A stretch of DNA of 64,000 bases, taken from Candidatus Cloacimonadota bacterium. Its GTDB lineage: Bacteria; Cloacimonadota; Cloacimonadia; Cloacimonadales; TCS61. The stretch's first letter is position 1, and the number at the start of each line of letters is the position of its first letter. The position numbers and the translations under genes were made by a program. Where the stretch lies: NCBI GenBank assembly GCA_030445745.1, contig JASUTE010000003.1, positions 110,321-174,320 of the forward strand. The letters are read 5' to 3'. The notes below the pieces were generated by a model, which saw only the letters and a program-made list of their open reading frames with translations, was not told the DNA's origin and made no database searches. Below are positions 1 to 64,000 of this stretch, in pieces.

Positions 1-172
1 AATAGCTTATAGAGCGATCGTATGTTTTTTCGGCTTCTGGTGGGAAATAACAGGCCGGCAATTCTCTTCGCTGCCAGTGCGAACGAATACATTCACAGCA
101 CACTCCCTGGCGTGAACAAGGATAGGAGCAATTACACTCCTGTAAATTCAATTCTTTATTATTGCAATTCAT
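1..172 (-). CDS. DUF6485-family Cys-rich small protein (partial, runs off left edge)
   Basis: The first 57 codons of a gene read on the minus strand; its 3' end lies outside the window. The peptide starts [12 protein letters not shown] and carries eight cysteines (residues 3, 13, 15, 19, 25, 26, 28, 41), followed by an [19 protein letters not shown] stretch. This Cys spacing and the PACYFP...EKTYDRS ending are what I know from the DUF6485 family of about 65 residues, of unknown function and probably metal binding. A GGAG ribosome site (178-181) sits 5 nt before the ATG, and the start is 12 nt after the rluD stop, so it is the next gene of the same operon. Function is not assigned. Confidence 0.72.
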
Positions 173-184
173 AAAATCTCCTTT

Positions 185-1156
185 TTATTCGGTGTAAAAA
201 AACTTCTGCAGCCATTGCAAGGTATACTGCATGTCATCTGGCAATTTTGTTTCCAAATGCAAGTTTTTTTTGGTAATAGGATGCCTGAATTGTAGTTTAA
301 ATGCATGTAAAGCCTGTCTTTGCAAATGGTTGGCTAAAAGATATTTTGCCTTCTTTTTTAAATTCTCGGGCAGATAGGTTAGCGTTCTTTTCAGGCTAGA
401 GTAAACAGGATCGCCCAAAATGGGGCAGTTTATGTGCGAAAAATGGACACGTATCTGGTGAGTTCGTCCTGTTTCCAATTCTATTTCCAAGTAGGAAAAA
501 AAATCATACTTTTTCAGAACTTTATAGTGTGTTATTGCCTGACGACCAGTGTTGCTAACCGTCATTTTAGTACGATTGGTTTTGCTTCTATTTAATTTAG
601 TGCTAATCGTACCAGCATCGCTAGTGGGAATACCCACCGAAATAGCGCGGTATGTCTTTTTTATTTTCTTTTCTTGGAATAGTTGGGAAAGGAGCGCCTG
701 GGTTTTATCATCTTTGGCTACTATTAGCAAGCCAGTTGTGTCCTTATCCAATCGATGTACTATTCCGGGACGTAGATCTTCATAACCGCTAGCTAGCTCA
801 TCTTTAAAGTGATACACAAGACCATTCACAATGGTACCAGCGGGATTGCCTGCCCCGGGATGCACAACAATACCAGCAGGCTTGTTGATTACCGCCAGAT
901 ATTCATCTTCATAAACAAATTCCAGTGGGATTCGTTGCGGTTGCACTTTATTTGGATTCTGAGCTGGAATCTCTATCTCTATCTCATCTTCTGGATTCAA
1001 TTTATAGCTCTTTTTCACTTTTTGTCCATTCACACAAATCTTACCTGTGGCAATTAGTTTATCTATAAAACTACGAGAATAGAGCTCTTTTATCTGGGCT
1101 TCTGCCAAATATTTATCAATTCTACTCTGAACTTTTTTCCGATACTTTATCTTCAT
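185..1156 (-). CDS. rluD: 23S rRNA pseudouridine synthase, RluD family
   Basis: A 323-residue RluA/RluD-type pseudouridine synthase that isomerises uridines in large-subunit rRNA. An S4 RNA-binding domain occupies about residues 10-70 (SRIDKYLAEA ... VNGQKVKKSYKL). The catalytic domain follows, with PAGIVVHPGAGN near residue 95 and the catalytic-aspartate motif RPGIVHRLDKDTTGLLIVAK near 130-150, then GRTHQIRVHF near 230. Length and domain order are normal for RluD. The ATG lies 35 nt inside the end of the upstream PAS-protein gene, so the two are probably translationally coupled; no better internal start precedes the S4 domain. Whether the target is the helix 69 site of E. coli RluD cannot be told from sequence. 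Confidence 0.93.
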   Translation of the reverse strand: MKIKYRKKVQSRIDKYLAEAQIKELYSRSFIDKLIATGKICVNGQKVKKSYKLNPEDEIEIEIPAQNPNKVQPQRIPLEFVYEDEYLAVINKPAGIVVHPGAGNPAGTIVNGLVYHFKDELASGYEDLRPGIVHRLDKDTTGLLIVAKDDKTQALLSQLFQEKKIKKTYRAISVGIPTSDAGTISTKLNRSKTNRTKMTVSNTGRQAITHYKVLKKYDFFSYLEIELETGRTHQIRVHFSHINCPILGDPVYSSLKRTLTYLPENLKKKAKYLLANHLQRQALHAFKLQFRHPITKKNLHLETKLPDDMQYTLQWLQKFFYTE

Positions 1157-1913
1157 CCTTCTGCTTTTTCTGTTTTTTCTCTATTTGAATATTTCTAACA
1201 CTTATCACAGCACCAGTTGCTTTTCCTTCATCATCTCTTACAATTGCACTGTCTAAGGTAACATGTCTTTTCAAATCTGCTATGAAAAACTGCACCGGAT
1301 CTTGTTTAGATTTTTTATCTAAAACTGTAATTACATATTTTTTTAAATTTTTTTCCAAAACTGGGGGAAGATTAGAATCTACCAAATTGGATTTTTCGAC
1401 AATACTGGGAAATACTTGAGCACATAGTTCGTTCATATAAACGATATTTCCTTTTAAATCAAGAATCATAATACCTTCCTGGGCTAGTTTCAAAAGAGCA
1501 TTGATGCGGTTATGATGCTCTACAATTTTGGCTTTTTTCAATTTATCGAACCTATACACAGCCTGCAACATTTTCTGGATAGAGAGAAATATGCTATAAA
1601 TTTCTTTATCTGTGTGTTTTTTGAAATATTCCATATCTATTTCTAAGTTGTAGCGTCCTTTAGCTATCTCGTTTAGCACATTATGTATTTCGGAAAAGGA
1701 TTTACGCATAAAAACTGGGATATAGAAAAACAGGACAACTAAAAGCAAAAATTGCAAAAAAATAGCGATGAGAACGATATTTTGAACATTCTTCACTAGG
1801 TCATCATTCTGTATTCCTCCCACCAAATTCAAAACTACTAAGCCCTGGATGAGTGTAATGAGAAATACCAAGAGTATTATTAGCCTAATTTTACCGGTAA
1901 AAGTTTGTTTCAT
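1122..1913 (-). CDS. membrane-anchored PAS-domain protein without output domain
   Basis: 263 residues. Two hydrophobic segments (about 9-31 and 45-69) flank a short loop, followed by a HAMP-like linker (about 70-125) and a PAS fold beginning near residue 135 (NALLKLAQEGIMILDLKGNIVYMN) and ending in ISVRNIQIEKK near 245. The last 20 residues are strongly charged. There is no histidine-kinase, GGDEF, EAL or receiver domain, so this is a stand-alone sensor or regulatory membrane protein. It starts 1 nt after the trkA stop and overlaps the rluD start, so it is co-transcribed with a K+-channel regulatory subunit. A role in sensing for K+ uptake is inference from position only. Confidence 0.7.
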   Translation of the reverse strand: MKQTFTGKIRLIILLVFLITLIQGLVVLNLVGGIQNDDLVKNVQNIVLIAIFLQFLLLVVLFFYIPVFMRKSFSEIHNVLNEIAKGRYNLEIDMEYFKKHTDKEIYSIFLSIQKMLQAVYRFDKLKKAKIVEHHNRINALLKLAQEGIMILDLKGNIVYMNELCAQVFPSIVEKSNLVDSNLPPVLEKNLKKYVITVLDKKSKQDPVQFFIADLKRHVTLDSAIVRDDEGKATGAVISVRNIQIEKKQKKQKDEDKVSEKSSE

Positions 1914-1914
1914 G

Positions 1915-2616
1915 CTATGCCTTCCCTTCTGTTTCTTTAATTAGTTTGTTAATCCTATTTTTAGGACCGATAAGGACTAATATATCACCTTCATTTACTC
2001 TGTCGTTAGCACCAGGCATATCATTTATCTTGTTTTCTACTTCGTTTTCACCCTCTTCGGTCACTGTTTCTGCTTTATATTTTATAGCCACCACATTCAC
2101 ACCTTTTTTAGTAGGAAGAGCTAATTCTTGCAAGGTTTTGCCTACCCATTCTTCAGGGACCACCATATCGATGATGACATGACCGCTGGAAAGATCGATA
2201 TATTCCAATATATTGCTAGAAATAAGCGAATTAGCCAGTTGTGTACCTATCTGTTCTTCAGGAAAAATAATATTCTGGATGCCCAATAACCGTAAAATGC
2301 GAGCATGGACTTTGCTGTCTACTTTGGCGTAAATATTGCTTATACCAAGTTTTTTCAAGATAACACTGGTAAGAACACTAACTTCGATATTATTACCAAT
2401 TGCCAAAACAACAGCATCCATATCTTGGATGCCGTGCTGTCGTAGTGCTGTTTCATCTGTACTATTAAGGTGAATAGGTGAACTAACCAGCCCAGTTACT
2501 TCTTCTATCAGCTTTTCGTCATTATCAATAGCAATTACCTCTGCACCATTTTCATAAAGCGTGGTTGCTACGGTTTTTCCAAACTTTCCTAATCCTATGA
2601 CTGCAAAACGTGCCAT
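1915..2616 (-). CDS. trkA: TrkA/KtrA-type potassium channel NAD-binding regulatory subunit
   Basis: 233 residues from the chosen start. N-terminal RCK_N Rossmann domain with the dinucleotide motif VIGLGKFGKTVA at residues 5-16 and an acidic residue ending strand 2 (IAIDND); C-terminal RCK_C/TrkA_C domain from about 135 to the end (GKTLQELALP ... GDILVLIGP). Cytosolic gating ring of a Trk/Ktr potassium uptake system. The ORF could extend 7 codons upstream, but a GGAGA ribosome site (2621-2625) sits directly before the MARFAVIG start, so that start is preferred. No TrkH/KtrB membrane partner lies in the window; the upstream small membrane ORF (2630-2779) and the downstream PAS protein are its operon neighbours. 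Confidence 0.9.
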   Translation of the reverse strand: MARFAVIGLGKFGKTVATTLYENGAEVIAIDNDEKLIEEVTGLVSSPIHLNSTDETALRQHGIQDMDAVVLAIGNNIEVSVLTSVILKKLGISNIYAKVDSKVHARILRLLGIQNIIFPEEQIGTQLANSLISSNILEYIDLSSGHVIIDMVVPEEWVGKTLQELALPTKKGVNVVAIKYKAETVTEEGENEVENKINDMPGANDRVNEGDILVLIGPKNRINKLIKETEGKA

Positions 2617-2629
2617 AAAATCTCCTTTT

Positions 2630-2779
2630 TTATCCAATCCCGATTTTTTCTTCTATATAATGGGAATCAACTTTAGCTTTAGTTTCCGAAATAGCGAATA
2701 TTAAAGTTAAGTAAAGAATTGCTGCTAGAGTAAGTAATAAAAAAATAGCATTCTCTATTTTTTCAAATATTTGTTTCAT
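2630..2779 (-). CDS. small single-span membrane protein between adk and trkA
   Basis: A 49-residue reading frame starting MKQIFEKIENAIF, with one hydrophobic segment at about residues 11-30 and a charged tail (ETKAKVDSHYIEEKIG). Its ATG overlaps the adk stop codon in the ATGA arrangement used repeatedly elsewhere in this window, and its stop lies 13 nt before the trkA start, just ahead of the trkA ribosome site. Without it, adk and trkA would be separated by an otherwise unexplained gap of about 160 nt in a tightly packed operon. I do not recognise a family. A small subunit or regulator of the potassium system is possible but only suggested by position. Confidence 0.6.
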   Translation of the reverse strand: MKQIFEKIENAIFLLLTLAAILYLTLIFAISETKAKVDSHYIEEKIGIG

Positions 2780-3399
2780 TTTTTAATTTCTTCTATAACA
2801 TTTTTGTGTATAACTTCTAACGGTCTATCAGCATCCAAATCCACAAAGCGGCATTTTTCTTTTAAAATTGGTATCACTTTTTTGGTAGTTTTATGAAACT
2901 CTTCTATCCTTTTTTCTATAGCTTCTTTCTTATCATCATCTCGTTGTACTAATTCCCCTCCACATAAATCACAAATTCCATCTTGTTTGGGCGGATTGAA
3001 AAGCAGATTATAATCTTTATGACAACTACTACAATGCCGGCGTGCTTGAATTCTGGTAATAGCAACACTTTTGGGTAATTTCAGGTTAAAGCAAATATCA
3101 ATTGTAAATTTATCCAGTAAAAAATAAGCTTGTTTTTCAGTTCTTGGAAAACCATCTAAAATGAAACCCCGAGTAGCATTTTGCAAGGCAGGTTCAATCA
3201 TCTTAAAAACAAATTCATCAGGAACCAACTTCCCTTTGTTGATAAAATCCTCTGCTTGCTTTCCTAATTTTGTCTGTTTCGCTATATGCTCACGAAATTT
3301 TTCGCCCACGTTGATATGAGGCCAACCAAACTTTTCGCTAAGCAGCTTCGCTTGGGTGCCTTTGCCACTTCCCTGAACTCCTAAAAAGATTACATTCAT
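2776..3399 (-). CDS. adk: adenylate kinase, zinc-lid type
   Basis: 207 residues from the MNVIFLGVQGSGKG start, preferred over a start 7 codons upstream because GGGA precedes it at suitable distance and the family begins there. Catalyses ATP + AMP to 2 ADP in the cytosol. The P-loop is GVQGSGKGTQ (about residues 6-15); the AMP-binding GFILDGFPRTEKQ lies near 80. The lid carries four cysteines in C-X2-C and C-X2-C pairs (CSSC ... CDLC, about 124-146), the pattern of structural zinc binding known from Gram-positive adenylate kinases. First gene of the operon adk - small membrane protein - trkA - PAS protein - rluD. Confidence 0.95.
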   Translation of the reverse strand: MNVIFLGVQGSGKGTQAKLLSEKFGWPHINVGEKFREHIAKQTKLGKQAEDFINKGKLVPDEFVFKMIEPALQNATRGFILDGFPRTEKQAYFLLDKFTIDICFNLKLPKSVAITRIQARRHCSSCHKDYNLLFNPPKQDGICDLCGGELVQRDDDKKEAIEKRIEEFHKTTKKVIPILKEKCRFVDLDADRPLEVIHKNVIEEIKK

Positions 3400-3431
3400 G
3401 TCAAACATCCCTATTTGCATATTTTATGTAA

Positions 3432-3459
3432 AATCTATTCTAGTCACTTTTATCGTCAA
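3432..3459 (-). promoter_or_regulatory. sigma70-like promoter for the adk operon
   Basis: Read on the minus strand: TTGACG (3454-3459), 16 nt spacer, TAGATT (3432-3437). This would start transcription near 3425, about 26 nt before the adk ATG. It lies in the 189-nt gap between divergent genes. The -35 is good and the -10 moderate. Confidence 0.45.
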
Positions 3460-3609
3460 GTTTTACCTTCTTTTTAACAAATGTTTTGTAAAATAATCTG
3501 CCAACTTTTAGTTATTAAATTATTTTAGGTTGGAAGTTTGTATTTTATTTCTTGACTTTACCAAGCTAATTCACAAATTTTCTCAAAACGATAATTTGGG
3601 AGATAGACG

Positions 3610-6186
3610 ATGAACTTAAAACCGCAACCTTTTGTAAACAAAAGAGATAATTCCATAATAGCATTTTTAATCTTTGTGGGAACACTGGTGGTGTATTGGC
3701 TCACTCTGGCGCGCTCTCTTTCTTTTTGGGATGCTGGAGAATATATCACTTGTAGCAGTATTTTAGGTATACCGCACCCGCCTGGAAACCCTTTTTACAT
3801 TCTACTAGGTCGCTTTTCCACCATCTTGGGATTAGGAGTACCGCATGCTCAGGCAGTCAATTTCCTTTCCGCTGTGCTGGCTTCTTTAGCAGTTATGTTT
3901 ACCTACCTGTTTACTGTAAAGCTCATCTCGATGTGGCTGCAAAACCCCAAACAAGCGTATAAGGCATATTTAGGTGGTTTTCTGGCAGCCTTTTACACAG
4001 CTTTTTCCTATACATTTTGGACAAATGCAATAGAAGCAGAAGTTTACTCTGGACTAGCATTTATTATTAATCTTATAGTCTGGTTAACCCTGGTGTGGGT
4101 GGAAAAATCTCGCGATTTTTCTCATCAAAATATCCTTCTGCTCATTATCTACGTATTCTTTTTAGGGTTTGGAATTCACCAAACTTCCTTACAAATTGCT
4201 CCAGCTATCCTTTTCATAGTTGTATACCCTCTGCTACGAGATAACATCGGATCCAAAGAGTTTTGGAGTCGTTTAATCATCTACCTTATCTCCCTAATTG
4301 GCATCTACCTTATTTTTAATGCTGTTGGCAAACAACTCCAAATTCCAGCTCTTTCCAAGTATATGTTTGCTTTAGGCTCGGTTGCGCTTATGTACTATCA
4401 TCTAAAGGAAAAATTTCAAAAGAAAATCTGGCTTTTAGGTATTTTATTTATTCTGGTTGGACTAAGCAGCCACATTTATCTGTTAGTTCGCTCTGAACTG
4501 CAACCATTTATAAATGAAGGCAATCCTCATAATATTCCTATGTTTATAGAATATGTGCTTAGAAAACAATATGGCTCTACCAGCATGTTTGTACGCCGTG
4601 CCTCTTTTATCTATCAGCTAAAAGACCAATTTTTAAAATATTTTAGCTGGCAATTTTTCAATACTGAGGTTATAGCCTATTTCTTGCAAATTCCGCAACG
4701 ATTTGTACAGTTTTTAGCTAATCTGATAGTTACTCTGCTAGGAATTGGCGGAGCTTATTATCACTATAAAAAAAACAAACATTCCTTTGCCTATATGTTA
4801 GCTCTATTTCTTATGGCTTCCATTGCAATGGTATTTGTTCTCAACCTTTCCGATGCCGAGGTAAGAGAACGTGATTATTTCTTTGTCACAGCTTACAACT
4901 TCTGGGCAGTTTGGTTAGCTATTGGTTCTTTGGCAATAGTGAATTTCTTCCGCAAAAATAAAAAGATCTTCGGCTATTTAGCTATTATTTTAGTTATCAT
5001 GCTTCCTACCATAAATCTGTTTTCCCAATATAAAATCCACGATCGTTCTGAAGAATATATAGCTTTAGATTATGGCCAAAATATTCTAAACAGTGTGGAA
5101 AAGAACGCGATAATTTTTACAAATGGCGATAACGACACCTTCCCAGCCTGGTATGCACAAGCTGTATTCGATCCCAAAGCTACTGAATATATTCCGGAAA
5201 CAGACAATGAATATCACCCAGATAAGCAGGCACAAGAAGCTATCTCTACTGCTATGGCTTATAAAAATGAACAATGTAAGGGAATTAGAAAAGATGTAAC
5301 TATAGCTAATTTGAGCCTTCTTAATACCGGCTGGTATATAAAGCAACTACGCGATTTGGAAGGTGTGATGTTCGTATTAAGAAACCGCTCTGGTAAACCA
5401 CTTCCTATTGAAAAACAAAATGAATATATCGAAGGTTGCGAAACTATGCGCAGCTCTCCGCTCTCTCCTAAAATAGTGCCCCAAGATATCAGTCTACCTG
5501 TTTCTACCGATTTCCCTGATAAATCTTTTGTTGTTAACTTCCCTAAAGATAAAATATTATACACAAAAGACTTGGCAGTGTTACAGATAATTAAAGATAA
5601 TTATGGCAAACGACCCATTTATTTTGCCGTAACAGTAGGAGATGTGGTTGGTTTCGATAAATATCTGAAAAATGAAGGTATGGTGGATAGATTGGTAACC
5701 GAAAAAGCTGAATATAACTACGATATAGATAGAATCACCACCAACATCGATTCTGTTTATTCCTACCGCGGTATTTTTGATGAGACAGTTTACAAGGATA
5801 GAAATATGTCCCGTCTGTTGAATAACTACGGTGCTTCTTTTATGCGTGCTTCTCAATACTACCATCAACACGACGATTATGAAAATGCCATAAAATATAT
5901 GAGACGTGGCATGGATTTTATTCAGCAACAACAAAGATTTAATTCCAGTTTAGCTAGGCTTTATTTGGAATACAGCTACCAGCTAATAGAAAAAGACAGT
6001 ACCAAAGCTGCTTTCGATAAATTGGAAACAGCGGTAGAGTTAGATCCAAGTAATCAATATCTGCCAGGAATAATTTCCGAATATGCTCGGATAACAAATG
6101 ATTTTGAACGTGCTAAGCAAATATTGGAGAAAACCAATCTGGATTCTAGCTTAAAGAAAAACTTTTTTGAAAGATTAAAACCATAA
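3610..6186 (+). CDS. DUF2723 multi-spanning membrane protein with C-terminal TPRs
   Basis: 858 residues. The N-terminal half has about ten hydrophobic segments (first at about 17-34, last near 455-475). It carries the DUF2723 signature SFWDAGEYITCSSILGIPHP near residues 37-56, whose conserved acidic residue resembles that of PMT/GT-C lipid-linked-sugar transferases. A soluble region (about 490-760) and a tetratricopeptide-like tail (about 765-850) follow. Related proteins in Bacteroidetes and Chlorobi are annotated as putative glycosyltransferase or protein O-mannosyltransferase-like; activity here is inference. The start follows a GGGAG ribosome site. A TTGACT at 3552-3557 could be its -35 but no convincing -10 follows. 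The stop TAA overlaps the uvrA ATG by 1 nt. Confidence 0.85.
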   Translation: MNLKPQPFVNKRDNSIIAFLIFVGTLVVYWLTLARSLSFWDAGEYITCSSILGIPHPPGNPFYILLGRFSTILGLGVPHAQAVNFLSAVLASLAVMFTYLFTVKLISMWLQNPKQAYKAYLGGFLAAFYTAFSYTFWTNAIEAEVYSGLAFIINLIVWLTLVWVEKSRDFSHQNILLLIIYVFFLGFGIHQTSLQIAPAILFIVVYPLLRDNIGSKEFWSRLIIYLISLIGIYLIFNAVGKQLQIPALSKYMFALGSVALMYYHLKEKFQKKIWLLGILFILVGLSSHIYLLVRSELQPFINEGNPHNIPMFIEYVLRKQYGSTSMFVRRASFIYQLKDQFLKYFSWQFFNTEVIAYFLQIPQRFVQFLANLIVTLLGIGGAYYHYKKNKHSFAYMLALFLMASIAMVFVLNLSDAEVRERDYFFVTAYNFWAVWLAIGSLAIVNFFRKNKKIFGYLAIILVIMLPTINLFSQYKIHDRSEEYIALDYGQNILNSVEKNAIIFTNGDNDTFPAWYAQAVFDPKATEYIPETDNEYHPDKQAQEAISTAMAYKNEQCKGIRKDVTIANLSLLNTGWYIKQLRDLEGVMFVLRNRSGKPLPIEKQNEYIEGCETMRSSPLSPKIVPQDISLPVSTDFPDKSFVVNFPKDKILYTKDLAVLQIIKDNYGKRPIYFAVTVGDVVGFDKYLKNEGMVDRLVTEKAEYNYDIDRITTNIDSVYSYRGIFDETVYKDRNMSRLLNNYGASFMRASQYYHQHDDYENAIKYMRRGMDFIQQQQRFNSSLARLYLEYSYQLIEKDSTKAAFDKLETAVELDPSNQYLPGIISEYARITNDFERAKQILEKTNLDSSLKKNFFERLKP

Positions 6187-9011
6187 TGAAAGAAGAAATT
6201 TATATAAAGGGAGCGCAGGCTCATAATCTGAAAAATTTAGAATTACGCCTGCCACGGAATAAATTAATTGTTTTTACAGGTGTTTCTGGCTCCGGAAAAT
6301 CCTCTTTAGCTTTCGATACTCTATACGCCGAAGGTCAGCGCCGATACGTGGAATCGCTTTCAGCTTACGCGCGCCAATTCTTGGGACAAATGGAAAAACC
6401 CAAATTAGACTACATCGAAGGACTCTCGCCAGCTATTTCCATAGAGCAAAAAGCAGCTAGTAAAAATCCACGTTCTACCGTGGGAACTGTTACCGAGATA
6501 TACGACTATTTACGAATTTTATTTGCCAGAGTAGGAACACAATACTGCTATAATTGCGGAGATAAAGTGGGCTCGCAAACTGTTGACGAATTGGTCGATC
6601 ATATTATGCAGAATCCCCAAGGTACTAGAATACAAATTTTAGCACCTATCGTTCAAAATAGAAAAGGAGAACACAAAGAAGAACTTGAAGAAGCCCGCCG
6701 TGAAGGATTTGTACGTGTAAAGATAAATGGAAAAATGCGTGATCTTTCCGAAGATATTCAGTTAGATAAAAAAAGTAAACACAATATCGACATCATTGTG
6801 GACAGGTTGGTGGTAAAAGAAAATATCCGCTCTCGTATGATAGATTCTGTAGAAACTGCACTCAAGCTTACCGATGGCTTTCTACGAGTTGATTATGTAG
6901 ATGAAGATAGGCAGGAAATCCTATCTGAATCCAATTCCTGTGCTCGCTGCGGTATAGGCTACCCAGAGCTTACGCCACAACATTTTTCCTTTAATAGCCC
7001 TATAGGAATGTGCCCCGAATGTAATGGATTGGGCACCAAAATGGAGTTTGATCCCGACCTTATTGTTCCCGATAAATCCAAATCTATCTTAGAAGGTGCT
7101 GTAGCCAACTGGGGAGATTTGAATAAGAAAAAACGCAGCTGGACTCTGCAAACTCTGCGTGCTTTGAGTAAAAACTTCAAATTTTCTTTAGAAACGCCTT
7201 GGGAAGACCTTCCAACTAAAATTCAGGAGATGCTACTTTATGGTTCGCGCAATAAGCGTTTTAATTTAAAATGGCGCACTGGCAGTGGCTATGGAAGCTA
7301 TTCTACCCGCTGGGCAGGAATTATTCCTACCTTAAAACGCAGAATGGCGCAAACCAGGTCGAAATATATGCGCCAATACTATATGAAATTTATTAGTGAT
7401 AAGCCTTGCCCCTATTGTGAAGGCAAAAAACTGCGCCAGGAAAGTCTGGCTGTACGCATAGCTGGAAAAAATATTCATGATATTACTACTCTATCAATAT
7501 CAAATGCAAAACAATTTTTCGAAAATTTAAATTTGGAAGGTAATCAGAAACTAATAGCTCAAGAAGTTCTAAAAGAGATCATCAATCGTTTAAACTTCTT
7601 AATAAATGTAGGGTTACATTATTTAACCTTAAACCGCAAAGCGCCAACTCTCTCCAGTGGTGAATCGCAACGTATTCGCTTGGCCTCGCAAATAGGAAGT
7701 AGCTTGGTGGGTGTGATGTATATTTTAGATGAGCCCAGTATTGGCCTGCATCAACGTGACAACAGAAGGTTAATAAACATGCTGCAGCATTTGCGTGATT
7801 TGGGTAACACGATTTTGGTTGTGGAACACGATGAAGAGATGATACGTACTGCCGATCAAATATTGGATTTTGGCCCCAGGGCAGGTGTTCATGGAGGTGA
7901 AATAGTTTTTCAGGGTAATGTGAAACAAATTGTTAATGCCGAAAGATCGCTTACTGGTAAATATCTCGCTTCCAAATTAAAAATAAATCTGCCAGATAAA
8001 AGACGAAACCCCGATTTTAGAAAAATTATTGTAAAGAAAGCCGCACAAAACAATCTAAAAAATATCGATGTAACTATTCCTGTTGGTGTTTTCACCTGTG
8101 TAACTGGCGTATCTGGTTCTGGAAAGAGTTCCTTGATCAATCAGATCTTGTATCCGGCTTTAGCTAACATTGTGAATAAAGCTTCAAAACCAGAGGGTAA
8201 ATATGCTGGTATAACTGGACAAAAGTACATTAACAAGGTTATCGATATCGACCAACAGCCAATTGGGCGCACTCCACGCTCTAATCCAGCCACTTATATA
8301 AAGCTTTTCGATCCTATTAGGAAACTATTTGCCGAGCTTCCTGCTTCCAAAATAAGAGGTTACCAGCCAGGTAGATTTTCTTTCAATGTTAAGGGAGGTC
8401 GGTGTGAAGCCTGTCAAGGTGCCGGGGTTAAACAGATTGAGATGCATTTTTTACCCGATATTTTTGTGACCTGCGAAGTTTGCAAAGGTAAACGCTACAA
8501 TCACGAAACTTTAGCTGTAAAATACAAAAATAAAGATATTTCCGAGATCTTGGATATGGATGTACAAGAAGCGATGGAACTTTTTCAAAACGTTCCCAAG
8601 ATTGCCAAAAAATTACAGACCCTGATTGATGTTGGGCTGGAATACATTAAGTTAGGCCAGCCTTCCACCACCCTTTCTGGTGGTGAGGCTCAGCGGGTGA
8701 AATTGGCACGAGAACTAAGTAAAACTAGTACCGGTTCTACGCTTTATATTTTAGATGAACCCACTACTGGCCTACATTTTCATGATATAAAAAAACTTCT
8801 GCAAGTATTGCAAAGGCTGGTTTCAATGGGAAATTCAGTGATTGTTATCGAACACAATTTGGATGTTATTAAATGTGCCGATTATATTATCGACCTAGGG
8901 CCGGAAGGCGGTGATGAAGGCGGTAGAATAGTTGCTACTGGAACCCCAGAAGAAATTGCAGCTAATAAGGCTTCCTATACTGGCAAATATTTAAAGCCTT
9001 ATCTTAAATAA
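6186..9011 (+). CDS. uvrA: excinuclease ABC subunit A
   Basis: 941 residues, the normal length of UvrA, the DNA-damage recognition ATPase of nucleotide excision repair. The first ABC half carries Walker A GVSGSGKSSLAFD (about residues 32-44) and YVESLSAYARQFL. A zinc-finger insertion (CARCGIGYPE ... CPECNGLG, about 252-285) and the ABC signature LSSGESQRIRLA near 490 follow. The second half has Walker A GVSGSGKSSLINQ near 640, a second zinc module (CEACQGAGV ... CEVCKGK, about 740-770) and signature LSGGEAQRVKLA near 832. The start overlaps the upstream stop by 1 nt and the next gene starts 9 nt after the end. uvrB and uvrC are not in the window. Confidence 0.97.
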   Translation: MKEEIYIKGAQAHNLKNLELRLPRNKLIVFTGVSGSGKSSLAFDTLYAEGQRRYVESLSAYARQFLGQMEKPKLDYIEGLSPAISIEQKAASKNPRSTVGTVTEIYDYLRILFARVGTQYCYNCGDKVGSQTVDELVDHIMQNPQGTRIQILAPIVQNRKGEHKEELEEARREGFVRVKINGKMRDLSEDIQLDKKSKHNIDIIVDRLVVKENIRSRMIDSVETALKLTDGFLRVDYVDEDRQEILSESNSCARCGIGYPELTPQHFSFNSPIGMCPECNGLGTKMEFDPDLIVPDKSKSILEGAVANWGDLNKKKRSWTLQTLRALSKNFKFSLETPWEDLPTKIQEMLLYGSRNKRFNLKWRTGSGYGSYSTRWAGIIPTLKRRMAQTRSKYMRQYYMKFISDKPCPYCEGKKLRQESLAVRIAGKNIHDITTLSISNAKQFFENLNLEGNQKLIAQEVLKEIINRLNFLINVGLHYLTLNRKAPTLSSGESQRIRLASQIGSSLVGVMYILDEPSIGLHQRDNRRLINMLQHLRDLGNTILVVEHDEEMIRTADQILDFGPRAGVHGGEIVFQGNVKQIVNAERSLTGKYLASKLKINLPDKRRNPDFRKIIVKKAAQNNLKNIDVTIPVGVFTCVTGVSGSGKSSLINQILYPALANIVNKASKPEGKYAGITGQKYINKVIDIDQQPIGRTPRSNPATYIKLFDPIRKLFAELPASKIRGYQPGRFSFNVKGGRCEACQGAGVKQIEMHFLPDIFVTCEVCKGKRYNHETLAVKYKNKDISEILDMDVQEAMELFQNVPKIAKKLQTLIDVGLEYIKLGQPSTTLSGGEAQRVKLARELSKTSTGSTLYILDEPTTGLHFHDIKKLLQVLQRLVSMGNSVIVIEHNLDVIKCADYIIDLGPEGGDEGGRIVATGTPEEIAANKASYTGKYLKPYLK

Positions 9012-9020
9012 GGAGTAGTG

Positions 9021-9809
9021 ATGGATTTGAAAACTAAAATATTGGAATTTTGGCAAAAAGAAGATTTTAGCACTACTGACAGAGAGCTATTTGATGAATT
9101 TTTAGCATCTTTGGAAAATGGAACTATTCGAGCAGCGGAAAAAATAGATGGCAGTTGGCAAGTGAACAGTTGGGTGAAAAAAGGAATCTTAACTGGTTTT
9201 AAAATTGGGAAAAATATCGAAATTGGTAAATATTTTCGCGATAAAGACACCTATCCCATTCAAAATTTGCAATTTCGTGATGATGTTCGCTTAGTACCAG
9301 GTGGTTCAGCTGTTCGCCGCGGTAGTTTCATAGGAAAAAATGTGATCTTGATGCCACCTGTTTATGTGAATACAGGCGCTTATGTGGATTCTGGTTCCAT
9401 GCTCGATTCCCATGCGTTGGTTGGTAGTTGCGCCCAGGTTGGAAAAAATGTTCACCTCTCCGCTGCCGCTCAGTTGGGAGGAGTGTTGGAACCCATTTCC
9501 GCTAAACCTGTTATAATAGAAGATAACGTATTCATCGGTGGGAATTGTGGTATCTACGAAGGAGTAGAAGTACACGAATATGCTGTGCTTGCAGCCGGGG
9601 TTATTATTACTGCTTCTACTAAAATTTATGATTCTACTAAAAAAGAATTTCTACCTCAGAATGGCTATGTACCGGCAAAAGCTGTTGTAGTACCCGGAAG
9701 TCGGCCTCTGCATGGTCATAACGGATTTTCTACCTATTGTCCCATAATAATAAAATATCGAGATGAAAAAACAAGCAGTTCTGTTGCTTTAGAAAATTCT
9801 TTAAGATGA
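9021..9809 (+). CDS. dapD: 2,3,4,5-tetrahydropyridine-2,6-dicarboxylate N-succinyltransferase
   Basis: 262 residues. Trimeric left-handed beta-helix acyltransferase of lysine/diaminopimelate synthesis. An N-terminal helical domain (1-90) is followed by hexapeptide repeats (about 100-215; for example [20 protein letters not shown], and [20 protein letters not shown]) and a short C-terminal tail with [13 protein letters not shown] three bases upstream could start the frame, but AGGAG (9011-9015) is 5 nt from the ATG at 9021, so ATG is chosen. It overlaps the following aminotransferase by 4 nt, fitting consecutive steps of the succinylase route to diaminopimelate. lysC and asd, the first steps, are at 53.5-55.7 kb. 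Confidence 0.92.
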
Positions 9810-10906
9810 TTGCGGAACGGTTAAGAGGACAAAAAAAGTCGATAATTCGCCAAATTGTTGATTCTGCGCCACAAAATTCCATCAATTTAGGGTTGGGTGA
9901 ATTAACAATTTCAACATTTTCAAAAAAAAATAGAGAAATTTACAAAAAATTGCAAAATGAAACAGCTATATACACTCCCAATGCGGGATTACCAGAGCTC
10001 ATCCTTCAGATTAAAAAATATTATAACGCACCTCAGGCTTATGTTTGTGTAACTAATGGTGCTGAAGAAGCAATCTTTGCCACTCTTTTTTCCATATTAA
10101 ACGCTGAAGATGAGTTGTTGGTCGCCAACCCTGATTATCCGGCTTATGCTAATATTGCTAAGCTTTTAAACGTGAAATGCAAAAGTTTTGATAGAAACCC
10201 GCAAAACAATTTTCAGTTAGAGAAAAAATCGCTGCAAGAATCAATTACACCAAACACTAAAGCTATTATCATCAGCAATCCTTCCAACCCTCTTTCTATT
10301 ACTTATACTTCCGATGAACTTGATTTTATTATTAAGTTAGCGCACGAGCATAATATAGTGCTGATCATTGACGAAATATATAAAGACTTGTTATTTTCTG
10401 GTTCTGGTAGTACTGCTTTTGGAAAAAATATGAATATAGTGGTCGTTTCTGGTTTATCGAAATCTTATCAACTAACAGGTTGGCGTTTAGGCTGGGTTAT
10501 TACTCAGCAAGAAGAATTGGCCCAGGCAATAACGATATCTCATCAGTATATAAGCACTTGCGCTGGTTATTTTGCGCAAAGAATAGCTACTGAAATATTG
10601 CAACAACATCAACAAAATTCTTTAAAAACATTAAAAGAAAAATTGCTGGCAAATAGAGATTTAGCCAGTAATTTAATAAAAAATAACACAAATTGGAAGA
10701 TACTCCTCAGTCAAGCTGCACCCTATCTTTTTGTAAATATCGAATCTAATAGCTTAGAATTTAGCAAACAAAAAGCTGCAGAAGGAGTGATAGTGATTCC
10801 TGGAGTAGCTTTTGGTAAAAATGGTGCAGGTTGGATAAGAATAAACTATGCTATAGAAAAATCGCAATTAATAAAAGGAATAGAGCTTTTATCAAATTTT
10901 TCTTAA
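9806..10906 (+). CDS. PLP-dependent class I aminotransferase, probably N-succinyl-LL-DAP aminotransferase (DapC-like)
   Basis: 366 residues of fold-type I aminotransferase. Visible landmarks: [16 protein letters not shown] near 88 (cofactor phosphate region), [13 protein letters not shown] near 155 (the conserved NP), [11 protein letters not shown] near 190 (Asp to pyridine N), and the Schiff-base lysine in [16 protein letters not shown] near 215-230. The ATG overlaps the dapD stop as ATGA, so the pair is co-translated. The step that follows DapD is transamination of N-succinyl-2-amino-6-ketopimelate, hence the proposed role. Substrate is inferred from context; the family alone also includes aspartate and aromatic aminotransferases. 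Confidence 0.8.
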
Positions 10907-10911
10907 TATTT

Positions 10912-10940
10912 TTGCTTTGGAATGCATATTGCATTATATT
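10912..10940 (+). promoter_or_regulatory. promoter of first LruC gene
   Basis: TTGCTT (10912-10917), 17 nt, TATATT (10935-10940), about 30 nt before the start codon. The same TTGCTTTGG core and the GCAT directly before the -10 recur with identical spacing in front of the second LruC gene (12924-12952). Confidence 0.6.
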
Positions 10941-10970
10941 TTATATAATTTATGAGAGAGGGGAAAATAG

Positions 10971-12605
10971 ATGAAACGTTTATTAATTTTAATGTTTATT
11001 TTTTTGATCTTTACAGCCTGTGAAAATAAGGATGAAGCAGAAGAACCAAACTCTATGGCAGACCTTAGTGTTAGTCCCGATTTTGCATTCAACACAACCA
11101 AAATTGTTGAATTAAATTTAACCTCGCGCGATGCTAGCGGTAATCTGCAGCCAAATGTACCTTTTTCTATATTCAAAAAAGATCCTGCCACCGCTAGCGG
11201 TAGCAGAGTGCTACGTTCAGCAACCAATGACTTCGGTAATTTTGAAAATACCATAAAGTTACCAGCCTACTACAATAAAATCTATATTCGGCCAGCTGCA
11301 AGTGAAGTCCAAGAATTAGCAATAAATCACTTATCTAGCGAAAATGCCAAAATTGATGCTGATTTTATCTATTCGCCTAATAAGTTAAAGTACAATAAGA
11401 ACTTAGATAGCTTCGAACCAGTTACTGCTTCCGATAATGGCTTTGTTTTTACTTTGCAAAATATTGTAGCTGATTATGAAAATAGCACAGCAACCATAAC
11501 AATTTCCATAACAAACAACAATAATAAAAAGTTTAAAGATGCTTATTTTACAATACCCTCGAGTGTATTAGCTACGGAAATTGAACCTAACAACACAAAT
11601 TATGAATCTCCAGCTGGTATGACTTATTGGGTACAATATCCCGTGAATCATTGGATAATGGGTAATAGCATTGCGTATTATGGAAATAATGGTTTCAAAA
11701 ATGGGGAAACAGATTATTATTACATCACACTTCCTTTAGAAGTTTTTGAATTTTGGAATTCTATGGAAATGTATGCTACAGCTACAGGAAATACTTCTGG
11801 CCAGGTAACCCTTGATTTTTCCTATACACCAGAGTTTAGTATGACAGAATACTATCCAGCTGAAAATGAATTTGGTACATTAGCCTATGAAGACTATTGG
11901 CCACAGCAGGGTGATTATGATATGAACGATCTGGTAATAGATTACAATATGAGTCTTGAGAAATCTTATGTTGGTGATTTGGAAACGATATTTGCCCAAT
12001 TCAACATTAGAGCCATAGGAGCAAGTTATACAATAGGTTTTGGCTTTCAGCTTCCCGATTTTATCCAGGTAAATGGTAATGTGACCTCCACTAGCGGCTT
12101 AGCTTATGTAGAAGCAGATAATCGTACCATAGTGCTATTCGATGATGCCCGTGATATAGTTACTGAAAATTCCGATCAGTTTATAAATACCGACCCTGCT
12201 CTACCCTACATCGAAACCAGCGTTATGACCATATCTATTCCTGTGGTAAGCTCCGATAATAATACCGATGAAGATTGGTTTTTGCCACCCTACAACCCAT
12301 TTATCTTCGTTAACGAGCGTGCCAAAGAAATTCATTTGGCAAACTTTCCACCAACAAACCAGGCAGATCTTACATTATTCAATACACAAGATGATGCTTC
12401 CGATCCTGTTTCCGATTATTACTATAGAACAGCAGCAAATCTACCTTGGGCATTTCATATAGCAGAATCCTCCTTATACCCTATCGAGAAAATCCAAATT
12501 ATTCAAGCTTTCCCTGAATTTTACCAATGGGCAGAATCGGAAGGTAACCAAGCTACCGACTGGTATACCTTTCCCGATGAAAACTTAATATACCCAGTAC
12601 CTTAA
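10971..12605 (+). CDS. LruC-domain lipoprotein, first copy
   Basis: 544 residues. N-terminal lipoprotein signal: KR, a hydrophobic stretch, then lipobox FTAC with Cys at about 17, so it is probably anchored in a membrane facing the periplasm or surface. A carboxypeptidase-regulatory-like segment follows (about 35-115). The C-terminal LruC/DUF4842 domain opens with FGTLAYEDYWPQQGDYDMND near 300-320 and has the family's repeated acidic D/N residues; it runs to NPFIFVNERAKEIHL near 440 and beyond. LruC domains are known from Leptospira and Bacteroidetes surface lipoproteins; molecular function is unknown. The start has a GAGAGGGG ribosome site. Its closest relative visible here is the next gene, in tandem. 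Confidence 0.85.
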   Translation: MKRLLILMFIFLIFTACENKDEAEEPNSMADLSVSPDFAFNTTKIVELNLTSRDASGNLQPNVPFSIFKKDPATASGSRVLRSATNDFGNFENTIKLPAYYNKIYIRPAASEVQELAINHLSSENAKIDADFIYSPNKLKYNKNLDSFEPVTASDNGFVFTLQNIVADYENSTATITISITNNNNKKFKDAYFTIPSSVLATEIEPNNTNYESPAGMTYWVQYPVNHWIMGNSIAYYGNNGFKNGETDYYYITLPLEVFEFWNSMEMYATATGNTSGQVTLDFSYTPEFSMTEYYPAENEFGTLAYEDYWPQQGDYDMNDLVIDYNMSLEKSYVGDLETIFAQFNIRAIGASYTIGFGFQLPDFIQVNGNVTSTSGLAYVEADNRTIVLFDDARDIVTENSDQFINTDPALPYIETSVMTISIPVVSSDNNTDEDWFLPPYNPFIFVNERAKEIHLANFPPTNQADLTLFNTQDDASDPVSDYYYRTAANLPWAFHIAESSLYPIEKIQIIQAFPEFYQWAESEGNQATDWYTFPDENLIYPVP

Positions 12606-12628
12606 ATGCACTCTATTTTTTCTTTTAA

Positions 12629-12657
12629 GGGTAATTTGAAAAAATTACCCTTTTTTT
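12629..12657 (+). terminator. rho-independent terminator after first LruC gene
   Basis: Nine-pair stem GGGTAATTT / AAATTACCC with a GAAA loop, followed by seven T. Starts 24 nt after the stop codon. Confidence 0.88.
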
Positions 12658-12923
12658 ATTATAATCGGACATCCCCATTCCCTTATTCCAATTTTTATTA
12701 AATCCCTCTGTAGTAGCTTGATAACAAGTTTTGTTGAAATAAATTTAGCTAGTAGATTAATAGCTAAAAACTTCAATTGCCCATTTGCGGTCGGCTCTAA
12801 CTACCTGTAAAAAATATTATTAGTTGACATTTTAAATAAAAAAAACTTTCTTTTATCAATAGTGGGCATGAAGATAAAAAAATGTTAGTTCTTTTTCCAG
12901 ATTTTTTCAATCTGACGTATTTT

Positions 12924-12952
12924 TTGCTTTGGTATAAATAATGCATTTTATT
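12924..12952 (+). promoter_or_regulatory. promoter of second LruC gene
   Basis: TTGCTT (12924-12929), 17 nt, TTTATT (12947-12952), 32 nt before the start codon. It shares TTTTTGCTTTGG and a GCAT just before the -10 with the promoter at 10912-10940, in the same register, while the sequence in between differs. Confidence 0.55.
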
Positions 12953-12984
12953 CTTAAGATGTTAGGAATATGTAGGAGGTCATA

Positions 12985-14646
12985 ATGAAAAAAGCTATTG
13001 GTTTATTTTTATTTGTATTACTTATAGTTGTTGGCTGCGATAATACAGAGGAAGACAACTATCCTACTAACATGCAAGGGCTGAATGTTAGTCCCGATTT
13101 CGATTTTAATACAACCATGCAAGTAAGTGTGAAGTTAACCTCGCAGAATGCAAACGGAGAGGTAATTCCTAATGCACCTTTTTCTTTGTACAAAGAAAAT
13201 CCAGCTTATTTGGAAGATAAACGCATTATTCGTGCATCCACGAATAACGAAGGTGATTTTGAAGATATAATAGTGCTTCCTAATTATTACAGAAAATTAT
13301 ATATACAGTCGGGAATAGGAGAGATACAAGAACTTTATTTGAATATTATTGGAACAGAAGAAGCAGAAATAAACGCTTTTTTCACCTACGATCCTACTGA
13401 TATTAAAGGCTTAAGTAAATTTAAAATATCTGACAAATTTGAATCTGTAACTGCTTCCGATAATGGGTTTGATATAACTTTGCATACAATCTTTTCTAGC
13501 ACTTTTAATGCTACTTTTGTTTTTTCTGTTACCAACAACCATCCTTTTGGATTAGATACTGTTAAATTTGGTCTACCAGCTAATTCCGAAGCTAGCTATC
13601 CCACCGATGGCGAAACTTATACTTCACCAACCGAACTTTATACTTACAACATAGAAAACCCAACCGATAATCCTTTCCGGGCCATAGCCTTCGAAACTAT
13701 TGGAGAAGGATATAAAAATGGAGATTCCGATTTCTTTATCTACACAGTTAATCTGGCTTATTTATCTTCTTGGGATAATGTTCAAGTATTTGCAAAAGCA
13801 GGTACTCAAACGGGTCAAGTTACCCTAAATTTCGATTACAATTTCAATTGGTGGTTTAGTTGTCAGATAAGTTATCCCAGTGAAACTGAATATGCTACCC
13901 TTGCTTTTGAAGATTACTGGCCACTGGAAGGTGATTATGATATGAACGATTTGGTAATAGATTATAACTTCACCGTAAAATATAAAGATGACACTCTTAT
14001 TAAAGAAATCATATTAGCCAAGTTTCATTTGCGGGCTATTGGAGCTTCCTATCATTTAGGTTTTGGATTCCAGCTTCCTGAAAATTTAGAAGTGAATGGA
14101 GATATTACCTCTACAAATGGTTTAGCTTATGTGGAAGCAGATAACCGAACTATAATTTTATTCGATGATGCCCGCGATGTTATTCCTGATAATCCGGGAC
14201 AGTTCATAAATACCGACCCTACTTTGCCCTATACTCCCACTTTTGTAATTGGCCTTGCCATTCCAGTGGAAGATAATTGGTGGGAAATAGTGCAGATGGG
14301 TCCTTGGAATTGTCCACCTTACAATCCATTTATTTTTGTTGGTCAGCGTTCACACGAAATTCATCTTGCTAATTACCCACCCACTCTTCAAGCTGATTTT
14401 GAACTTTTTGGAACAGATAATGATGCTTCTGACCCAGAATCAGATGTCTATTATAGAACTACAGAAAATCTTCCCTGGGCTTTTAATATAGGAGAAAGCA
14501 CCGTTTACCCCATAGAAAAAACTGCTATTATTCAAGCTTTTAATTATTTTGCTGCCTGGGCAAACAGCGATGGTAACAATTATCAGGATTGGTATAAAGA
14601 TGAACCAGGCTATCGCAATAATGATTTGATCTATCAAGAACCATAA
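12985..14646 (+). CDS. LruC-domain lipoprotein, second copy
   Basis: 553 residues and clearly a tandem paralogue of the gene at 10971. Lipoprotein signal with lipobox VVGC (Cys about 18). The early segment (SPDFDFNTTMQVSVKLTSQN; APFSLYKENP) matches the first copy's SPDFAFNTT and VPFSIFKKDP. The LruC domain opens with YATLAFEDYWPLEGDYDMND, and the segment from YNPFIFVGQRSHEIHLANYP to the end is also conserved. The middle region (about 150-290) has diverged most. The GGAGG ribosome site is strong. Each copy has its own promoter and terminator, so they are separate transcription units rather than an operon. Function unknown; probably surface or periplasmic. Confidence 0.85.
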   Translation: MKKAIGLFLFVLLIVVGCDNTEEDNYPTNMQGLNVSPDFDFNTTMQVSVKLTSQNANGEVIPNAPFSLYKENPAYLEDKRIIRASTNNEGDFEDIIVLPNYYRKLYIQSGIGEIQELYLNIIGTEEAEINAFFTYDPTDIKGLSKFKISDKFESVTASDNGFDITLHTIFSSTFNATFVFSVTNNHPFGLDTVKFGLPANSEASYPTDGETYTSPTELYTYNIENPTDNPFRAIAFETIGEGYKNGDSDFFIYTVNLAYLSSWDNVQVFAKAGTQTGQVTLNFDYNFNWWFSCQISYPSETEYATLAFEDYWPLEGDYDMNDLVIDYNFTVKYKDDTLIKEIILAKFHLRAIGASYHLGFGFQLPENLEVNGDITSTNGLAYVEADNRTIILFDDARDVIPDNPGQFINTDPTLPYTPTFVIGLAIPVEDNWWEIVQMGPWNCPPYNPFIFVGQRSHEIHLANYPPTLQADFELFGTDNDASDPESDVYYRTTENLPWAFNIGESTVYPIEKTAIIQAFNYFAAWANSDGNNYQDWYKDEPGYRNNDLIYQEP

Positions 14647-14666
14647 AATCCCATAATACCTAAATA

Positions 14667-14706
14667 AAAACGGACAATTTCATATGAAATTGCCCGTTTT
14701 CTTTTT
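14667..14706 (+). terminator. rho-independent terminator after second LruC gene
   Basis: Stem AAAACGG-A-CAATTTC / GAAATTG-C-CCGTTTT with one mismatch and an ATAT loop, then a T-rich run to 14706. The rest of the 14707-14857 gap shows only a short palindrome, AATGAAAATTTCATT at 14801-14815. Confidence 0.85.
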
Positions 14707-14857
14707 ACCGATAATATTTTCAACTCATATAATGTAATTTTTTCTGAACTATCTCGCTACATTAGTAGTTAAAAATCTGGGTGCAATAGATACTGATTAT
14801 AATGAAAATTTCATTTATACTAGTGAAATTAGATAAACTATAAAAATTATTTAAGCC

Positions 14858-16111
14858 TTATTCCAAATAATAAATTGCTTTAATAGGATCTATCTTTGAT
14901 GCTTTAATTGAAGGATACAAACCAGAAACTATACCAATGAACAAGGCAAATCCGATACCAATCAAAACTCCCTCTAAGGGAAGTGGAAAACTGGTTTGGA
15001 GGGCAGCAGAAACAGCTTGAACCAAAAATACAGAAATCACTATGCCTATAATAGCTCCAATTAGTGAAAGTATAATAGATTCAAAAATGAAATAGAGAAA
15101 AATATCTTTATTGGTAGCGCCAATACTTTTACGAATTCCAATTTCGGTCATACGCTCGTTGATGGAAATAAGTAGAGTGCTGAACAGGCCAATTCCTCCT
15201 ACGATAAGCGAGATGGAAGCAATAGCAACCAATGTAATATTCCATTTCTGCATCATCTCATTCATTTCTTGCGTAATTTGCAGAGCTAAACTAGCCAAAT
15301 CTCCAAACGAGAAATCATGAGCCATCCTGTGCCGCATCAATAATATTTGTCGGGCTTTTGTCTTAAGCTCATCATAGCTGGCTTCATCCAAGGCTTGTAT
15401 ATAGATCTGGTCGATCTGTTGATTGGCGCGCAGATACCTAGCAGCTGTACTTAAAGGTATGTAAACAGCTTGTAAATCCCAGCGCCTTGACCAATTATTA
15501 AAATTTACCCCGCCTTGGTTCAAAGGATCTTCATCTAAAATACCCACAATCTCGTAACGTTGCTCGCCAATGGTTATATATTCTCCTAATAATTTACGGG
15601 CACTATATAAATATCTACTTATGAAATTAGGGCCTAAAATACATACTTTTCTAGCAGTTAGTAGTTCATGTTTATCAAAATAACGCCCTTTAGCAATTGG
15701 ATAGGTTTGAACCTGGAAAAAATCATTTGTTGTCCCCTTAAGCTGCACCCTACCTTTTTCTTTCTTCCAAATAAAATTATTCCAACCTTCCACAGTACCA
15801 TATATGTATTTGTAATTTAATGAATCTGCTAAAGTATTAAAATCATCCATGTCCAAGGGTCGAGGAGTTCTTTTCATATAAAGAGAATTATCTTCTTTTT
15901 CTTGCTGCATATCAGTGCTGATAGTTACTGAATTGTTCCAACCAAGTTGATTCATACGGTCGTTAATTAAATTTTTTATACCATAAACAGAAGCAAACAT
16001 AGTAACAACAGCTAAAACACCAATAATAATTCCCAATAAAGTTAGGAAGGAACGCATCTTATGCGAAAAAATATTAACTATACTGCTTACGATGCTATCT
16101 TTTAGCTGCAT
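14858..16111 (-). CDS. ABC transporter permease, MacB/FtsX family
   Basis: 417 residues. One membrane span near the N-terminus (about 20-42, FLTLLGIIIGVLAVVTMFAS), a large periplasmic MacB_PCD domain (about 43-285), then three spans of the FtsX domain (about 290-315, 340-370, 380-405) ending in YPSIKASKIDPIKAIYYLE, the classic C-terminus of MacB-type permeases. Such proteins pair with a LolD/MacB-like ATPase for efflux or mechanotransmission; no ATPase or HlyD partner is next to it. The ATG follows the topA stop codon with no gap (TAAATG), so it is likely translated from the topA message. Confidence 0.88.
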   Translation of the reverse strand: MQLKDSIVSSIVNIFSHKMRSFLTLLGIIIGVLAVVTMFASVYGIKNLINDRMNQLGWNNSVTISTDMQQEKEDNSLYMKRTPRPLDMDDFNTLADSLNYKYIYGTVEGWNNFIWKKEKGRVQLKGTTNDFFQVQTYPIAKGRYFDKHELLTARKVCILGPNFISRYLYSARKLLGEYITIGEQRYEIVGILDEDPLNQGGVNFNNWSRRWDLQAVYIPLSTAARYLRANQQIDQIYIQALDEASYDELKTKARQILLMRHRMAHDFSFGDLASLALQITQEMNEMMQKWNITLVAIASISLIVGGIGLFSTLLISINERMTEIGIRKSIGATNKDIFLYFIFESIILSLIGAIIGIVISVFLVQAVSAALQTSFPLPLEGVLIGIGFALFIGIVSGLYPSIKASKIDPIKAIYYLE

Positions 16112-18394
16112 TTATTTTTCCCGTTTTCTCTTTTTCTTTTTAGGAGCTTCTTTTATTATTTCAAAACATTCTTGCAAGCTTAATTTGGCCGGGTCTTTAT
16201 CTTTAGGAATTTTGTAATTCTTCTTTTTGTAGGAAATATAAGGCCCATATCTACCGTTCATCACAACCAAATTGGGTTCATTAGAAAATTCTTGAATTAC
16301 TTGTTTCTGCTTAGCTTTTAATTTATCGTCTATAAGTGCTTTTGCCTGCTCCAAATCTATTTCAGTAGGGTCTTCATCTTTTATAGAAACAAATAAATTC
16401 CCTTTTTTCACGTAAGGACCATATTTTCCTATCCCCACAGTTACTTCTTCGCCCTTGTATTCTCCCAGATGACGTGGGAATTGAAACTGTTTCAAAGCTT
16501 CTTTCAGAGTTATGGAATGCAGTGATTGCCCCTTGTTTAAGCTGGCAAAGCGCGGTGGCTTTTCTTCCTCAGCATCACCTAACTGCAGCATCGGTCCGTA
16601 GCGGCCAATTTTAGCATAAATATTTCTGCCTGTTTTAGGATCTTGTCCCAAGAGTCGTTCTCCAGTAAACTTTTTAGTAGAATTATCTGTCTTTTGAACC
16701 TGCTCAATGAAAGGCTGGTAAAACTCTTTGATCATCTGGTGCCATTCCATTTTACCTTTGGCAATTTCATCGAACTCTTTTTCTATTTCAGCTGTAAAAT
16801 TATAATCAACATATTTTTCAAAATATTTAGTTAGAAAATCGTTAACCACAATGCCAATATCGGTGGGATATAGTTTCCCTTTCTCTTTGCCATACAGCTC
16901 TTTTACTGTATTTTCAGAAATATCATTATCGCGCAGCAGAAAAACTTTCACCAATCTTTGCTTACCTTCGATATTACCTTTTTCTATGTATCCTCGCTTT
17001 TGAATGGTGGAAATAGTAGGAGCATAGGTAGAAGGTCGGCCAATCCCCAGTTCTTCCATTTTTTTTACCAAACTGGCTTCCGAATAACGCAAAGGAGCTT
17101 TAGTAAATTTTTCCTTCGCTGTCATTTGTTGCAGATCTAAGTTTTCTCCCACCTCTACTTTAGGCAAAATTGTATCTACAGCAGTTCGATCTAAAACTTT
17201 TAGAAATCCATCGAATTTAATTACCTCTCCTTTGGCTTTAAGCTGTTCTTCACGATTGGAAATACCAATCTTTACCGTGGTCTTCTCTAACTTTGCTGCT
17301 GCCATTTGTGAGGCAATTGTACGTTTCCAAATAAGTTTGTATAAACTATTCTGCGCTGAAGTTCCCTCGATCTCGTTCCTGTTTAGATATGTTGGTCTAA
17401 TAGCTTCGTGAGCTTCTTGAGCACCTTTAGCTTTGCTCTTAAATTGGCGGGTATGCACATATTTTTTCCCGAACTGCTTCTCGATTTCCTTCTTCGCCAT
17501 TCCCAATGCTAATTTAGAAAGATTTACTGAATCTGTTCTCATATAGGTTATCAAACCAGATTCATATAACTGCTGCGCAATTATCATAGTTTTGGAAACG
17601 GAAAAACCTAGTTTATAGCTGGCTTCTTGCTGCAAAGTGGAAGTTGTATAAGGCGGTGGCGGATTTTTGCGTCCCGGTTTGGTTTCTATATCTACTATCG
17701 AAAATTTCGCTTGCTGACAAGCTTGCAAAAATTTATTTGCATCATTGTATTTCGAAATATTTTTACTGAGTTCAGTCTGTAATTTTTCTTTTCCCTCAGT
17801 CAAAAAATCTGCAGTTATTTTATAAGAAGCGCGCGGTTTGAAATTTTTTATCTCATTTTCTCGCTCGACTATCAACCGAACTGCCACCGATTGCACACGA
17901 CCAGCTGAAAGTGCTGGTTTTACTTTTTTCCAAAGCAGCGGCGAAAGTTTAAACCCTACCAAACGGTCTAAAACCCGGCGTGCCTGTTGGGCATCGACCA
18001 AATTTTTATCGATCCCGCGGGGATTTTCGATAGCTGCTTTAATAGCTGTTTTAGTGATCTCGTGAAACACGATGCGCTTAGTTTTCTCTTCATCCAACTT
18101 TAATGATTTCACCAAATGCCAGGCAATTGCCTCTCCTTCGCGGTCTTCATCAGAAGCAAGCCAAACAGTAGTGGCCTTTTCTGCATCTTTTTTTAGTTTG
18201 GAAACCACCTTTTTCTTCTCAGCTGGAATAATATATTTAGGTTGGAAATTTTTCTCTACAACTACTCCCAACTCTTTCTTGGGAAGATCGCGAATATGCC
18301 CCATCGAAGCTTCAATTTTGTAATCTTTGCCCAGAAATTTGCTAATAGTTTTTGCTTTCGCTGGCGATTCCACAATTACCAATTCTTTACCCAT
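16112..18394 (-). CDS. topA: DNA topoisomerase I
   Basis: 760 residues. Type IA topoisomerase relaxing negative supercoils. The Toprim domain at 3-140 contains the catalytic acidic motif DEDREGEAIAWH near 80-91. The active-site tyrosine lies in GLITYMRTDSVNLS near 290. QARRVLDRLVGFKLSPLLW and SAGRVQSVAVR are as expected. The C-terminus replaces the Cys4 zinc ribbons of E. coli TopA with three GRYGP-type repeats (GRYGPMLQLG, GKYGPYVKKG, GRYGPYISYK, from about residue 580), as in many non-proteobacterial enzymes, and ends in a Lys/Arg-rich tail. It follows the smg gene by 2 nt. Confidence 0.97.
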   Translation of the reverse strand: MGKELVIVESPAKAKTISKFLGKDYKIEASMGHIRDLPKKELGVVVEKNFQPKYIIPAEKKKVVSKLKKDAEKATTVWLASDEDREGEAIAWHLVKSLKLDEEKTKRIVFHEITKTAIKAAIENPRGIDKNLVDAQQARRVLDRLVGFKLSPLLWKKVKPALSAGRVQSVAVRLIVERENEIKNFKPRASYKITADFLTEGKEKLQTELSKNISKYNDANKFLQACQQAKFSIVDIETKPGRKNPPPPYTTSTLQQEASYKLGFSVSKTMIIAQQLYESGLITYMRTDSVNLSKLALGMAKKEIEKQFGKKYVHTRQFKSKAKGAQEAHEAIRPTYLNRNEIEGTSAQNSLYKLIWKRTIASQMAAAKLEKTTVKIGISNREEQLKAKGEVIKFDGFLKVLDRTAVDTILPKVEVGENLDLQQMTAKEKFTKAPLRYSEASLVKKMEELGIGRPSTYAPTISTIQKRGYIEKGNIEGKQRLVKVFLLRDNDISENTVKELYGKEKGKLYPTDIGIVVNDFLTKYFEKYVDYNFTAEIEKEFDEIAKGKMEWHQMIKEFYQPFIEQVQKTDNSTKKFTGERLLGQDPKTGRNIYAKIGRYGPMLQLGDAEEEKPPRFASLNKGQSLHSITLKEALKQFQFPRHLGEYKGEEVTVGIGKYGPYVKKGNLFVSIKDEDPTEIDLEQAKALIDDKLKAKQKQVIQEFSNEPNLVVMNGRYGPYISYKKKNYKIPKDKDPAKLSLQECFEIIKEAPKKKKRKREK

Positions 18395-18396
18395 AA

Positions 18397-18822
18397 TTAA
18401 TTTACCTCATTTCCAAAATCAAACTCATGATCCGACAATATTAGCAAATCAAGAATATCTTTAACTGAAACACTGCGCTGTCCGGAAAATATAATGAAAT
18501 TCAATATCTCATCCACCATCTGTCTGGTAACGCGTTGCTTCACAAAATTACCCACCTGCAAAGCTATAATTATTATTCGTTCCATAGTTTCATCATCTAT
18601 CGACCCCATCTGTAACAGGTCAATAAGATAGCCAAAAGCTTCCGGAGTAAGCACTTCTTTTTCTTCCGAAGACATTACCCGGTTGTACTTTGGTTGCTCA
18701 AATTCTATCATAGTCTTCATAAATTCTTTATATTCACTTTCGGAAATTCCCATTTTATCCAAAACCTTTTTATCAGGTTTTTTGTCCAGAATCATTTCCA
18801 AAAAAGATTTTTCTTTTATCAT
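18397..18822 (-). CDS. smg: Smg / DUF494 family protein
   Basis: 141 residues, helical and acidic, with the family's core VLTPEAFGYLIDLLQMGSID near residues 58-77 and a helix-rich C-terminus (ILNFIIFSGQRSVSVKDILD). DUF494/Smg proteins have no established function but are encoded next to topA (dprA-smg-topA) in many proteobacteria; here too the gene ends 2 nt before topA. It is 10 nt downstream of secA, so secA-smg-topA-permease form one run. The N-terminal 50 residues are less conserved than the core. Confidence 0.75.
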   Translation of the reverse strand: MIKEKSFLEMILDKKPDKKVLDKMGISESEYKEFMKTMIEFEQPKYNRVMSSEEKEVLTPEAFGYLIDLLQMGSIDDETMERIIIIALQVGNFVKQRVTRQMVDEILNFIIFSGQRSVSVKDILDLLILSDHEFDFGNEVN

Positions 18823-18830
18823 AAATACCT

Positions 18831-21800
18831 CTATCTATTTGTCTGTGGTCTACCGCAGCATTTTTTATATTTTTTCCCACTACCGCAAGGGCAAGGATCA
18901 TTTCTTCCCACCTTATGTTCCACTGTGCGTGGTTTTCTAACAGGTTTTTGCTGTTTTTCCTGTTGCTTTGGTTGAGAAGCTCCACCGCTAGCCGCTTTGG
19001 CAAATGCCGAAACCTCGGAATGATTTAAATTGGCATGGCGCAAATATTCTTGAATATTATCTGGTGTAATAATATAAGCTGTAAATACCTTTTTAGTAAC
19101 TTCTTTATTTATTTTTGCTACCAATTCCTGGAAAAGGTTGAAAGACTCTTTTTTGTACTCTATTAGCGGGTCTTTTTGACCGTACGCACGCAGTCCTATT
19201 CCTTCTTTCATCAAATCCATCTCACGCAGATGTTCACGCCAGTTTTCATCGACCACCGAAAGCAAAGCCCGTCTTTCCAATTCGCGCATCTGCTCGGAAC
19301 CCATCTCGTTTTCCCGCTGCTGATAGGCAGCTAAAACTTTCTCTTCCACTACATCTTGTAAGGCGGCCAGATCTTTGCGTCCTGTTTCCAGTTCGGAAGG
19401 TTCAAGCTGTACGTTTAAATTATTCTTTAGCCAACTGCAAATATGCTCCAAATTCCAATCTTCTTCATAAACCAAATTACCGTAGATATCCTCAATAGTC
19501 ATCGCCAAGGTATCTTTAACCATATCTAGGATTTCCAGATTCAGGTTATACCCCTTCAGCACATTCCTTCTGTATTGATAGATAACCTCACGCTGTTGGT
19601 TCATTACTTCGTCATATTTAATTAGTTGTTTCCTAATTTCAAAGTTATAATTTTCCACTCGCTTTTGAGCTCTGCTAACTGCTTTTGTCATCCAGGGATG
19701 GGTAATAGCTTCACCCTGCTGTAAGCCCATTTTCATCATCATTGGAGCAATTCTTTCAGAACCGAACAAACGCATCAGGTCATCTTCCAAAGAAAGATAG
19801 AACCGTGAACTTCCCGGATCACCCTGGCGTCCACTACGTCCGCGTAGCTGTCTGTCTATACGTCTACTTTCGTGTCTTTCGGTACCTACTACATGCAATC
19901 CATCTAAAGGAAGACCAAAAGGATATTCTTCCGTAGGTTTGGCATCTATATCCCGATATTCCTCTTTAGGCTTAGTTACCACACCTTTACCCAGTTTTAT
20001 GTCAGTACCGCGACCAGCCATGTTGGTAGCAATGGTAACAGCTCCTGGTTGACCAGCATTTTTCACAATCTCAGCTTCCTGCTCATGATGTTTGGCATTC
20101 AAAATATTATGTTTTATCCCGCGCCGGCGTAATAGCCTGCCTAAAGTTTCGGAAACTTCCACAGAAATAGTACCAACTAAAACTGGTTTTTGTAGTTTAT
20201 GCCAATATTCTATTTCATCTATAATCGCTTTATATTTTTTATTCTTAGAAATGTAGATCATGTCGTTGTGATCCTGACGAGTTATGGGTTCATTGGTAGG
20301 AATAACCACCGTTGGCAGCTTATAGATCTCTAAAAACTCGCTTTCTTCGGTAACAGCTGTACCAGTCATACCTGCCAGTTTATCGTACATTCTAAAATAA
20401 TTTTGCAAAGTAATTGTAGCAAAAGTTTGAGAAGCTTCTTCTATTTTCACACTCTCTTTTGCTTCTAAAGCTTGGTGTAAACCATCACTAAATCTACGGC
20501 CAGGCATCATACGACCGGTAAATTTATCCACTATAATCACTTTATTATCGGTAACCACATAATCAACATCTTTCTGAAACAGCATATAACTCTTTAAAAG
20601 CTGCTTGATATTGTGCAATTTCTCATTTTTATCTAAGAATTTTTGAGTAATCTCATCTTTCACTTTTTGTTTTTTATCATAAGGCAATCCTTCGTCTTTG
20701 TCTATTTTTTCCAAAGCTTCATCAAGGCTCTCCATTACGAATAGATCTGGTTCCTTTTGGGAAACCATGTTATTTCCCTTTTCGGAAAGTTCTACACTAT
20801 TGTTGCGCTCATCTACGGAAAAAAATAGTTCTTCGTCGATTGTATACATCTTTTTATCGCGCATTATAGTGCCTTCGTAGTCGGTAACTAGTTTTTTTAG
20901 TTCACCCTCTTTCATCAATTTAAGAAATTGCTTATTACGTGGAGCAGCCCGTTTCACTAACAGCAACAAACGTCCTAGTTCCTCAAAATCGGCTTCTTCA
21001 CTATTCACCAAAGTTTTAATTTGGGCTAAATATCGCTTCACTAACTGATTTTGGGCAAAAACCAATTTACTAATAACCGGTTTTAATTCCTTGTAGAAAT
21101 TCTTGCTCTCTGCTACTGGTCCGCTTATAATTAAAGGTGTTCTAGCTTCATCTATCAGTACACTATCCACCTCATCCACAATTGCATACTGCAGATCTCG
21201 CTGGACCAAATCATCTATGGAAGAAGCCATGTTATCGCGCAGGTAATCGAACCCAAATTCACTGTTAGTTCCATAAGTTACATCTAGCTCATAAGCAGCT
21301 CTCTTAGCTTTATTATCCATGCCACCGATATTGCAACCTACAGTTAAACCATGGAATTCAAATATGGGGGCCATCCATTCGGAATCTCGCTGAGCCAAAT
21401 AATCATTAACTGTTATCAGGTGAACGCCTTTTCCTAATAAAGCATTTAGGAAAAGCGGTAGTGTTGCTACCAGAGTTTTTCCCTCACCTGTTGCCATCTC
21501 GGCTATTTTCCCTTCGTGTAAAACTATTGCCCCCATCAGTTGAACATCAAAAGGGACCATATTCCAAGTTTCAGGGTTACCACGCACTTCGTATTCATAA
21601 CCCAAAAGGCGACGACAGGTATCTTTCACAATTGCATACACTTCTGGTAAATAACCATCTAAAATATCTTGTTTCAGCTGTTTTAAATTTTCAGCTTTTT
21701 TATCTATTATATTACCAATATTATTTTTCTTGTTTTCATCTGCTTCCTGGCGATATTCTTCGCGCAGTTCTTCCAATTCATCTTCAATGGGTTGCAACTG

Positions 21801-21968
21801 AGATCTGATATCTTTTTTTATAACTTTTACCCTATCTCGTAGTTCATTATCACTCAAATTTTCCATTTCAGAAAATCTGGAGTTGATATCATCCAAAATA
21901 GGCTGCAAGCGCTTCATTTCACGCTGATGCCGATCTCCAAATAAATTATTTAATAGTTTTTGTAACAT
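18831..21968 (-). CDS. secA: preprotein translocase ATPase SecA
   Basis: 1045 residues, about 150 longer than E. coli SecA. Motor ATPase of the Sec system. Walker A MATGEGKTLVATL lies near residues 158-170, DEVDS near 265, the second RecA-like domain holds TNMAGRGTDIKLG near 645, and ERHESRRIDRQLRGRSGRQG follows. The added length sits in the preprotein-crosslinking region, about 285-430 (highly charged, helical), as known for Bacteroidetes/Chlorobi SecA. The C-terminus has the zinc-binding SEC-C motif NDPCPCGSGKKYKKCCG, which contacts SecB and ribosomes. The start has a GGGAG ribosome site. Confidence 0.97.
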   Translation of the reverse strand: MLQKLLNNLFGDRHQREMKRLQPILDDINSRFSEMENLSDNELRDRVKVIKKDIRSQLQPIEDELEELREEYRQEADENKKNNIGNIIDKKAENLKQLKQDILDGYLPEVYAIVKDTCRRLLGYEYEVRGNPETWNMVPFDVQLMGAIVLHEGKIAEMATGEGKTLVATLPLFLNALLGKGVHLITVNDYLAQRDSEWMAPIFEFHGLTVGCNIGGMDNKAKRAAYELDVTYGTNSEFGFDYLRDNMASSIDDLVQRDLQYAIVDEVDSVLIDEARTPLIISGPVAESKNFYKELKPVISKLVFAQNQLVKRYLAQIKTLVNSEEADFEELGRLLLLVKRAAPRNKQFLKLMKEGELKKLVTDYEGTIMRDKKMYTIDEELFFSVDERNNSVELSEKGNNMVSQKEPDLFVMESLDEALEKIDKDEGLPYDKKQKVKDEITQKFLDKNEKLHNIKQLLKSYMLFQKDVDYVVTDNKVIIVDKFTGRMMPGRRFSDGLHQALEAKESVKIEEASQTFATITLQNYFRMYDKLAGMTGTAVTEESEFLEIYKLPTVVIPTNEPITRQDHNDMIYISKNKKYKAIIDEIEYWHKLQKPVLVGTISVEVSETLGRLLRRRGIKHNILNAKHHEQEAEIVKNAGQPGAVTIATNMAGRGTDIKLGKGVVTKPKEEYRDIDAKPTEEYPFGLPLDGLHVVGTERHESRRIDRQLRGRSGRQGDPGSSRFYLSLEDDLMRLFGSERIAPMMMKMGLQQGEAITHPWMTKAVSRAQKRVENYNFEIRKQLIKYDEVMNQQREVIYQYRRNVLKGYNLNLEILDMVKDTLAMTIEDIYGNLVYEEDWNLEHICSWLKNNLNVQLEPSELETGRKDLAALQDVVEEKVLAAYQQRENEMGSEQMRELERRALLSVVDENWREHLREMDLMKEGIGLRAYGQKDPLIEYKKESFNLFQELVAKINKEVTKKVFTAYIITPDNIQEYLRHANLNHSEVSAFAKAASGGASQPKQQEKQQKPVRKPRTVEHKVGRNDPCPCGSGKKYKKCCGRPQTNR

Positions 21969-22050
21969 AAATTCTCCCGCTGAATTTTAGAAGTTTTGCT
22001 AAAATTTTGGTCAATCCTTTCTTAACAACTTAGCTTGTCAAACTTTTAGT

Positions 22051-22079
22051 TTTACACTTGACTTTCTAATTAATAATAA
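22051..22079 (+). promoter_or_regulatory. sigma70-like promoter of transketolase
   Basis: TTTACA (22051-22056), 17 nt, TAATAA (22074-22079); predicted start near 22086, about 34 nt before the ATG. Lies in the 151-nt gap between the divergent secA and transketolase genes. Confidence 0.5.
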
Positions 22080-22119
22080 ACTTTTTGATAGCAAATGCAA
22101 ATAGAATATGGAGTTTTTG

Positions 22120-24006
22120 ATGAGTATGAGAAAATTAGAACAAAACGACTTAAATGAAATACATGCTTTAAGTCAAAAAGCACGTGCAGCAATTTTGAAA
22201 ATGACCACTTTAGCAGCATCTGGTCACCCAGGTGGTTCCATGTCCACCATCGATTATTTACTAACAGTGTTACACATGGCCAATATCGACCCAAGCCAAC
22301 CACGCAAGGAAGATAGAGATCTGATACTTTTCAGTCATGGACATGTTTCCCCAGCTGCCTATGCTGCTTTGGGAATTATGGGTTATTTCGATTTGGATAA
22401 AGCAATTGCGCAATTTCGCATGACTGGATCTATTTTTGAAGGACATGTGGAACCTGGTGTTCCAGGTATCGAATGGGCTAGTGGTAATTTGGGGCAAGGC
22501 CTTTCTGCTGCTTGCGGGTTTGCCTTAGCCAGCCGCATTCAGAAAATCGAGCGTAACATTTTTGTTCTTATGGGCGATGGCGAACAGCAAAAAGGCCAAC
22601 TAAGCGAAGCCCGCCGATTTGCTGTAAAATACAATTTGAACAACATAATAGGTTTCATAGATTACAACAAACTGCAAATTAGTGGCAACATAGAGCGAAT
22701 AATGCCTCAAAATATCAAAGCCGAATATGAAGCTGATGATTGGTATGTGCTAGAAATAGATGGTCATGATCTGCAACAAATTCATAAAGCCATATTGGAA
22801 GCTGACGCAGCTGCAAGGCCTACTGTTATTTTAGCTAGAACCAAAATGGGCAAAGGTGTCTCTTTTATGGAAAACAAAGCTCAATATCATGGTGCAGCCT
22901 TAACCGAAGAGCAACTAACCCAAGCTTTGCATGAGCTGGGATTCGAAAATGATTTGAATAAATACAAACAGCTGCGTACCATAGCTGAACTGGAAAAACC
23001 GAGCACTTATCCGCAGCCAAAGTTCAATTTTGATACTGGAAAACCCTTCCAATATGATGAAAAAATAGATAACCGCTCTGCCTGGGGCAATGCCATAGCC
23101 GATATCGCCAAGCTCAACCCCAATTCCAACCTGGCTGTACTCGATAACGACTTGCAGGGAAGTTTGAAAACAAAAAAATTTGAAGCAGAAATGCCTCAGA
23201 ACTTTTTTGAATGTGGAATTATGGAACATCACACTGCTACCATGGCCGGAGCTATGAGCAAAGCAGGTATTCAAACATTTTTTCCCGGTTTTGGTGTATT
23301 TGCTATCGACGAAACCTACAACATGCACCGCCTGAATGATATTAATCATACAAATTTAAAAATCGTAACTACTCATGTAGGCTTAGATGTAGGTGAAGAC
23401 GGCAAAACTCACCAATGCATTGATTATTTAGGAGTGATGAAAAATCTTTTCCACTTTCATATTATCATACCAGCTGATGCTAACCAAACCGACCATATCG
23501 TGCGCTATGTAGCCAACCAAAAGGGAAATTATCTGATATCCATGGGACGCTCCAAATATCCTCAGATAAAAAATGCTGCAGGTGAAATTTACTACAACCA
23601 AGATTATAAATTTGAATATGGCAAAGCTGACCAGCTGCGAGAAGGTCAACAAGCTGCTATTTTAGTTATGGGAACCATGACAACTCGTGCCCTGCAAGTA
23701 GCAGATAAACTTAGAGAAGATGGCATAGAACTGCAAGTATGGCACATCTCAGCTCCAATTCATTTGGACGAAGCAGCCCTAAAAACAGCAGCAGCTACCG
23801 GCACTATTTTCACTTACGAAGACCATAATGTGAATACTGGCTTGGGAAATTGTGTAGCAGACAAATTGGTACAGATGAACCTGCAGTGTAAATTATTTAA
23901 ATTTGGCGTAGAAGATTACTCATTTTCAGGAAAATCAGCAGAAGTTTTTCAAAAATGTGGGTTAGACACAGATTCCGTCTACCAAAAAATTAAAGAATTG
24001 ATGTAA
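22120..24006 (+). CDS. tkt: transketolase
   Basis: 628 residues. Single-chain, thiamine-diphosphate-dependent transketolase of the pentose phosphate pathway. N-terminal ThDP domain: SGHPGGSMSTIDYL near 34, SHGHVSPAAYAALG near 75 and the Mg/ThDP motif GDGEQQKGQ followed by IDYNKLQISG (about 150-190). The pyrimidine-binding domain has the cofactor glutamate in ECGIMEHHTATMAGAMSKAG near 368, and a C-terminal domain completes the fold. An ATG four codons upstream overlaps the GGAG ribosome site (22110-22113), so the ATG at 22120, 6 nt after it, is taken. Slightly shorter than the 660-residue E. coli enzyme. Confidence 0.9.
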   Translation: MSMRKLEQNDLNEIHALSQKARAAILKMTTLAASGHPGGSMSTIDYLLTVLHMANIDPSQPRKEDRDLILFSHGHVSPAAYAALGIMGYFDLDKAIAQFRMTGSIFEGHVEPGVPGIEWASGNLGQGLSAACGFALASRIQKIERNIFVLMGDGEQQKGQLSEARRFAVKYNLNNIIGFIDYNKLQISGNIERIMPQNIKAEYEADDWYVLEIDGHDLQQIHKAILEADAAARPTVILARTKMGKGVSFMENKAQYHGAALTEEQLTQALHELGFENDLNKYKQLRTIAELEKPSTYPQPKFNFDTGKPFQYDEKIDNRSAWGNAIADIAKLNPNSNLAVLDNDLQGSLKTKKFEAEMPQNFFECGIMEHHTATMAGAMSKAGIQTFFPGFGVFAIDETYNMHRLNDINHTNLKIVTTHVGLDVGEDGKTHQCIDYLGVMKNLFHFHIIIPADANQTDHIVRYVANQKGNYLISMGRSKYPQIKNAAGEIYYNQDYKFEYGKADQLREGQQAAILVMGTMTTRALQVADKLREDGIELQVWHISAPIHLDEAALKTAAATGTIFTYEDHNVNTGLGNCVADKLVQMNLQCKLFKFGVEDYSFSGKSAEVFQKCGLDTDSVYQKIKELM

Positions 24007-24025
24007 CAACAAACAGCAGATAAAT

Positions 24026-24058
24026 AAAAAAGCCACTTTGCAAAAAGTGGCTTTTTTT
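24026..24058. terminator. bidirectional terminator between tkt and tldE
   Basis: Thirteen-pair stem AAAAAGCCACTTT / AAAGTGGCTTTTT with a GCAA loop; A-run on one side and T-run on the other, so it can serve the plus-strand tkt and the convergent minus-strand gene ending at 24071. Confidence 0.9.
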
Positions 24059-24070
24059 AATCTTTTTATT

Positions 24071-25402
24071 TTATCCGCTAATAGCCAATTTTTTCACCAG
24101 CGCAGAAGCTGAGCCCACCGAACTGGTATTGAATTGGAAATTATCTGCTATCGCTTCTATGTCACTAAGCATTTGCAGGAAATTCCCAGAAACGGTAAAT
24201 TGCTTCAGAGAAGTTTTCAGTTTACCGTTTTCATACAAAAAGCCTTCTGCTGACAGGGAAAAATCTCCAGAAACTGGATTAGCACCTGAATGTAAACCTT
24301 GTAGTGAAACAATTTTGATAACTTTATCGTGTTTGGCTAACAACTCTTTTTCCTTCATTTTCCCAGCTTCCAAATAGAAATTGGTAGGAGCAACAGTAAG
24401 TGAGCTTTTTATACCTCTGGCAGCATTACCAGTAGATTTTACACCATCTTTCTTAGCAGTAATTGTGTTGTGGAAATATGTTTTTAAAATCCCTTTATCT
24501 ACCAATTTTGTAGTTTGGGCAGGATAACCTTCACTATCGAAAGCTGTTGTGGCAAAACCACCCGGATAAAGCCCATCATCAATTATATTCACATTTTCGG
24601 CAGCGATTTTTTTATCCAATTTCCCTTTCAATAAAGAACGACCTTCGTGCACAGCTTTGGCACTAAAAACACCAGAAAATGTTTCCAATAAACTGCACAT
24701 CATATCGTTGCTAAATAACACAGCATACTCTCCACTTTTAGCCTCTACTCCGCCCAAAAGGTCAGTAGCTTTTTTCACTGCTGTTTGTCCTAATTTTTGA
24801 GCATCGAATTGGCTAAAATCACGCCCTATGTGGTAGTCCATTCCCATGCGCTTATCATCATTAGCACTTACCAAAGCTGAAACAAAGCAGTAGGCTTGAT
24901 TTTGCATATCTTCCTTGTTTAATCCCTTGCTATTGGCAATTTTAACAAAACTTTTGACACTTCCCATAACAGCATTGGGTACATTCATTATACGTTCATC
25001 AGCTTTTAGGGCATATTTTTCCATATCTTTAGCAAATTGCACTTTATCTTCCACAGAAACCTGCTCCAGTTTTTCCGAATAAACATCCGGCTTATTTTCC
25101 ACTTCAGGATAATTTGCCATTTCTACATCTTCCACATCTTCCGATGCTTCAGCATTTTCTACAGCTTCATCAACCATGTTTTTAAGTGCTTGTGCTTCAA
25201 TTTTTTCGCTGTAGGAATAACCTTGCTTGCCATCTTTTAGCACTCGTACACCAATTCCAGCAGAATTGGCATGATTGAAACCCTCGATTTCTTGCTGATT
25301 TATGCTAACTGTAAAAGCATTTCCTCCGGAATATAAAATCTCTATATCGTCTACTTTATCTTTGGCATAATCGAAAATTAATTTGAATTCTTGTTCGTAC
25401 AT
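24071..25402 (-). CDS. tldE: TldE/PmbA-family protease subunit
   Basis: 443 residues of the TldD/PmbA superfamily. It has the family's N-terminal domain (GGNAFTVSINQQEIEGFNHA, then GIGVRVLKDGKQGYSYS) and C-terminal barrel (GLHSGANPVSGDFSLSAEGF near 365-385), but no HExxxH zinc site, which marks it as the non-catalytic TldE partner. TldD and TldE form a heterodimeric metalloprotease that degrades unfolded peptides and, in some bacteria, matures RiPP antibiotics or CcdA. It lies 8 nt downstream of tldD in the same direction. The spacing and convergent terminator suggest a two-gene operon. Confidence 0.88.
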   Translation of the reverse strand: MYEQEFKLIFDYAKDKVDDIEILYSGGNAFTVSINQQEIEGFNHANSAGIGVRVLKDGKQGYSYSEKIEAQALKNMVDEAVENAEASEDVEDVEMANYPEVENKPDVYSEKLEQVSVEDKVQFAKDMEKYALKADERIMNVPNAVMGSVKSFVKIANSKGLNKEDMQNQAYCFVSALVSANDDKRMGMDYHIGRDFSQFDAQKLGQTAVKKATDLLGGVEAKSGEYAVLFSNDMMCSLLETFSGVFSAKAVHEGRSLLKGKLDKKIAAENVNIIDDGLYPGGFATTAFDSEGYPAQTTKLVDKGILKTYFHNTITAKKDGVKSTGNAARGIKSSLTVAPTNFYLEAGKMKEKELLAKHDKVIKIVSLQGLHSGANPVSGDFSLSAEGFLYENGKLKTSLKQFTVSGNFLQMLSDIEAIADNFQFNTSSVGSASALVKKLAISG

Positions 25403-25410
25403 CTTACCTC

Positions 25411-26793
25411 CTATTTCCTACCACCAACTACAATTTCATCGATAAGAATGGCAGCTTGGCCAACATTTGTAGGAACACTACCACTAACAGAACCGCACAT
25501 ACCTTGAGCCATTGCCAGGTTATCGGCTACTTTACTAATTTTTAAAAGTGCCTCAGCTCCATTACCTATTAGAGTAGCACCGCGAACAGGTTCAGCTATC
25601 TTTCCATTACGAATAAGATAACCTTCACTAACAGCGAAGTTGAAATTTCCCGTTCCTGGCATTACTGAACCTCCGCCCATTTTGGCAGCATAAATCCCAT
25701 AATCTACATCAGCAATTAGATCTTTCAGTTTATGTTTTCCAGGTGCTATATAGGTATTTCTCATTCTAGAAGCAGGAGCAAAGCGATAAGATTGCCTTCT
25801 GCCACTGCCTGTTCTTTTGTAACCGGTTTTCAAGGAGCCCATCTTGTCCACAATATAAGATTTCAAAATCCCATTTTCTATTAAAACTGTTTTCTGGGTT
25901 GGCATACCTTCATCGTCAATGTTTTCGCTACCCCACTGGTTGGGAATAGTACCATCATCAATAGCCGTAACAACTGAATTAGCTATTTTTTCCCCCATCT
26001 TACCAGCAAACACAGAAGCATTTTTGGCAACAGAAGTAGTTTCTAAAGCATGACCGCAAGCTTCGTGAAAAATAACGCCACCAAAGCCATTATCGATTAC
26101 TACTGGGAATTTACCACTAGGTGCGTAATCGGCATTAAGCATAGTTACAGCTATTTTTGCTGTTTTACTGCCAAGTTCTTCTGGATCTATATTTTGAAAG
26201 AATTCGTAACCAGCAAAACCTCCAGGCCCTTCAGTTCCAGTTTGAATCTCTTTACCATTGGAAGCTAAAGAGCTGGCATAAACTCTAGAATAATTACGGC
26301 TGTCTTCTGCCCATAAACCTTCACTATTAACAATTAGAACATCCTGCATCTTTTCGGTAAGACTAATATGCACCTGTACTATTTGGTCATTGTAATCTCG
26401 GGCAGCTTTATTAATTCTTTTGATAAAGTCGATCTTATCGGATTTAGCAACTGTATTATTGGGAATTTTTATTTCATGCTTGTTTTCAAATTCCAGTTTA
26501 GTGAAATCTTGTACTTTTACCTTACTTTTGCCTTTAGCTGCTTTGCTAACGGCAGCAGCAACTTTAAGGAGTGTAGCTTCACTAACATCGTTGGTAAAAC
26601 CATAAATAGCTGTGTGACCATAAAAAACGCGGATTCCAGCGCCAAAATCGTTCCCAGCTAAACACTGTTTTGTTTTATTATCGTTAAAAGATATAAGAGA
26701 GTTATAAGTATTTTCAACGAAAATTTCAGCAAACTCAGCTCCGTTGGAAAGCGCTTTATCCAAAACTCTTTCAGCAACTTGTTTAGTTATCAT
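25411..26793 (-). CDS. tldD: TldD-family metalloprotease, catalytic subunit
   Basis: 460 residues. The zinc motif HEACGHALE (HExxxH) is in GVIFHEACGHALETTSVAK near residue 245-263, the feature separating TldD from TldE. DDEGMPTQKTVLIENGILKS near 300 and the C-terminal GMCGSVSGSVPTNVGQAAIL also fit. It starts with a strong GGAGG ribosome site and a promoter lies upstream. No RiPP precursor or modification gene was found in the flanks, so general proteolysis is the safer reading. Confidence 0.92.
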   Translation of the reverse strand: MITKQVAERVLDKALSNGAEFAEIFVENTYNSLISFNDNKTKQCLAGNDFGAGIRVFYGHTAIYGFTNDVSEATLLKVAAAVSKAAKGKSKVKVQDFTKLEFENKHEIKIPNNTVAKSDKIDFIKRINKAARDYNDQIVQVHISLTEKMQDVLIVNSEGLWAEDSRNYSRVYASSLASNGKEIQTGTEGPGGFAGYEFFQNIDPEELGSKTAKIAVTMLNADYAPSGKFPVVIDNGFGGVIFHEACGHALETTSVAKNASVFAGKMGEKIANSVVTAIDDGTIPNQWGSENIDDEGMPTQKTVLIENGILKSYIVDKMGSLKTGYKRTGSGRRQSYRFAPASRMRNTYIAPGKHKLKDLIADVDYGIYAAKMGGGSVMPGTGNFNFAVSEGYLIRNGKIAEPVRGATLIGNGAEALLKISKVADNLAMAQGMCGSVSGSVPTNVGQAAILIDEIVVGGRK

Positions 26794-26822
26794 TTATCCT
26801 CCTGCAAAATTTTCTTTTATGT

Positions 26823-26851
26823 TTTTTATTACGAAACTGTTTTTCTGTCAA
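26823..26851 (-). promoter_or_regulatory. promoter of the tldDE operon
   Basis: On the minus strand: TTGACA (26846-26851), 17 nt, TAAAAA (26823-26828), about 30 nt upstream of the tldD ATG. The -35 is perfect, the -10 acceptable. A TATAAT lies just upstream of the -35 but has no matching -35. Confidence 0.5.
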
Positions 26852-26945
26852 GCAGATTATAGTAAGGCAAGTCTATTTCACTACCTTATTTCGTTTGACA
26901 AAATCAACATTGAATAGAGATTGGCAAAAAATAGGAAATAAGGAT

Positions 26946-28271
26946 ATGAGAAAAAATATAATAGCTATAGTCGGCCGTCCCAATGTGGGTAAATCAACAA
27001 TATTCAATAGGTTATGTCATCGTCGTAGTGCTATAGTAGATTACGAAGAGGGTGTTACGCGCGATAGAAAGTACCAAGAAACAGAATGGCTGGGTCATTC
27101 CTTCATTTTGGTCGATACGGGTGGAATTATACCTAAATCTAGTGGTAAGATCAATCAGGCTATTAAGTTTCAAGCCGGAATTGCTATTGAAGAAGCCGAT
27201 TTCATCTTATTTATTGTGGATACCAAAGTAGGTCTTACCGATATCGACATGCAAATTGGCAAAATATTATCCCAAAAGCGGGAGAAAGTTTTTCTTATAG
27301 CCAATAAAACCGATAATGAAAAAGATGAATTGGAAATCTACGATTTCATGAAGCTGGGCTTTGGTGAACCTTTTCCTATGGCAGCTGCTAATGGTCGCAA
27401 TGTGGCAAACTTCTTAGATGAATTAATAACACATATCGACAGAGTTCCTGCAGAAACCGAAGATGATGACATTAAAGTGGCTATTGTAGGCAAACCCAAT
27501 GTTGGAAAATCTTCGCTGATAAATCGCATCTTTGGTAAAGAGATGAACATCGTTACCGATATTCCCGGCACAACTCGCGATTCCATCGATTCCAGCCTTC
27601 TCTACAAAGAAAAAAAATTTACTTTTATCGATACAGCTGGATTACGAAAAAAAAAGAAGATAAAATATGGTGTAGAGTATTTCAGCAATATGCGCACAAT
27701 CGAGAGTATAAACCGCAGCGATGTTGTACTCTTAATTATAGATGCCGACCAAGGTATCACCAATCAAGATCAAAAAATAGCTTCCTATGCTCAGCGCAAT
27801 CACAAAGATATTTTGATTGTCTTTAATAAATGGGATTTAGTAGAAAAAAAAGAACAGAAAATGCGCGATTTTAAGCTGGATATTCGCTATCAACTCCCCT
27901 TTATTGAATTCGCTCCTATCCTCTATATCTCAGCTCTTACCGGATTGCGGACAAATAAAATTTTAGACACAATTCTGCAGATTGAAGAGGAGAGTAAAAA
28001 ACGAATTCCCACTTCTAAATTAAATAAGTTTTTAGAAAAGATAACATCCAGGTTTCCTCCCTCTCACTCTAGTGGCACTCATGTAAAAATATATTACGGC
28101 ACTCAAATTCAAACCCACCCACCTACATTTGTATTTTTCTGCAACAATGCTACGCTGCTAACCAAGCATTATAAGCGCTACATCCATAATCAGCTGCGAG
28201 AGGAATTTAACTTTGCAGGAGCCTCAATTCGTCTATATTTTCGCAGTAGGGAACCACAACAATGGCAATAA
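26946..28271 (+). CDS. der: ribosome-assembly GTPase Der (EngA)
   Basis: 441 residues with two tandem GTPase domains and a KH-like C-terminal domain, needed for 50S assembly. G1 of domain one: GRPNVGKST (residues 10-18), G3 DTGG near 57, G4 NKTD near 118. Domain two: GKPNVGKSS near 183, DTAG near 230, NKWD near 295. The KH-like domain spans about 350-441. The frame is open upstream to a TTG at 26895, but that TTG lies in a TTGACA and has no ribosome site; AGGA precedes the ATG at 26946 and the protein then begins at the family's usual point. First gene of the long plus-strand run; it overlaps plsY by 10 nt. Confidence 0.96.
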   Translation: MRKNIIAIVGRPNVGKSTIFNRLCHRRSAIVDYEEGVTRDRKYQETEWLGHSFILVDTGGIIPKSSGKINQAIKFQAGIAIEEADFILFIVDTKVGLTDIDMQIGKILSQKREKVFLIANKTDNEKDELEIYDFMKLGFGEPFPMAAANGRNVANFLDELITHIDRVPAETEDDDIKVAIVGKPNVGKSSLINRIFGKEMNIVTDIPGTTRDSIDSSLLYKEKKFTFIDTAGLRKKKKIKYGVEYFSNMRTIESINRSDVVLLIIDADQGITNQDQKIASYAQRNHKDILIVFNKWDLVEKKEQKMRDFKLDIRYQLPFIEFAPILYISALTGLRTNKILDTILQIEEESKKRIPTSKLNKFLEKITSRFPPSHSSGTHVKIYYGTQIQTHPPTFVFFCNNATLLTKHYKRYIHNQLREEFNFAGASIRLYFRSREPQQWQ

Positions 28272-28873
28272 TATTTTTATTCATTGCAGCTTACCTAATT
28301 GGCAGCTTTCCTACCAGTTTTGTTATGGGAAAGTTAATACGTGGGCTAGATATTCGCCAATATGGCAGTGGTAACGTGGGTGCTACCAATGCGCTACGGG
28401 TTTTAGGTACAAAGATCGGATTGTTCACATTACTGGTAGATATTGGCAAAGGATTTTTAACCATATTTTTAGTTAGGAAATTACTTCCTGAAGCCAGTAA
28501 TCTATTTTTTATTGGTATTGGGCTAACTACGATCTTAGGTCATATTTTTTCCATATTTTTAAAATTTAAAGGCGGTAAGGGTGTAGCTACCTCAGCTGGA
28601 GTTTTTTTAGCGCTTACTCCCCTGGCACTTGCATTAGCTTTTGCAGTATTTGTTATAGTTGTAGCTATTACCCACTATGTTTCCTTAGGTTCCATTTTAG
28701 CTGCTATTACTTTGTTAGTAACAGAGCTGGTAATAAATCTAAAAAATTCGTTTTCCCAATTGGAATTACTGATTTTCGTGTTCATAGTTGCTCTGTTTAT
28801 AATTACGATGCATCGTAGCAATATAACGCGATTGTTAGCCGGAAATGAAAATAAATTGAGTTTCAAAAAATAG
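28262..28873 (+). CDS. plsY: glycerol-3-phosphate acyltransferase PlsY
   Basis: 203 residues, five or so hydrophobic spans. Acylates glycerol-3-phosphate using acyl-phosphate, the first step of phospholipid synthesis at the inner membrane. The three conserved loops are visible: YLIGSFPTSFVMGKL (about 12-26) followed by GSGNVGATNALRVLG (about 37-51), KFKGGKGVATSAG near 101-113, and a C-terminal HRSNITRLLAGNENKL near 182-197. Tightly coupled to der by a 10-nt overlap. plsX is not in the window. Confidence 0.95.
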   Translation: MAIIFLFIAAYLIGSFPTSFVMGKLIRGLDIRQYGSGNVGATNALRVLGTKIGLFTLLVDIGKGFLTIFLVRKLLPEASNLFFIGIGLTTILGHIFSIFLKFKGGKGVATSAGVFLALTPLALALAFAVFVIVVAITHYVSLGSILAAITLLVTELVINLKNSFSQLELLIFVFIVALFIITMHRSNITRLLAGNENKLSFKK

Positions 28874-28888
28874 TGCAGGAGAAAAAAA

Positions 28889-30250
28889 GTGTGTGGAATT
28901 ATTGGAATATTTGGTAATGAAAACGCTGCTGAATTGGCTACATTAGGTTTATTTGCCGAACAACATCGTGGACAAGAAAGCTGTGGAATGGCTGTTCACG
29001 ACGGTCACAAATTTGTTTTGAGAAAAAAAATGGGATTGGTGAAAGAGGTATTTCGTCCCCAAAAAATAAAATTACTCCAAGGTAAAATAGCTATTGGTCA
29101 TGTGCGTTATCCAACTTGCGGTAGTTCTTCTGAATATAATTCACAACCGCATATCGTGGAAACACTCTCAGGACCCTCCTATGCCTTAGCCAGCAATGGT
29201 GATATTATTAATTACACTGAAATGCGCCAAAAACTGGAGAACAAGGGAATTTATTTTGCCAGTTACAACGATGGCGAACTATTATTGAAATATATTGTTT
29301 ATCAAGTGGAAAAAAATGGAAAAAGCATTGTGGATGCTATTAAATTGGCCATGCAGAACATCAAAGGCGCTTTTTCCACTGTTTTAGGCACCCGAGATGG
29401 ACTCTATGTTTTCCGCGATCCCTATGGTATAAGACCACTATCTTTGGGAAAACTTAAAGACGGTAGTATTGCGGTAGCTTCAGAATCTTGTGCGCTGGAT
29501 ATTTTGCATCCTGATAGCATTCGCGAGGTAGCGCCAGCAGAAATTGTGGAAATCACCAAACAAAAATTGCAATCACATCAGCTGCAAGCCAGCCACTACC
29601 GCACTTCCAAACACAATAAGCATTGCATTTTCGAACATGTTTATTTTGCGCGCCCCGATAGCTTTGAATTTAACGAGAATGTATATCAGGTGCGTATGAA
29701 TATTGGCTCTATTTTGGCTAAAAATGATGAGGCAGATTACGATATAGTGGTACCAGTACCAGACTCTGCCAACTTCATAGCTTTGGGCTTCGCTCGTCAA
29801 AAGAACATTCCATATGAGATGGGACTCATTAGGAACCATTACGTAGGAAGGACTTTTATTAAACCTGAACAAACTATTCGAGATGAAAGCGTAAATCAGA
29901 AATTCAATCCACTTCCTAATATTTTTAAAGGGAAAAATATAGCATTAGTAGATGATTCTATTGTACGAGGCACAACTTTACGACAAATAGTGAAAATGGT
30001 GAGAAAAGCGGGCGCTAACCAGATTCACTTGCGGATAGGCTCGCCTATGGTCAAGTTTTCCTGTTTTTATGGTATTGACACACCCAGCCAAGATGAATTA
30101 ATTGCTAATAATAAATCTTTGGAAGCAATTAGAGATTATCTGGGAGCCGATAGTGTGAAATATTTGCAAATTGAACAACTGCAACAAGCAGTAAAAAAAC
30201 CGCAGGATTATTGCTATGCCTGCTTTAATGGGAAATATCCGGTAAAATGA
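28889..30250 (+). CDS. purF: amidophosphoribosyltransferase
   Basis: 453 residues. First committed enzyme of purine synthesis. The start codon is GTG, followed at once by the codon for the N-terminal nucleophile (fMet-CGIIGIFG), which sits at position 2 with no propeptide. AGGAG (28877-28881) is 7 nt upstream and fixes this start. Glutaminase domain about 1-230 (EQHRGQESCGMAV, GHVRYPT, ASNGDI); phosphoribosyltransferase domain from about 250 with the PRPP loop ALVDDSIVRGTTLR near 352-365. A C-terminal Cys pair (DYCYACFNG) is present; the classical spread of Fe-S cysteines should be checked. Overlaps rfaE2 by 4 nt. Confidence 0.95.
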   Translation: MCGIIGIFGNENAAELATLGLFAEQHRGQESCGMAVHDGHKFVLRKKMGLVKEVFRPQKIKLLQGKIAIGHVRYPTCGSSSEYNSQPHIVETLSGPSYALASNGDIINYTEMRQKLENKGIYFASYNDGELLLKYIVYQVEKNGKSIVDAIKLAMQNIKGAFSTVLGTRDGLYVFRDPYGIRPLSLGKLKDGSIAVASESCALDILHPDSIREVAPAEIVEITKQKLQSHQLQASHYRTSKHNKHCIFEHVYFARPDSFEFNENVYQVRMNIGSILAKNDEADYDIVVPVPDSANFIALGFARQKNIPYEMGLIRNHYVGRTFIKPEQTIRDESVNQKFNPLPNIFKGKNIALVDDSIVRGTTLRQIVKMVRKAGANQIHLRIGSPMVKFSCFYGIDTPSQDELIANNKSLEAIRDYLGADSVKYLQIEQLQQAVKKPQDYCYACFNGKYPVK

Positions 30251-30720
30251 TTGTAAAAAATTGGCAACATTTGGCTAACTTAGTAAAAAAAGCACAGCAG
30301 CAGAATAAGAAAGTTGTTTTCACCAATGGTTGTTTCGATATTTTGCATGCTGGTCATGTGCAATTTTTGCAGGAAGCGAAAAATTTAGGTGATCTTTTAC
30401 TGGTAGCAGTAAACTCCGATGCTTCTGTTAAACATTTAAAGGGAGATAAACGCCCTGTAGTTTCGGAAAACGAGCGCTGCCAGGTTTTGGATGCAATGAA
30501 AATGGTGGATTGGGTTACTGTATTTCAGCAAGATACTCCCTACCAATTGATAAAAACCATAAAACCAGATATTTTAGTAAAAGGTGGGGATTGGCAACCC
30601 AGCGAAATAGTAGGTGCCGATATTGTACAGCAAAATGGCGGCCAGGTAAAAAGCCTTAGCTTCAAGCAGGGAATTTCCACTTCTAAAATAATACAAAGGA
30701 TTTTAAAAGCTTATGAATGA
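30247..30720 (+). CDS. rfaE2: D-glycero-beta-D-manno-heptose 1-phosphate adenylyltransferase
   Basis: 157 residues of nucleotidyltransferase fold: VVFTNGCFDILHAGHVQFL (residues 20-38) contains the HxGH nucleotide-binding motif; AVNSDASVKHLKGDKRPVV and the late ISTSKIIQRI signature (about 145-154) are also present. This is the HldE C-terminal domain encoded alone (RfaE2/HldC), making ADP-heptose for the LPS inner core, and so supports an outer membrane with LPS. The kinase half (RfaE1) is not adjacent. The related GlyXD/TagD glycerol-3-P cytidylyltransferases are the alternative, but the ISTSKII ending favours RfaE2. Confidence 0.9.
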   Translation: MIVKNWQHLANLVKKAQQQNKKVVFTNGCFDILHAGHVQFLQEAKNLGDLLLVAVNSDASVKHLKGDKRPVVSENERCQVLDAMKMVDWVTVFQQDTPYQLIKTIKPDILVKGGDWQPSEIVGADIVQQNGGQVKSLSFKQGISTSKIIQRILKAYE

Positions 30721-31129
30721 AGAAAATATAACTGATGTAGCAGTAGTTAAACAGGTAGATGGCGACAAAATAGTTCTGGAAATAGAGCAAACCGATTCCT
30801 GCAATTCTTGCGCTATGCACGGTATTTGCCAGGCTGGCGATAAAAGAATTGTTTATAAGATAAAAACCGACCTAAAGCTGCAAACTGGCGATAGAGTAAA
30901 AATATTTTTGGAACCGGGATTACGAGTTCTTTCCTCCTTCCTCATCTTCATCTTTCCTATATTAATAATGGTACTTTTTTACTTAGGTAGTAAACTTATT
31001 TTCTCAGCTTCCGAAAATATTGCTATTTTATTCTCAATCCTTAGTCTACTTTTTAGCGGTTTTGCAATTTACAAACTGGATAAAAAAATGGCGAATAGAT
31101 TAAAATTCAAGATAGTGGAGAAATTATGA
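30713..31129 (+). CDS. rseC: RseC/MucC-family protein (SoxR-reducing system / Rnf-associated)
   Basis: 138 residues. The cytosolic N-terminal beta domain holds a cysteine cluster, CNSCAMHGIC, at about 27-36, probably an Fe-S or redox site. Two membrane spans at about 77-98 and 101-121 follow, then a short basic tail. This is the RseC family architecture, which goes with Rnf electron transport and SoxR reduction in other bacteria. No rnf genes are in the window. It overlaps the upstream stop by 8 nt and the folB start as ATGA. Confidence 0.85.
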   Translation: MNEENITDVAVVKQVDGDKIVLEIEQTDSCNSCAMHGICQAGDKRIVYKIKTDLKLQTGDRVKIFLEPGLRVLSSFLIFIFPILIMVLFYLGSKLIFSASENIAILFSILSLLFSGFAIYKLDKKMANRLKFKIVEKL

Positions 31130-31482
31130 AAATACATCTGCATGAAATGGTTTTCTATGGTTACCATGGGGTGCGCGACGAAGAACGCAAATTAGGCCAG
31201 CGTTTTATAGTAAATTTTTCTTTTGAAACAGATAGCAGCCACGATACAGAAATACAAAAATTGGAAGATACAGTAGATTACACAAAAGTTTATGCTATCA
31301 TAAAAAATATTTTGGAAAATAAGAAGTTTAAGCTACTAGAAAAGTGTGCGAATACAATTTTAGATCGCATAATGGCTGATTTTCCGGAATTGATTAAAGC
31401 AAATATAAGAATAAAAAAACCCTCGGTAGCGATAAATGGAAGTTTAAATTCTGTGGAAGTGGAGATGGAAAGAACTCGTTGA
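31126..31482 (+). CDS. folB: dihydroneopterin aldolase
   Basis: 118 residues, normal length. Converts 7,8-dihydroneopterin to 6-hydroxymethyl-dihydropterin and glycolaldehyde. Landmarks: FYGYHGVRDEERKLGQRF near 10-27 (substrate glutamate region), DTVDYTKVYAII near 48-59, LLEKCANTILDRIM near 70-84 and KPSVAINGSLNSVEVEMER at the C-terminus with the conserved lysine. Followed immediately by folK (stop and start share TGATG), so two consecutive folate steps are co-translated. Confidence 0.94.
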   Translation: MKIHLHEMVFYGYHGVRDEERKLGQRFIVNFSFETDSSHDTEIQKLEDTVDYTKVYAIIKNILENKKFKLLEKCANTILDRIMADFPELIKANIRIKKPSVAINGSLNSVEVEMERTR

Positions 31483-31937
31483 TGCTGGTACTTTTAGGGT
31501 TGGGGTCAAATTTGGGAAACCGCAGAAGATACCTGCTTACTGCAATCGAAAAGCTGGCAAAACATGCAAAAATAAATGTTTTATCCACAAGCACAATAAG
31601 AGAAACTGCAGCTTATGGCAAAACCGATCAACCAGATTTCCTAAATGCCGCAATAAAGATTGAAACCGAATTATCGGCACTAGAACTTCTAGAGCTCACT
31701 CAGAAAATTGAAATTCAATTAGGAAGAAAACGCACAGAACATTGGGGACCCCGCACCATCGATATCGACATTCTTTTTTTCGGAAACAAGGTAGTAGCTC
31801 TACCTCAACTGCAAATTCCTCATCCGGAAATTCCTAAAAGAAAATTTGTGTTAGAACCACTTAACGAGATATGTCCCAACTTTATCGATCCTATTTCCCA
31901 AAAGAAAATTAAAGATTTATATAAGGAGATTTTATGA
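31482..31937 (+). CDS. folK: 2-amino-4-hydroxy-6-hydroxymethyldihydropteridine pyrophosphokinase
   Basis: 151 residues. HPPK of folate synthesis. LGLGSNLGNRRRYL lies near residues 5-18; the signature RKRTEHWGPRTIDIDILFFG near 85-104 carries the two Mg-binding aspartates; IPHPEIPKRKFVLEPLNEI follows near 115-133. The start is the ATG inside TGATG shared with the folB stop; a TTG one codon earlier is unlikely. Overlaps the next gene by 4 nt. Confidence 0.95.
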   Translation: MLVLLGLGSNLGNRRRYLLTAIEKLAKHAKINVLSTSTIRETAAYGKTDQPDFLNAAIKIETELSALELLELTQKIEIQLGRKRTEHWGPRTIDIDILFFGNKVVALPQLQIPHPEIPKRKFVLEPLNEICPNFIDPISQKKIKDLYKEIL

Positions 31938-32674
31938 GAAAATTAGCAACTATCGTTTTAGCAGCTGGTAAGGGCACACGCATGAAATCAGATAAACCGA
32001 AAGTAATTTTTGAACTAGCAGGAAAACCTATGATAAACAGAGTTGTAGAAACCGCTCAGCAATTAAAAAGCGACATTATTACAATAGTTGTGGGTTATAA
32101 AAAAGAACAAGTAATTCAAACAGTGCCTATAGCAAAAAATATTGAATTTGTAGAACAAAAAGAGCAAACCGGCACTGGACACGCTGTGTTGGTCACTCAA
32201 AACACTTTTAAAGATTTTCAAGGTGATGTATTCATCTTATGTGGAGATGTTCCGTTGCTGCGGTTGAAAACTTTGCAAAAGATGTTGGAAAAACATCGCC
32301 AAAATAAAGCCGCTTGTACCGTTTTAACAGCAAAAATGACAGATCCAAAGCAATATGGCAGAATTGTAAGAAACCAGGGCGGCAATGTGCAAAAAATTGT
32401 TGAATTCAAAGATGCCAGCCCAGCAGAAAAGCAAATAAACGAGATCAACACTGGTATCTACTGTTTCGATGCCACAAATTTGTTCGCAGCTTTAGATGAA
32501 ATTGGTAATAACAACAAACAAAATGAATATTACCTTACCGATACTCTGGAAATTCTGAACAAAAAAGGCAAAAAAGTTATCTCGTGCATTTTGGAAGATG
32601 TGGTTGAAGCATCTGGAGTGAATTCCAAAGAGCAATTAGCTGATTTAGAAAAAAGTTTCTACGAAAGGAGATAA
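31934..32674 (+). CDS. GlmU-like UDP-N-acetylglucosamine pyrophosphorylase domain protein
   Basis: 246 residues, only the nucleotidyltransferase half of a GlmU. The N-terminal nucleotide motif is TIVLAAGKGTRMKSDKPKVI (residues 7-26), with EQKEQTGTGHAVLVT near 75-89, CGDVPLL near 103 (metal Asp), and INTGIYCFDATNL near 175. The left-handed beta-helix acetyltransferase domain, present in bifunctional GlmU of about 450 residues, is absent; the gene stops cleanly and the next starts 1 nt later, so this is the natural end. It probably makes UDP-GlcNAc or a similar UDP-sugar, with acetylation done by another protein; exact sugar is not certain. Confidence 0.82.
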   Translation: MRKLATIVLAAGKGTRMKSDKPKVIFELAGKPMINRVVETAQQLKSDIITIVVGYKKEQVIQTVPIAKNIEFVEQKEQTGTGHAVLVTQNTFKDFQGDVFILCGDVPLLRLKTLQKMLEKHRQNKAACTVLTAKMTDPKQYGRIVRNQGGNVQKIVEFKDASPAEKQINEINTGIYCFDATNLFAALDEIGNNNKQNEYYLTDTLEILNKKGKKVISCILEDVVEASGVNSKEQLADLEKSFYERR

Positions 32675-32675
32675 G

Positions 32676-33176
32676 ATGAATAACAAAGTTCTGCATTCAC
32701 CTTGGCGATTGGATTACATACTTTCCAACAAAGATAAAAAATGTATATTTTGCATTCGCCCTTCCAGCGAAAACGATCGTAAACATCTTATTGTTCACCG
32801 TAGCGCTTACTGCTATGTTATTATGAATATGTATCCATATAACAATGGCCACATAATGGCTATCCCCTATCGGCATGTTAACAGCTTGCAACAATTAGAT
32901 ACCCAGGAATTAAATGACCTTTTCCAGACAGTTCAGCTTTGTGAAAAAGTACTGAAAGATGTGTACAGTCCAGATGGCATCAATATCGGCCTTAATTTAG
33001 GAAAAGCCGCTGGTGCTTGTATCGACGATCATTTGCACGTACATATTGTACCTCGCTGGACTGGTGATGTTAATTTTATGAATTCAATTGGTGGTGTTAG
33101 GGTGGTTCCTGAGAGTTTCGAAAGTGTGTATAACAAGCTTAAAGAACAATTTGACAATGAAGAGAGCGAAAAATAA
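32676..33176 (+). CDS. HIT-family nucleotide hydrolase
   Basis: 166 residues of the histidine triad superfamily: DHLHVHIVPRW near residues 114-124 gives H-x-H-x-H. CIFCIRP near 22-28 may contribute to a zinc site, as in Fhit-like AP4A phosphorylase/hydrolases, and PYNNGHIMAIPYRHV is also typical. These enzymes hydrolyse or phosphorolyse dinucleotide polyphosphates such as AP4A; substrate not determinable here. The start has GGAG 8 nt upstream. Confidence 0.9.
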   Translation: MNNKVLHSPWRLDYILSNKDKKCIFCIRPSSENDRKHLIVHRSAYCYVIMNMYPYNNGHIMAIPYRHVNSLQQLDTQELNDLFQTVQLCEKVLKDVYSPDGINIGLNLGKAAGACIDDHLHVHIVPRWTGDVNFMNSIGGVRVVPESFESVYNKLKEQFDNEESEK

Positions 33177-33603
33177 TTTGTCTCAACGTAAAAGAGCAGT
33201 CATAGTGCCTTATTTACTTATTTTGTTGGCTTTAGCTGCGTTTTATGTTTACCTTGTAAAAAAACCGATGCCGCAACGAAATGAGCAGAAAATTGAGTTC
33301 AAAGGTCGGGTGAAAGTAGCTCTTCTGAATGGCTGCGGCTATCCTGGTATTGCTGCACAGGTAAAAGATTATTTAATAGATAATTATAGTGTTAATATCG
33401 ATGTGTTGGATTGGCGCAATGTAGATCGAAATATGTTTATTTACGAAAAATCGATATTGGTGGTAAAAAAAGATAATAAGGAAAAGCTGCAATTTTTGCA
33501 GCAGCTTACAGGAATAAAGAGATATATTTATGCCTTAAATTCCGATGTAAATGAGGAATTTCAAATTATTCTGGGAAAAGATTTTCATAAATATTTTAGG
33601 TAA
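33157..33603 (+). CDS. membrane-anchored LytR C-terminal domain protein
   Basis: 148 residues from the ATG at 33157, which lies 20 nt inside the HIT gene. Short basic N-terminus, one membrane span (about 13-32), then a LytR_C domain (about 46-145) that opens with VKVALLNGCGYPGIAAQVKD. That domain is found at the end of LytR-CpsA-Psr proteins and alone in small anchored proteins of unknown function, likely periplasmic. It is directly followed by rsfS; a similar pairing of LytR_C or LCP proteins with rsfS is common in other bacteria. Confidence 0.75.
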   Translation: MKRAKNNLSQRKRAVIVPYLLILLALAAFYVYLVKKPMPQRNEQKIEFKGRVKVALLNGCGYPGIAAQVKDYLIDNYSVNIDVLDWRNVDRNMFIYEKSILVVKKDNKEKLQFLQQLTGIKRYIYALNSDVNEEFQIILGKDFHKYFR

Positions 33604-33611
33604 GGGGTTTT

Positions 33612-33968
33612 ATGGAACATAACGTTTTAGTTAAAAAAATAATAGGTTGGATGGAAGACAAAAAAGCTGAAGAGGTTATTCATATCGATGTAGCCGACAA
33701 GTCAGATTATACAGATTCACTGGTAATTTGCAGTGGTATGGGGAGCTTACATCTGAAAGCTATAGCCGAACATGTGATAACCAAATCTCGCGAAAATGGT
33801 GTGCAAACCATCTCCAAGGAAGGGCTAAATTCTCCTAAATGGGTTTTGCTGGATCTTGGTGACATAGTTATTCATATTTTCGATCGCGAAACCCGTGATT
33901 ATTATAAAATTGAAGAATTGTGGAATGTGAAAAGAAAAACACAGATGGTAAATAAAAATGAAGAATAA
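33612..33968 (+). CDS. rsfS: ribosomal silencing factor RsfS (YbeB/Iojap)
   Basis: 118 residues. Binds ribosomal protein L14 and blocks 30S-50S joining under starvation. Family signatures are visible: HIDVADKSDYTDSLVICSGM near 25-44, HLKAIAEHV near 47 and GDIVIHIFDRETRDYYKIEE near 84-104. GGGG ribosome site 6 nt upstream. Overlaps argS by 11 nt. Confidence 0.95.
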   Translation: MEHNVLVKKIIGWMEDKKAEEVIHIDVADKSDYTDSLVICSGMGSLHLKAIAEHVITKSRENGVQTISKEGLNSPKWVLLDLGDIVIHIFDRETRDYYKIEELWNVKRKTQMVNKNEE

Positions 33969-35607
33969 AATAAGCAAAGATATTACAAATAGTTTGAAAA
34001 AACTTAAACTTAAATATAATGATAATTTCAAGGTGGAAATTCCCAACGATCCTGAACACGGTGATTTTTCTAGCAATGCCGCCTTGATAAATGCTAAACT
34101 TAATAAGATGAATCCACGCGAGATGGCGCAAAAAATGGCTGAAGCCCTCCAAAAGAAACGTGATTACAAAAAGGTAGAAGTAGCTGGTCCTGGCTTTCTC
34201 AATTTCACCATGTCTAACAGTTTCTATCATAAGTTTTTAATAAAAATCCACAATGCTAAAGAGGAATGGGGCAGTTCCAATTATGGGCAAAAGAAAAAAA
34301 TACTTATTGAATTCGTTAGTGCAAACCCTACCGGCCCTTTGAATGTAGTTAGCGCTCGTGCCGCTGCCTATGGCGATACTATGTACCGAATTATGAATTT
34401 TCTGGGTTACGAACCTTTCCGTGAATTTTATGTTAATGATGCAGGAAATCAGGTAGATATTTTAGCAGAATCGGTGGAATTACGATACCGAGAATTGCAT
34501 GGCGATAAGATTGATGAGTTTCCCTCGGAAGCATATCATGGTGAATATGTAAAAGATCTTGCTGCCAAGTTAAACGCTGCTGAAGGTTCTAAACTGCTGC
34601 ATTATTCCGAAAAAGATAGATTGGAAAAGATGAAAAACTTCGCACTGGAAGAACTGCACAAAATGCAGTTGGAAAGCTTGCAAAAATTTGGAGTGGATTT
34701 TGAAAATTGGATGAGTGAAAAAAAACTGCGCCAAGAAGGAATATTAGAAGAAGCTCTAAGTTATTTGGCAGAAGCTAAATGTACATACGAAAATGATGAT
34801 GCGGTGTGGTTTTGCTCGAGTAAATTTGGTGATGAAAAAGACAGAGTACTTATAAAATCTGATGGTAATCCCACCTATTTTGTACCCGATATCGCCTATC
34901 ATCTTACTAAATATCAGCGTGGATTCGATACTATGATCGATGTGCTAGGGCCAGACCACCACGGTTATGTCCCCCGCCTGAAAGCAGCTATTCAAGCACT
35001 GGGATTAGATGTGAATAAATTGGAAGTGGTCTACCTGCAACATGTTAACTTATTTAGTGGTGGTAAACAGGTAAAAATGTCTAAAAGAGCAGGGAAAATT
35101 GTTACTATGGATGAAGTAATAGACGAAGTAGGAAAAGATGCAGCCCGTTATTTCTTCATAGATCGTCGTCCTAGTTCCCATCTAAACTTTGATTTAGAGC
35201 TTGCTAAAAGCGCTTCTAACGAAAATCCAGTTTACTACATTCAATATGCCCATGCCCGCATTAGCAGTATTCGTAAAAAAGCTAAAAAGGCTAAGATAAA
35301 CCTGAAAAATTTTGATACTAAATTATTAAGAAAATTAACCCTAAATGAAGAAACCGAGCTAATAAAGAAGATGATAGAGTTTCCCAATATCTTGCAAGGT
35401 ATAGCTAATGCTCGTGAACCACATCGCTTAGCAACCTATACCCACGAGCTGGCCGGAATGTTTCATAAATATTACTCTAAGTATCCTATTATTAACGAAA
35501 AAAACCCGGAGCTTAGCAAAGCTCGCTTGTATCTTATCCTTACTCTGCAAACCGTTATTAGAATAGCTTTAAAATTAATGGGAATAAGTGCTCCAGATAA
35601 AATGTAA
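33958..35607 (+). CDS. argS: arginyl-tRNA synthetase
   Basis: 549 residues. Class I aminoacyl-tRNA synthetase with N-terminal additional domain (1-105), catalytic domain, and DALR anticodon-binding domain (about 425-549). FVSANPTGPLNVVSARAAAY (about 119-138) occupies the position of the class I HIGH motif, but the expected H-x-G-H is N-V-V-S here. The second signature KMSKRAGKIVTMDEV near 375 is normal, as are DDAVWFCSSKFGDEKDRVLI and DVLGPDHHGYVPRLKAA. Identity as ArgRS is secure from the whole-length pattern; the HIGH change is discussed as a finding. Confidence 0.93.
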   Translation: MKNKISKDITNSLKKLKLKYNDNFKVEIPNDPEHGDFSSNAALINAKLNKMNPREMAQKMAEALQKKRDYKKVEVAGPGFLNFTMSNSFYHKFLIKIHNAKEEWGSSNYGQKKKILIEFVSANPTGPLNVVSARAAAYGDTMYRIMNFLGYEPFREFYVNDAGNQVDILAESVELRYRELHGDKIDEFPSEAYHGEYVKDLAAKLNAAEGSKLLHYSEKDRLEKMKNFALEELHKMQLESLQKFGVDFENWMSEKKLRQEGILEEALSYLAEAKCTYENDDAVWFCSSKFGDEKDRVLIKSDGNPTYFVPDIAYHLTKYQRGFDTMIDVLGPDHHGYVPRLKAAIQALGLDVNKLEVVYLQHVNLFSGGKQVKMSKRAGKIVTMDEVIDEVGKDAARYFFIDRRPSSHLNFDLELAKSASNENPVYYIQYAHARISSIRKKAKKAKINLKNFDTKLLRKLTLNEETELIKKMIEFPNILQGIANAREPHRLATYTHELAGMFHKYYSKYPIINEKNPELSKARLYLILTLQTVIRIALKLMGISAPDKM

Positions 35608-35609
35608 TT

Positions 35610-36107
35610 ATGTTAGCCAGAATTATCGTTTTATCGGATACACATAAAAACCAAAAATTACTAAGAAAAGCCATCACCAATGAAACTGAAATCACCCATA
35701 TCTTTCATTTGGGTGACAACTACGAAGACCTCGATGAAAACTATGACCTCACTGATAATAAAATAATAACTAAAGTTCCAGGGATATTTCATCCCGGATA
35801 TATCAGTAAAGAGTTACCTACCGTGGTGCTAACTAAAATTGGAAGTTGGGAATTTGTACTATTGCATAATTTAGAAGATTTGAATATTAAATCTTCAGAC
35901 CTGGTTTTATTTGGTCATACTCATAAACAGATTTTTTTTCGTGAAGGTAATGTTTACTTCCTCAATCCGGGCCATCTAAAAAATAGTTCCAGCAGTAATC
36001 AATCGCCTGGTTATGCTGTAATAGAAGTTTTCAGGAATAAATTGAATATAAAGTTAAAAAATATTGAAGGAACAACTGTGCAAAATTATCAAATAGAGCG
36101 GAGGTAG
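35610..36107 (+). CDS. YfcE/MJ0936-type metallophosphoesterase
   Basis: 165 residues of the calcineurin-like small phosphodiesterase family. Metal ligands visible: SDTHKN near residue 9 (D-x-H), HLGDNYED near 36 (G-D), LLHN near 87, and GHTHKQ near 106 (GHxH). It ends with NPGHLKNSS, typical of the family. Hydrolyses phosphodiesters in vitro; physiological substrate unknown. Two nucleotides separate it from argS and one from moxR. Confidence 0.88.
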   Translation: MLARIIVLSDTHKNQKLLRKAITNETEITHIFHLGDNYEDLDENYDLTDNKIITKVPGIFHPGYISKELPTVVLTKIGSWEFVLLHNLEDLNIKSSDLVLFGHTHKQIFFREGNVYFLNPGHLKNSSSSNQSPGYAVIEVFRNKLNIKLKNIEGTTVQNYQIERR

Positions 36108-36108
36108 G

Positions 36109-37095
36109 ATGAATATTGAAGAAATAAACCGTAGAGTTATGGAAAAAAGTGAGATGGTCGATAAGATAATTTCAGAAGTTAGTAAAGTAGTTGTGGGACA
36201 GGAATACATGATAAGACGTCTTTTAGTAGGATTGTTAGCAGACGGTCACATCTTGCTGGAAGGTGTACCAGGTTTGGCAAAAACCCTGGCAGTAAATACA
36301 GTTTCTCAAACTGTTAAAGCCACCTTCAAACGAATCCAATTCACACCAGATTTGCTACCAGCCGATCTCATTGGAACACTTATCTACAATCAGAAAACAG
36401 CAGAATTCACTCCCAAAAAAGGACCAATTTTTGCCAATTTTATTTTAGCAGACGAGATAAACCGCGCCCCGGCAAAGGTGCAATCGGCACTGCTGGAATC
36501 GATGCAGGAAAGACAGGTAACTATTAGCGATACTACTTACAGTTTGCCGAAACCATTTTTAGTGATGGCTACCCAAAATCCACTGGAGCAGGAGGGAACT
36601 TATCCCCTACCAGAAGCACAAGTCGATCGTTTTATGCTAAAATTGCTCATCGATTATCCTTCCAAGGATGAAGAAAGATTGATCTTGGAAAGAATGGTGA
36701 AAGCAGAGGAAATTCCGGTAGAACCAGTGCTAACACCTGCCGATATTCTCTCGCTGCGCGAGCTAGTAAAAGAAATCCACATGGAGGAAAAAATTAAAGA
36801 ATACATTTTGGATTTAGTTTTCGCTACCCGCCAGCCGGAAAATTACAAGAATCTCCACGAACTGAAGAATTTAATAGACTACGGAGCTTCTCCACGTGCT
36901 ACTATCTATCTAGCCCAAGCTGCTAAAGCTAATGCCTTCCTGGAACACCGCGGTTATGTTATTCCAGATGATATAAAATCCATTGGTAAAGATATTCTAC
37001 GGCATCGCATTATTCTTACCTATGAAGCAGAAGCTGAACAAATTTCGCAGGAAGATATCGTCAATCGCCTTTTCGATGAAATCGAGGTTCCCTAA
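36109..37095 (+). CDS. moxR: MoxR-family AAA+ ATPase
   Basis: 328 residues. Walker A in LEGVPGLAKTLAVN near 54-67 (the A-K-T form typical of MoxR), Walker B FILADEINRAPAKVQSALLE near 119-138, MQERQVTISDTTYSLPKPFL, then sensor 1 ATQNPLEQEGTYPLPEAQVD near 160-179 and sensor 2 in GASPRATIYL near 272. MoxR ATPases act with VWA-domain partners as chaperone-like complexes; the DUF58 and Bat VWA genes that follow directly are those partners. GGAGG start signal 5 nt upstream. Confidence 0.93.
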   Translation: MNIEEINRRVMEKSEMVDKIISEVSKVVVGQEYMIRRLLVGLLADGHILLEGVPGLAKTLAVNTVSQTVKATFKRIQFTPDLLPADLIGTLIYNQKTAEFTPKKGPIFANFILADEINRAPAKVQSALLESMQERQVTISDTTYSLPKPFLVMATQNPLEQEGTYPLPEAQVDRFMLKLLIDYPSKDEERLILERMVKAEEIPVEPVLTPADILSLRELVKEIHMEEKIKEYILDLVFATRQPENYKNLHELKNLIDYGASPRATIYLAQAAKANAFLEHRGYVIPDDIKSIGKDILRHRIILTYEAEAEQISQEDIVNRLFDEIEVP

Positions 37096-37980
37096 ATGCA
37101 AACAGCGGATATTCTGAAGAAGATTCGAAAAATCGAGATCACCACGCGTGATTTGGTGAGCGAACTGTTCTCTGGCGAATATCATAGCCTTTTCAAAGGG
37201 CAAGGTTTGGAATTTTCGGAAGTGCGAGCTTACCAAGATGGTGATAGCTTTCGGCAAATAGATTGGAATGTTTCGGCTCGTATGGGACATCCTTATATAA
37301 AAAAATTCGAAGAAACAAGAGAGCTAAACGTGATTTTGCTGATAGATGCCAGCGCCTCCACTCTATTCGGTACCCAAGATTATTTGAAATCGGAATACAT
37401 AACCGAACTGGCTGCAGTACTCTCGTTTTCCGCTCTTTCCAACAACGATAAAGTTGGTTTGCTGCTGTTTAGCGATGAAATAGAAAAATACATTCCACCC
37501 CGCAAAGGTAAAAAATCGGCACTAAGAATACTGCGCGATATTTTATATTTCCAACCCCAAAGCAAGAAAACCGACATCAGCCAAGCAGTTGAATACATCT
37601 ATCGTTTGCAAAAAAAAGGTAGCATCATCTTCGTGATCTCCGATTTTTTAGATAAAGAGTTCTCACATAGTCTGCAACTGCTAAGTAAAAAACACGACGT
37701 AGTTGCTTTGCAAGTTTTAGACAAAAACGAGCTACAACTTCCCCCAAGCGGGGTATTACATTTAGAAGATCCCGAAACTGGTGAAAAATTTACTGTGAAT
37801 AGCCAAAATAGCAAGATAAGAGAAAAATACAGTCAGTTAGTACAAGCTCAGCAACAACAATTAGCTACCGATTTTAAAAAAATGAAGATCGACTTGGTAA
37901 AATTGCGCACAGATCTGCCCTATGCACCAGAATTGATGAAATTCTTTAAATTCAGACTAAGAAGAAAAAACCAAGGGTGA
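37096..37980 (+). CDS. DUF58 protein (VWA-like, bat operon)
   Basis: 294 residues, soluble. The DUF58 signature GLEFSEVRAYQDGDSFRQID (about 36-55) is followed by a von Willebrand A-like fold with a MIDAS-type LLIDASASTLFG near 83 and ISDFLD near 181. It lies 0 nt after moxR. Together with MoxR and Bat proteins it is thought to form a membrane-proximal complex linked to stress tolerance; biochemical role unresolved. Confidence 0.92.
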   Translation: MQTADILKKIRKIEITTRDLVSELFSGEYHSLFKGQGLEFSEVRAYQDGDSFRQIDWNVSARMGHPYIKKFEETRELNVILLIDASASTLFGTQDYLKSEYITELAAVLSFSALSNNDKVGLLLFSDEIEKYIPPRKGKKSALRILRDILYFQPQSKKTDISQAVEYIYRLQKKGSIIFVISDFLDKEFSHSLQLLSKKHDVVALQVLDKNELQLPPSGVLHLEDPETGEKFTVNSQNSKIREKYSQLVQAQQQQLATDFKKMKIDLVKLRTDLPYAPELMKFFKFRLRRKNQG

Positions 37981-37982
37981 TG

Positions 37983-38894
37983 ATGAAAAGAGTAATATTT
38001 TTTCTTTTAATAATAGTTCACTTCTGCCTAACAGCACAAACTTTAGAATACCAGGTAGAAAAGCCAAACAAAATGTTTGTGGGTACACCTTTCAATGTAA
38101 ATGTACAAATTACTACTGGTGTAAATGATTCTATCTTTTCCCCACCGATAGATACATTGGATGTTTTTGTTTTGCAAAAACAGCAGCAGCTTGATGAGCT
38201 TATCTCTGAAAACAAAAGAAAAACCAGTCTAAAACTTACCTTTCAAGCGTTTGACACCGGAGAATATACATTCCCAGAATTAGAATTTACAGTAGTTTCC
38301 CCAGATAAAAAAACGAAGCTAACTACTTCTGCTTTCCAGATAAAAATAAATTCTGTTTTAGCCGATAGTAGCCAGGTTATTAAAGATATCGCTCCTCCCC
38401 AAAAACTCAGTTTAACAGCTTGGGATATCATCATTCCGATCTTGCTGCTTGGTTTTCTAATATTTGCCATCATTAACATCTACAAAGCGCTTCATAAAAG
38501 CAAGCAACCTGCTCCCCAACCCAAAATAACAGATAATCGTCCAGCTTACATAAAAGCTTTGGAATTATTGAAAAAATTGCAGCAGAAAGAACTTCTGAAA
38601 AAAGGAGAATTTCTACTTTTCTACTTTCATCTCTCCTACATTTTGCGTTTTTTCTTAGAAGAGCAATACGGCTTTAATGCAGTTGAAATGACTACTTCCG
38701 AGATTAGGCGTAACTTTTCGCCTATCCAGAAGCAAGAAAAAACCCAGGTTTTAAACTTTTTACAAAATGCAGATAAGGTCAAATTTGCCAAATACATTCC
38801 TACTCTGCAGCAAGCACATGCAGATATAAACTGGTTAGAAGGCTTCTTAAAATCCTTTGCTGAAAATCAAAACCGGGAGGATAGCGATGCTTGA
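37983..38894 (+). CDS. bat-operon membrane protein with N-terminal periplasmic Ig-like domain
   Basis: 303 residues from the second ATG of ATGATG, placed 5 nt after AGGG. Signal peptide (VIFFLLIIVHFCLTAQ, about 3-18), beta-rich periplasmic region (about 20-135) resembling half of a BatD domain, one membrane span (about 147-168) and a helical cytoplasmic region (about 185-300). The position between DUF58 and batA is where a DUF4381- or BatD-like protein usually sits. I do not assign a firm family. Overlaps batA by 8 nt. Confidence 0.72.
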   Translation: MKRVIFFLLIIVHFCLTAQTLEYQVEKPNKMFVGTPFNVNVQITTGVNDSIFSPPIDTLDVFVLQKQQQLDELISENKRKTSLKLTFQAFDTGEYTFPELEFTVVSPDKKTKLTTSAFQIKINSVLADSSQVIKDIAPPQKLSLTAWDIIIPILLLGFLIFAIINIYKALHKSKQPAPQPKITDNRPAYIKALELLKKLQQKELLKKGEFLLFYFHLSYILRFFLEEQYGFNAVEMTTSEIRRNFSPIQKQEKTQVLNFLQNADKVKFAKYIPTLQQAHADINWLEGFLKSFAENQNREDSDA

Positions 38895-39876
38895 ATATGT
38901 TAATCCTAACTGGTTTTGGTTACTTTTACTAATAATCCCATATCTGCTATACGAATTGTTATGGAAAAGCAAAAAACAGCCAACCATCAGTTTTCCACAA
39001 ATAGAAATTTTGAAAAAAGCAGCTGGGAAAAATAGTTTTTGGAAATATCTGCCAATTATTTTACGAGTACTAATATTTACTTTATTAATTTTCAGTTTAG
39101 CCCGTCCCCGCCTTTCTTACAAACAGCAGGAAATTAAGGGAAAAGGCATAGATATAATGCTAACCCTGGATGTTAGTGGTAGTATGCAGGCAATAGATTT
39201 TAAGCCTACCAATCGTCTGGAAGCAGCCAAAAAAGTTGCAGCGGAATTTATCGAAAAGCGCCGCAATGATAGAATAGGATTAGTAAAATTTGCTGAAAAT
39301 GCCTATACCCAATGTCCCTTAACCCTCGATTACAATATATTAATGAGTATTTTGGAAAAAATAGAGATAAACAAGGAGGCAAATGGCACCGCTATTGGTT
39401 TGGGTTTAGCTACAGCTGTAGCTCGTTTGAAAGATTCCCAGGCAAAATCGAAAGTTATAATTTTAATTACAGATGGGCGTAACAACACTGGTGAGATATC
39501 GCCAGAAACAGCAGCTGAACTGGCTGCTACCTACGATATCAAAGTGTATCCTATCGGTGTCGGCAGCAAAAGCTTGGTCAATTTTCCCTTCCAAGTAGGA
39601 AACAGAATTCAGTACAGAAAGGTAAAAATTGAACTCGATATGGATTCCCTGAATATGATAGCAGCCAAAACAGGAACTGGAAAAGCCAGTCTGGCTACCA
39701 ATACTCAGCAACTGGAATCTATTATAGAGATGATAAACAAGATGGAAAAAAGTGAACTGAAGATAGAAAATTATTACGAATACCAGGAACTGTTCTCTTA
39801 CTTCTTAGCAGCGGCACTGCTTTTGACTTTCCTAGAATTAGCCTTAAGAACACTGATAAAATTTGCAATACCGTAG
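38887..39876 (+). CDS. batA: VWA-domain membrane protein BatA
   Basis: 329 residues. N-terminal BatA-type hydrophobic pair (WFWLLLLIIPYLLYELLW, about 9-26, and LPIILRVLIFTLLIFSLARP near 52-71), VWA domain (about 86-295) with an intact MIDAS DVSGSMQ near 96-102, and a last span near 305-325. The start is the ATG after GGGAGG (38875-38880), not an ATG 10 codons upstream. BatA with BatB is a membrane-anchored pair of aerotolerance operons and likely MoxR clients. Confidence 0.92.
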   Translation: MLEYVNPNWFWLLLLIIPYLLYELLWKSKKQPTISFPQIEILKKAAGKNSFWKYLPIILRVLIFTLLIFSLARPRLSYKQQEIKGKGIDIMLTLDVSGSMQAIDFKPTNRLEAAKKVAAEFIEKRRNDRIGLVKFAENAYTQCPLTLDYNILMSILEKIEINKEANGTAIGLGLATAVARLKDSQAKSKVIILITDGRNNTGEISPETAAELAATYDIKVYPIGVGSKSLVNFPFQVGNRIQYRKVKIELDMDSLNMIAAKTGTGKASLATNTQQLESIIEMINKMEKSELKIENYYEYQELFSYFLAAALLLTFLELALRTLIKFAIP

Positions 39877-39885
39877 AGGATAATT

Positions 39886-40899
39886 ATGCGTTTTGCCAAT
39901 CCAAATATACTTTTTTTGCTTATCCTAATTCCAGTTTTTATCATCGTAATTGGTTTTAGTAAATTCCAATTACGGAAAAAACTAAATAAATTCGCCACCA
40001 GCAAGTTTCATGATTATATTTTGCAAAATTTTTCCAATTTTTATTGGAATTTAAAAAATGTTTTACTTCTCTTGGCTATTTTTTTCTTAATAATAGCCTT
40101 AGCTAGACCGCAGTGGGGCAAAGAGGTACAAATCGTGAAAAAAGAGGGAATTGATATAGTAATTTGTTTAGATGTTTCCAAAAGCATGAATGCCAGAGAT
40201 ATTGAACCAAACCGCCTGGAACGAGCAAAAGATCAAATAAATTTATTTTTAGACCAATTACATGGCGATCGTATTGCCCTGATCGCTTTTGCTGGGGAAA
40301 GTTTTGTGCAATGCCCCCTAACTGACGATTATGGAGCAGCAAAAATGTTTTTGGAACTGCTAGATACTGAATCGGTGCAAACTTATGGCACCGATATTGG
40401 TGGAGCTTTACAAAAGGCGATGCAGTTATTTTCAGAAAAAAATAAGCATAAAGTTATAGTTTTGGTTAGTGATGGAGAAGATTTAGTAGATAATGCGGTT
40501 AAAATAGCCAAAGAAGCATCTCAACAGGGTGCTCAGATCTATGCCCTTGGTATAGGCTCTACAGAAGGAGCACCGATTCCAGTAGAAAAGGAAAATGGCG
40601 ATATTTCCTATGCCAAAGATGATGAAGGCAATATAGTACTAACCAAGTTAGATGTCTCCACACTTTCCCAGATAGCACAAATCGGGAACGGAAAATTTTA
40701 TCCTATCACCCCACAGCAATCAGAAATATTTGCTATTTTAAAACAAATCAATCAAATTGAGAAACAGAAATTTGATAGCCGCGAATACGTACGCTATAAG
40801 GAACGTTATAATTATTTTGTAATTTTAGCCTTGGTGTTTTTATTAATTGATATTATGATAATTCCACGAAAAGAAGCAGAATATAAACGGGTTATTTAG
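39886..40899 (+). CDS. batB: VWA-domain membrane protein BatB
   Basis: 337 residues with the same plan as BatA: two N-terminal spans (about 5-24 and 55-74), VWA domain (about 88-300) with MIDAS DVSKSMNARD near 98-107, TDIGGAL near 166, and a C-terminal span (about 308-326). Nine nucleotides after batA. The two VWA proteins are clearly related and likely interact. Confidence 0.92.
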   Translation: MRFANPNILFLLILIPVFIIVIGFSKFQLRKKLNKFATSKFHDYILQNFSNFYWNLKNVLLLLAIFFLIIALARPQWGKEVQIVKKEGIDIVICLDVSKSMNARDIEPNRLERAKDQINLFLDQLHGDRIALIAFAGESFVQCPLTDDYGAAKMFLELLDTESVQTYGTDIGGALQKAMQLFSEKNKHKVIVLVSDGEDLVDNAVKIAKEASQQGAQIYALGIGSTEGAPIPVEKENGDISYAKDDEGNIVLTKLDVSTLSQIAQIGNGKFYPITPQQSEIFAILKQINQIEKQKFDSREYVRYKERYNYFVILALVFLLIDIMIIPRKEAEYKRVI

Positions 40900-40901
40900 C
40901 T

Positions 40902-41660
40902 ATGAAAAAAATTATAATAACATTTTTGATATTCAAGGTTGCAATTCTTTCTGCAGAAATTATTACTTATCCAAAAGTTTTGCAGAATTTAAAAGGTATA
41001 GAAAAATATGAAAACAAAGAATATGATCAAGCCGCAAATGAATTTCAAGAAAATGCTTTAAAACACCCTGATGACGGTGTTTTACAGTTCAATTCTGGTA
41101 ATGCCTATTACAAACTGGGTGATTGGGAAAAAGCTAAAAATTCTTACAAAATGGCCTTAAGAGATGATAATTTTCCTTTGAAATCAGAAGTATACCATAA
41201 CTTAGGCAATGTAAATTTCCAAGAAAAGAATTTTAAAGAAGCAATAAAGAATTATCGTAATGCTTTGCAGGCAGATCCACAGAATATGGCAGCACGCTAC
41301 AATTACGAATTAGCTTCTAAAATGCTGCAAAAGCAACAACAGCAAAAACAGCAAAATAAGCAAAACCAGGATCAAAATAAAGATAAAAACAAAGACAAGA
41401 ATAAGCAAAAACAACAGCAAGAGCAACAAAATAAAGACGAACAAAAACAAAATAAGCAAAAACAGCAGCAGCAGAACGAAAAAGAACAGAAAGAAAAAAA
41501 ATCAAAACAGGAACAACAAAAAATAAAGCCGGAAGAAAAAAAGAAAAAGCAAGATGCTGAGAAAATTTTACAAGCATTGCTACAAAAAGAAAAAGAAGAA
41601 CAAAAAAAAGCCAAACAGAAATTAGATACCACAAAGAAAAAAAGTGGTAAATACTGGTAG
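40902..41660 (+). CDS. batC: TPR protein BatC with Gln/Lys-rich tail
   Basis: 252 residues. Signal peptide (1-19), tetratricopeptide repeats (about 35-145; NSGNAYYKLGDWEKAKNSYK, YHNLGNVNFQEKNFKEAIKN), then about 100 residues of almost only Gln, Lys, Glu, Asn and Asp (from about 148). The low-complexity tail is a common ending of BatC proteins. Its opposite strand gives a spurious Phe/Cys-rich open frame. Lies between batB and batD. Confidence 0.88.
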   Translation: MKKIIITFLIFKVAILSAEIITYPKVLQNLKGIEKYENKEYDQAANEFQENALKHPDDGVLQFNSGNAYYKLGDWEKAKNSYKMALRDDNFPLKSEVYHNLGNVNFQEKNFKEAIKNYRNALQADPQNMAARYNYELASKMLQKQQQQKQQNKQNQDQNKDKNKDKNKQKQQQEQQNKDEQKQNKQKQQQQNEKEQKEKKSKQEQQKIKPEEKKKKQDAEKILQALLQKEKEEQKKAKQKLDTTKKKSGKYW

Positions 41661-41669
41661 GTGATTATG

Positions 41670-43439
41670 ATGAAAAAAACATTAATTTTCTGTTTACTAT
41701 TCTTGCTCTCTTCACTATTGGCAGCTTTGGAAGTTACCGCTTACGTTAATAATAGCAAGATTGGCCTGCAAGATATTTTGAAATATACGATCGAGATAAC
41801 TGGTGAGGATGCTAATAAAGTAGATGAGCCTGAGCTTCCCAACCTTACTCATTTTAGGAATTTAGGCTCTTCCCGCTCTTCTTCCTCTTCTTACAGCATC
41901 ATCAACGGCAAAGTGCAAAGCAATTTTACCATGAAATTCACCTACAACCTTAGTCCGCAAAAAACTGGAAACTTGATGCTGCCTGCAGTTAAATTCAGCT
42001 TCAAAGGAAAGCAATATTCTACTAGACCCATACGGGTTACGGTAGTGGAAGGTAGCACCGAACCGGCTCCTCCAGTAAGTAGCAATCTACGAAGAAATCC
42101 CTCATCCTCACAAAATTTGGAAGATAATTTATTTTTAGAAGCCAGTGTAAATAAACACCAGGTTTACGAATCGGAGCCAGTGATTCTTACCTACAAAATT
42201 TATACTCGTTACAATATAGAAAATATGTCCTATGCTGAAGAACCTGAGTTTAATGGGTTTTGGAAAGAAGATATCTTCAATGCACGGAATGTGAATTTCT
42301 CAGCTACTACGTTGAACGGAGTGCGTTACAACCAGATGCTGCTAAGAAAAATAGCACTTTTTCCTACAGAAACTGGGGAATTAGAAATTGAACCACTTAA
42401 AATGGATATAGATATCTATATTTCTGGACGCAGCTTTTTCGATTTTGGTAGTAGTAAACGCTATCAAATCTCCAGCAAACCTATAAAATTGGAAGTAAAG
42501 CCGCTTCCTACCGTAGGCCAACCAGAAGATTTCTCTGGGGCGGTAGGTAATTTTGAGATAAAAAGTTCTGTCAGTAAGCAACAAATACAAGCTGGTAATT
42601 CTCTTACCTATACCTTAGAAATTTCGGGAGAGGGCAACCTACGCCAATTTAGTGCTCCCAAGCTTCCCAAAGTAAATAATTTAAATTATTTAGATCCAGA
42701 AATAACAACCAATATCAATTCCGATCAAATTTCCGGGAAAAAAATTATAAAATATCTGGTTATAGGACAAGAAAAGGGGAATTATACTATCCCTGCCTTG
42801 CAATTCAGTTATTTTGATACTTCAACTAGTAAATATAAAACAATTTCCACAAAACCATACCAGATAGAAGTTACTCCAGGTAAAGCAATGAATATTGTGG
42901 GTGGTACAGCCCAGTCTGCAGTTAGAATGGAAGGCAGCGATATTGGATTCATCCGCTCGGAATTCAAATTAAAAACGTTCCAACCTTACTATAGTAAACT
43001 TACCTATTGGCTGGTTTGGCTGTTAGCTTTACTCACTATTCCTGCTACTAAGATTTATGCCAAAGAATACTATCAACTGCAAAGTGATCACTATTATGAA
43101 AGACAAAAAAAAGCAAAAAAAATCTTAAGAAAATATTTAAAAACAGCGCAACAATATGCTAATAAGGAAGATGCCGCTTTTTATGATGCAGTGCATACAG
43201 GTTTTTCCAACTATTTGGCTGATAAACTAAAAATACCACGGGGCAGTTCCACAGCAGATATAATAAAAAAATTGAGGGACAAAAATTTGCCAACAGAACT
43301 TATAGAAAAAGTAAAAACAGTTTTTGCTCACTGCAATGAAGCTAGATTCATGCCTGGAGGTTTTACAGCAGAAAATATTCACAAAGATTTCACAGAATTG
43401 AAAGAAATTATCCGCCAACTTACAAAAAAACTGAGGTAG
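41670..43439 (+). CDS. batD: BatD (oxygen-tolerance) protein
   Basis: 589 residues from the second ATG of ATGATG (AGGTG six bases before it). Signal peptide ending LLAA near 19, tandem BatD beta-sandwich domains (about 20-400; for example LEVTAYVNNSKIGLQDILKY and SVNKHQVYESEPVILTYKIY), one membrane span near 445-463 (LTYWLVWLLALLTIPA) and a cytoplasmic helical domain (about 480-585). The most likely topology is a large periplasmic part with a cytoplasmic tail. Confidence 0.9.
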   Translation: MKKTLIFCLLFLLSSLLAALEVTAYVNNSKIGLQDILKYTIEITGEDANKVDEPELPNLTHFRNLGSSRSSSSSYSIINGKVQSNFTMKFTYNLSPQKTGNLMLPAVKFSFKGKQYSTRPIRVTVVEGSTEPAPPVSSNLRRNPSSSQNLEDNLFLEASVNKHQVYESEPVILTYKIYTRYNIENMSYAEEPEFNGFWKEDIFNARNVNFSATTLNGVRYNQMLLRKIALFPTETGELEIEPLKMDIDIYISGRSFFDFGSSKRYQISSKPIKLEVKPLPTVGQPEDFSGAVGNFEIKSSVSKQQIQAGNSLTYTLEISGEGNLRQFSAPKLPKVNNLNYLDPEITTNINSDQISGKKIIKYLVIGQEKGNYTIPALQFSYFDTSTSKYKTISTKPYQIEVTPGKAMNIVGGTAQSAVRMEGSDIGFIRSEFKLKTFQPYYSKLTYWLVWLLALLTIPATKIYAKEYYQLQSDHYYERQKKAKKILRKYLKTAQQYANKEDAAFYDAVHTGFSNYLADKLKIPRGSSTADIIKKLRDKNLPTELIEKVKTVFAHCNEARFMPGGFTAENIHKDFTELKEIIRQLTKKLR

Positions 43440-43441
43440 TA

Positions 43442-44212
43442 ATGAAAAAAGTAGTAATAATTTTTCTTAGTATACTTATTTTGGGAAATTTACTCGGTTT
43501 AGAGAAAAAACAACAAGTTTTACAAGAAGCTGTACAAAAATATGAACAAAATCAATATAAGCAAGCTTTAGAGCTTTTTCTGCAACTAGAAAACCAAAAT
43601 ATCATCAATTCTGAACTTTTTTACAACATTGGTAACTGCTATTATAGATTAAACAGCCTGGGAAAGGCGATATTATACTACAAAAAAGCATTAAAAGTGA
43701 AGCCCAATTTTGTTGCTGCTAAACAAAACCTGGAATTAGCACTTACATTAACTCAAGATAAACAGCAAATTGCACAAGACAGTTTTCTTAAGAATATCTG
43801 GGAAAAAATATTAAGTGGACTATCTATGAATCTTTTAGCTGTAATCTCGCTAATTTTATTTATAGGTGTGGTTTTTATTATCAATCTCATTATATTAAAA
43901 TTTTCCCAGCGCGAGAAAACATTGCCCGTGTTTTTTGCAATAATACTAACTTTCTTGCTACTCTTCTCTTTATTTTTAAGCTATATAAAATGGCAGCGCT
44001 ACACAGATGAAAGCCAGGCAGTATTGTTGGCAGATTCAGCAATTGGTTACAGCGGACCCGGAGTAGATTTTACCCGCGTTTTCACTATTCACGAAGGTAT
44101 GATATTCCAAATAGAACAACAGCAGGCGGAGTGGAGTTTGATAAAGTTGGAAAATGGCTTGGGTGGATGGATTAAAAATGGTAGTTTTGAAAAAATATTG
44201 CTTGCCAAATAA
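43442..44212 (+). CDS. batE: BatE-like TPR membrane protein with SH3 domain
   Basis: 256 residues. Signal or anchor segment (1-19), TPRs (about 25-105; ELFYNIGNCYYRLNSLGKAI), two membrane spans (about 128-152 and 160-182), and a bacterial SH3-like C-terminal domain (about 190-250; SAIGYSGPGVDF ... GWIKNGSFEKI). This order is that of BatE. Completes the bat operon. Confidence 0.87.
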   Translation: MKKVVIIFLSILILGNLLGLEKKQQVLQEAVQKYEQNQYKQALELFLQLENQNIINSELFYNIGNCYYRLNSLGKAILYYKKALKVKPNFVAAKQNLELALTLTQDKQQIAQDSFLKNIWEKILSGLSMNLLAVISLILFIGVVFIINLIILKFSQREKTLPVFFAIILTFLLLFSLFLSYIKWQRYTDESQAVLLADSAIGYSGPGVDFTRVFTIHEGMIFQIEQQQAEWSLIKLENGLGGWIKNGSFEKILLAK

Positions 44213-44237
44213 AGTATGTATCTGATAAACAGAGAGT

Positions 44238-44744
44238 ATGAAGAAAAGAATATTTACCATACCAAATCTTTTGGACTTTTTTAGGATCATAGCAGCTCCA
44301 ATTGTGGGGTGGCTTATTCTAATAGAATGGAAATACACCGTACTTTTGCTCGCTTTTGTTTTAGCTACCGACCTTTTTGACGGTTACATCGCCCGCAATT
44401 TTAATCAGAAAAGCGAGCTTGGCGAAGTTTTAGACCCACTCGCCGATAAAGTAATATTCTTTTTCGTGATTCTTCCTATTCTAATTCGAGAAGAATTACA
44501 TACTTCGCTATTGATCTTTTTGATTATAGCTATTTTATTTTTGGTATTATTTATTTTTTTAAGACCTCAATACAAAAAACGTGGCGTAGTGGTCAATTTA
44601 TTAGGAAAAGCCAGTGTTTTCATAAATTGTTTTATTTTACTGGCTATGGTGTGGGAATATCATGAGTGGATGATCTATGTGTTCATCTTCTTCTTAGCTC
44701 TTCCTCAAATAAACTATTTTTACAAGTTCATAAAAAAATTATAA
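44238..44744 (+). CDS. pgsA: CDP-alcohol phosphatidyltransferase, PgsA-like
   Basis: 168 residues, several hydrophobic spans. The complete family signature is present: [20 protein letters not shown] at about 48-67 followed by LADK, that is DG-x2-AR-x8-G-x3-D-x3-D. Transfers a phosphatidyl group from CDP-diacylglycerol to an alcohol; glycerol-3-phosphate (phosphatidylglycerol-phosphate synthase) is the commonest substrate for this length. Last gene of the long plus-strand run. Confidence 0.88.
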
Positions 44745-44772
44745 AAAAAGCCCCGGTAAAAAACCGGACTTC
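44743..44772 (-). terminator. terminator after the 45.6 kb barrel-protein gene
   Basis: On the minus strand: stem AAGTCCGGT / ACCGGGGCTT with one bulge and a T loop, then seven T. It begins at the stop codon of the minus-strand gene and abuts the end of pgsA on the other strand. Confidence 0.82.
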
Positions 44773-45649
44773 AATTTAAATTATCAGCAATCAATATTGT
44801 TTTACTTAAACCAAATCTTACTGTAACCTCGCGCGTAAATTTGTTATGTGCATTGGTTAGAAGCGGTATTGTAATTCCTACTTTGAACAAACCATAATTG
44901 GTAAGATAGTGAAGTTCTGGAGCAAAATCCAGCAGGAACATGCTAGACTCTATGGTATGCGAATCAACTTCGCCATCGGCTACTAAGATAGATTGCAATC
45001 CCAAATAACCATTGAAGTTAGGTTCAAAATCCAAAAATCCATAACGTCCCTTTAGTATTAACATATTGCCAAATTTTACTTCATCTTCGCCATTGATACG
45101 ATATTTAATATCTGCCAAAATCTCTCGGTTTTCTGTTGAAAGCAACAAATTACCAGCAGCTGTTATATCCATCGAGCCTGTTCCCATAGGAGTAGAAATA
45201 TCATTCCCGTTTACATTTATCTCTTTATCATTATCTCCTGTGGGAAGTTTTAAAGATAAATCTGCTGCATAACGGGCGTTCCACATTCCTATTTTATTGG
45301 GAAGATAATCCAAATAGGCAACCATAACTGAAGCATCGCCAATACCAATTGCACTTTTCGCTCCATCTCCACTGGTGGCAGTAATTCGCTGCAAAGGCAA
45401 ATTTGCGCCTACCACTAAATTATCTAAAGGATAAGCAAATGGAATGTTTACCGCCTGCCTGCCCGCTGAAAATTGCACTTCTGGAGCTAATTCAGGTTTT
45501 GTTAATTGAATGATTGCAATAGGACGATTAATATCATAGCTAACTGCAGGATCTGTTATAAGCTCTCCTTCAGGACTTTCCCATTCCTGCTGTGCCCAAA
45601 CTAATGAAACAACACCTATGAAAGCAAAAATAAGTATTAATTTTTTCAT
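44771..45649 (-). CDS. exported protein, probable outer-membrane beta-barrel
   Basis: 292 residues. Signal peptide of about 20 residues ending VWAQ. The mature part has many alternating hydrophobic/polar strands (for example NIPFAYPLDNLVVGANLPLQ, ADLSLKLPTGDN, GNLLLSTENREILADIKY, GRYGFLDFEPNFNGYLGLQS, GLFKVGITIPLL), as in a small outer-membrane barrel or transport protein, but the last residue is Asn rather than the usual aromatic. I do not recognise the family. The start is the ATG, not the GTG one codon before. Own terminator at the stop. Confidence 0.6.
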   Translation of the reverse strand: MKKLILIFAFIGVVSLVWAQQEWESPEGELITDPAVSYDINRPIAIIQLTKPELAPEVQFSAGRQAVNIPFAYPLDNLVVGANLPLQRITATSGDGAKSAIGIGDASVMVAYLDYLPNKIGMWNARYAADLSLKLPTGDNDKEINVNGNDISTPMGTGSMDITAAGNLLLSTENREILADIKYRINGEDEVKFGNMLILKGRYGFLDFEPNFNGYLGLQSILVADGEVDSHTIESSMFLLDFAPELHYLTNYGLFKVGITIPLLTNAHNKFTREVTVRFGLSKTILIADNLN

Positions 45650-45669
45650 CACTTCTCTGATCCTTTTTT

Positions 45670-46086
45670 TTATTCACCAATTATTTTAACCAAGACCCTT
45701 TTACGCCTTTTCCCATCGAATTCGCCATAAAATATCTGCTCCCAAGGGCCAAAATCTAGTTTTCCCTCTGTAATTGCTACCACTACTTCGCGTCCCATCA
45801 CAGTTCTTTTCAGGTGGGCATCGGCATTGTCTTCAAAGCCATTATGCTGATATTGGGAATAGGGCTTTTCTGGGGCTAACTTTTCCAACCATTTTTCATA
45901 ATCGTTGTGTAATCCTGGTTCATCATCATTTATAAATACACTAGCAGTAATATGCATAGCATTCACCAAACACAATCCCTCTTCTACACTGCTTTCTTGT
46001 ACACATTCTTCTACTTGCGAAGTTATGTTTATCAGCTCCCGGCGTTTGGAAGTATGGAACCATAGTTCCTTACGATAAGATTTCAC
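45670..46086 (-). CDS. yjbQ: YjbQ family protein (UPF0047, secondary thiamine-phosphate synthase-like)
   Basis: 138 residues, full family length. Conserved motifs: [19 protein letters not shown] near 37-55, [19 protein letters not shown] near 87-105 and [18 protein letters not shown] near 108-125. His residues in these motifs form the presumed active site. Related E. coli YjbQ has weak thiamine-phosphate synthase activity; the true role is unclear. It lies 11 nt after the preceding LPP20-like gene. Confidence 0.93.
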
Positions 46087-46097
46087 TAAAACCTCCG

Positions 46098-47123
46098 TTA
46101 TTTCAATATCATTCTGTCAAAGTAGCTGTTCAACTTATCTCGCAGCTCTCTTTTAATTTTGTTCTCTATGGTCATCACAGCTCTAGCTTCTGCTTCAGTT
46201 TCGGAAACATGGCCTTCCCTGCCTTTATCGTTGATAGTAACAAGAGTTTGAAAATTATTGTCAATAATCTCTAACTGCAATTCATAACGTACAAATATCA
46301 AATTCTGTCTTTTTAAATCGGTAGGAACAATTTCCAAACTACCACTGGCTTTTAGGAGCGGTGGGGTGCCTACTACAAAACCCATATCGGTAAGAATCTC
46401 CTTCACCAATGAAGTGATCTTATTTTCTCGATCATTTATTATCTCTATCTGAAATTTTATCTTCTGCGCAGTTTGTGTGAATTGTGTTTTAATTTCTTGG
46501 GGATTATAATTCAATTCTAAAACATCTTTAGAAACTGGAGAAATAATGGCTAGCTGTTGTATTAATGTTTGGTTCCTCGCTATTATAACATTGGCTGCAC
46601 TATAAAAGGCATACTTTTGCAAAATATCGGAACTAGCTTGTGCCTGTTTTACAAAATATTTTATTCTAGTGGAATTATCGGCGATCTTTTCTTCGTATAT
46701 GCCCGCTGTTTTCAAACGATCGATATAAGCCAGCACATGCACTTGTCCTAAATTATCGGTATAACTTTCAGCAAATTGGACATTGAAGAGTGTTTGCTGA
46801 GACCTTACATTAACGTTTTTCCTGATATTGGTCTGCTGTTCATATTCCGATTTCTCAGCGGACATCAATTCGTAATACCGTTCCGAAACTGTTTGGTCAG
46901 CAGTTATGTTAGCTTCAAAAATCTTGGCCAAATTACCAGCAGCCATATCTTCTGCGGCAGAGCGCGTATCGCCGCTTCCAACAGCTGTTAAATATCGATT
47001 TTCGGGATAAACCAACTTGGGATTTTGCAACCATTGTGGTTTCCCACCTTTGGCTGTTTTGGCCTGTACGGAACAGGCGAAAACCACAATTAAAGCCAAA
47101 ATAATAACGATTGATTTTCTCAT
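46098..47123 (-). CDS. exported LPP20-family-like protein
   Basis: 341 residues. Signal peptide (about 1-21; [15 protein letters not shown]). Immediately after it comes [20 protein letters not shown] and [20 protein letters not shown], the start of the LPP20 fold, in which a short alpha/beta domain is followed by a longer helical region. Proteins of this type often accompany LpoB and COG3014-like lipoproteins. Lacks a clear lipobox Cys at the cleavage site, so it is probably soluble periplasmic or loosely attached. Function unknown. Confidence 0.65.
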
Positions 47124-47135
47124 AAGTACTCCTGC

Positions 47136-48533
47136 CTAATTTAAATAGTAACTTTCTATTAAATTCAAATTATCTTTGGTTAATATCACATCGTCACGTT
47201 TATCTTCATATAATACAACTCCATTTTCCCCCAAATATTTCAATTTCACATCATAAACTCCAGCTGTAAGTTGCAGTTCTCCTGCCAAAGCTTTTTTAGG
47301 GAAAAACCGTGAAATACGTAAATCGGCGTTTTCGGTAGCATCCACGGCCATATCGGTTGCCAGTCGTGCAGCAAATCCCAACAGCGGATTATCAATACTC
47401 TTTTCCATCTCTTGTTTGCCCTCCGCGGAAAGCAGACCTTTAGTCACAGTGCGCACAATGGTTTTCAGATATATGAGTGGTTTTTTAATTTGGAAAGTTT
47501 CGATCGCTATATTTTCTATAGATTCTACCGGCTTTAAAACCTGCCTACGTTCATCATTAACCCATACCTCTACTCTTTCAACAGCACTTTTACGTTTTTC
47601 CAAATAGGGTAACTGAAATTTGAAGTGATATCCTTTTTCCACACCTGGCCACTCAATAGCATCCAGCGCTTCCAAATTCTGGTTACCTCTAGGATTTTCT
47701 GCGCTAGCAGCAATGATGATAAGATCTTTTTCTGTGTGAATATAGAGTGTGTTAGCCTTTTTATCTGGGGCAAGACCAGTGAAAACAATACAATCTAATT
47801 TAGCGGCATCGGTTTGATTAAGAAACGTATCTAATTCTGGTTTGGGAAAATTGTAAAGCTGTGCTTGCAGACGCCAAGCTTCTTGTAGTTTTTCTTTATC
47901 GATTCTAGCATCATCCAACTTACCCTCGGTACGATACAGTAACATACTAAGGTAACGAGCTAGTGCAGAATTGTGAAACTTCGTATCTCCCGGCTCAAAT
48001 TTAACATTAACATCTTTGCTGGCGTTGTATTGGGAAGCTAGATCACCATATTTATCCTGTAAAAGATTCAGTTTATTGTTCACTCTTCTTATCTCCACAA
48101 AGGCGTCATCGAATTGATTTAACTCCAAATAGTTTAAAGCTTTAAAAATATTCAAATAAATATCTTCATAATCTTCACCACTATATTCCAAAACATTATC
48201 GTTTAGCAACATTGAAGCTGCTGCTCGCGATATGTTTTTGGTAAAAAGCTCTTCGATGGCATATTCAGCTTTAGTGAGCAGTTCATTACTCTTTTTGTAC
48301 TGTTTGTTATAATGATAAAGCATACCCAAGTCTAAAAAATATACAACTTTTTCTTTTTCAGTATAATATTTACCTTTTGCTGCTTCCAGCGTGGCAATAG
48401 CGCCAGCGTAATCATTGGCTTTTATCATGTTGTCTATGCTAGCAAATTGCTCTTTGTAAGTTTTGGTAGACGCACAACTGGTAAAAATTCCTAAAATAAT
48501 AATAATAGAGATAAAAAGAGAAAACTTCCTCAT
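47136..48533 (-). CDS. COG3014-like TPR lipoprotein
   Basis: 465 residues from the ATG at 48533, which has GGGAGG 7 nt upstream; a longer frame starting 11 codons earlier would run through a terminator and is rejected. Lipoprotein signal with lipobox FTSC (Cys about 19). The N-terminal half has TPR-like helices (AGAIATLEAAKG, FLDLGMLYHYNKQYKKSNEL, YLNIFKALNYLELNQFDDAF). The C-terminal half is a beta-rich domain. Matches my memory of COG3014 proteins, which are encoded next to LpoB-like genes. Function unknown; a peptidoglycan-related envelope role is inferred from the neighbour. Confidence 0.7.
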   Translation of the reverse strand: MRKFSLFISIIIILGIFTSCASTKTYKEQFASIDNMIKANDYAGAIATLEAAKGKYYTEKEKVVYFLDLGMLYHYNKQYKKSNELLTKAEYAIEELFTKNISRAAASMLLNDNVLEYSGEDYEDIYLNIFKALNYLELNQFDDAFVEIRRVNNKLNLLQDKYGDLASQYNASKDVNVKFEPGDTKFHNSALARYLSMLLYRTEGKLDDARIDKEKLQEAWRLQAQLYNFPKPELDTFLNQTDAAKLDCIVFTGLAPDKKANTLYIHTEKDLIIIAASAENPRGNQNLEALDAIEWPGVEKGYHFKFQLPYLEKRKSAVERVEVWVNDERRQVLKPVESIENIAIETFQIKKPLIYLKTIVRTVTKGLLSAEGKQEMEKSIDNPLLGFAARLATDMAVDATENADLRISRFFPKKALAGELQLTAGVYDVKLKYLGENGVVLYEDKRDDVILTKDNLNLIESYYLN

Positions 48534-48545
48534 AAAATCCTCCCA

Positions 48546-48580
48546 TAAAAAAAGGAACACAAACAACTGTTTGTGTTCCT
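48546..48580 (-). terminator. strong hairpin terminator between lpoB and the COG3014-like gene
   Basis: On the minus strand: a 12-pair perfect stem AGGAACACAAAC / GTTTGTGTTCCT, then seven T (48546-48552). It comes 10 nt after the lpoB stop and the next gene's GGAGG follows within a few bases, so that gene must be reached by read-through, processing or a promoter inside lpoB. Confidence 0.88.
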
Positions 48581-48589
48581 AAGCAATAT

Positions 48590-49195
48590 TTACCATTTAG
48601 CCTTTTTTTGCTCTACCAATTTTTTTATTTTCTGGGTATCCATCCAAACTTTTTCATTTGTTTCCAGGTTTATCAACTCCAAATCAACCTGATAAAATTT
48701 AGCTTGTTTGCCATCTGCTGCATCTATTTGGGTTTTTATGCTACCAGTAAGCATAAAATCGGCACCAGTTTCGGCAGCTAATCGTTTGGCTGTTTCCATA
48801 GAGGAATAACTCTGCTGTTGCATTCTTTCGCTACGAATCTGTTGGCGTTCTTCGCTGCTAGCAACAAATTTCAGCCTACCGCTGTTCACAAACTCCCTTT
48901 CGATATCACTGATAAAAGTATCTGTTTGGATATGTTCAGAGCTTAAATTGCGGATATTACCAACAATTACCACTGGTTTGCGGCCATGATTTTGCACGAA
49001 ATTATCTATCCAGGGTCTTTGAATCATACCATTGATCATCTTTTGGGCTACCAAACGAGAATCAGTATCATTCCAACGTCCAGAAAGATCAGTAACTTCT
49101 TCCACACCGACCCGGGATACTGTTCTGCTAGGTCCACCACAGGCGGATATCATTACCATTAAAGCAACTAAGAGAAAAATCGTTGTTTTCTTCAT
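48590..49195 (-). CDS. lpoB: LpoB-like penicillin-binding protein activator lipoprotein
   Basis: 201 residues. Lipobox ISAC near Cys 19. The domain resembles LpoB (COG3417): LVAQKMINGMIQRPWIDNFV, KPVVIVGNIRNLSSEHIQTD, TFISDIEREFVNSGRLKFVA, ETGADFMLTGSIKTQI, LINLETNEKVWMDTQKIKKL. In E. coli LpoB activates the peptidoglycan synthase PBP1b from the outer membrane. The start is the ATG at 49195 with GGGAGG upstream, not the preceding GTG. A TTGACA at 49245-49250 on this strand could be the -35 of its promoter, though the -10 is weak. Confidence 0.85.
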   Translation of the reverse strand: MKKTTIFLLVALMVMISACGGPSRTVSRVGVEEVTDLSGRWNDTDSRLVAQKMINGMIQRPWIDNFVQNHGRKPVVIVGNIRNLSSEHIQTDTFISDIEREFVNSGRLKFVASSEERQQIRSERMQQQSYSSMETAKRLAAETGADFMLTGSIKTQIDAADGKQAKFYQVDLELINLETNEKVWMDTQKIKKLVEQKKAKW

Positions 49196-49263
49196 CACTG
49201 TCCTCCCAAAAATTTGGTTTAAAATGGCTCGATTTTGTATTTACTGTCAATAAATTAAATGAG

Positions 49264-49300
49264 AACAAACATCATCCCCCCATTCTGGGGGGATGATGTT
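49264..49300 (-). terminator. terminator after the 2-oxoacid oxidoreductase operon
   Basis: Thirteen-pair stem around CATCATCCCCCC / GGGGGGATGATG with a 5-nt loop, beginning 6 nt after the last stop; the following T-tract (TTTGTTCTCATTT) is imperfect but U-rich. Confidence 0.8.
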
Positions 49301-49305
49301 CTATA

Positions 49306-49848
49306 TTAGTTTTGTTCGCCAATCTCTATGCCTTTTTGTATAGCTTTCAAGTTAGCTTGCAATAAATCTGGGTTTTTCTGTTTTAAAAAATCCTTCAGAT
49401 CTTCTTCCAAGGTATCATATTTCACTAACCTCTTCTTGCCTATCACAATACCAATAGCAACCATGTTCAATACTTTTGCATCTCCTATTTCTTGTGCTAT
49501 CTGATTCATGGGTGCATAGATTATTTCAATATCTTCTCGGTTCAAACCTTTGGGACACATATCTTTATTGGCAATCAACAACCCGCCTTTTTTAATTTTT
49601 GGTCCGAATTTATCGATAGAAGGTTGATTTAAAGCCACTAAAATATCGGGGAATGATACGATTGGAGCAGCAATTGGCTTCTCGGAAATAACCGTAGATA
49701 CATTTGCAGTTCCACCTCGCATCTCAGGTCCGTAGGAAGGCAACCAAGAAACATGCTTGCCCTCTTTCATAGCAGCTTTTGCCAGGAATTTTCCAATTGT
49801 TAATGCGCCTTGTCCACCAAATCCAGAGCAAATTAATTCAGTTTTCAT
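49306..49848 (-). CDS. 2-oxoacid:ferredoxin oxidoreductase, gamma subunit
   Basis: 180 residues of the POR gamma domain: LICSGFGGQGALTIGKFLAK (residues 4-23), WLPSYGPEMRGGTANVSTVI near 35-54, ALNQPSIDKFGPKIKKGGLL near 73-92. Part of a four-subunit enzyme decarboxylating 2-oxoacids to acyl-CoA with ferredoxin as acceptor. It overlaps the beta subunit gene by 1 nt. Name KorC or VorC depends on the substrate, which sequence alone does not settle. Confidence 0.92.
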   Translation of the reverse strand: MKTELICSGFGGQGALTIGKFLAKAAMKEGKHVSWLPSYGPEMRGGTANVSTVISEKPIAAPIVSFPDILVALNQPSIDKFGPKIKKGGLLIANKDMCPKGLNREDIEIIYAPMNQIAQEIGDAKVLNMVAIGIVIGKKRLVKYDTLEEDLKDFLKQKNPDLLQANLKAIQKGIEIGEQN

Positions 49849-50600
49849 TATTCACCCCCTGCATTGGCTTTATCGCGGAAATTTCCCACTTTAAAGAAAG
49901 GAAGCATATTTTCCTTTGCCCAATCGCGGGCTTTTAGTGGATCAACACCCCAGTTGGTAGGACATGTAGAGATAAATTCAATAAAGGTAAATCCGCGATC
50001 TTCTTTGTTGTATTGCATCGCTTTTTTAACTGCTCTTTTGGCTTTATTAATATCTTGTGGTGAAAGCAAAGATACTCTTTCGATAAAATAAGGTGATACC
50101 AAGGTATCAATAAGTTCACACATTCTTATGGGATAACCGATATCATTTTCATCTCTGCCGTAAGGCGAAGTAGTAGTTTTCATACCTGGCAAAGTAGTGG
50201 GTGCCATTTGTCCACCTGTCATACCATAAATTGCATTATTTATAAAAAATACGCTTATATTTTCTCCACGGTTGGCAGCATGGATGATCTCGGCAGTACC
50301 GATAGCAGCCAAATCACCATCGCCTTGGTAGGTAAATACGTGCATATCTGGTCGCGCTCTTTTCATTCCAGTAGCTACTGCGGGGGCTCTACCATGCGCT
50401 GCTTCTGCCATATCACAATCGAAAAATTCATATGCAAATACTGAACAGCCAACTGGTGCCACACCCATCATATTGTTTCGCATATCTAATTCGTCCATTG
50501 CTTCAGCAATAAGTCTGTGAGCCACACCATGCAAGCAGCCGGGACAGTAGGTAAACGGAACATTGGTTAATGATTTTGGTCTCGTTGCAATTACTTCCAT
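49848..50600 (-). CDS. 2-oxoacid:ferredoxin oxidoreductase, beta (ThDP) subunit
   Basis: 250 residues. The thiamine diphosphate domain: FTYCPGCLHGVAHRLIAEAM near 16-35, AHGRAPAVATGMKRARPD near 68-85, YQGDGDLAAIGTAEIIHAAN near 94-113 (GDG motif) and INNAIYGMTGGQMAPTTLPG near 120-139 (metal and cofactor loop). Three central cysteines (CPGC, GCS) may hold an Fe-S site. GGAGG precedes the ATG. Follows the alpha gene by 9 nt. Confidence 0.94.
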   Translation of the reverse strand: MEVIATRPKSLTNVPFTYCPGCLHGVAHRLIAEAMDELDMRNNMMGVAPVGCSVFAYEFFDCDMAEAAHGRAPAVATGMKRARPDMHVFTYQGDGDLAAIGTAEIIHAANRGENISVFFINNAIYGMTGGQMAPTTLPGMKTTTSPYGRDENDIGYPIRMCELIDTLVSPYFIERVSLLSPQDINKAKRAVKKAMQYNKEDRGFTFIEFISTCPTNWGVDPLKARDWAKENMLPFFKVGNFRDKANAGGE

Positions 50601-50609
50601 TTTTTCCTC

Positions 50610-51692
50610 CTATAAATTCTCTTTGATCTTTTCTTGAACTTCTTCGGGAGTAAACACTATTCCGCCTACTTTTCCAAAGAATTCAACCGGAAGCTTGCCA
50701 TTAACAGCTATTTTAACATCTTCCACCATCTGGCCTAAATTAAGTTCGAATACCATAACTTTTTTCACTTTATCGTTCAGAGCTTTCTGAATAGCTTCGC
50801 TTGGATAAGGCCAAACTGTGATAGGACGAATAAGCCCCACACTTATACCGGCTTCCTGAAGCGTATCTATAGCACTTTTCACTACGCGAGAAGCAGTTCC
50901 AAACGATACACAAACCATCTGGTTCTCTTCATTTATGTTATATTCTTCCCAACGTTTTTCGTTTTTTTCAATCTCATTGTATTTTTCACCTAATTTTTCT
51001 ACATGTTTTTCCAAAACTTTTGGGTCTATTTCCAAGGAATTGATCTCGTGATGATGATGATTGGGTTCATCCTGGTTCGAATGCATACACCACGCAAAAT
51101 GCTGTTTGTCCAATTCCTCAAAATCTTTTTCTGTTTTAGCATCTTTAAATTCAACCGGCTCCATCATTTGCCCTAAAAGGCCATCGGAAAGTATGTAAAC
51201 CGGATTACGGTATTTATCTGCCAAATCGAAAGCTAAAGAAGCCATGTCGGCAAATTCCTGCACGCTACTGGGAGCTAAAGTAATAACCCGGTAATCTCCA
51301 TGTCCACCACCTTTGGTAGCCTGAAAATAATCTCCCTGCGCTGGCTGAATATCACCCAAACCAGGGCCACCGCGCTGAACGTTTACTATTACAGCTGGCA
51401 GATTTGCACCAGCTATATAGGAAATTCCTTCCTGCTTCAGTGAAATACCTGGTGAAGAAGAAGAGGTCATAACTCTTTTCCCGCATCCTGCAGCACCATA
51501 AACCATATTTATAGCGGCCAATTCACTTTCAGCTTGCACGAAGGTTCCATCTACTTTTGGCATCATTTTCGCCATATATTCTATCAACTCGCTCTGAGGC
51601 GTGATAGGATAGGCAAAATACAATCGACAGCCCGCCCGAATTGCTGCTTCGGCGACTGCTTCATTTCCCTTCATTAAAACTTTTTCGCCCAT
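50610..51692 (-). CDS. vorB: 2-oxoacid:ferredoxin oxidoreductase, alpha subunit (VorB/KorA type)
   Basis: 360 residues from the ATG after GGAGG; a start 19 codons upstream runs into the ferredoxin gene and is rejected. FAYPITPQSELIEYMAKMMP, VQAESELAAINMVYGAAGCG, MTSSSSPGISLKQEGISYIA and GDIQPAQGDYFQATKGGGHG are the domain I signatures; domain II ends with HVEKLGEKYNEIEKNEKRWE and VKKVMVFELNLGQM. Closest in style to proteins annotated as 3-methyl-2-oxobutanoate (branched-chain) oxidoreductase VorB, but 2-oxoglutarate KorA is very similar, so the substrate is uncertain. An odd His-rich NHHHHE run lies near 225. Confidence 0.88.
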   Translation of the reverse strand: MGEKVLMKGNEAVAEAAIRAGCRLYFAYPITPQSELIEYMAKMMPKVDGTFVQAESELAAINMVYGAAGCGKRVMTSSSSPGISLKQEGISYIAGANLPAVIVNVQRGGPGLGDIQPAQGDYFQATKGGGHGDYRVITLAPSSVQEFADMASLAFDLADKYRNPVYILSDGLLGQMMEPVEFKDAKTEKDFEELDKQHFAWCMHSNQDEPNHHHHEINSLEIDPKVLEKHVEKLGEKYNEIEKNEKRWEEYNINEENQMVCVSFGTASRVVKSAIDTLQEAGISVGLIRPITVWPYPSEAIQKALNDKVKKVMVFELNLGQMVEDVKIAVNGKLPVEFFGKVGGIVFTPEEVQEKIKENL

Positions 51693-51703
51693 AATTCCTC
51701 CAT

Positions 51704-51907
51704 TTATTTTTCTACAGTAATTGCTACATCTGGACAGGTTATATAACAAAGTTTACAACCTATACAACTTTTTTGATCAGAACATTCCGCATAGTGATAA
51801 CCTTTTGCGTTAATGTCTTCGGAAAACCGAATAATTTTCTTCGGACATGCCTCGATACAAAGACCACAACCTTTACAATAATTGGGATCAACCGTTATTC
51901 TTGGCAT
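51704..51907 (-). CDS. 2-oxoacid oxidoreductase ferredoxin (delta) subunit
   Basis: 67 residues with two complete [4Fe-4S] motifs, CKGCGLCIEACPKKII (from residue 11) and CIGCKLCYITCPDVAI (from about 48). It carries electrons from the enzyme to free ferredoxin. First gene of a ferredoxin-alpha-beta-gamma operon. In the 66-nt upstream gap, TTGACA (51964-51969) is a good -35 on this strand, with a weak TGATTT 17 nt later. GGAG before the ATG. Confidence 0.93.
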   Translation of the reverse strand: MPRITVDPNYCKGCGLCIEACPKKIIRFSEDINAKGYHYAECSDQKSCIGCKLCYITCPDVAITVEK

Positions 51908-51973
51908 AATCTACTCCTTTTATCTTTTTTATTATTTTTTAAATCAATTTCAATTGGGTTATTTGTCAACCTC

Positions 51974-52543
51974 TTATTTTATAATTATATCTTGCAGCTT
52001 TCTTTTGGGTACATGGTGTACTTCTTTATCATCTCGCCAGTAGCGAATGTCACCATCAGGGCCAACTTCTTCCACCACAACCTTTTCCTTGGGTTTACCC
52101 AATGCTACCACTAGCTGGATCTCCATGTTTTCCGGTATCTGGAGATATTCGTGCATTTTTTCCTTTTTTATGGAAGCCAATATACAACCTCCCCAGCCCT
52201 TTTCAACTGCACCCAATAACATCGACTGGCAGGCAATACCTGTATCCCAACTCACATTACGGCTGCCTTTTATATCCCTTAGAATTACAATATAGGCAGC
52301 CGGTCTTTCGCCTGGTTTCGGCCCCAGCCAATCGTTAAGATAACCTGCCCATCCTAAACATTTATAAACTTTTTCGCATTCCTGTTTGGAAGTAACCAAT
52401 CGAAATTTCAAAGGTTGTAAATTGGCTGCTGAAGCTGAAAGACGAGCTAAATTGACCACTTCTTTCAAATCGCTTTCTGGCATACGTTCTTCTTCATAAA
52501 ATCGGCGATAACTGCGATTTTTTTTAATCAAATCTAATAACAT
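51974..52543 (-). CDS. nitroreductase-family flavoprotein
   Basis: 189 residues of the FMN-binding nitroreductase fold: LIKKNRSYRRFYEEERMPES near the N-terminus, LARLSASAANLQPLKFRLVT near 33-52 (FMN phosphate and ribityl contacts), DTGIACQSMLLGAVEKGWGG near 101-120 and VVALGKPKEKV near 145. Substrate unknown. Starts directly at the stop of the VOC gene (TAG then ATG). Possibly a two-gene unit with the VOC protein. Confidence 0.9.
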   Translation of the reverse strand: MLLDLIKKNRSYRRFYEEERMPESDLKEVVNLARLSASAANLQPLKFRLVTSKQECEKVYKCLGWAGYLNDWLGPKPGERPAAYIVILRDIKGSRNVSWDTGIACQSMLLGAVEKGWGGCILASIKKEKMHEYLQIPENMEIQLVVALGKPKEKVVVEEVGPDGDIRYWRDDKEVHHVPKRKLQDIIIK

Positions 52544-52870
52544 CTAAACCTCCCAATTCTCGAAAGTCTGAAATTCTAATTTCCTACCCTCCGGGTCTAT
52601 AGCAAAAAAATTGTAGATATGAAATTTCTCATTTAGTTTTAGTACCGTTTCAGCACTATCCTGCCTAATTTCGTAAAATTTATCTATCTCTGTGCGTTCA
52701 ATAAAAAAGAAAGTTAGAAATGTATTTTTGTCTATCTCGGTTGGCAAATGTTGGCGAAATCCAAACAAGAAATTACCCGCCTGATAGATACGGCAAATTG
52801 CTTGATCTAACCACAAGAAGCAACCCACCTGTTGGCGATAGAACCTAGCTACCAAATCCTGGGTTTTCAT
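52544..52870 (-). CDS. short VOC (glyoxalase-like) family protein
   Basis: 108 residues. The C-terminal IYNFFAIDPEGRKLEFQTF pattern (about 88-106), with the metal-ligand-position Glu in LEF, and the N-terminal LVARFYRQQVGCFLWLDQAI (about 6-25) are those of a single vicinal-oxygen-chelate domain. The family includes glyoxalase I, dioxygenases and drug-resistance proteins; activity here is unknown. The ribosome site is weak. It lies between the exported protein downstream of lysC and the nitroreductase. Confidence 0.6.
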   Translation of the reverse strand: MKTQDLVARFYRQQVGCFLWLDQAICRIYQAGNFLFGFRQHLPTEIDKNTFLTFFFIERTEIDKFYEIRQDSAETVLKLNEKFHIYNFFAIDPEGRKLEFQTFENWEV

Positions 52871-52890
52871 AAAATCTATTCCGTTAATTT

Positions 52891-53532
52891 CTACGCCTCC
52901 TGCATTCCTACCATTATCTCTTTTGCCACTTTAACTAAGAAATTACGATTACGTTTATTTAAATGTTCACTAGGAGTAATATAATTAAGTAACATAGAAT
53001 ACATAAAATGTTGAGAATGAAGTTTCAGGTACTCCCTTGAGATTGCTTCATTTTTCTTTATATTTTCTTCTTCTTTGGTTATATTCTGCAGAGTTTCATT
53101 CACTTTCTTCATCAATTTCACCGAAATTCTATCCAAATAATCACTGTTCTCTCTATCTTGCTGAGCAGGAATATACTTATTTTCGTAAATCACATCAGGT
53201 TTTAGGCTTTTTATAACGTCTTTTACAACCTCTGAGCGTTGCTCGGGCTGCATATTTACAGAATTAAAGATATTATCACGAATTAAGAAACATTCATTGG
53301 AAACATCTTCTAAAAAGCTTTTGTAGTATTCCACTTTGTCATATTCTTTTTCTTGCATCTTTTTCATTCCTGTTTTAAATGCATCCAAAAGCTCTACCGT
53401 ATTCAATACATTTTTATCTAAAGCACTTAAATATACCTTGTTTTCCAAATCCTCTTTTTCGGAAATAGATTGGGAAACTAACGCACTAGCAAAAAATATC
53501 ATCAACAAGCCTAAGATTACTATTTTTCTCAC
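52891..53532 (-). CDS. exported protein of unknown function downstream of lysC
   Basis: 213 residues, GTG start supported by GGAGG and by a 4-nt GTGA overlap with the lysC stop. Signal peptide of about 19 residues (VILGLLMIFFASALVSQS). The mature part is almost wholly alpha-helical and highly charged (KMQEKEYDKVEYYKSFLEDV; NETLQNITKEEENIKKNEAI). Coupling to lysC by overlapping codons is unusual for an exported protein. I do not recognise the family. Confidence 0.65.
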   Translation of the reverse strand: MRKIVILGLLMIFFASALVSQSISEKEDLENKVYLSALDKNVLNTVELLDAFKTGMKKMQEKEYDKVEYYKSFLEDVSNECFLIRDNIFNSVNMQPEQRSEVVKDVIKSLKPDVIYENKYIPAQQDRENSDYLDRISVKLMKKVNETLQNITKEEENIKKNEAISREYLKLHSQHFMYSMLLNYITPSEHLNKRNRNFLVKVAKEIMVGMQEA

Positions 53533-54716
53533 TCTGAATCCTCCATTTCTATACAAAAAGCTGAGTGCAATGCCTTTACAGCTCTATTTTTATCTTTCTT
53601 TGCTATCAAGCAAGAAATTGTAGTGTGGGAATCTGTTGCCTGATAGATTTTTATTCCATTTTTTTGTAAAATTTCAATTATTTTAGCCATTACTCCAGGA
53701 ATACCAGTCATACCAGCACCTATAACGGAGACTTTACTTAGTCTTTCTTCAATTGTGTTAGGAAGATTTTGCAGAAGTTCAATAGCTACTTTTTTATTCT
53801 CTCTATCGATTACAAACGTTATTTGTTCGGGAATAATATCTATAAAATCAGCGCTAATGCCCTTTTTAGCTAGTAAGGAAAATATTTGTAGGTTTTGCTG
53901 TCCATTATTTTCTAATTTAATAAAAACTATATCATCACGACTGGTAACTGCACTGATGATTTTGTCTGGCTTGAAATTTGTTACTAATGTGCCAGCTGCA
54001 TTATCGAAGTTAGAGCGAATCTTGAGGGGAATTTTTACAGCAGCAGCTACTTCTATTGCTCTGGGATGTACCACACGAGCTCCTTCATTAGCCATTTCCA
54101 GAATCTCGGAGTAGTCTGCTTTTTCCAATAATTGTGCTGTTTTCACTACTTGCGGATCAGCTGTCATCACTCCCTTCACATCGGTAAAAATCTCTATTAA
54201 CTCTGCATTTAAAGCAGCGGCAATAATGCTGGCAGAAGTATCGCTACCACCTCTTCCAAAGGTAGTAATCTCGCCATTTTCGCTGCTGCCCTGGAAGCCG
54301 GCTATCACAGGTACTTTTTTCTTTTTCAAAATTTCATTTATCTTATTGGGAATAATTTTCAGAATATTGCTTCTGCAGTAGTTTTCATCGGTAATTATTC
54401 CAGCCTGGGCCCCTGTTAAAGAAGCCGCTTCAATTTGCAACGATTTTAGGGTTTGCACCATAGCAACAGCGGAAATAACTTCACCGCAGGAACACAGCAT
54501 ATCGCTTTCCCGCCCACAAATATCTACTGAATCCTTCCTAGCCAGATTCAAAAGGGTGTCAGTTGCATAGGGCATTCCTTTACGACCCATAGCAGAAACT
54601 ATCACCACAGGCATATTACCGTTTTCTATGGTCTGCTTTATTTTTTCAGCAGCCAGCAACCGATGTTCAGCCGTATCTAAAGATGTCCCACCAAATTTTT
54701 GTACTATCAAGCTCAT
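53529..54716 (-). CDS. lysC: aspartokinase
   Basis: 395 residues. Phosphorylates aspartate, first step to lysine, DAP, threonine and methionine. Kinase domain: VQKFGGTSLDTAEHR at residues 5-19, GFQGSSENGEITTFGRGGSD near 143-162, TDVKGVMTADPQVV near 177-190. Two C-terminal ACT regulatory domains (about 255-395) suggest feedback control by lysine and/or threonine. The ATG overlaps the asd stop as ATGA, so asd and lysC are co-translated. Monofunctional: no homoserine dehydrogenase domain. Confidence 0.94.
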   Translation of the reverse strand: MSLIVQKFGGTSLDTAEHRLLAAEKIKQTIENGNMPVVIVSAMGRKGMPYATDTLLNLARKDSVDICGRESDMLCSCGEVISAVAMVQTLKSLQIEAASLTGAQAGIITDENYCRSNILKIIPNKINEILKKKKVPVIAGFQGSSENGEITTFGRGGSDTSASIIAAALNAELIEIFTDVKGVMTADPQVVKTAQLLEKADYSEILEMANEGARVVHPRAIEVAAAVKIPLKIRSNFDNAAGTLVTNFKPDKIISAVTSRDDIVFIKLENNGQQNLQIFSLLAKKGISADFIDIIPEQITFVIDRENKKVAIELLQNLPNTIEERLSKVSVIGAGMTGIPGVMAKIIEILQKNGIKIYQATDSHTTISCLIAKKDKNRAVKALHSAFCIEMEDSE

Positions 54717-55711
54717 AAATATTTTTCCCGGTACAACTCTGCTATTTGTACAGCATTCAAGGCTGCTCCTTTGCGTAAGTTGTTACCCACAATCCACATA
54801 TTAAAACTATTTTCATTGAATAAATCTGGTCTTATCCTGCCCACTAAGATATCATCTGTTTTTTCGCTATCTAAGGCTGTGGGAAATTGATTTTTACTAA
54901 GGTCATCCACCACTTGAACTCCTGGAAATTTAGCTAAAGCAGTTTTGAACTGGGCCAGTGTAATCTTTTCTTTTGTTTCAACATACACAGATTCGCTATG
55001 ACCGTAAAATACTGGAACACGCACAGCTGTAGCCGTAACCTTTATCTTATGGTCTCCTAAAATTTTATGAGTTTCCCATACTAATTTCATCTCTTCCCGG
55101 CTAAAGCCATTTGCTAAAAATTTATCTACTTTTGGAATAACATTAAATGCAATCTGCTTTTCATAGACTTTTGGCGCTATCTCTTTTCCTTGCTGCCATT
55201 TTTCTATCTGGTCTTTCAACTCTTGCATAGCTTTAAAACCAGAACCAGAAACTGCCTGATATGTGCTTACAACAAGCTGTTTGATTCCCACTAAATCATG
55301 AATAGGCTTCATTGCTAGCAACAGCTGAATTGTAGAGCAATTTGGATTTGCAATAATGCCAGGTTTTATTTCTGAAGGATTTATTTCTGGTATCACCAAC
55401 GGAATATCGTTTTGATAACGAAAAGCACTGCTGTTATCGATAGCTGTACCACCGGCTTTTATTATTTGCGGACAAATCTGCTTGCTAACTTCTGCGCCAG
55501 CACTAAGCAAAACCAGGTTTAAGCCTTGCCAGCAACCGGGCTGGATAGCTTCCACTTCCAATTGTTTATCTTTGAATTTTATATTTTCCCCAATTGATTT
55601 TTGGGAAGCAAAAACCTTAACCTTTTTTGTGGGAAATTTACGCTCTTCTAATATGGCTAACATTTGCTGTCCCACAGCACCTGTAGCTCCCACTACAGCT
55701 AAATTAATCAT
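54713..55711 (-). CDS. asd: aspartate-semialdehyde dehydrogenase
   Basis: 332 residues. Reduces aspartyl phosphate to aspartate semialdehyde with NADPH. NADP motif LAVVGATGAVGQQMLAIL at residues 4-21; catalytic cysteine in IIANPNCSTIQLLLAM near 118-133; catalytic His in a GHSESVYVET context near 239. The start is the ATG at 55711 after AAGGAAAG. A frame starting 15 codons further upstream crosses a terminator hairpin and is rejected. Upstream neighbour is an aminotransferase, downstream lysC. Confidence 0.95.
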   Translation of the reverse strand: MINLAVVGATGAVGQQMLAILEERKFPTKKVKVFASQKSIGENIKFKDKQLEVEAIQPGCWQGLNLVLLSAGAEVSKQICPQIIKAGGTAIDNSSAFRYQNDIPLVIPEINPSEIKPGIIANPNCSTIQLLLAMKPIHDLVGIKQLVVSTYQAVSGSGFKAMQELKDQIEKWQQGKEIAPKVYEKQIAFNVIPKVDKFLANGFSREEMKLVWETHKILGDHKIKVTATAVRVPVFYGHSESVYVETKEKITLAQFKTALAKFPGVQVVDDLSKNQFPTALDSEKTDDILVGRIRPDLFNENSFNMWIVGNNLRKGAALNAVQIAELYREKYL

Positions 55712-55721
55712 ATCTTTCCTT

Positions 55722-55754
55722 AAAAAAATGGGAGAAGCCCACTCGGACTTCTCC
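55722..55754 (-). terminator. hairpin terminator immediately before asd
   Basis: On the minus strand: stem GGAGAAG / CTTCTCC with a 10-nt loop, then CA and seven T (55722-55728). It follows the stop of the upstream aminotransferase by 19 nt. The asd ribosome site starts right at the end of the T-run and the ATG is 11 nt further, leaving no room for a separate promoter, so the hairpin may act as an attenuator. Confidence 0.82.
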
Positions 55755-55772
55755 ACACATTATTTGGAATAA

Positions 55773-56984
55773 TTACTTACCCATCTCTTCTTTAATAACA
55801 GCTGCCAAGCGTTTCACACCTTCTACATTCTGTTCTTTGGTAGCGTAAGAGAAATTTATCCGCATGGTATTCTTGCCACTGCCATCACAATGGAAAACTT
55901 GCCCAATTACAAAAGCAACTTTCTTTTCGATCGCTTTCAAAAATAGCTTCTCTGAATCCATGCCTTCTGGAAGAGTTAAAAATAGGAATAAACCTCCTTC
56001 GGGTCTGGTCCAACTAACTCCTTCCGGCATGTATTTTTCAAAAGCTTCCATCATAACTTCTTTTTTCTGGCGGTAGTTTTCTATTGTTTTCTGCAAGTTT
56101 TTAGCGTAGTAGCCCTTTTCGATATACTTTATTGCAATTTTCTGAACAAATGGACTGGTACACAGATCGGTAGATTGCTTAGCTTTAACCATTTGATCGA
56201 TAACATCGGGGTGTGCTACTGCCCATCCTAAACGGAACCCTGGCACAAATATCTTGGAAAAAGTTCCCAAGGTGATAACCTGTCCTGTGTTATCTAAGGC
56301 ATACAATGTTTTTTGAGGTTTACCTTCGAAACGAAGTTCTTTGTAAGGGCTGTCCTCTAAAATCAGAATATCGTGTTTGTGAGCAATATCGATTATCTCT
56401 TTTCTTCTGAATTCTGGCATAGTTACACCAGCTGGATTTTGGAAATCTGGAATTACATAGATAAACTTAGGTTTTTGACCTTTTTTCTCCAATTCCTGTA
56501 ACGTTTCTTCCAGTTTATCAGCGCGCATGCCGTTTTCATCGAACTTAATACCAACCGGTTTAGCGCCATAGGCGTTGAAGGCACCTAAACCACCTAAATA
56601 GGAAGGTAATCCGCAAATTAGAGTATCACCACGATCGATAAATATTTTACTGACAAGATCTAACCCTTGCTGAGAAGCAGTTGTTATCATTACATTATCT
56701 ACAGTAATATCAAAACCTTGTTTACGATAGTCTTCCACTATTAACTCGCGCAAGCGTGTATCACCTTCGGTTGCACCGTATTGCAAAGCACTCTTAGCTT
56801 CATTTTGTAATACATCTTGCACACATTCTTGTAACTCTTTCACGGGAAAAGTTTCCGGGGCAGGTAAACCGCCGGCAAAAGAGATGATTTCCGGATCATT
56901 AGTAAGCTTTAACAGCTCACGTATGGCCGATCTCTTCATACCCTTAATACTTGTGGATAGCACACTTTGTAAATTGCTAATCAT
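55773..56984 (-). CDS. PLP-dependent aminotransferase, LysN/MocR-type class I
   Basis: 403 residues from the ATG at 56984, preceded by GGAGG at 5 nt. Landmarks: ISFAGGLPAPETFPVKELQE near 34-53, YGATEGDTRLRELI near 73-86, TTASQQGLDLVSKIFIDRGD near 104-123, VIPDFQNPAGVTMP near 178-191, ILEDSPYKELRF near 213, and the Schiff-base lysine in TLGTFSKIFVPGFRLGWAVA near 241-260. This branch includes 2-aminoadipate (LysN) and branched-chain or aromatic aminotransferases. Exact substrate unknown; proximity to asd and lysC hints at amino-acid synthesis, but a terminator separates them. Confidence 0.88.
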   Translation of the reverse strand: MISNLQSVLSTSIKGMKRSAIRELLKLTNDPEIISFAGGLPAPETFPVKELQECVQDVLQNEAKSALQYGATEGDTRLRELIVEDYRKQGFDITVDNVMITTASQQGLDLVSKIFIDRGDTLICGLPSYLGGLGAFNAYGAKPVGIKFDENGMRADKLEETLQELEKKGQKPKFIYVIPDFQNPAGVTMPEFRRKEIIDIAHKHDILILEDSPYKELRFEGKPQKTLYALDNTGQVITLGTFSKIFVPGFRLGWAVAHPDVIDQMVKAKQSTDLCTSPFVQKIAIKYIEKGYYAKNLQKTIENYRQKKEVMMEAFEKYMPEGVSWTRPEGGLFLFLTLPEGMDSEKLFLKAIEKKVAFVIGQVFHCDGSGKNTMRINFSYATKEQNVEGVKRLAAVIKEEMGK

Positions 56985-57033
56985 TTTTTCCTCCATTTTT
57001 TTTATTTATGTATTCTTACAGTGATTTATTAAA

Positions 57034-57391
57034 CTAATTTCCTAATCTTTTGATTTCTTCTTTTATTTCTTTTATTACTTCAGGGTTTTTAAAGTCAAGT
57101 CCAAAAAAATTTGTAAATTCCTCATAAAGGATTTAAGCACTTTTCATTTCTAGTTTTTATTAAATAGGATATATTTCTATAAATCTTGTTTCTCAAAACT
57201 ATTAAATCCTCGCTTTCATTATCAATGACTATTTTTTTGTAAAAATTATTTTCAATTCTTTCTTGAAATACTAATGCACTTAAGGAGTAATTATTTAGTA
57301 TAAAAACTTTGGCTTCATAATGAGAATAGTTTTTTTGTAATAGCTTTCTGAAAAGATTATCAAAAGTAAATCGGTCATTAATCCATTTCAT
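57034..57391 (-). pseudogene. frameshifted small gene downstream of the restriction endonuclease-like gene
   Basis: The first frame gives 89 residues (MKWINDRFTFDNLF ... LNPL) and stops at 57122. In another frame the sequence continues coherently as YEEFTNFFGLDFKNPEVIKE and IKEEIKRLGN to a TAG at 57034-57036. Joining the two gives about 119 residues, and the break falls within a few bases of 57125. The start lies at the stop of the upstream gene, so the three genes 59193-57034 form one unit. No recognised family: charged, helical tail. A frameshift in the genome or an assembly error both explain it. Confidence 0.5.
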
Positions 57392-57392
57392 A

Positions 57393-58481
57393 TTAATTAG
57401 TGAATTTAAAACTCAAGTTCATTCTGTTTTTCTTTAAAGTCAAATCCATACTAAAGATATTGTTGACTTCCACACCCAATGGGGTTAAAATAATTTTATC
57501 ATATTCAGTTGTCGACTTAATTCTATCAATAAGTCCTAATTCTTCACAATAATTGCTGCACCAGTTCAAAAACTCTTTCATAGTTCGATGATTATATGAA
57601 ACTTTGAAAAGTCCACGTGCTATTTCTAACTTGTCATTGTCAAAAGGAATTGATTTAGGTAACCAATTTCCATCGGTTACTTCAACGAATCTCATAAACC
57701 AATAAATATTTGTTTTATGTATTTTATCTTCCCAATTCCCATTTGTAAGTATTTTCAATAGAAGTCGCTTTTGTTCATTCGTTAAATCAATTGTTGCAAC
57801 ATTGTCAGCGTGATTTATGTATGGATTAAAATTATTTATGTATTCGATACCATTGTTCGTCAAAAAGAATTTATTTTCTTTTTCTTCAAACATTTCGAAA
57901 TCCAACGCAAGTCTTTTGTAACAGTTAAAATTAGTTCTGCCTGTAAATGACGAATTAATATCTTCAAAACTTAACGTATTTTTTCCAAAGTCTTTAAATG
58001 GCTTAAGAATTTTATTCAACCAACGTAGATAACAAATTGTATAATTTTTAGGATTTGGTAAAGCTAAGCCAACATTAAGACTTAATCGATGAACGGTTTG
58101 TGAATAAATCTGTTTTATCGAATTGAGGGAATATTGTCGAATTATAATTTCATGTTCTCTTCCGAAATTTTCAATTTGAATTCTATTTGAGTATGGTGTT
58201 TCATCTGCATAAAGAATACAATAGCTTGTATCATCTGTAAATCGAACATTTTTATAATTCAGAATCTGATTAAAACAGTAATTTAATTTATTTGAAGTGT
58301 TTAACACAGTTTCCAATTCAACAATTAATTGCTGCTGGTTGGTATTTTCCAATATAAAATCTATTCGCCCAAAATCTGTTGATATTTCTTGACCAACTTT
58401 TCTCGAAAATGGAAATTGTAAACGTTTTTCAAGATAATTTTCATTATTTAATAGTGTCCATTGAACTAATGATTCTTTCAT
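57393..58481 (-). CDS. putative type II restriction endonuclease, partner of the adjacent methyltransferase
   Basis: 362 residues from the ATG 4 nt after the methyltransferase stop (MKESLVQWTLLNNENYLEKR). Near residues 39-58 is GRIDFILENTNQQQLIVELE: an Asp in a strand, then E-L-E about 15 residues on, the shape of a PD-(D/E)xK nuclease core but with Glu where Lys is usual, as in BamHI-type E-x-E. A winged-helix-like region may follow (about 185-280; FEMFEEKENKFFLTNNGIEY). Position behind a DNA methyltransferase and AT-richness fit a restriction enzyme; specificity unknown, and a DNA-binding accessory protein is an alternative. Confidence 0.55.
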   Translation of the reverse strand: MKESLVQWTLLNNENYLEKRLQFPFSRKVGQEISTDFGRIDFILENTNQQQLIVELETVLNTSNKLNYCFNQILNYKNVRFTDDTSYCILYADETPYSNRIQIENFGREHEIIIRQYSLNSIKQIYSQTVHRLSLNVGLALPNPKNYTICYLRWLNKILKPFKDFGKNTLSFEDINSSFTGRTNFNCYKRLALDFEMFEEKENKFFLTNNGIEYINNFNPYINHADNVATIDLTNEQKRLLLKILTNGNWEDKIHKTNIYWFMRFVEVTDGNWLPKSIPFDNDKLEIARGLFKVSYNHRTMKEFLNWCSNYCEELGLIDRIKSTTEYDKIILTPLGVEVNNIFSMDLTLKKNRMNLSFKFTN

Positions 58482-58485
58482 AATT

Positions 58486-59193
58486 TTAAGCAGCAAGAGT
58501 TGTGGTTCCACTACCAAGAAAAGGATCAACTATAGTTTCACCAACAAATGTAAACATTTTAATAAGCCTCTTAGGTAATTCTTCCGGAAACATCGCCACA
58601 TGTTTATCTTGTCTAACACCTCCAAATTTCCAATGCCCTGAAAAATATTCCTTCCATTCTTCTTTTGTTAGTTTTGAATCAAGTTTATCTTGCTTATTGA
58701 ATTTAACAGGTTTCCCTAGTTTCTTAAATAACAAAATAAACTCGTAATCAATAGAAATTATTCCATTACGTGGATAAGGATAACTCCCCATAATGGAAGC
58801 GCCACCTGTTGTATTGGTAGTAGTTTTCTTTTGCCAAATAATGGCTCCCATATAATCAAAACCAATTGTTTCGCAAAATTTTATTATTTCAGTTCTTATG
58901 GGTATTACTTTATATCTGCCATAATAAATCGATCTGGCAAACTGATCTCCAATGTTGATGCAAAGTCTACACCCATTTTGTAAAATTCTATAACTTTCTT
59001 TCCAAACTAAATTCAAATTATTTATATAATCTTCGTATGAATCGTTAAACCCCAATTGATTATCGTTTCCGTAGTCCTTCAATTGCCAATAAGGTGGGGA
59101 AGTTACAACAAGATGGACACTATTATCTTCTATCTCGTCCATCTTCCTAGAATCTCCAAAAATAATTTTGTGCTTTGTTTCTCTAATTTCCAT
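58486..59193 (-). CDS. beta-class DNA (N4-cytosine or N6-adenine) methyltransferase, C-terminally short
   Basis: 235 residues. Catalytic motif IV TSPPYW (about 31-36) near the N-terminus and the AdoMet motif I VDPFLGSGTTTLAA at the very end, the circular order of beta-class DNA methyltransferases. Between them lie NGCRLCINIGDQFARSIYYG, GASIMGSYPYPRNGIISIDY and HVAMFPEELPKRLIKMF, typical of this group. Relatives continue past motif I with a GRNSIGYEI-like strand that supplies the acidic AdoMet ligand; here the frame stops right after LAA. It may be inactive or truncated. Starts 23 nt after the hflX stop. Confidence 0.82.
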   Translation of the reverse strand: MEIRETKHKIIFGDSRKMDEIEDNSVHLVVTSPPYWQLKDYGNDNQLGFNDSYEDYINNLNLVWKESYRILQNGCRLCINIGDQFARSIYYGRYKVIPIRTEIIKFCETIGFDYMGAIIWQKKTTTNTTGGASIMGSYPYPRNGIISIDYEFILLFKKLGKPVKFNKQDKLDSKLTKEEWKEYFSGHWKFGGVRQDKHVAMFPEELPKRLIKMFTFVGETIVDPFLGSGTTTLAA

Positions 59194-59215
59194 TTTTTCT
59201 CTCTTAACGCAAAAC

Positions 59216-60532
59216 TCATTCCTCTTTATTTATGTATTTCATCAACCTAAAATTCTCTATCTGATTTTTTATATTGGGGAATAATTGTCGAGAAATTTTT
59301 ACTTTCATCTTCATACTATTAGCTTCAGAATCATATTTTTCCGAAATCACTTCAGCGTGCTCGTGTAAAAAATTTATCAAACTCTGCATTTGGATAGGAA
59401 TATCTAATTCTCGGAAAAGTTTATGTTTTTCTAAAAAATAATCTATCTTCTGCTGTAGCTGTTCTAAACCTTGCCCACTACGAGCTGAAATAAACACCGA
59501 ATCTGGATATTTGGTTTTTAACTCCTTTTTTTGGAATTTAAAGTGCTTTCCTCCGACTAAATCGCATTTATTAAACACCATTAGAATATTTTTATCCCCT
59601 ATCTGCAATTCTTGTAGCACCTTCTCTACTGCCTCTATCATCTCTGCTAGATATGGATGCGAAACATCGACCACATGCAGAAGTAAATCTGCATCCAAAA
59701 CATCGAGTAAAGTAGCATGGAAAGAGGAAACCAGTCGATGTGGTAAATTGCGAATGAAGCCTATGGTATCGGTTAATAACACTTTTTCCGAGCTGGTAGA
59801 AATAGCCCTGGTTTTGGAATCGAGTGTAGCGAAAAGTTTATCAGCTACATAGCGTTTCTGTTGTGTAAGTTTCTTAAACAAAGTAGATTTACCAGCATTG
59901 GTGTATCCAACTAACGAAATAGAGGTTAATTTCTGGCGCTGTTTACGTTTATTGGCAGTGATATTTTCTATATTTTCCAGTTTTTTCTTCAACAGAGTAG
60001 TTTTTTTTTGTATTTCGCGTCTATCTACCTCTATCTGAGTTTCACCAGGTCCGCGAAAACCAATTCCGCCCTGGATACGAGAGAGATGTTTCCAACGATT
60101 TTTAAGTTTAGTATAACTATATTCCAATTGTGCCAACTCTACCTGCAATTTAGCTTGCTTGGTGCGAGCATGTTTGGCAAATATATCTAAAATAAGCTCG
60201 GTTCTATCTACTACATTACAACCACTGACATCGGAAATATTACGCTGTTGGGAAGGAGAAAGATTGTTGTTGAAAATAAGGGTGTTCACCTTTTTTGGGC
60301 GAGCTTTGTTCTTTATCTGTTGTAGTTTACCGCTGCCAACATATGTAGCAGTTTTGGGCTTATCCAATCTTTGTACTATAGTATCCATCACCTTAACTCC
60401 AGCTGTGTTTGCCAGCTGATGTAGTTCCTGCATATATTCCTGAAAATGGGAATCAGTCTCCTGCGCGATTTGAACTCCCACTAAAAAAGCCCGCTCTTGC
60501 TTGAATTTTTCTATTATGATTGAACGCTTCAT
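59216..60532 (-). CDS. hflX: GTPase HflX
   Basis: 438 residues. N-terminal HflX domain (about 1-185; VQIAQETDSHFQEYMQELHQ; SPSQQRNISDVSGCNVVDRT), then a GTPase domain with G1 LVGYTNAGKSTLFKKL near 208, G3 LTDTIGFI near 255, G4 NKCD near 326 and G5 SARSG near 350, and a C-terminal subdomain. Ribosome-binding, rescues stalled or heat-damaged 70S ribosomes. Precedes the restriction-modification unit and directly follows a SpoVG-like gene (0 nt). Confidence 0.95.
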   Translation of the reverse strand: MKRSIIIEKFKQERAFLVGVQIAQETDSHFQEYMQELHQLANTAGVKVMDTIVQRLDKPKTATYVGSGKLQQIKNKARPKKVNTLIFNNNLSPSQQRNISDVSGCNVVDRTELILDIFAKHARTKQAKLQVELAQLEYSYTKLKNRWKHLSRIQGGIGFRGPGETQIEVDRREIQKKTTLLKKKLENIENITANKRKQRQKLTSISLVGYTNAGKSTLFKKLTQQKRYVADKLFATLDSKTRAISTSSEKVLLTDTIGFIRNLPHRLVSSFHATLLDVLDADLLLHVVDVSHPYLAEMIEAVEKVLQELQIGDKNILMVFNKCDLVGGKHFKFQKKELKTKYPDSVFISARSGQGLEQLQQKIDYFLEKHKLFRELDIPIQMQSLINFLHEHAEVISEKYDSEANSMKMKVKISRQLFPNIKNQIENFRLMKYINKEE

Positions 60533-60820
60533 TTACGATTCATAGACCAGGACTTTTTTGTTCCTTTTGCGCCATTCCAAATACTCTTCCTTCAACTCCA
60601 TTTTCCACAATGTTTCGCGATTCTCATCTGCAAAAGTTATCACATCCAAATAATGCATTCTACCATCTTTACCTTTGAAATTTTTTTGAGGCATTTCTAC
60701 TTCCAATTTACCATTTCTGTTCAAAATAGTTATCTCATTTATAAAAATTCCTGGTTGAATTTCCACAACCACTCTTGCTTCGACTATTCCCGAACTTACA
60801 TCTCTGAATTTTGCGTTCAT
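60533..60820 (-). CDS. SpoVG-like protein
   Basis: 95 residues, starting at the ATG at 60820, 5 nt after GGAG-AGTAGG. The layout AEVVVEI-type beta strands (AKFRDVSSGIVEARVVVEIQ), IFINEITILNRNGKLEVEMP and then LDVITFADENRETLWKMELK followed by a C-terminal helix is that of SpoVG-family nucleic-acid-binding proteins (about 90 residues, with the conserved GKLEVEMPQK core). Assigned by overall pattern, with moderate certainty. SpoVG in other bacteria binds DNA or RNA and affects division and envelope genes. Sits between pfk and hflX. Confidence 0.5.
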   Translation of the reverse strand: MNAKFRDVSSGIVEARVVVEIQPGIFINEITILNRNGKLEVEMPQKNFKGKDGRMHYLDVITFADENRETLWKMELKEEYLEWRKRNKKVLVYES

Positions 60821-60834
60821 CCTACTCTCCACTT

Positions 60835-62058
60835 TTATTTTCCATAAGGATACATCTCTACTTCACCTTGACCGATCTCTTTCAGCATCTGCCGAAACCA
60901 TTCTTGGGTAGTATCGAAAGGACGTCCACCTTTGATGCGTTCGAATTCTATACAACGCATCTCTCCATCGTAGTCTTCATCCTGTCCTACTACTCCGCTT
61001 TCACCATTCAAGCCAAATTGCACTGCTTGATCACAAGTTTTAAAAATTAGTTCTAAATCTTTTTTATTGGGAGCTGCGGAGCGAGCAAAATAACCACTTT
61101 TCAGCACCAAAGTTTTTTTGGCATCCAAAACTTTAGCAAACCTTTTCCCATACCATTCACCCACATTTATATCATCCAGGCGTACATGCCCAAAGGCATC
61201 GCGTTTTACCTCTTCACCATCAGCTTCCATTTGTGCCACAATACGCTCTACTCCAGCACCTTCGCTAATAAAAATATTTACACAATCATTCTTATCCATC
61301 AGTTTTAGTAATCTTGCCACTTCTTCATCGAAATCGTAATGTAACTCCGGCAGGTAAACTGCATCCACATCCCATTTTTCTCTTGTAAGTAAAAATTCAG
61401 GTAGGAACTTACGCTTGGCCAATCTTTTGCGGTATTCATAAGCAGAGGTAGCTGTCAGCCAACCGCAATTGCGTCCCATAACTTCGTGGATAAGCAGTTG
61501 ACGTGGACTGGTAGTGTTTTCGTTCACCATATTTTCGAAAAATATCGCTGTTTGTTCGGCAGCTGTCCAGGCACCCAGGGTTTGTTTAATAGGAATTATA
61601 TCGTTATCAATAGTTTTGGGAAGTCCTATTACTGTAAGTTCGTAGCCATTTTCTTCCAAATAAGCAGAAAGATTAGCTGCAGTGGTGTTGGTGTCGTCGC
61701 CCCCGATGGTGTGTAAGATAGTAATTCCATCTTTACGCAAGCGCTCAGCGGCTACATGTAGGGGATTTTGTCCTGGTTTCACCAAGCCTTTTTTCACACA
61801 ATCTTTTACATTAGAAAGTTTTACACGACTATTGCCCAATACACTACCGCCATATTCATATAAAATTTCTATCTTTTCACGAATTAAATTGCTTATTTCG
61901 ATGCTTTTCCCTACCAAAAGTCCCTGATAACCGTTTAAATAACCCACAATTTCCGCTTCGGGTACATGTTCTGAATATTTTTTGATAAGCCTTCCTACAC
62001 ATGCAGATAAACAGGGGGCTAAACCACCCGCTGTTAGTATGCCTATCCTATGTTTCAT
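60835..62058 (-). CDS. pfp: pyrophosphate-type 6-phosphofructokinase
   Basis: 407 residues. Phosphofructokinase fold: GILTAGGLAPCLSACVGRLI at residues 5-24; HTIGGDDTNTTAANLSAYLE near 112-131 with Asp after the first GGD (GGDD); LPKTIDNDIIPIKQTLGAWT near 142-161 with Lys before TIDND. Asp and Lys at these two positions are the marks of PPi-dependent enzymes; ATP enzymes have Gly at both. So it most likely uses PPi, acting reversibly in glycolysis and gluconeogenesis. Pairs with a second phosphofructokinase, 19 nt upstream on the same strand. Confidence 0.88.
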   Translation of the reverse strand: MKHRIGILTAGGLAPCLSACVGRLIKKYSEHVPEAEIVGYLNGYQGLLVGKSIEISNLIREKIEILYEYGGSVLGNSRVKLSNVKDCVKKGLVKPGQNPLHVAAERLRKDGITILHTIGGDDTNTTAANLSAYLEENGYELTVIGLPKTIDNDIIPIKQTLGAWTAAEQTAIFFENMVNENTTSPRQLLIHEVMGRNCGWLTATSAYEYRKRLAKRKFLPEFLLTREKWDVDAVYLPELHYDFDEEVARLLKLMDKNDCVNIFISEGAGVERIVAQMEADGEEVKRDAFGHVRLDDINVGEWYGKRFAKVLDAKKTLVLKSGYFARSAAPNKKDLELIFKTCDQAVQFGLNGESGVVGQDEDYDGEMRCIEFERIKGGRPFDTTQEWFRQMLKEIGQGEVEMYPYGK

Positions 62059-62077
62059 AAATTATTCCTCCAAAAAT

Positions 62078-63175
62078 TTATTCTGCAAATTGTATTCCTA
62101 CTCCGCGTGCAGTTTCCATAAGGGGTGAATTTAATTGCACCAAATTTGGTTCGGCGATAGCCTGTTTTATGGGAACAGCAATAAGATCGGGATGGCGATA
62201 TGCCACCATTTGCCCGTACTGTTTGTTTAAGACCATCTCGAAAGCTTTCACACCCATCTGAGTAGCTAAAATTCTATCGAAAGCACTGGGAATGCCCCCT
62301 CTTTGTAGGTGACCTAAAATAGTAGTACGAATATCAGCATGAATTCCTTCCTCTTGCAACTGATTTTCCAGGGCTATGCCTGCCCCGCCTAATTTTATCT
62401 TTTCATGCCCAAATTCATTGCTCCGCTTATAAGTCATTTTTCCACCTTTAGGACGAGCACCTTCGGCAATAACTATATTGGCAAAACCACTATCACCTGT
62501 GGTGCGTTCATTTACGGTTTTTACTATCTTTTTTATATCATAGGGAATTTCTGGAATTAAACAAATCTCGGCGCCGCCTGCTATAGCAGCATGCAAAGCT
62601 ATCCAGCCCGCTTCGCGTCCCATAACTTCCAATATCATCACTCGGTGGTGACTGAAAGCTGTAGTAACCAATTTATCTACGGCATCTGTGGCAATCTCTA
62701 CTGCTGTTTGGAAACCAAAGGTGTAGTCGGTGGCTGAAAGATCATTATCAATTGTTTTGGGAACTCCGATTATGTTACAGCCTTTTTCGAAAAGTTTTTG
62801 CGAAATTTTCTGAGAGCCATCTCCGCCAATATTTATCACTGCCTCTATTCCTAATTCGTTCATGCGGTTTATCAGCTCATCCGAACGATCTTTAGCTATC
62901 ATTTTGCCATTTTTTTGCTTTACTGGCCAGGCAAAAGGACCACCCTTGTTAGTTGTACCCAAAATTGTTCCACCACGCACATGGATGCCCGCTATTTTAT
63001 CGTTTGTTAACTCCATTAGTTCGATGGGATCTGTTAAAATTCCATTAAAAGCATTTATACTGCCCACAATTTCCCATTCAGGTGTTTGCTGGGCACGTTT
63101 TACAATTGCTCTTATTACTGCATTCAAACCGGGGCAATCTCCACCGCCGGTAACTATCATACATCGTTTTCTCAT
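62078..63175 (-). CDS. pfkA: 6-phosphofructokinase, mixed-signature (likely ATP-type)
   Basis: 365 residues. MIVTGGGDCPGLNAVIRAIV at 6-25, then INIGGDGSQKISQKLFEKGC near 114-133 with Gly at the nucleotide-selecting position, and IIGVPKTIDNDLSATDYTFG near 134-153 with Lys at the second. Gly/Lys is known from ATP-dependent enzymes of trypanosomatid type, whereas Asp/Lys is the PPi type. So ATP use is the more likely reading but not certain. MGREAGWIALHAAIAGGAE near 190 is the substrate loop. First gene of the minus-strand run. Confidence 0.85.
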   Translation of the reverse strand: MRKRCMIVTGGGDCPGLNAVIRAIVKRAQQTPEWEIVGSINAFNGILTDPIELMELTNDKIAGIHVRGGTILGTTNKGGPFAWPVKQKNGKMIAKDRSDELINRMNELGIEAVINIGGDGSQKISQKLFEKGCNIIGVPKTIDNDLSATDYTFGFQTAVEIATDAVDKLVTTAFSHHRVMILEVMGREAGWIALHAAIAGGAEICLIPEIPYDIKKIVKTVNERTTGDSGFANIVIAEGARPKGGKMTYKRSNEFGHEKIKLGGAGIALENQLQEEGIHADIRTTILGHLQRGGIPSAFDRILATQMGVKAFEMVLNKQYGQMVAYRHPDLIAVPIKQAIAEPNLVQLNSPLMETARGVGIQFAE

Positions 63176-63343
63176 AAAACTCCATACACTCTATTTTTTA
63201 TTAAAAATATCTAGGAAGGTTTGGCTGTCAAAGAAAATTTTCTCTGCAGCTCTCATTTTCAAAGAAAGAAGCAAAGTTGGGCTGAATATGTAGATTTTAA
63301 CTTGTGCATATTCAATATAATTGAAATTCATCGTAGGAACAAC

Positions 63344-63383
63344 TTTATACGTCCTCTGGCGCATTTATACGTCCTCTGGTGCA
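63344..63383. repeat. two tandem 20-bp copies
   Basis: TTTATACGTCCTCTGGCGCA followed directly by a copy differing at one position (T for C after TGG). Confidence 0.88.
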
Positions 63384-63432
63384 GATCTCATTGTAAGAAT
63401 AGAAGTTTCAAATCTTACATTGGTGCTTTTTT

Positions 63433-63532
63433 AGATTTCTCCATGCGCTACGCTTAGTCGAAATGACAAAAAAACCGTCATTGCGAACCCCGATTTATCG
63501 GGTGAAGCAATCTGCTTACAGCGCATAAATCT
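63433..63532. repeat. palindromic direct repeat, copy 1
   Basis: Begins AGATTTCTCCATGCGCTACG, carries AATGAC-N9-GTCATT (63462-63467 with 63477-63482) and a CCCGATTTATCGGG stem, and ends GCGCATAAATCT. Nearly identical to 63782-63877 except for the CCCGAT/ATCGGG insert. Confidence 0.88.
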
Positions 63533-63610
63533 GTAACTTAAGACTTAGTGATCTTAATAGATTCTTCGTCGCCTGCCTCTGCAAGTTTGCCTCAGAATGA
63601 CCGCTTTTTG

Positions 63611-63628
63611 CTCCCCTTTTAAGGGGAG
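63611..63628. repeat. short GC-rich hairpin
   Basis: Eight-pair stem CTCCCCTT / AAGGGGAG with a TT loop; precedes the cloverleaf-like repeat. Confidence 0.7.
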
Positions 63629-63630
63629 AA

Positions 63631-63698
63631 GCTCTGCCCTAGTGGAATCGGCAAAGCCGTCAGCATAGCTGCATTCCATAAGGCAAGCGTAGCAGAGC
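63631..63698. repeat. cloverleaf-like inverted repeat
   Basis: Outer stem GCTCTGC (63631-63637) with GCAGAGC (63692-63698); second stem TGGAAT (63643-63648) with ATTCCA (63673-63678); inside it two hairpins CGGC-AAA-GCCG (63649-63659) and CAGC-ATA-GCTG (63661-63671). Confidence 0.65.
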
Positions 63699-63726
63699 AG
63701 AGGGGTTTCTTGTCTACTTTTGTCAT

Positions 63727-63752
63727 CTCGAGCGGAACGAAATGGAGTCGAG
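63727..63752. repeat. CTCGA/TCGAG inverted repeat
   Basis: CTCGA (63727-63731) pairs with TCGAG (63748-63752). With its flanks (GTCAT upstream, AGATCT downstream) it is an inverted, diverged relative of the first 35 bases of the direct repeats at 63433 and 63782. Confidence 0.65.
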
Positions 63753-63781
63753 AGATCTCAGGTTTACCATAAGTTTGTATG

Positions 63782-63877
63782 AGATTTCTCCATGCGCTAC
63801 GCTTAGTCGAAATGACAAAAAAACCGTCATTGCGAACCCTTTATGGGTGAAGCAATCTGCTTACAGCGCATAAATCT
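63782..63877. repeat. palindromic direct repeat, copy 2
   Basis: Same element as 63433-63532; AATGAC at 63811-63816 pairs with GTCATT at 63826-63831. The centre has ACCCTTTATGGGT in place of the longer stem of copy 1. Confidence 0.88.
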
Positions 63878-64000
63878 TTGGTGTGATACATAATGTTGAA
63901 GTGAAACCTCGAGCTATAAATTTTAGATTACTTCCATGTGAAATGAGGGAAATTTCACTTGGCAGGCGCGAAAGATAATTCAAGAAGATTTACTCGTAAT

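Follow-up and report, generated by a model that had tools for sequence, protein, structure and literature searches.

What is the small group of genes between hflX and an aminotransferase gene, and how did it come to look the way it does? The sequence-only reading had taken it for a compact restriction-modification (RM) unit with signs of damage, either decaying or unusually split. The window, i.e., the whole stretch of 64,000 nucleotides that was analyzed, carries all genes of this site on the minus strand. hflX (59216..60532) forms the upstream border and a class I/II aminotransferase gene (55773..56996) the downstream border of a variable site. In relatives, this site holds a methyltransferase (MTase) gene followed by a restriction endonuclease (REase) gene, or an incomplete MTase gene followed by two genes that we call X and S, or no gene at all. 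As had been noticed, the region is more AT-rich than both neighbors. The GC content is 32.8% for the MTase gene, 28.1% for X, and 23.2% for the small gene, compared to 36.8% for hflX, 39.5% for the aminotransferase gene, and 37.0% for the whole window, and the kilobase 57001-58000 has the highest AT content of all 64 in the window. On the other side of hflX lie two neighboring genes (60835-63175, minus strand) that look phosphofructokinase-like by sequence and encode proteins of 407 and 365 aa.

The MTase open reading frame (58486..59193, 235 codons) ends with ...VDPFLGSGTTTLAA-TAA and therefore indeed stops right after AdoMet motif I (LGSGTTTLAA). It retains motif IV (TSPPYWQ) near residue 33 and motif I (DPFLGSGTT) near residue 224, the order IV then I of beta-class amino-methyltransferases, and matches PF01555 with an E value of 2.3e-34. 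The acidic AdoMet-binding strand and the SNase-like C-terminal half are missing, and the protein finishes at LAA. That relatives continue with this strand was borne out by the comparison with full-length homologues. The MTase of locus L002, which is 86% identical to the window's protein, reads ...LGSGTTTLAAKNLDRNSIGYEIN... and goes on to 435 aa. After TTLAA, the nearest relative has KNLDRNSIGYEIN, representing the acidic strand, and then the C-terminal SNase-like domain (PF00565, E 4.1e-06 in the L002 protein). Relatives at ∼60-86% identity have a length of ∼430-436 aa and extend ∼200 residues beyond the point at which the window's protein ends. None of the relatives spanning residues ∼8-235 terminates at LAA; their open frames comprise at least 267 aa. 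A tblastn search with a 435-aa relative against window positions 55001-61000 matched residues 1-240 only and found no trace of residues 241-435 in any frame. With the 3' half lacking from all frames, no single wrong base could account for the stop. A sequencing error behind the short MTase was therefore ruled out, the flank being the sequence of X. Judged from these comparisons, the METHYLTRANSFERASE in the window is a stump, the 5' part of an MTase gene of the MjaI type. No second close MTase was found in the window's genome.

In relatives such as L004, L005, L018, L023, L025, L026, L028, and others, the MTase gene is followed by a gene for an ∼210-aa REase of the MjaI family (PF09568; E 1.6e-47 for the L005 protein). 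MjaI cleaves CTAG. Because the partner REase belongs to this family, CTAG is the expected site of the operon, and the MTase from which the stump derives was probably CTAG-specific. CTAG occurs 89 times in the window (1-64000) compared to ∼181 occurrences expected from its trinucleotides; such under-representation is widespread among bacteria. M.MjaI has been assigned to the beta class as a 4mC MTase acting on CTAG (PMC5867850).

The REase has left very little in the window. No match to PF09568 was obtained in the window's genome; the complete 164-position domain is absent and only ∼20 C-terminal codons are left. These final ∼20 codons ahead of the aminotransferase gene, KNPEVIKEIKEEIKRLGN (57034..57096), match the C-terminus of MjaI-type REases with an alignment score that was reached in 0 of 2000 shuffles. 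Upstream of them and in another frame lies an 89-codon open reading frame (57122..57391) with 55.6% identity to residues 16-87 of S255, a 255-aa protein encoded downstream of X at locus L011. In S255, an MjaI core (residues 137-221; PF09568, E 1.5e-12) is fused to a different N-terminal part. In a fold search with S255, the MjaI core alone was well modeled, and its matches to Holliday junction resolvases (Z ∼7) are not distinctive. In the window, this core is deleted between the remnant of S and the REase tail. Hence, the supposed third gene split between two frames near 57125 turned out to be two different remnants, between which the REase core has been deleted. The original RM system was, as the sequence reads, destroyed by deletion and not by a point error. 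X was ruled out as the REase of this MTase; the operon's own REase is the MjaI-family enzyme.

The same site was found in several states among the genomes of the family. It is empty between hflX and the aminotransferase gene in 23 genomes, the REase gene adjoins the aminotransferase gene in G032 and G034, and the arrangement stump-X-S is found in G009, G023, G030, and the window. In G018 (L002, 603-2205, minus strand), the site holds an intact MTase of 435 aa next to an REase that is internally deleted to 96 aa; this MTase looks like an orphan MTase. A further deletion within such an operon was observed at L003 (1189-2196, minus strand), where a 335-aa MTase of the family is fused at its C-terminus, in the same frame, to N-terminal sequence of an MjaI REase, VGPISELIRKYSPNP, and X is absent.

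Gene X (57393..58481) is intact and encodes a protein of 362 aa. Its ATG at 58481 is separated from the MTase stop codon by 4 nt (58482..58485), as had been stated before. Searches of Pfam, NCBIfam, PADLOC, PHROGs, and PDB sequences returned chance-level matches only and gave X no name; the match to Pfam PDDEXK_9 (E 0.087) is under the family cut-off. There was no model of the DpnI families among the Pfam matches up to E 1 and no sequence match to them, no match of the X sequence to any solved structure, and no match in phages, plasmids, or viral contigs. The AlphaFold model of X has a mean pLDDT of 64.5, with values of 78-95 over most of residues 41-125 and poor values past residue ∼230. Residues 1-124 are predicted to form the alpha-beta-beta-beta-alpha-beta core of the PD-(D/E)XK superfamily, and among the matches listed EndoMS/NucS is the closest solved fold (5gke, Z 11.2, rmsd 2.3 Å over 108 aligned residues; 2vld, Foldseek E 6.5e-04). 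A PD-(D/E)XK core in the 362-residue protein, for which a profile search had been suggested, is supported by the predicted fold. X differs from NucS in having no visible N-terminal NucS domain, in having E-L-E for E-x-K, in the added winged helix, and in its location at RM loci. The predicted winged helix comprises residues 148-227 and is of the MarR/PadR type (Z 6-7.5, moderate scores for a common fold). The modeled domain order, PD-(D/E)XK and then winged helix, is that of DpnI-type enzymes; DpnI itself was not among the matches listed in the structure search, which is uninformative either way.

Of the PD-(D/E)XK signature, X retains D41 and E55, and the position of the catalytic lysine is occupied by a glutamate (E57). 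The motif E-L-E in place of E-x-K was found at residues 55-57, as read before. We do not regard it as a sign of damage, since E55-L-E57 is invariant, as are K65 and Q72, across the aligned relatives of X down to 35% identity. D41 is kept in all aligned members except the one at L098, which has a tyrosine. These two substitutions, at the lysine position in the whole family and at D41 in one member, would fit a protein that is no longer a nuclease, with the PD-(D/E)XK domain as a DNA-binding relic in a regulator or structural protein. We consider this very improbable, given that the remaining residues are preserved over such a distance and that an E-x-E motif also occurs in BamHI. Within the close clade, the dN/dS ratio of X is ∼0.11-0.16, i.e., X is under purifying selection there.

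Altogether, the searches found 12 loci with X: the window, L010-L016, L098, L099, L100, and L101. At eight of them, the gene immediately ahead of X is a stump from one and the same MTase family. The stumps differ widely in length, with 43 codons at L010, ∼47-51 at L011, L012, L013, and L016, 153 at L015, 235 in the window, and ∼273 followed by degenerate codons at L100. These lengths represent five break points, counted as distinct junctions, with the four ∼50-codon cases sharing one. At all five, the stop codon of the stump is 0-6 nt away from the start of X or overlaps it. The junctions may be independent insertions or may partly reflect later trimming of an older MTase-X pair, the tree of X being poorly resolved outside the clade of L011-L016. 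A programmed frameshift that would fuse MTase and X was dropped as unnecessary because stumps of very unequal length precede X. At L100 (1504-2863, minus strand), the family MTase is broken into two frames and followed by a degenerate X, so that both genes are dead. At L014, only REase remains were found, downstream of X. L098, L099, and L101 show no sign of RM genes. L101 is cut by the contig end and has a transporter gene upstream of X. L098 (1501-2592, plus strand) has a solitary X between leuS and serS, 7 nt behind leuS, which reads GRIYF for GRIDF and thus carries the tyrosine at the expected catalytic aspartate.

Could X simply have landed in genes that were already dead? In that case, X would have entered by illegitimate recombination after the death of the RM operon, would have been kept wherever a promoter and a ribosome binding site were already available to it, and would have a function unrelated to the MTase. 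RM decay is common here, as seen from the intact MTase with a core-deleted REase in G018 and from the MTase fused to REase remains at L003, and the X of L098 also lies close behind another gene, leuS. But 8 of 12 loci fall into a single MTase family, which only about one in ten of the genomes sampled from the window's phylum possesses. This family is one gene among thousands, and random entry into dead genes would strike many families. We therefore regard such a neutral history as unlikely, even if it deserves to be kept in mind.

The MjaI-derived core next to X allows another reading, in which X would provide the recognition part of a two-part restriction enzyme with altered specificity that needs no MTase, the core being that of S255 at L011 or of the 162-aa protein at L010. 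An REase core with most conserved residues kept adjoins X at L011, in G030, and at L010, and it is constrained (dN/dS 0.12 for L011 versus L031). X is intact, however, where the core has been deleted (window, L016) or is absent (L015, L098, L099), which makes this arrangement improbable as an explanation for X.

The age of X relative to its surroundings could be estimated in one clade. Among G009, G023, G030, and G108, the X proteins are 90-94% identical with dS values of 0.20-0.34, and dS of the shared N-terminal part of S is mostly 0.05-0.24. For the adjoining MTase stump, dS ranges from 0.67 to saturated; it is 0.93 for the REase core and, among three of these genomes, 2.3 to saturated for hflX. 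The difference between X and the stump was reversed in 0 of 1000 bootstraps for five of the six pairs and in 35 of 1000 for the sixth. Where this can be tested, the flanks are much older than X, which therefore moves as a cassette. In G108, the cassette is found at a different site, adjoining a tRNA synthetase-like gene. Behind it come the final MTase codons, from ∼388 onward, and an REase tail; the right border of the cassette shows ∼10 nt of similarity to MTase sequence. Our sequence comparisons thus identify X as a separate, intact, horizontally moving gene that is not a member of the MjaI-type operon.

A parasite of the homing type would also produce a cassette younger than its flanks: X would cleave within the MTase gene, close to codons of conserved motifs, and the cassette would spread by way of homology in the flanks when the break is repaired from a copy with X. 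The cassette has moved between genomic loci and families (L016 versus L011-L013), and it entered at conserved motif codons in several cases. On the other hand, there are five break points instead of a single conserved insertion site, solitary copies of X lie outside any MTase gene, and the associated deletions are large and kill the host gene, whereas a homing nuclease normally spares its host by means of an intron or intein. Homing is therefore quite unlikely to account for these loci.

With these observations, the initial description is partly supported: what it had observed was confirmed, what it had concluded only in part. A decaying RM system is present insofar as an MjaI-type MTase-REase operon, or its replacement, has left remnants in the form of the MTase and the small 3' gene, but X is intact. 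The idea of a compact or unusually split RM unit found no support, since X is a separate mobile gene that is solitary elsewhere and occurs repeatedly in MTase stumps. Nor does a dead MTase imply a dead nuclease, because ten further genomes have X but no intact close MTase of this type, and X is under purifying selection in the close clade.

Why should X recur in the ruins of one MTase family? The likeliest reason is incompatibility, and we see about an even chance that X is an MTase-independent, modification-dependent nuclease that is incompatible with the MjaI-type MTase, in analogy to DpnI and DpnII. The site between hflX and the aminotransferase gene would formerly have held an MjaI-type operon encoding an MTase of ∼435 aa and an REase of ∼210 aa. 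A mobile cassette consisting of X, here together with S, would then have replaced the middle of the operon, with MTase codon 235 as one limit of the exchanged part and the final ∼20 codons of the REase gene as the other. Behind the stump, X would probably be expressed from the old promoter and with translational coupling. X would most likely act as a stand-alone restriction nuclease, with the PD-(D/E)XK domain cutting and the winged helix reading DNA. If it attacks DNA bearing the mark of the MTase, as DpnI attacks that of DpnM, X could be gained only if the MTase is lost. The REase also must be lost or altered, because it would cut the unmodified host DNA. A conflict of this kind would leave behind what these loci show: X again and again where this one MTase is destroyed and, wherever an MTase stump precedes X, no N-terminal REase domain found beside it.

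The recurrence of X in remains of this MTase family, at different break points, suggests that MTase and X do not easily coexist in one cell. An intact close MTase is absent from 11 of the 12 genomes with X; the count of one in 12 compares with roughly a tenth of the sample and has no power to show exclusion. The one genome with both, G463, encodes an intact family MTase (63% identical, 436 aa) next to a shortened REase (L104, 985-2980, plus strand) and a distant, solitary X (35% identical; L099, 1148-2254, minus strand). Exclusion is therefore incomplete, at any rate among distant members. The lack of sequence matches of X to the DpnI families and to solved structures, the glutamate at the lysine position, the tyrosine at D41 in L098, and the poorly modeled C-terminal third of X also count against incompatibility.

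The DpnI cassette has a small second gene beside the nuclease gene. As with DpnI and DpnII, a single site here carries either an MTase with its REase or a solitary putative nuclease with the predicted PD-(D/E)XK-winged-helix architecture, in exchange for each other. In pneumococci, the genes for DpnI, which cuts methylated DNA, and DpnII, which cuts unmethylated DNA, share one location (PMC3573125); these alternative cassettes of Streptococcus pneumoniae have been reviewed (PMC12707154). In contrast, X sits inside an MTase stump and between REase remains, with several break points, it has no sequence match to the DpnI families, and its modification dependence is putative. Some fusions of PD-(D/E)XK and winged-helix domains, which are N6mA-dependent type IV nucleases, adjoin an MTase inactivated by a frameshift (PMC11037411). 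They have the same domain order as predicted for X, but they read Gm6ATC, whereas the MTase family at the X loci is MjaI-like with CTAG as the expected site. Moreover, the MTase at the X loci was inactivated by replacement, repeatedly in one family. The MjaI RM system itself (PF09568, CTAG) is the kind of operon from which the window's stump and REase tail derive; both genes are incomplete here, and X is no part of the system. McrBC is a GTP-dependent two-gene system, whereas X consists of one small protein whose domains are arranged differently. Homologues of mcrBC occur inserted in RM gene complexes, and McrBC kills cells that acquire an MTase (PMC2614495). X would resemble them as a candidate modification-dependent nuclease inserted in an RM operon. 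We place X provisionally, as a variant, among the modification-reading nucleases that are in conflict with MTases.

We put forward more tentatively, as a possibility with somewhat less than an even chance, that X founds a family of modification-dependent nucleases that read the mark of MjaI-type MTases (methylated CTAG) and spread by replacing the respective MTase gene, thereby turning an RM locus into its opposite. We know of no nuclease in use that reads a CTAG-type mark; if our proposal is true, X would add one. It would also provide a natural series, spanning several bacterial groups and with break points that can still be read, of a restriction nuclease displacing an incompatible MTase, and the conflict between modifying and modification-reading systems would become directly testable.
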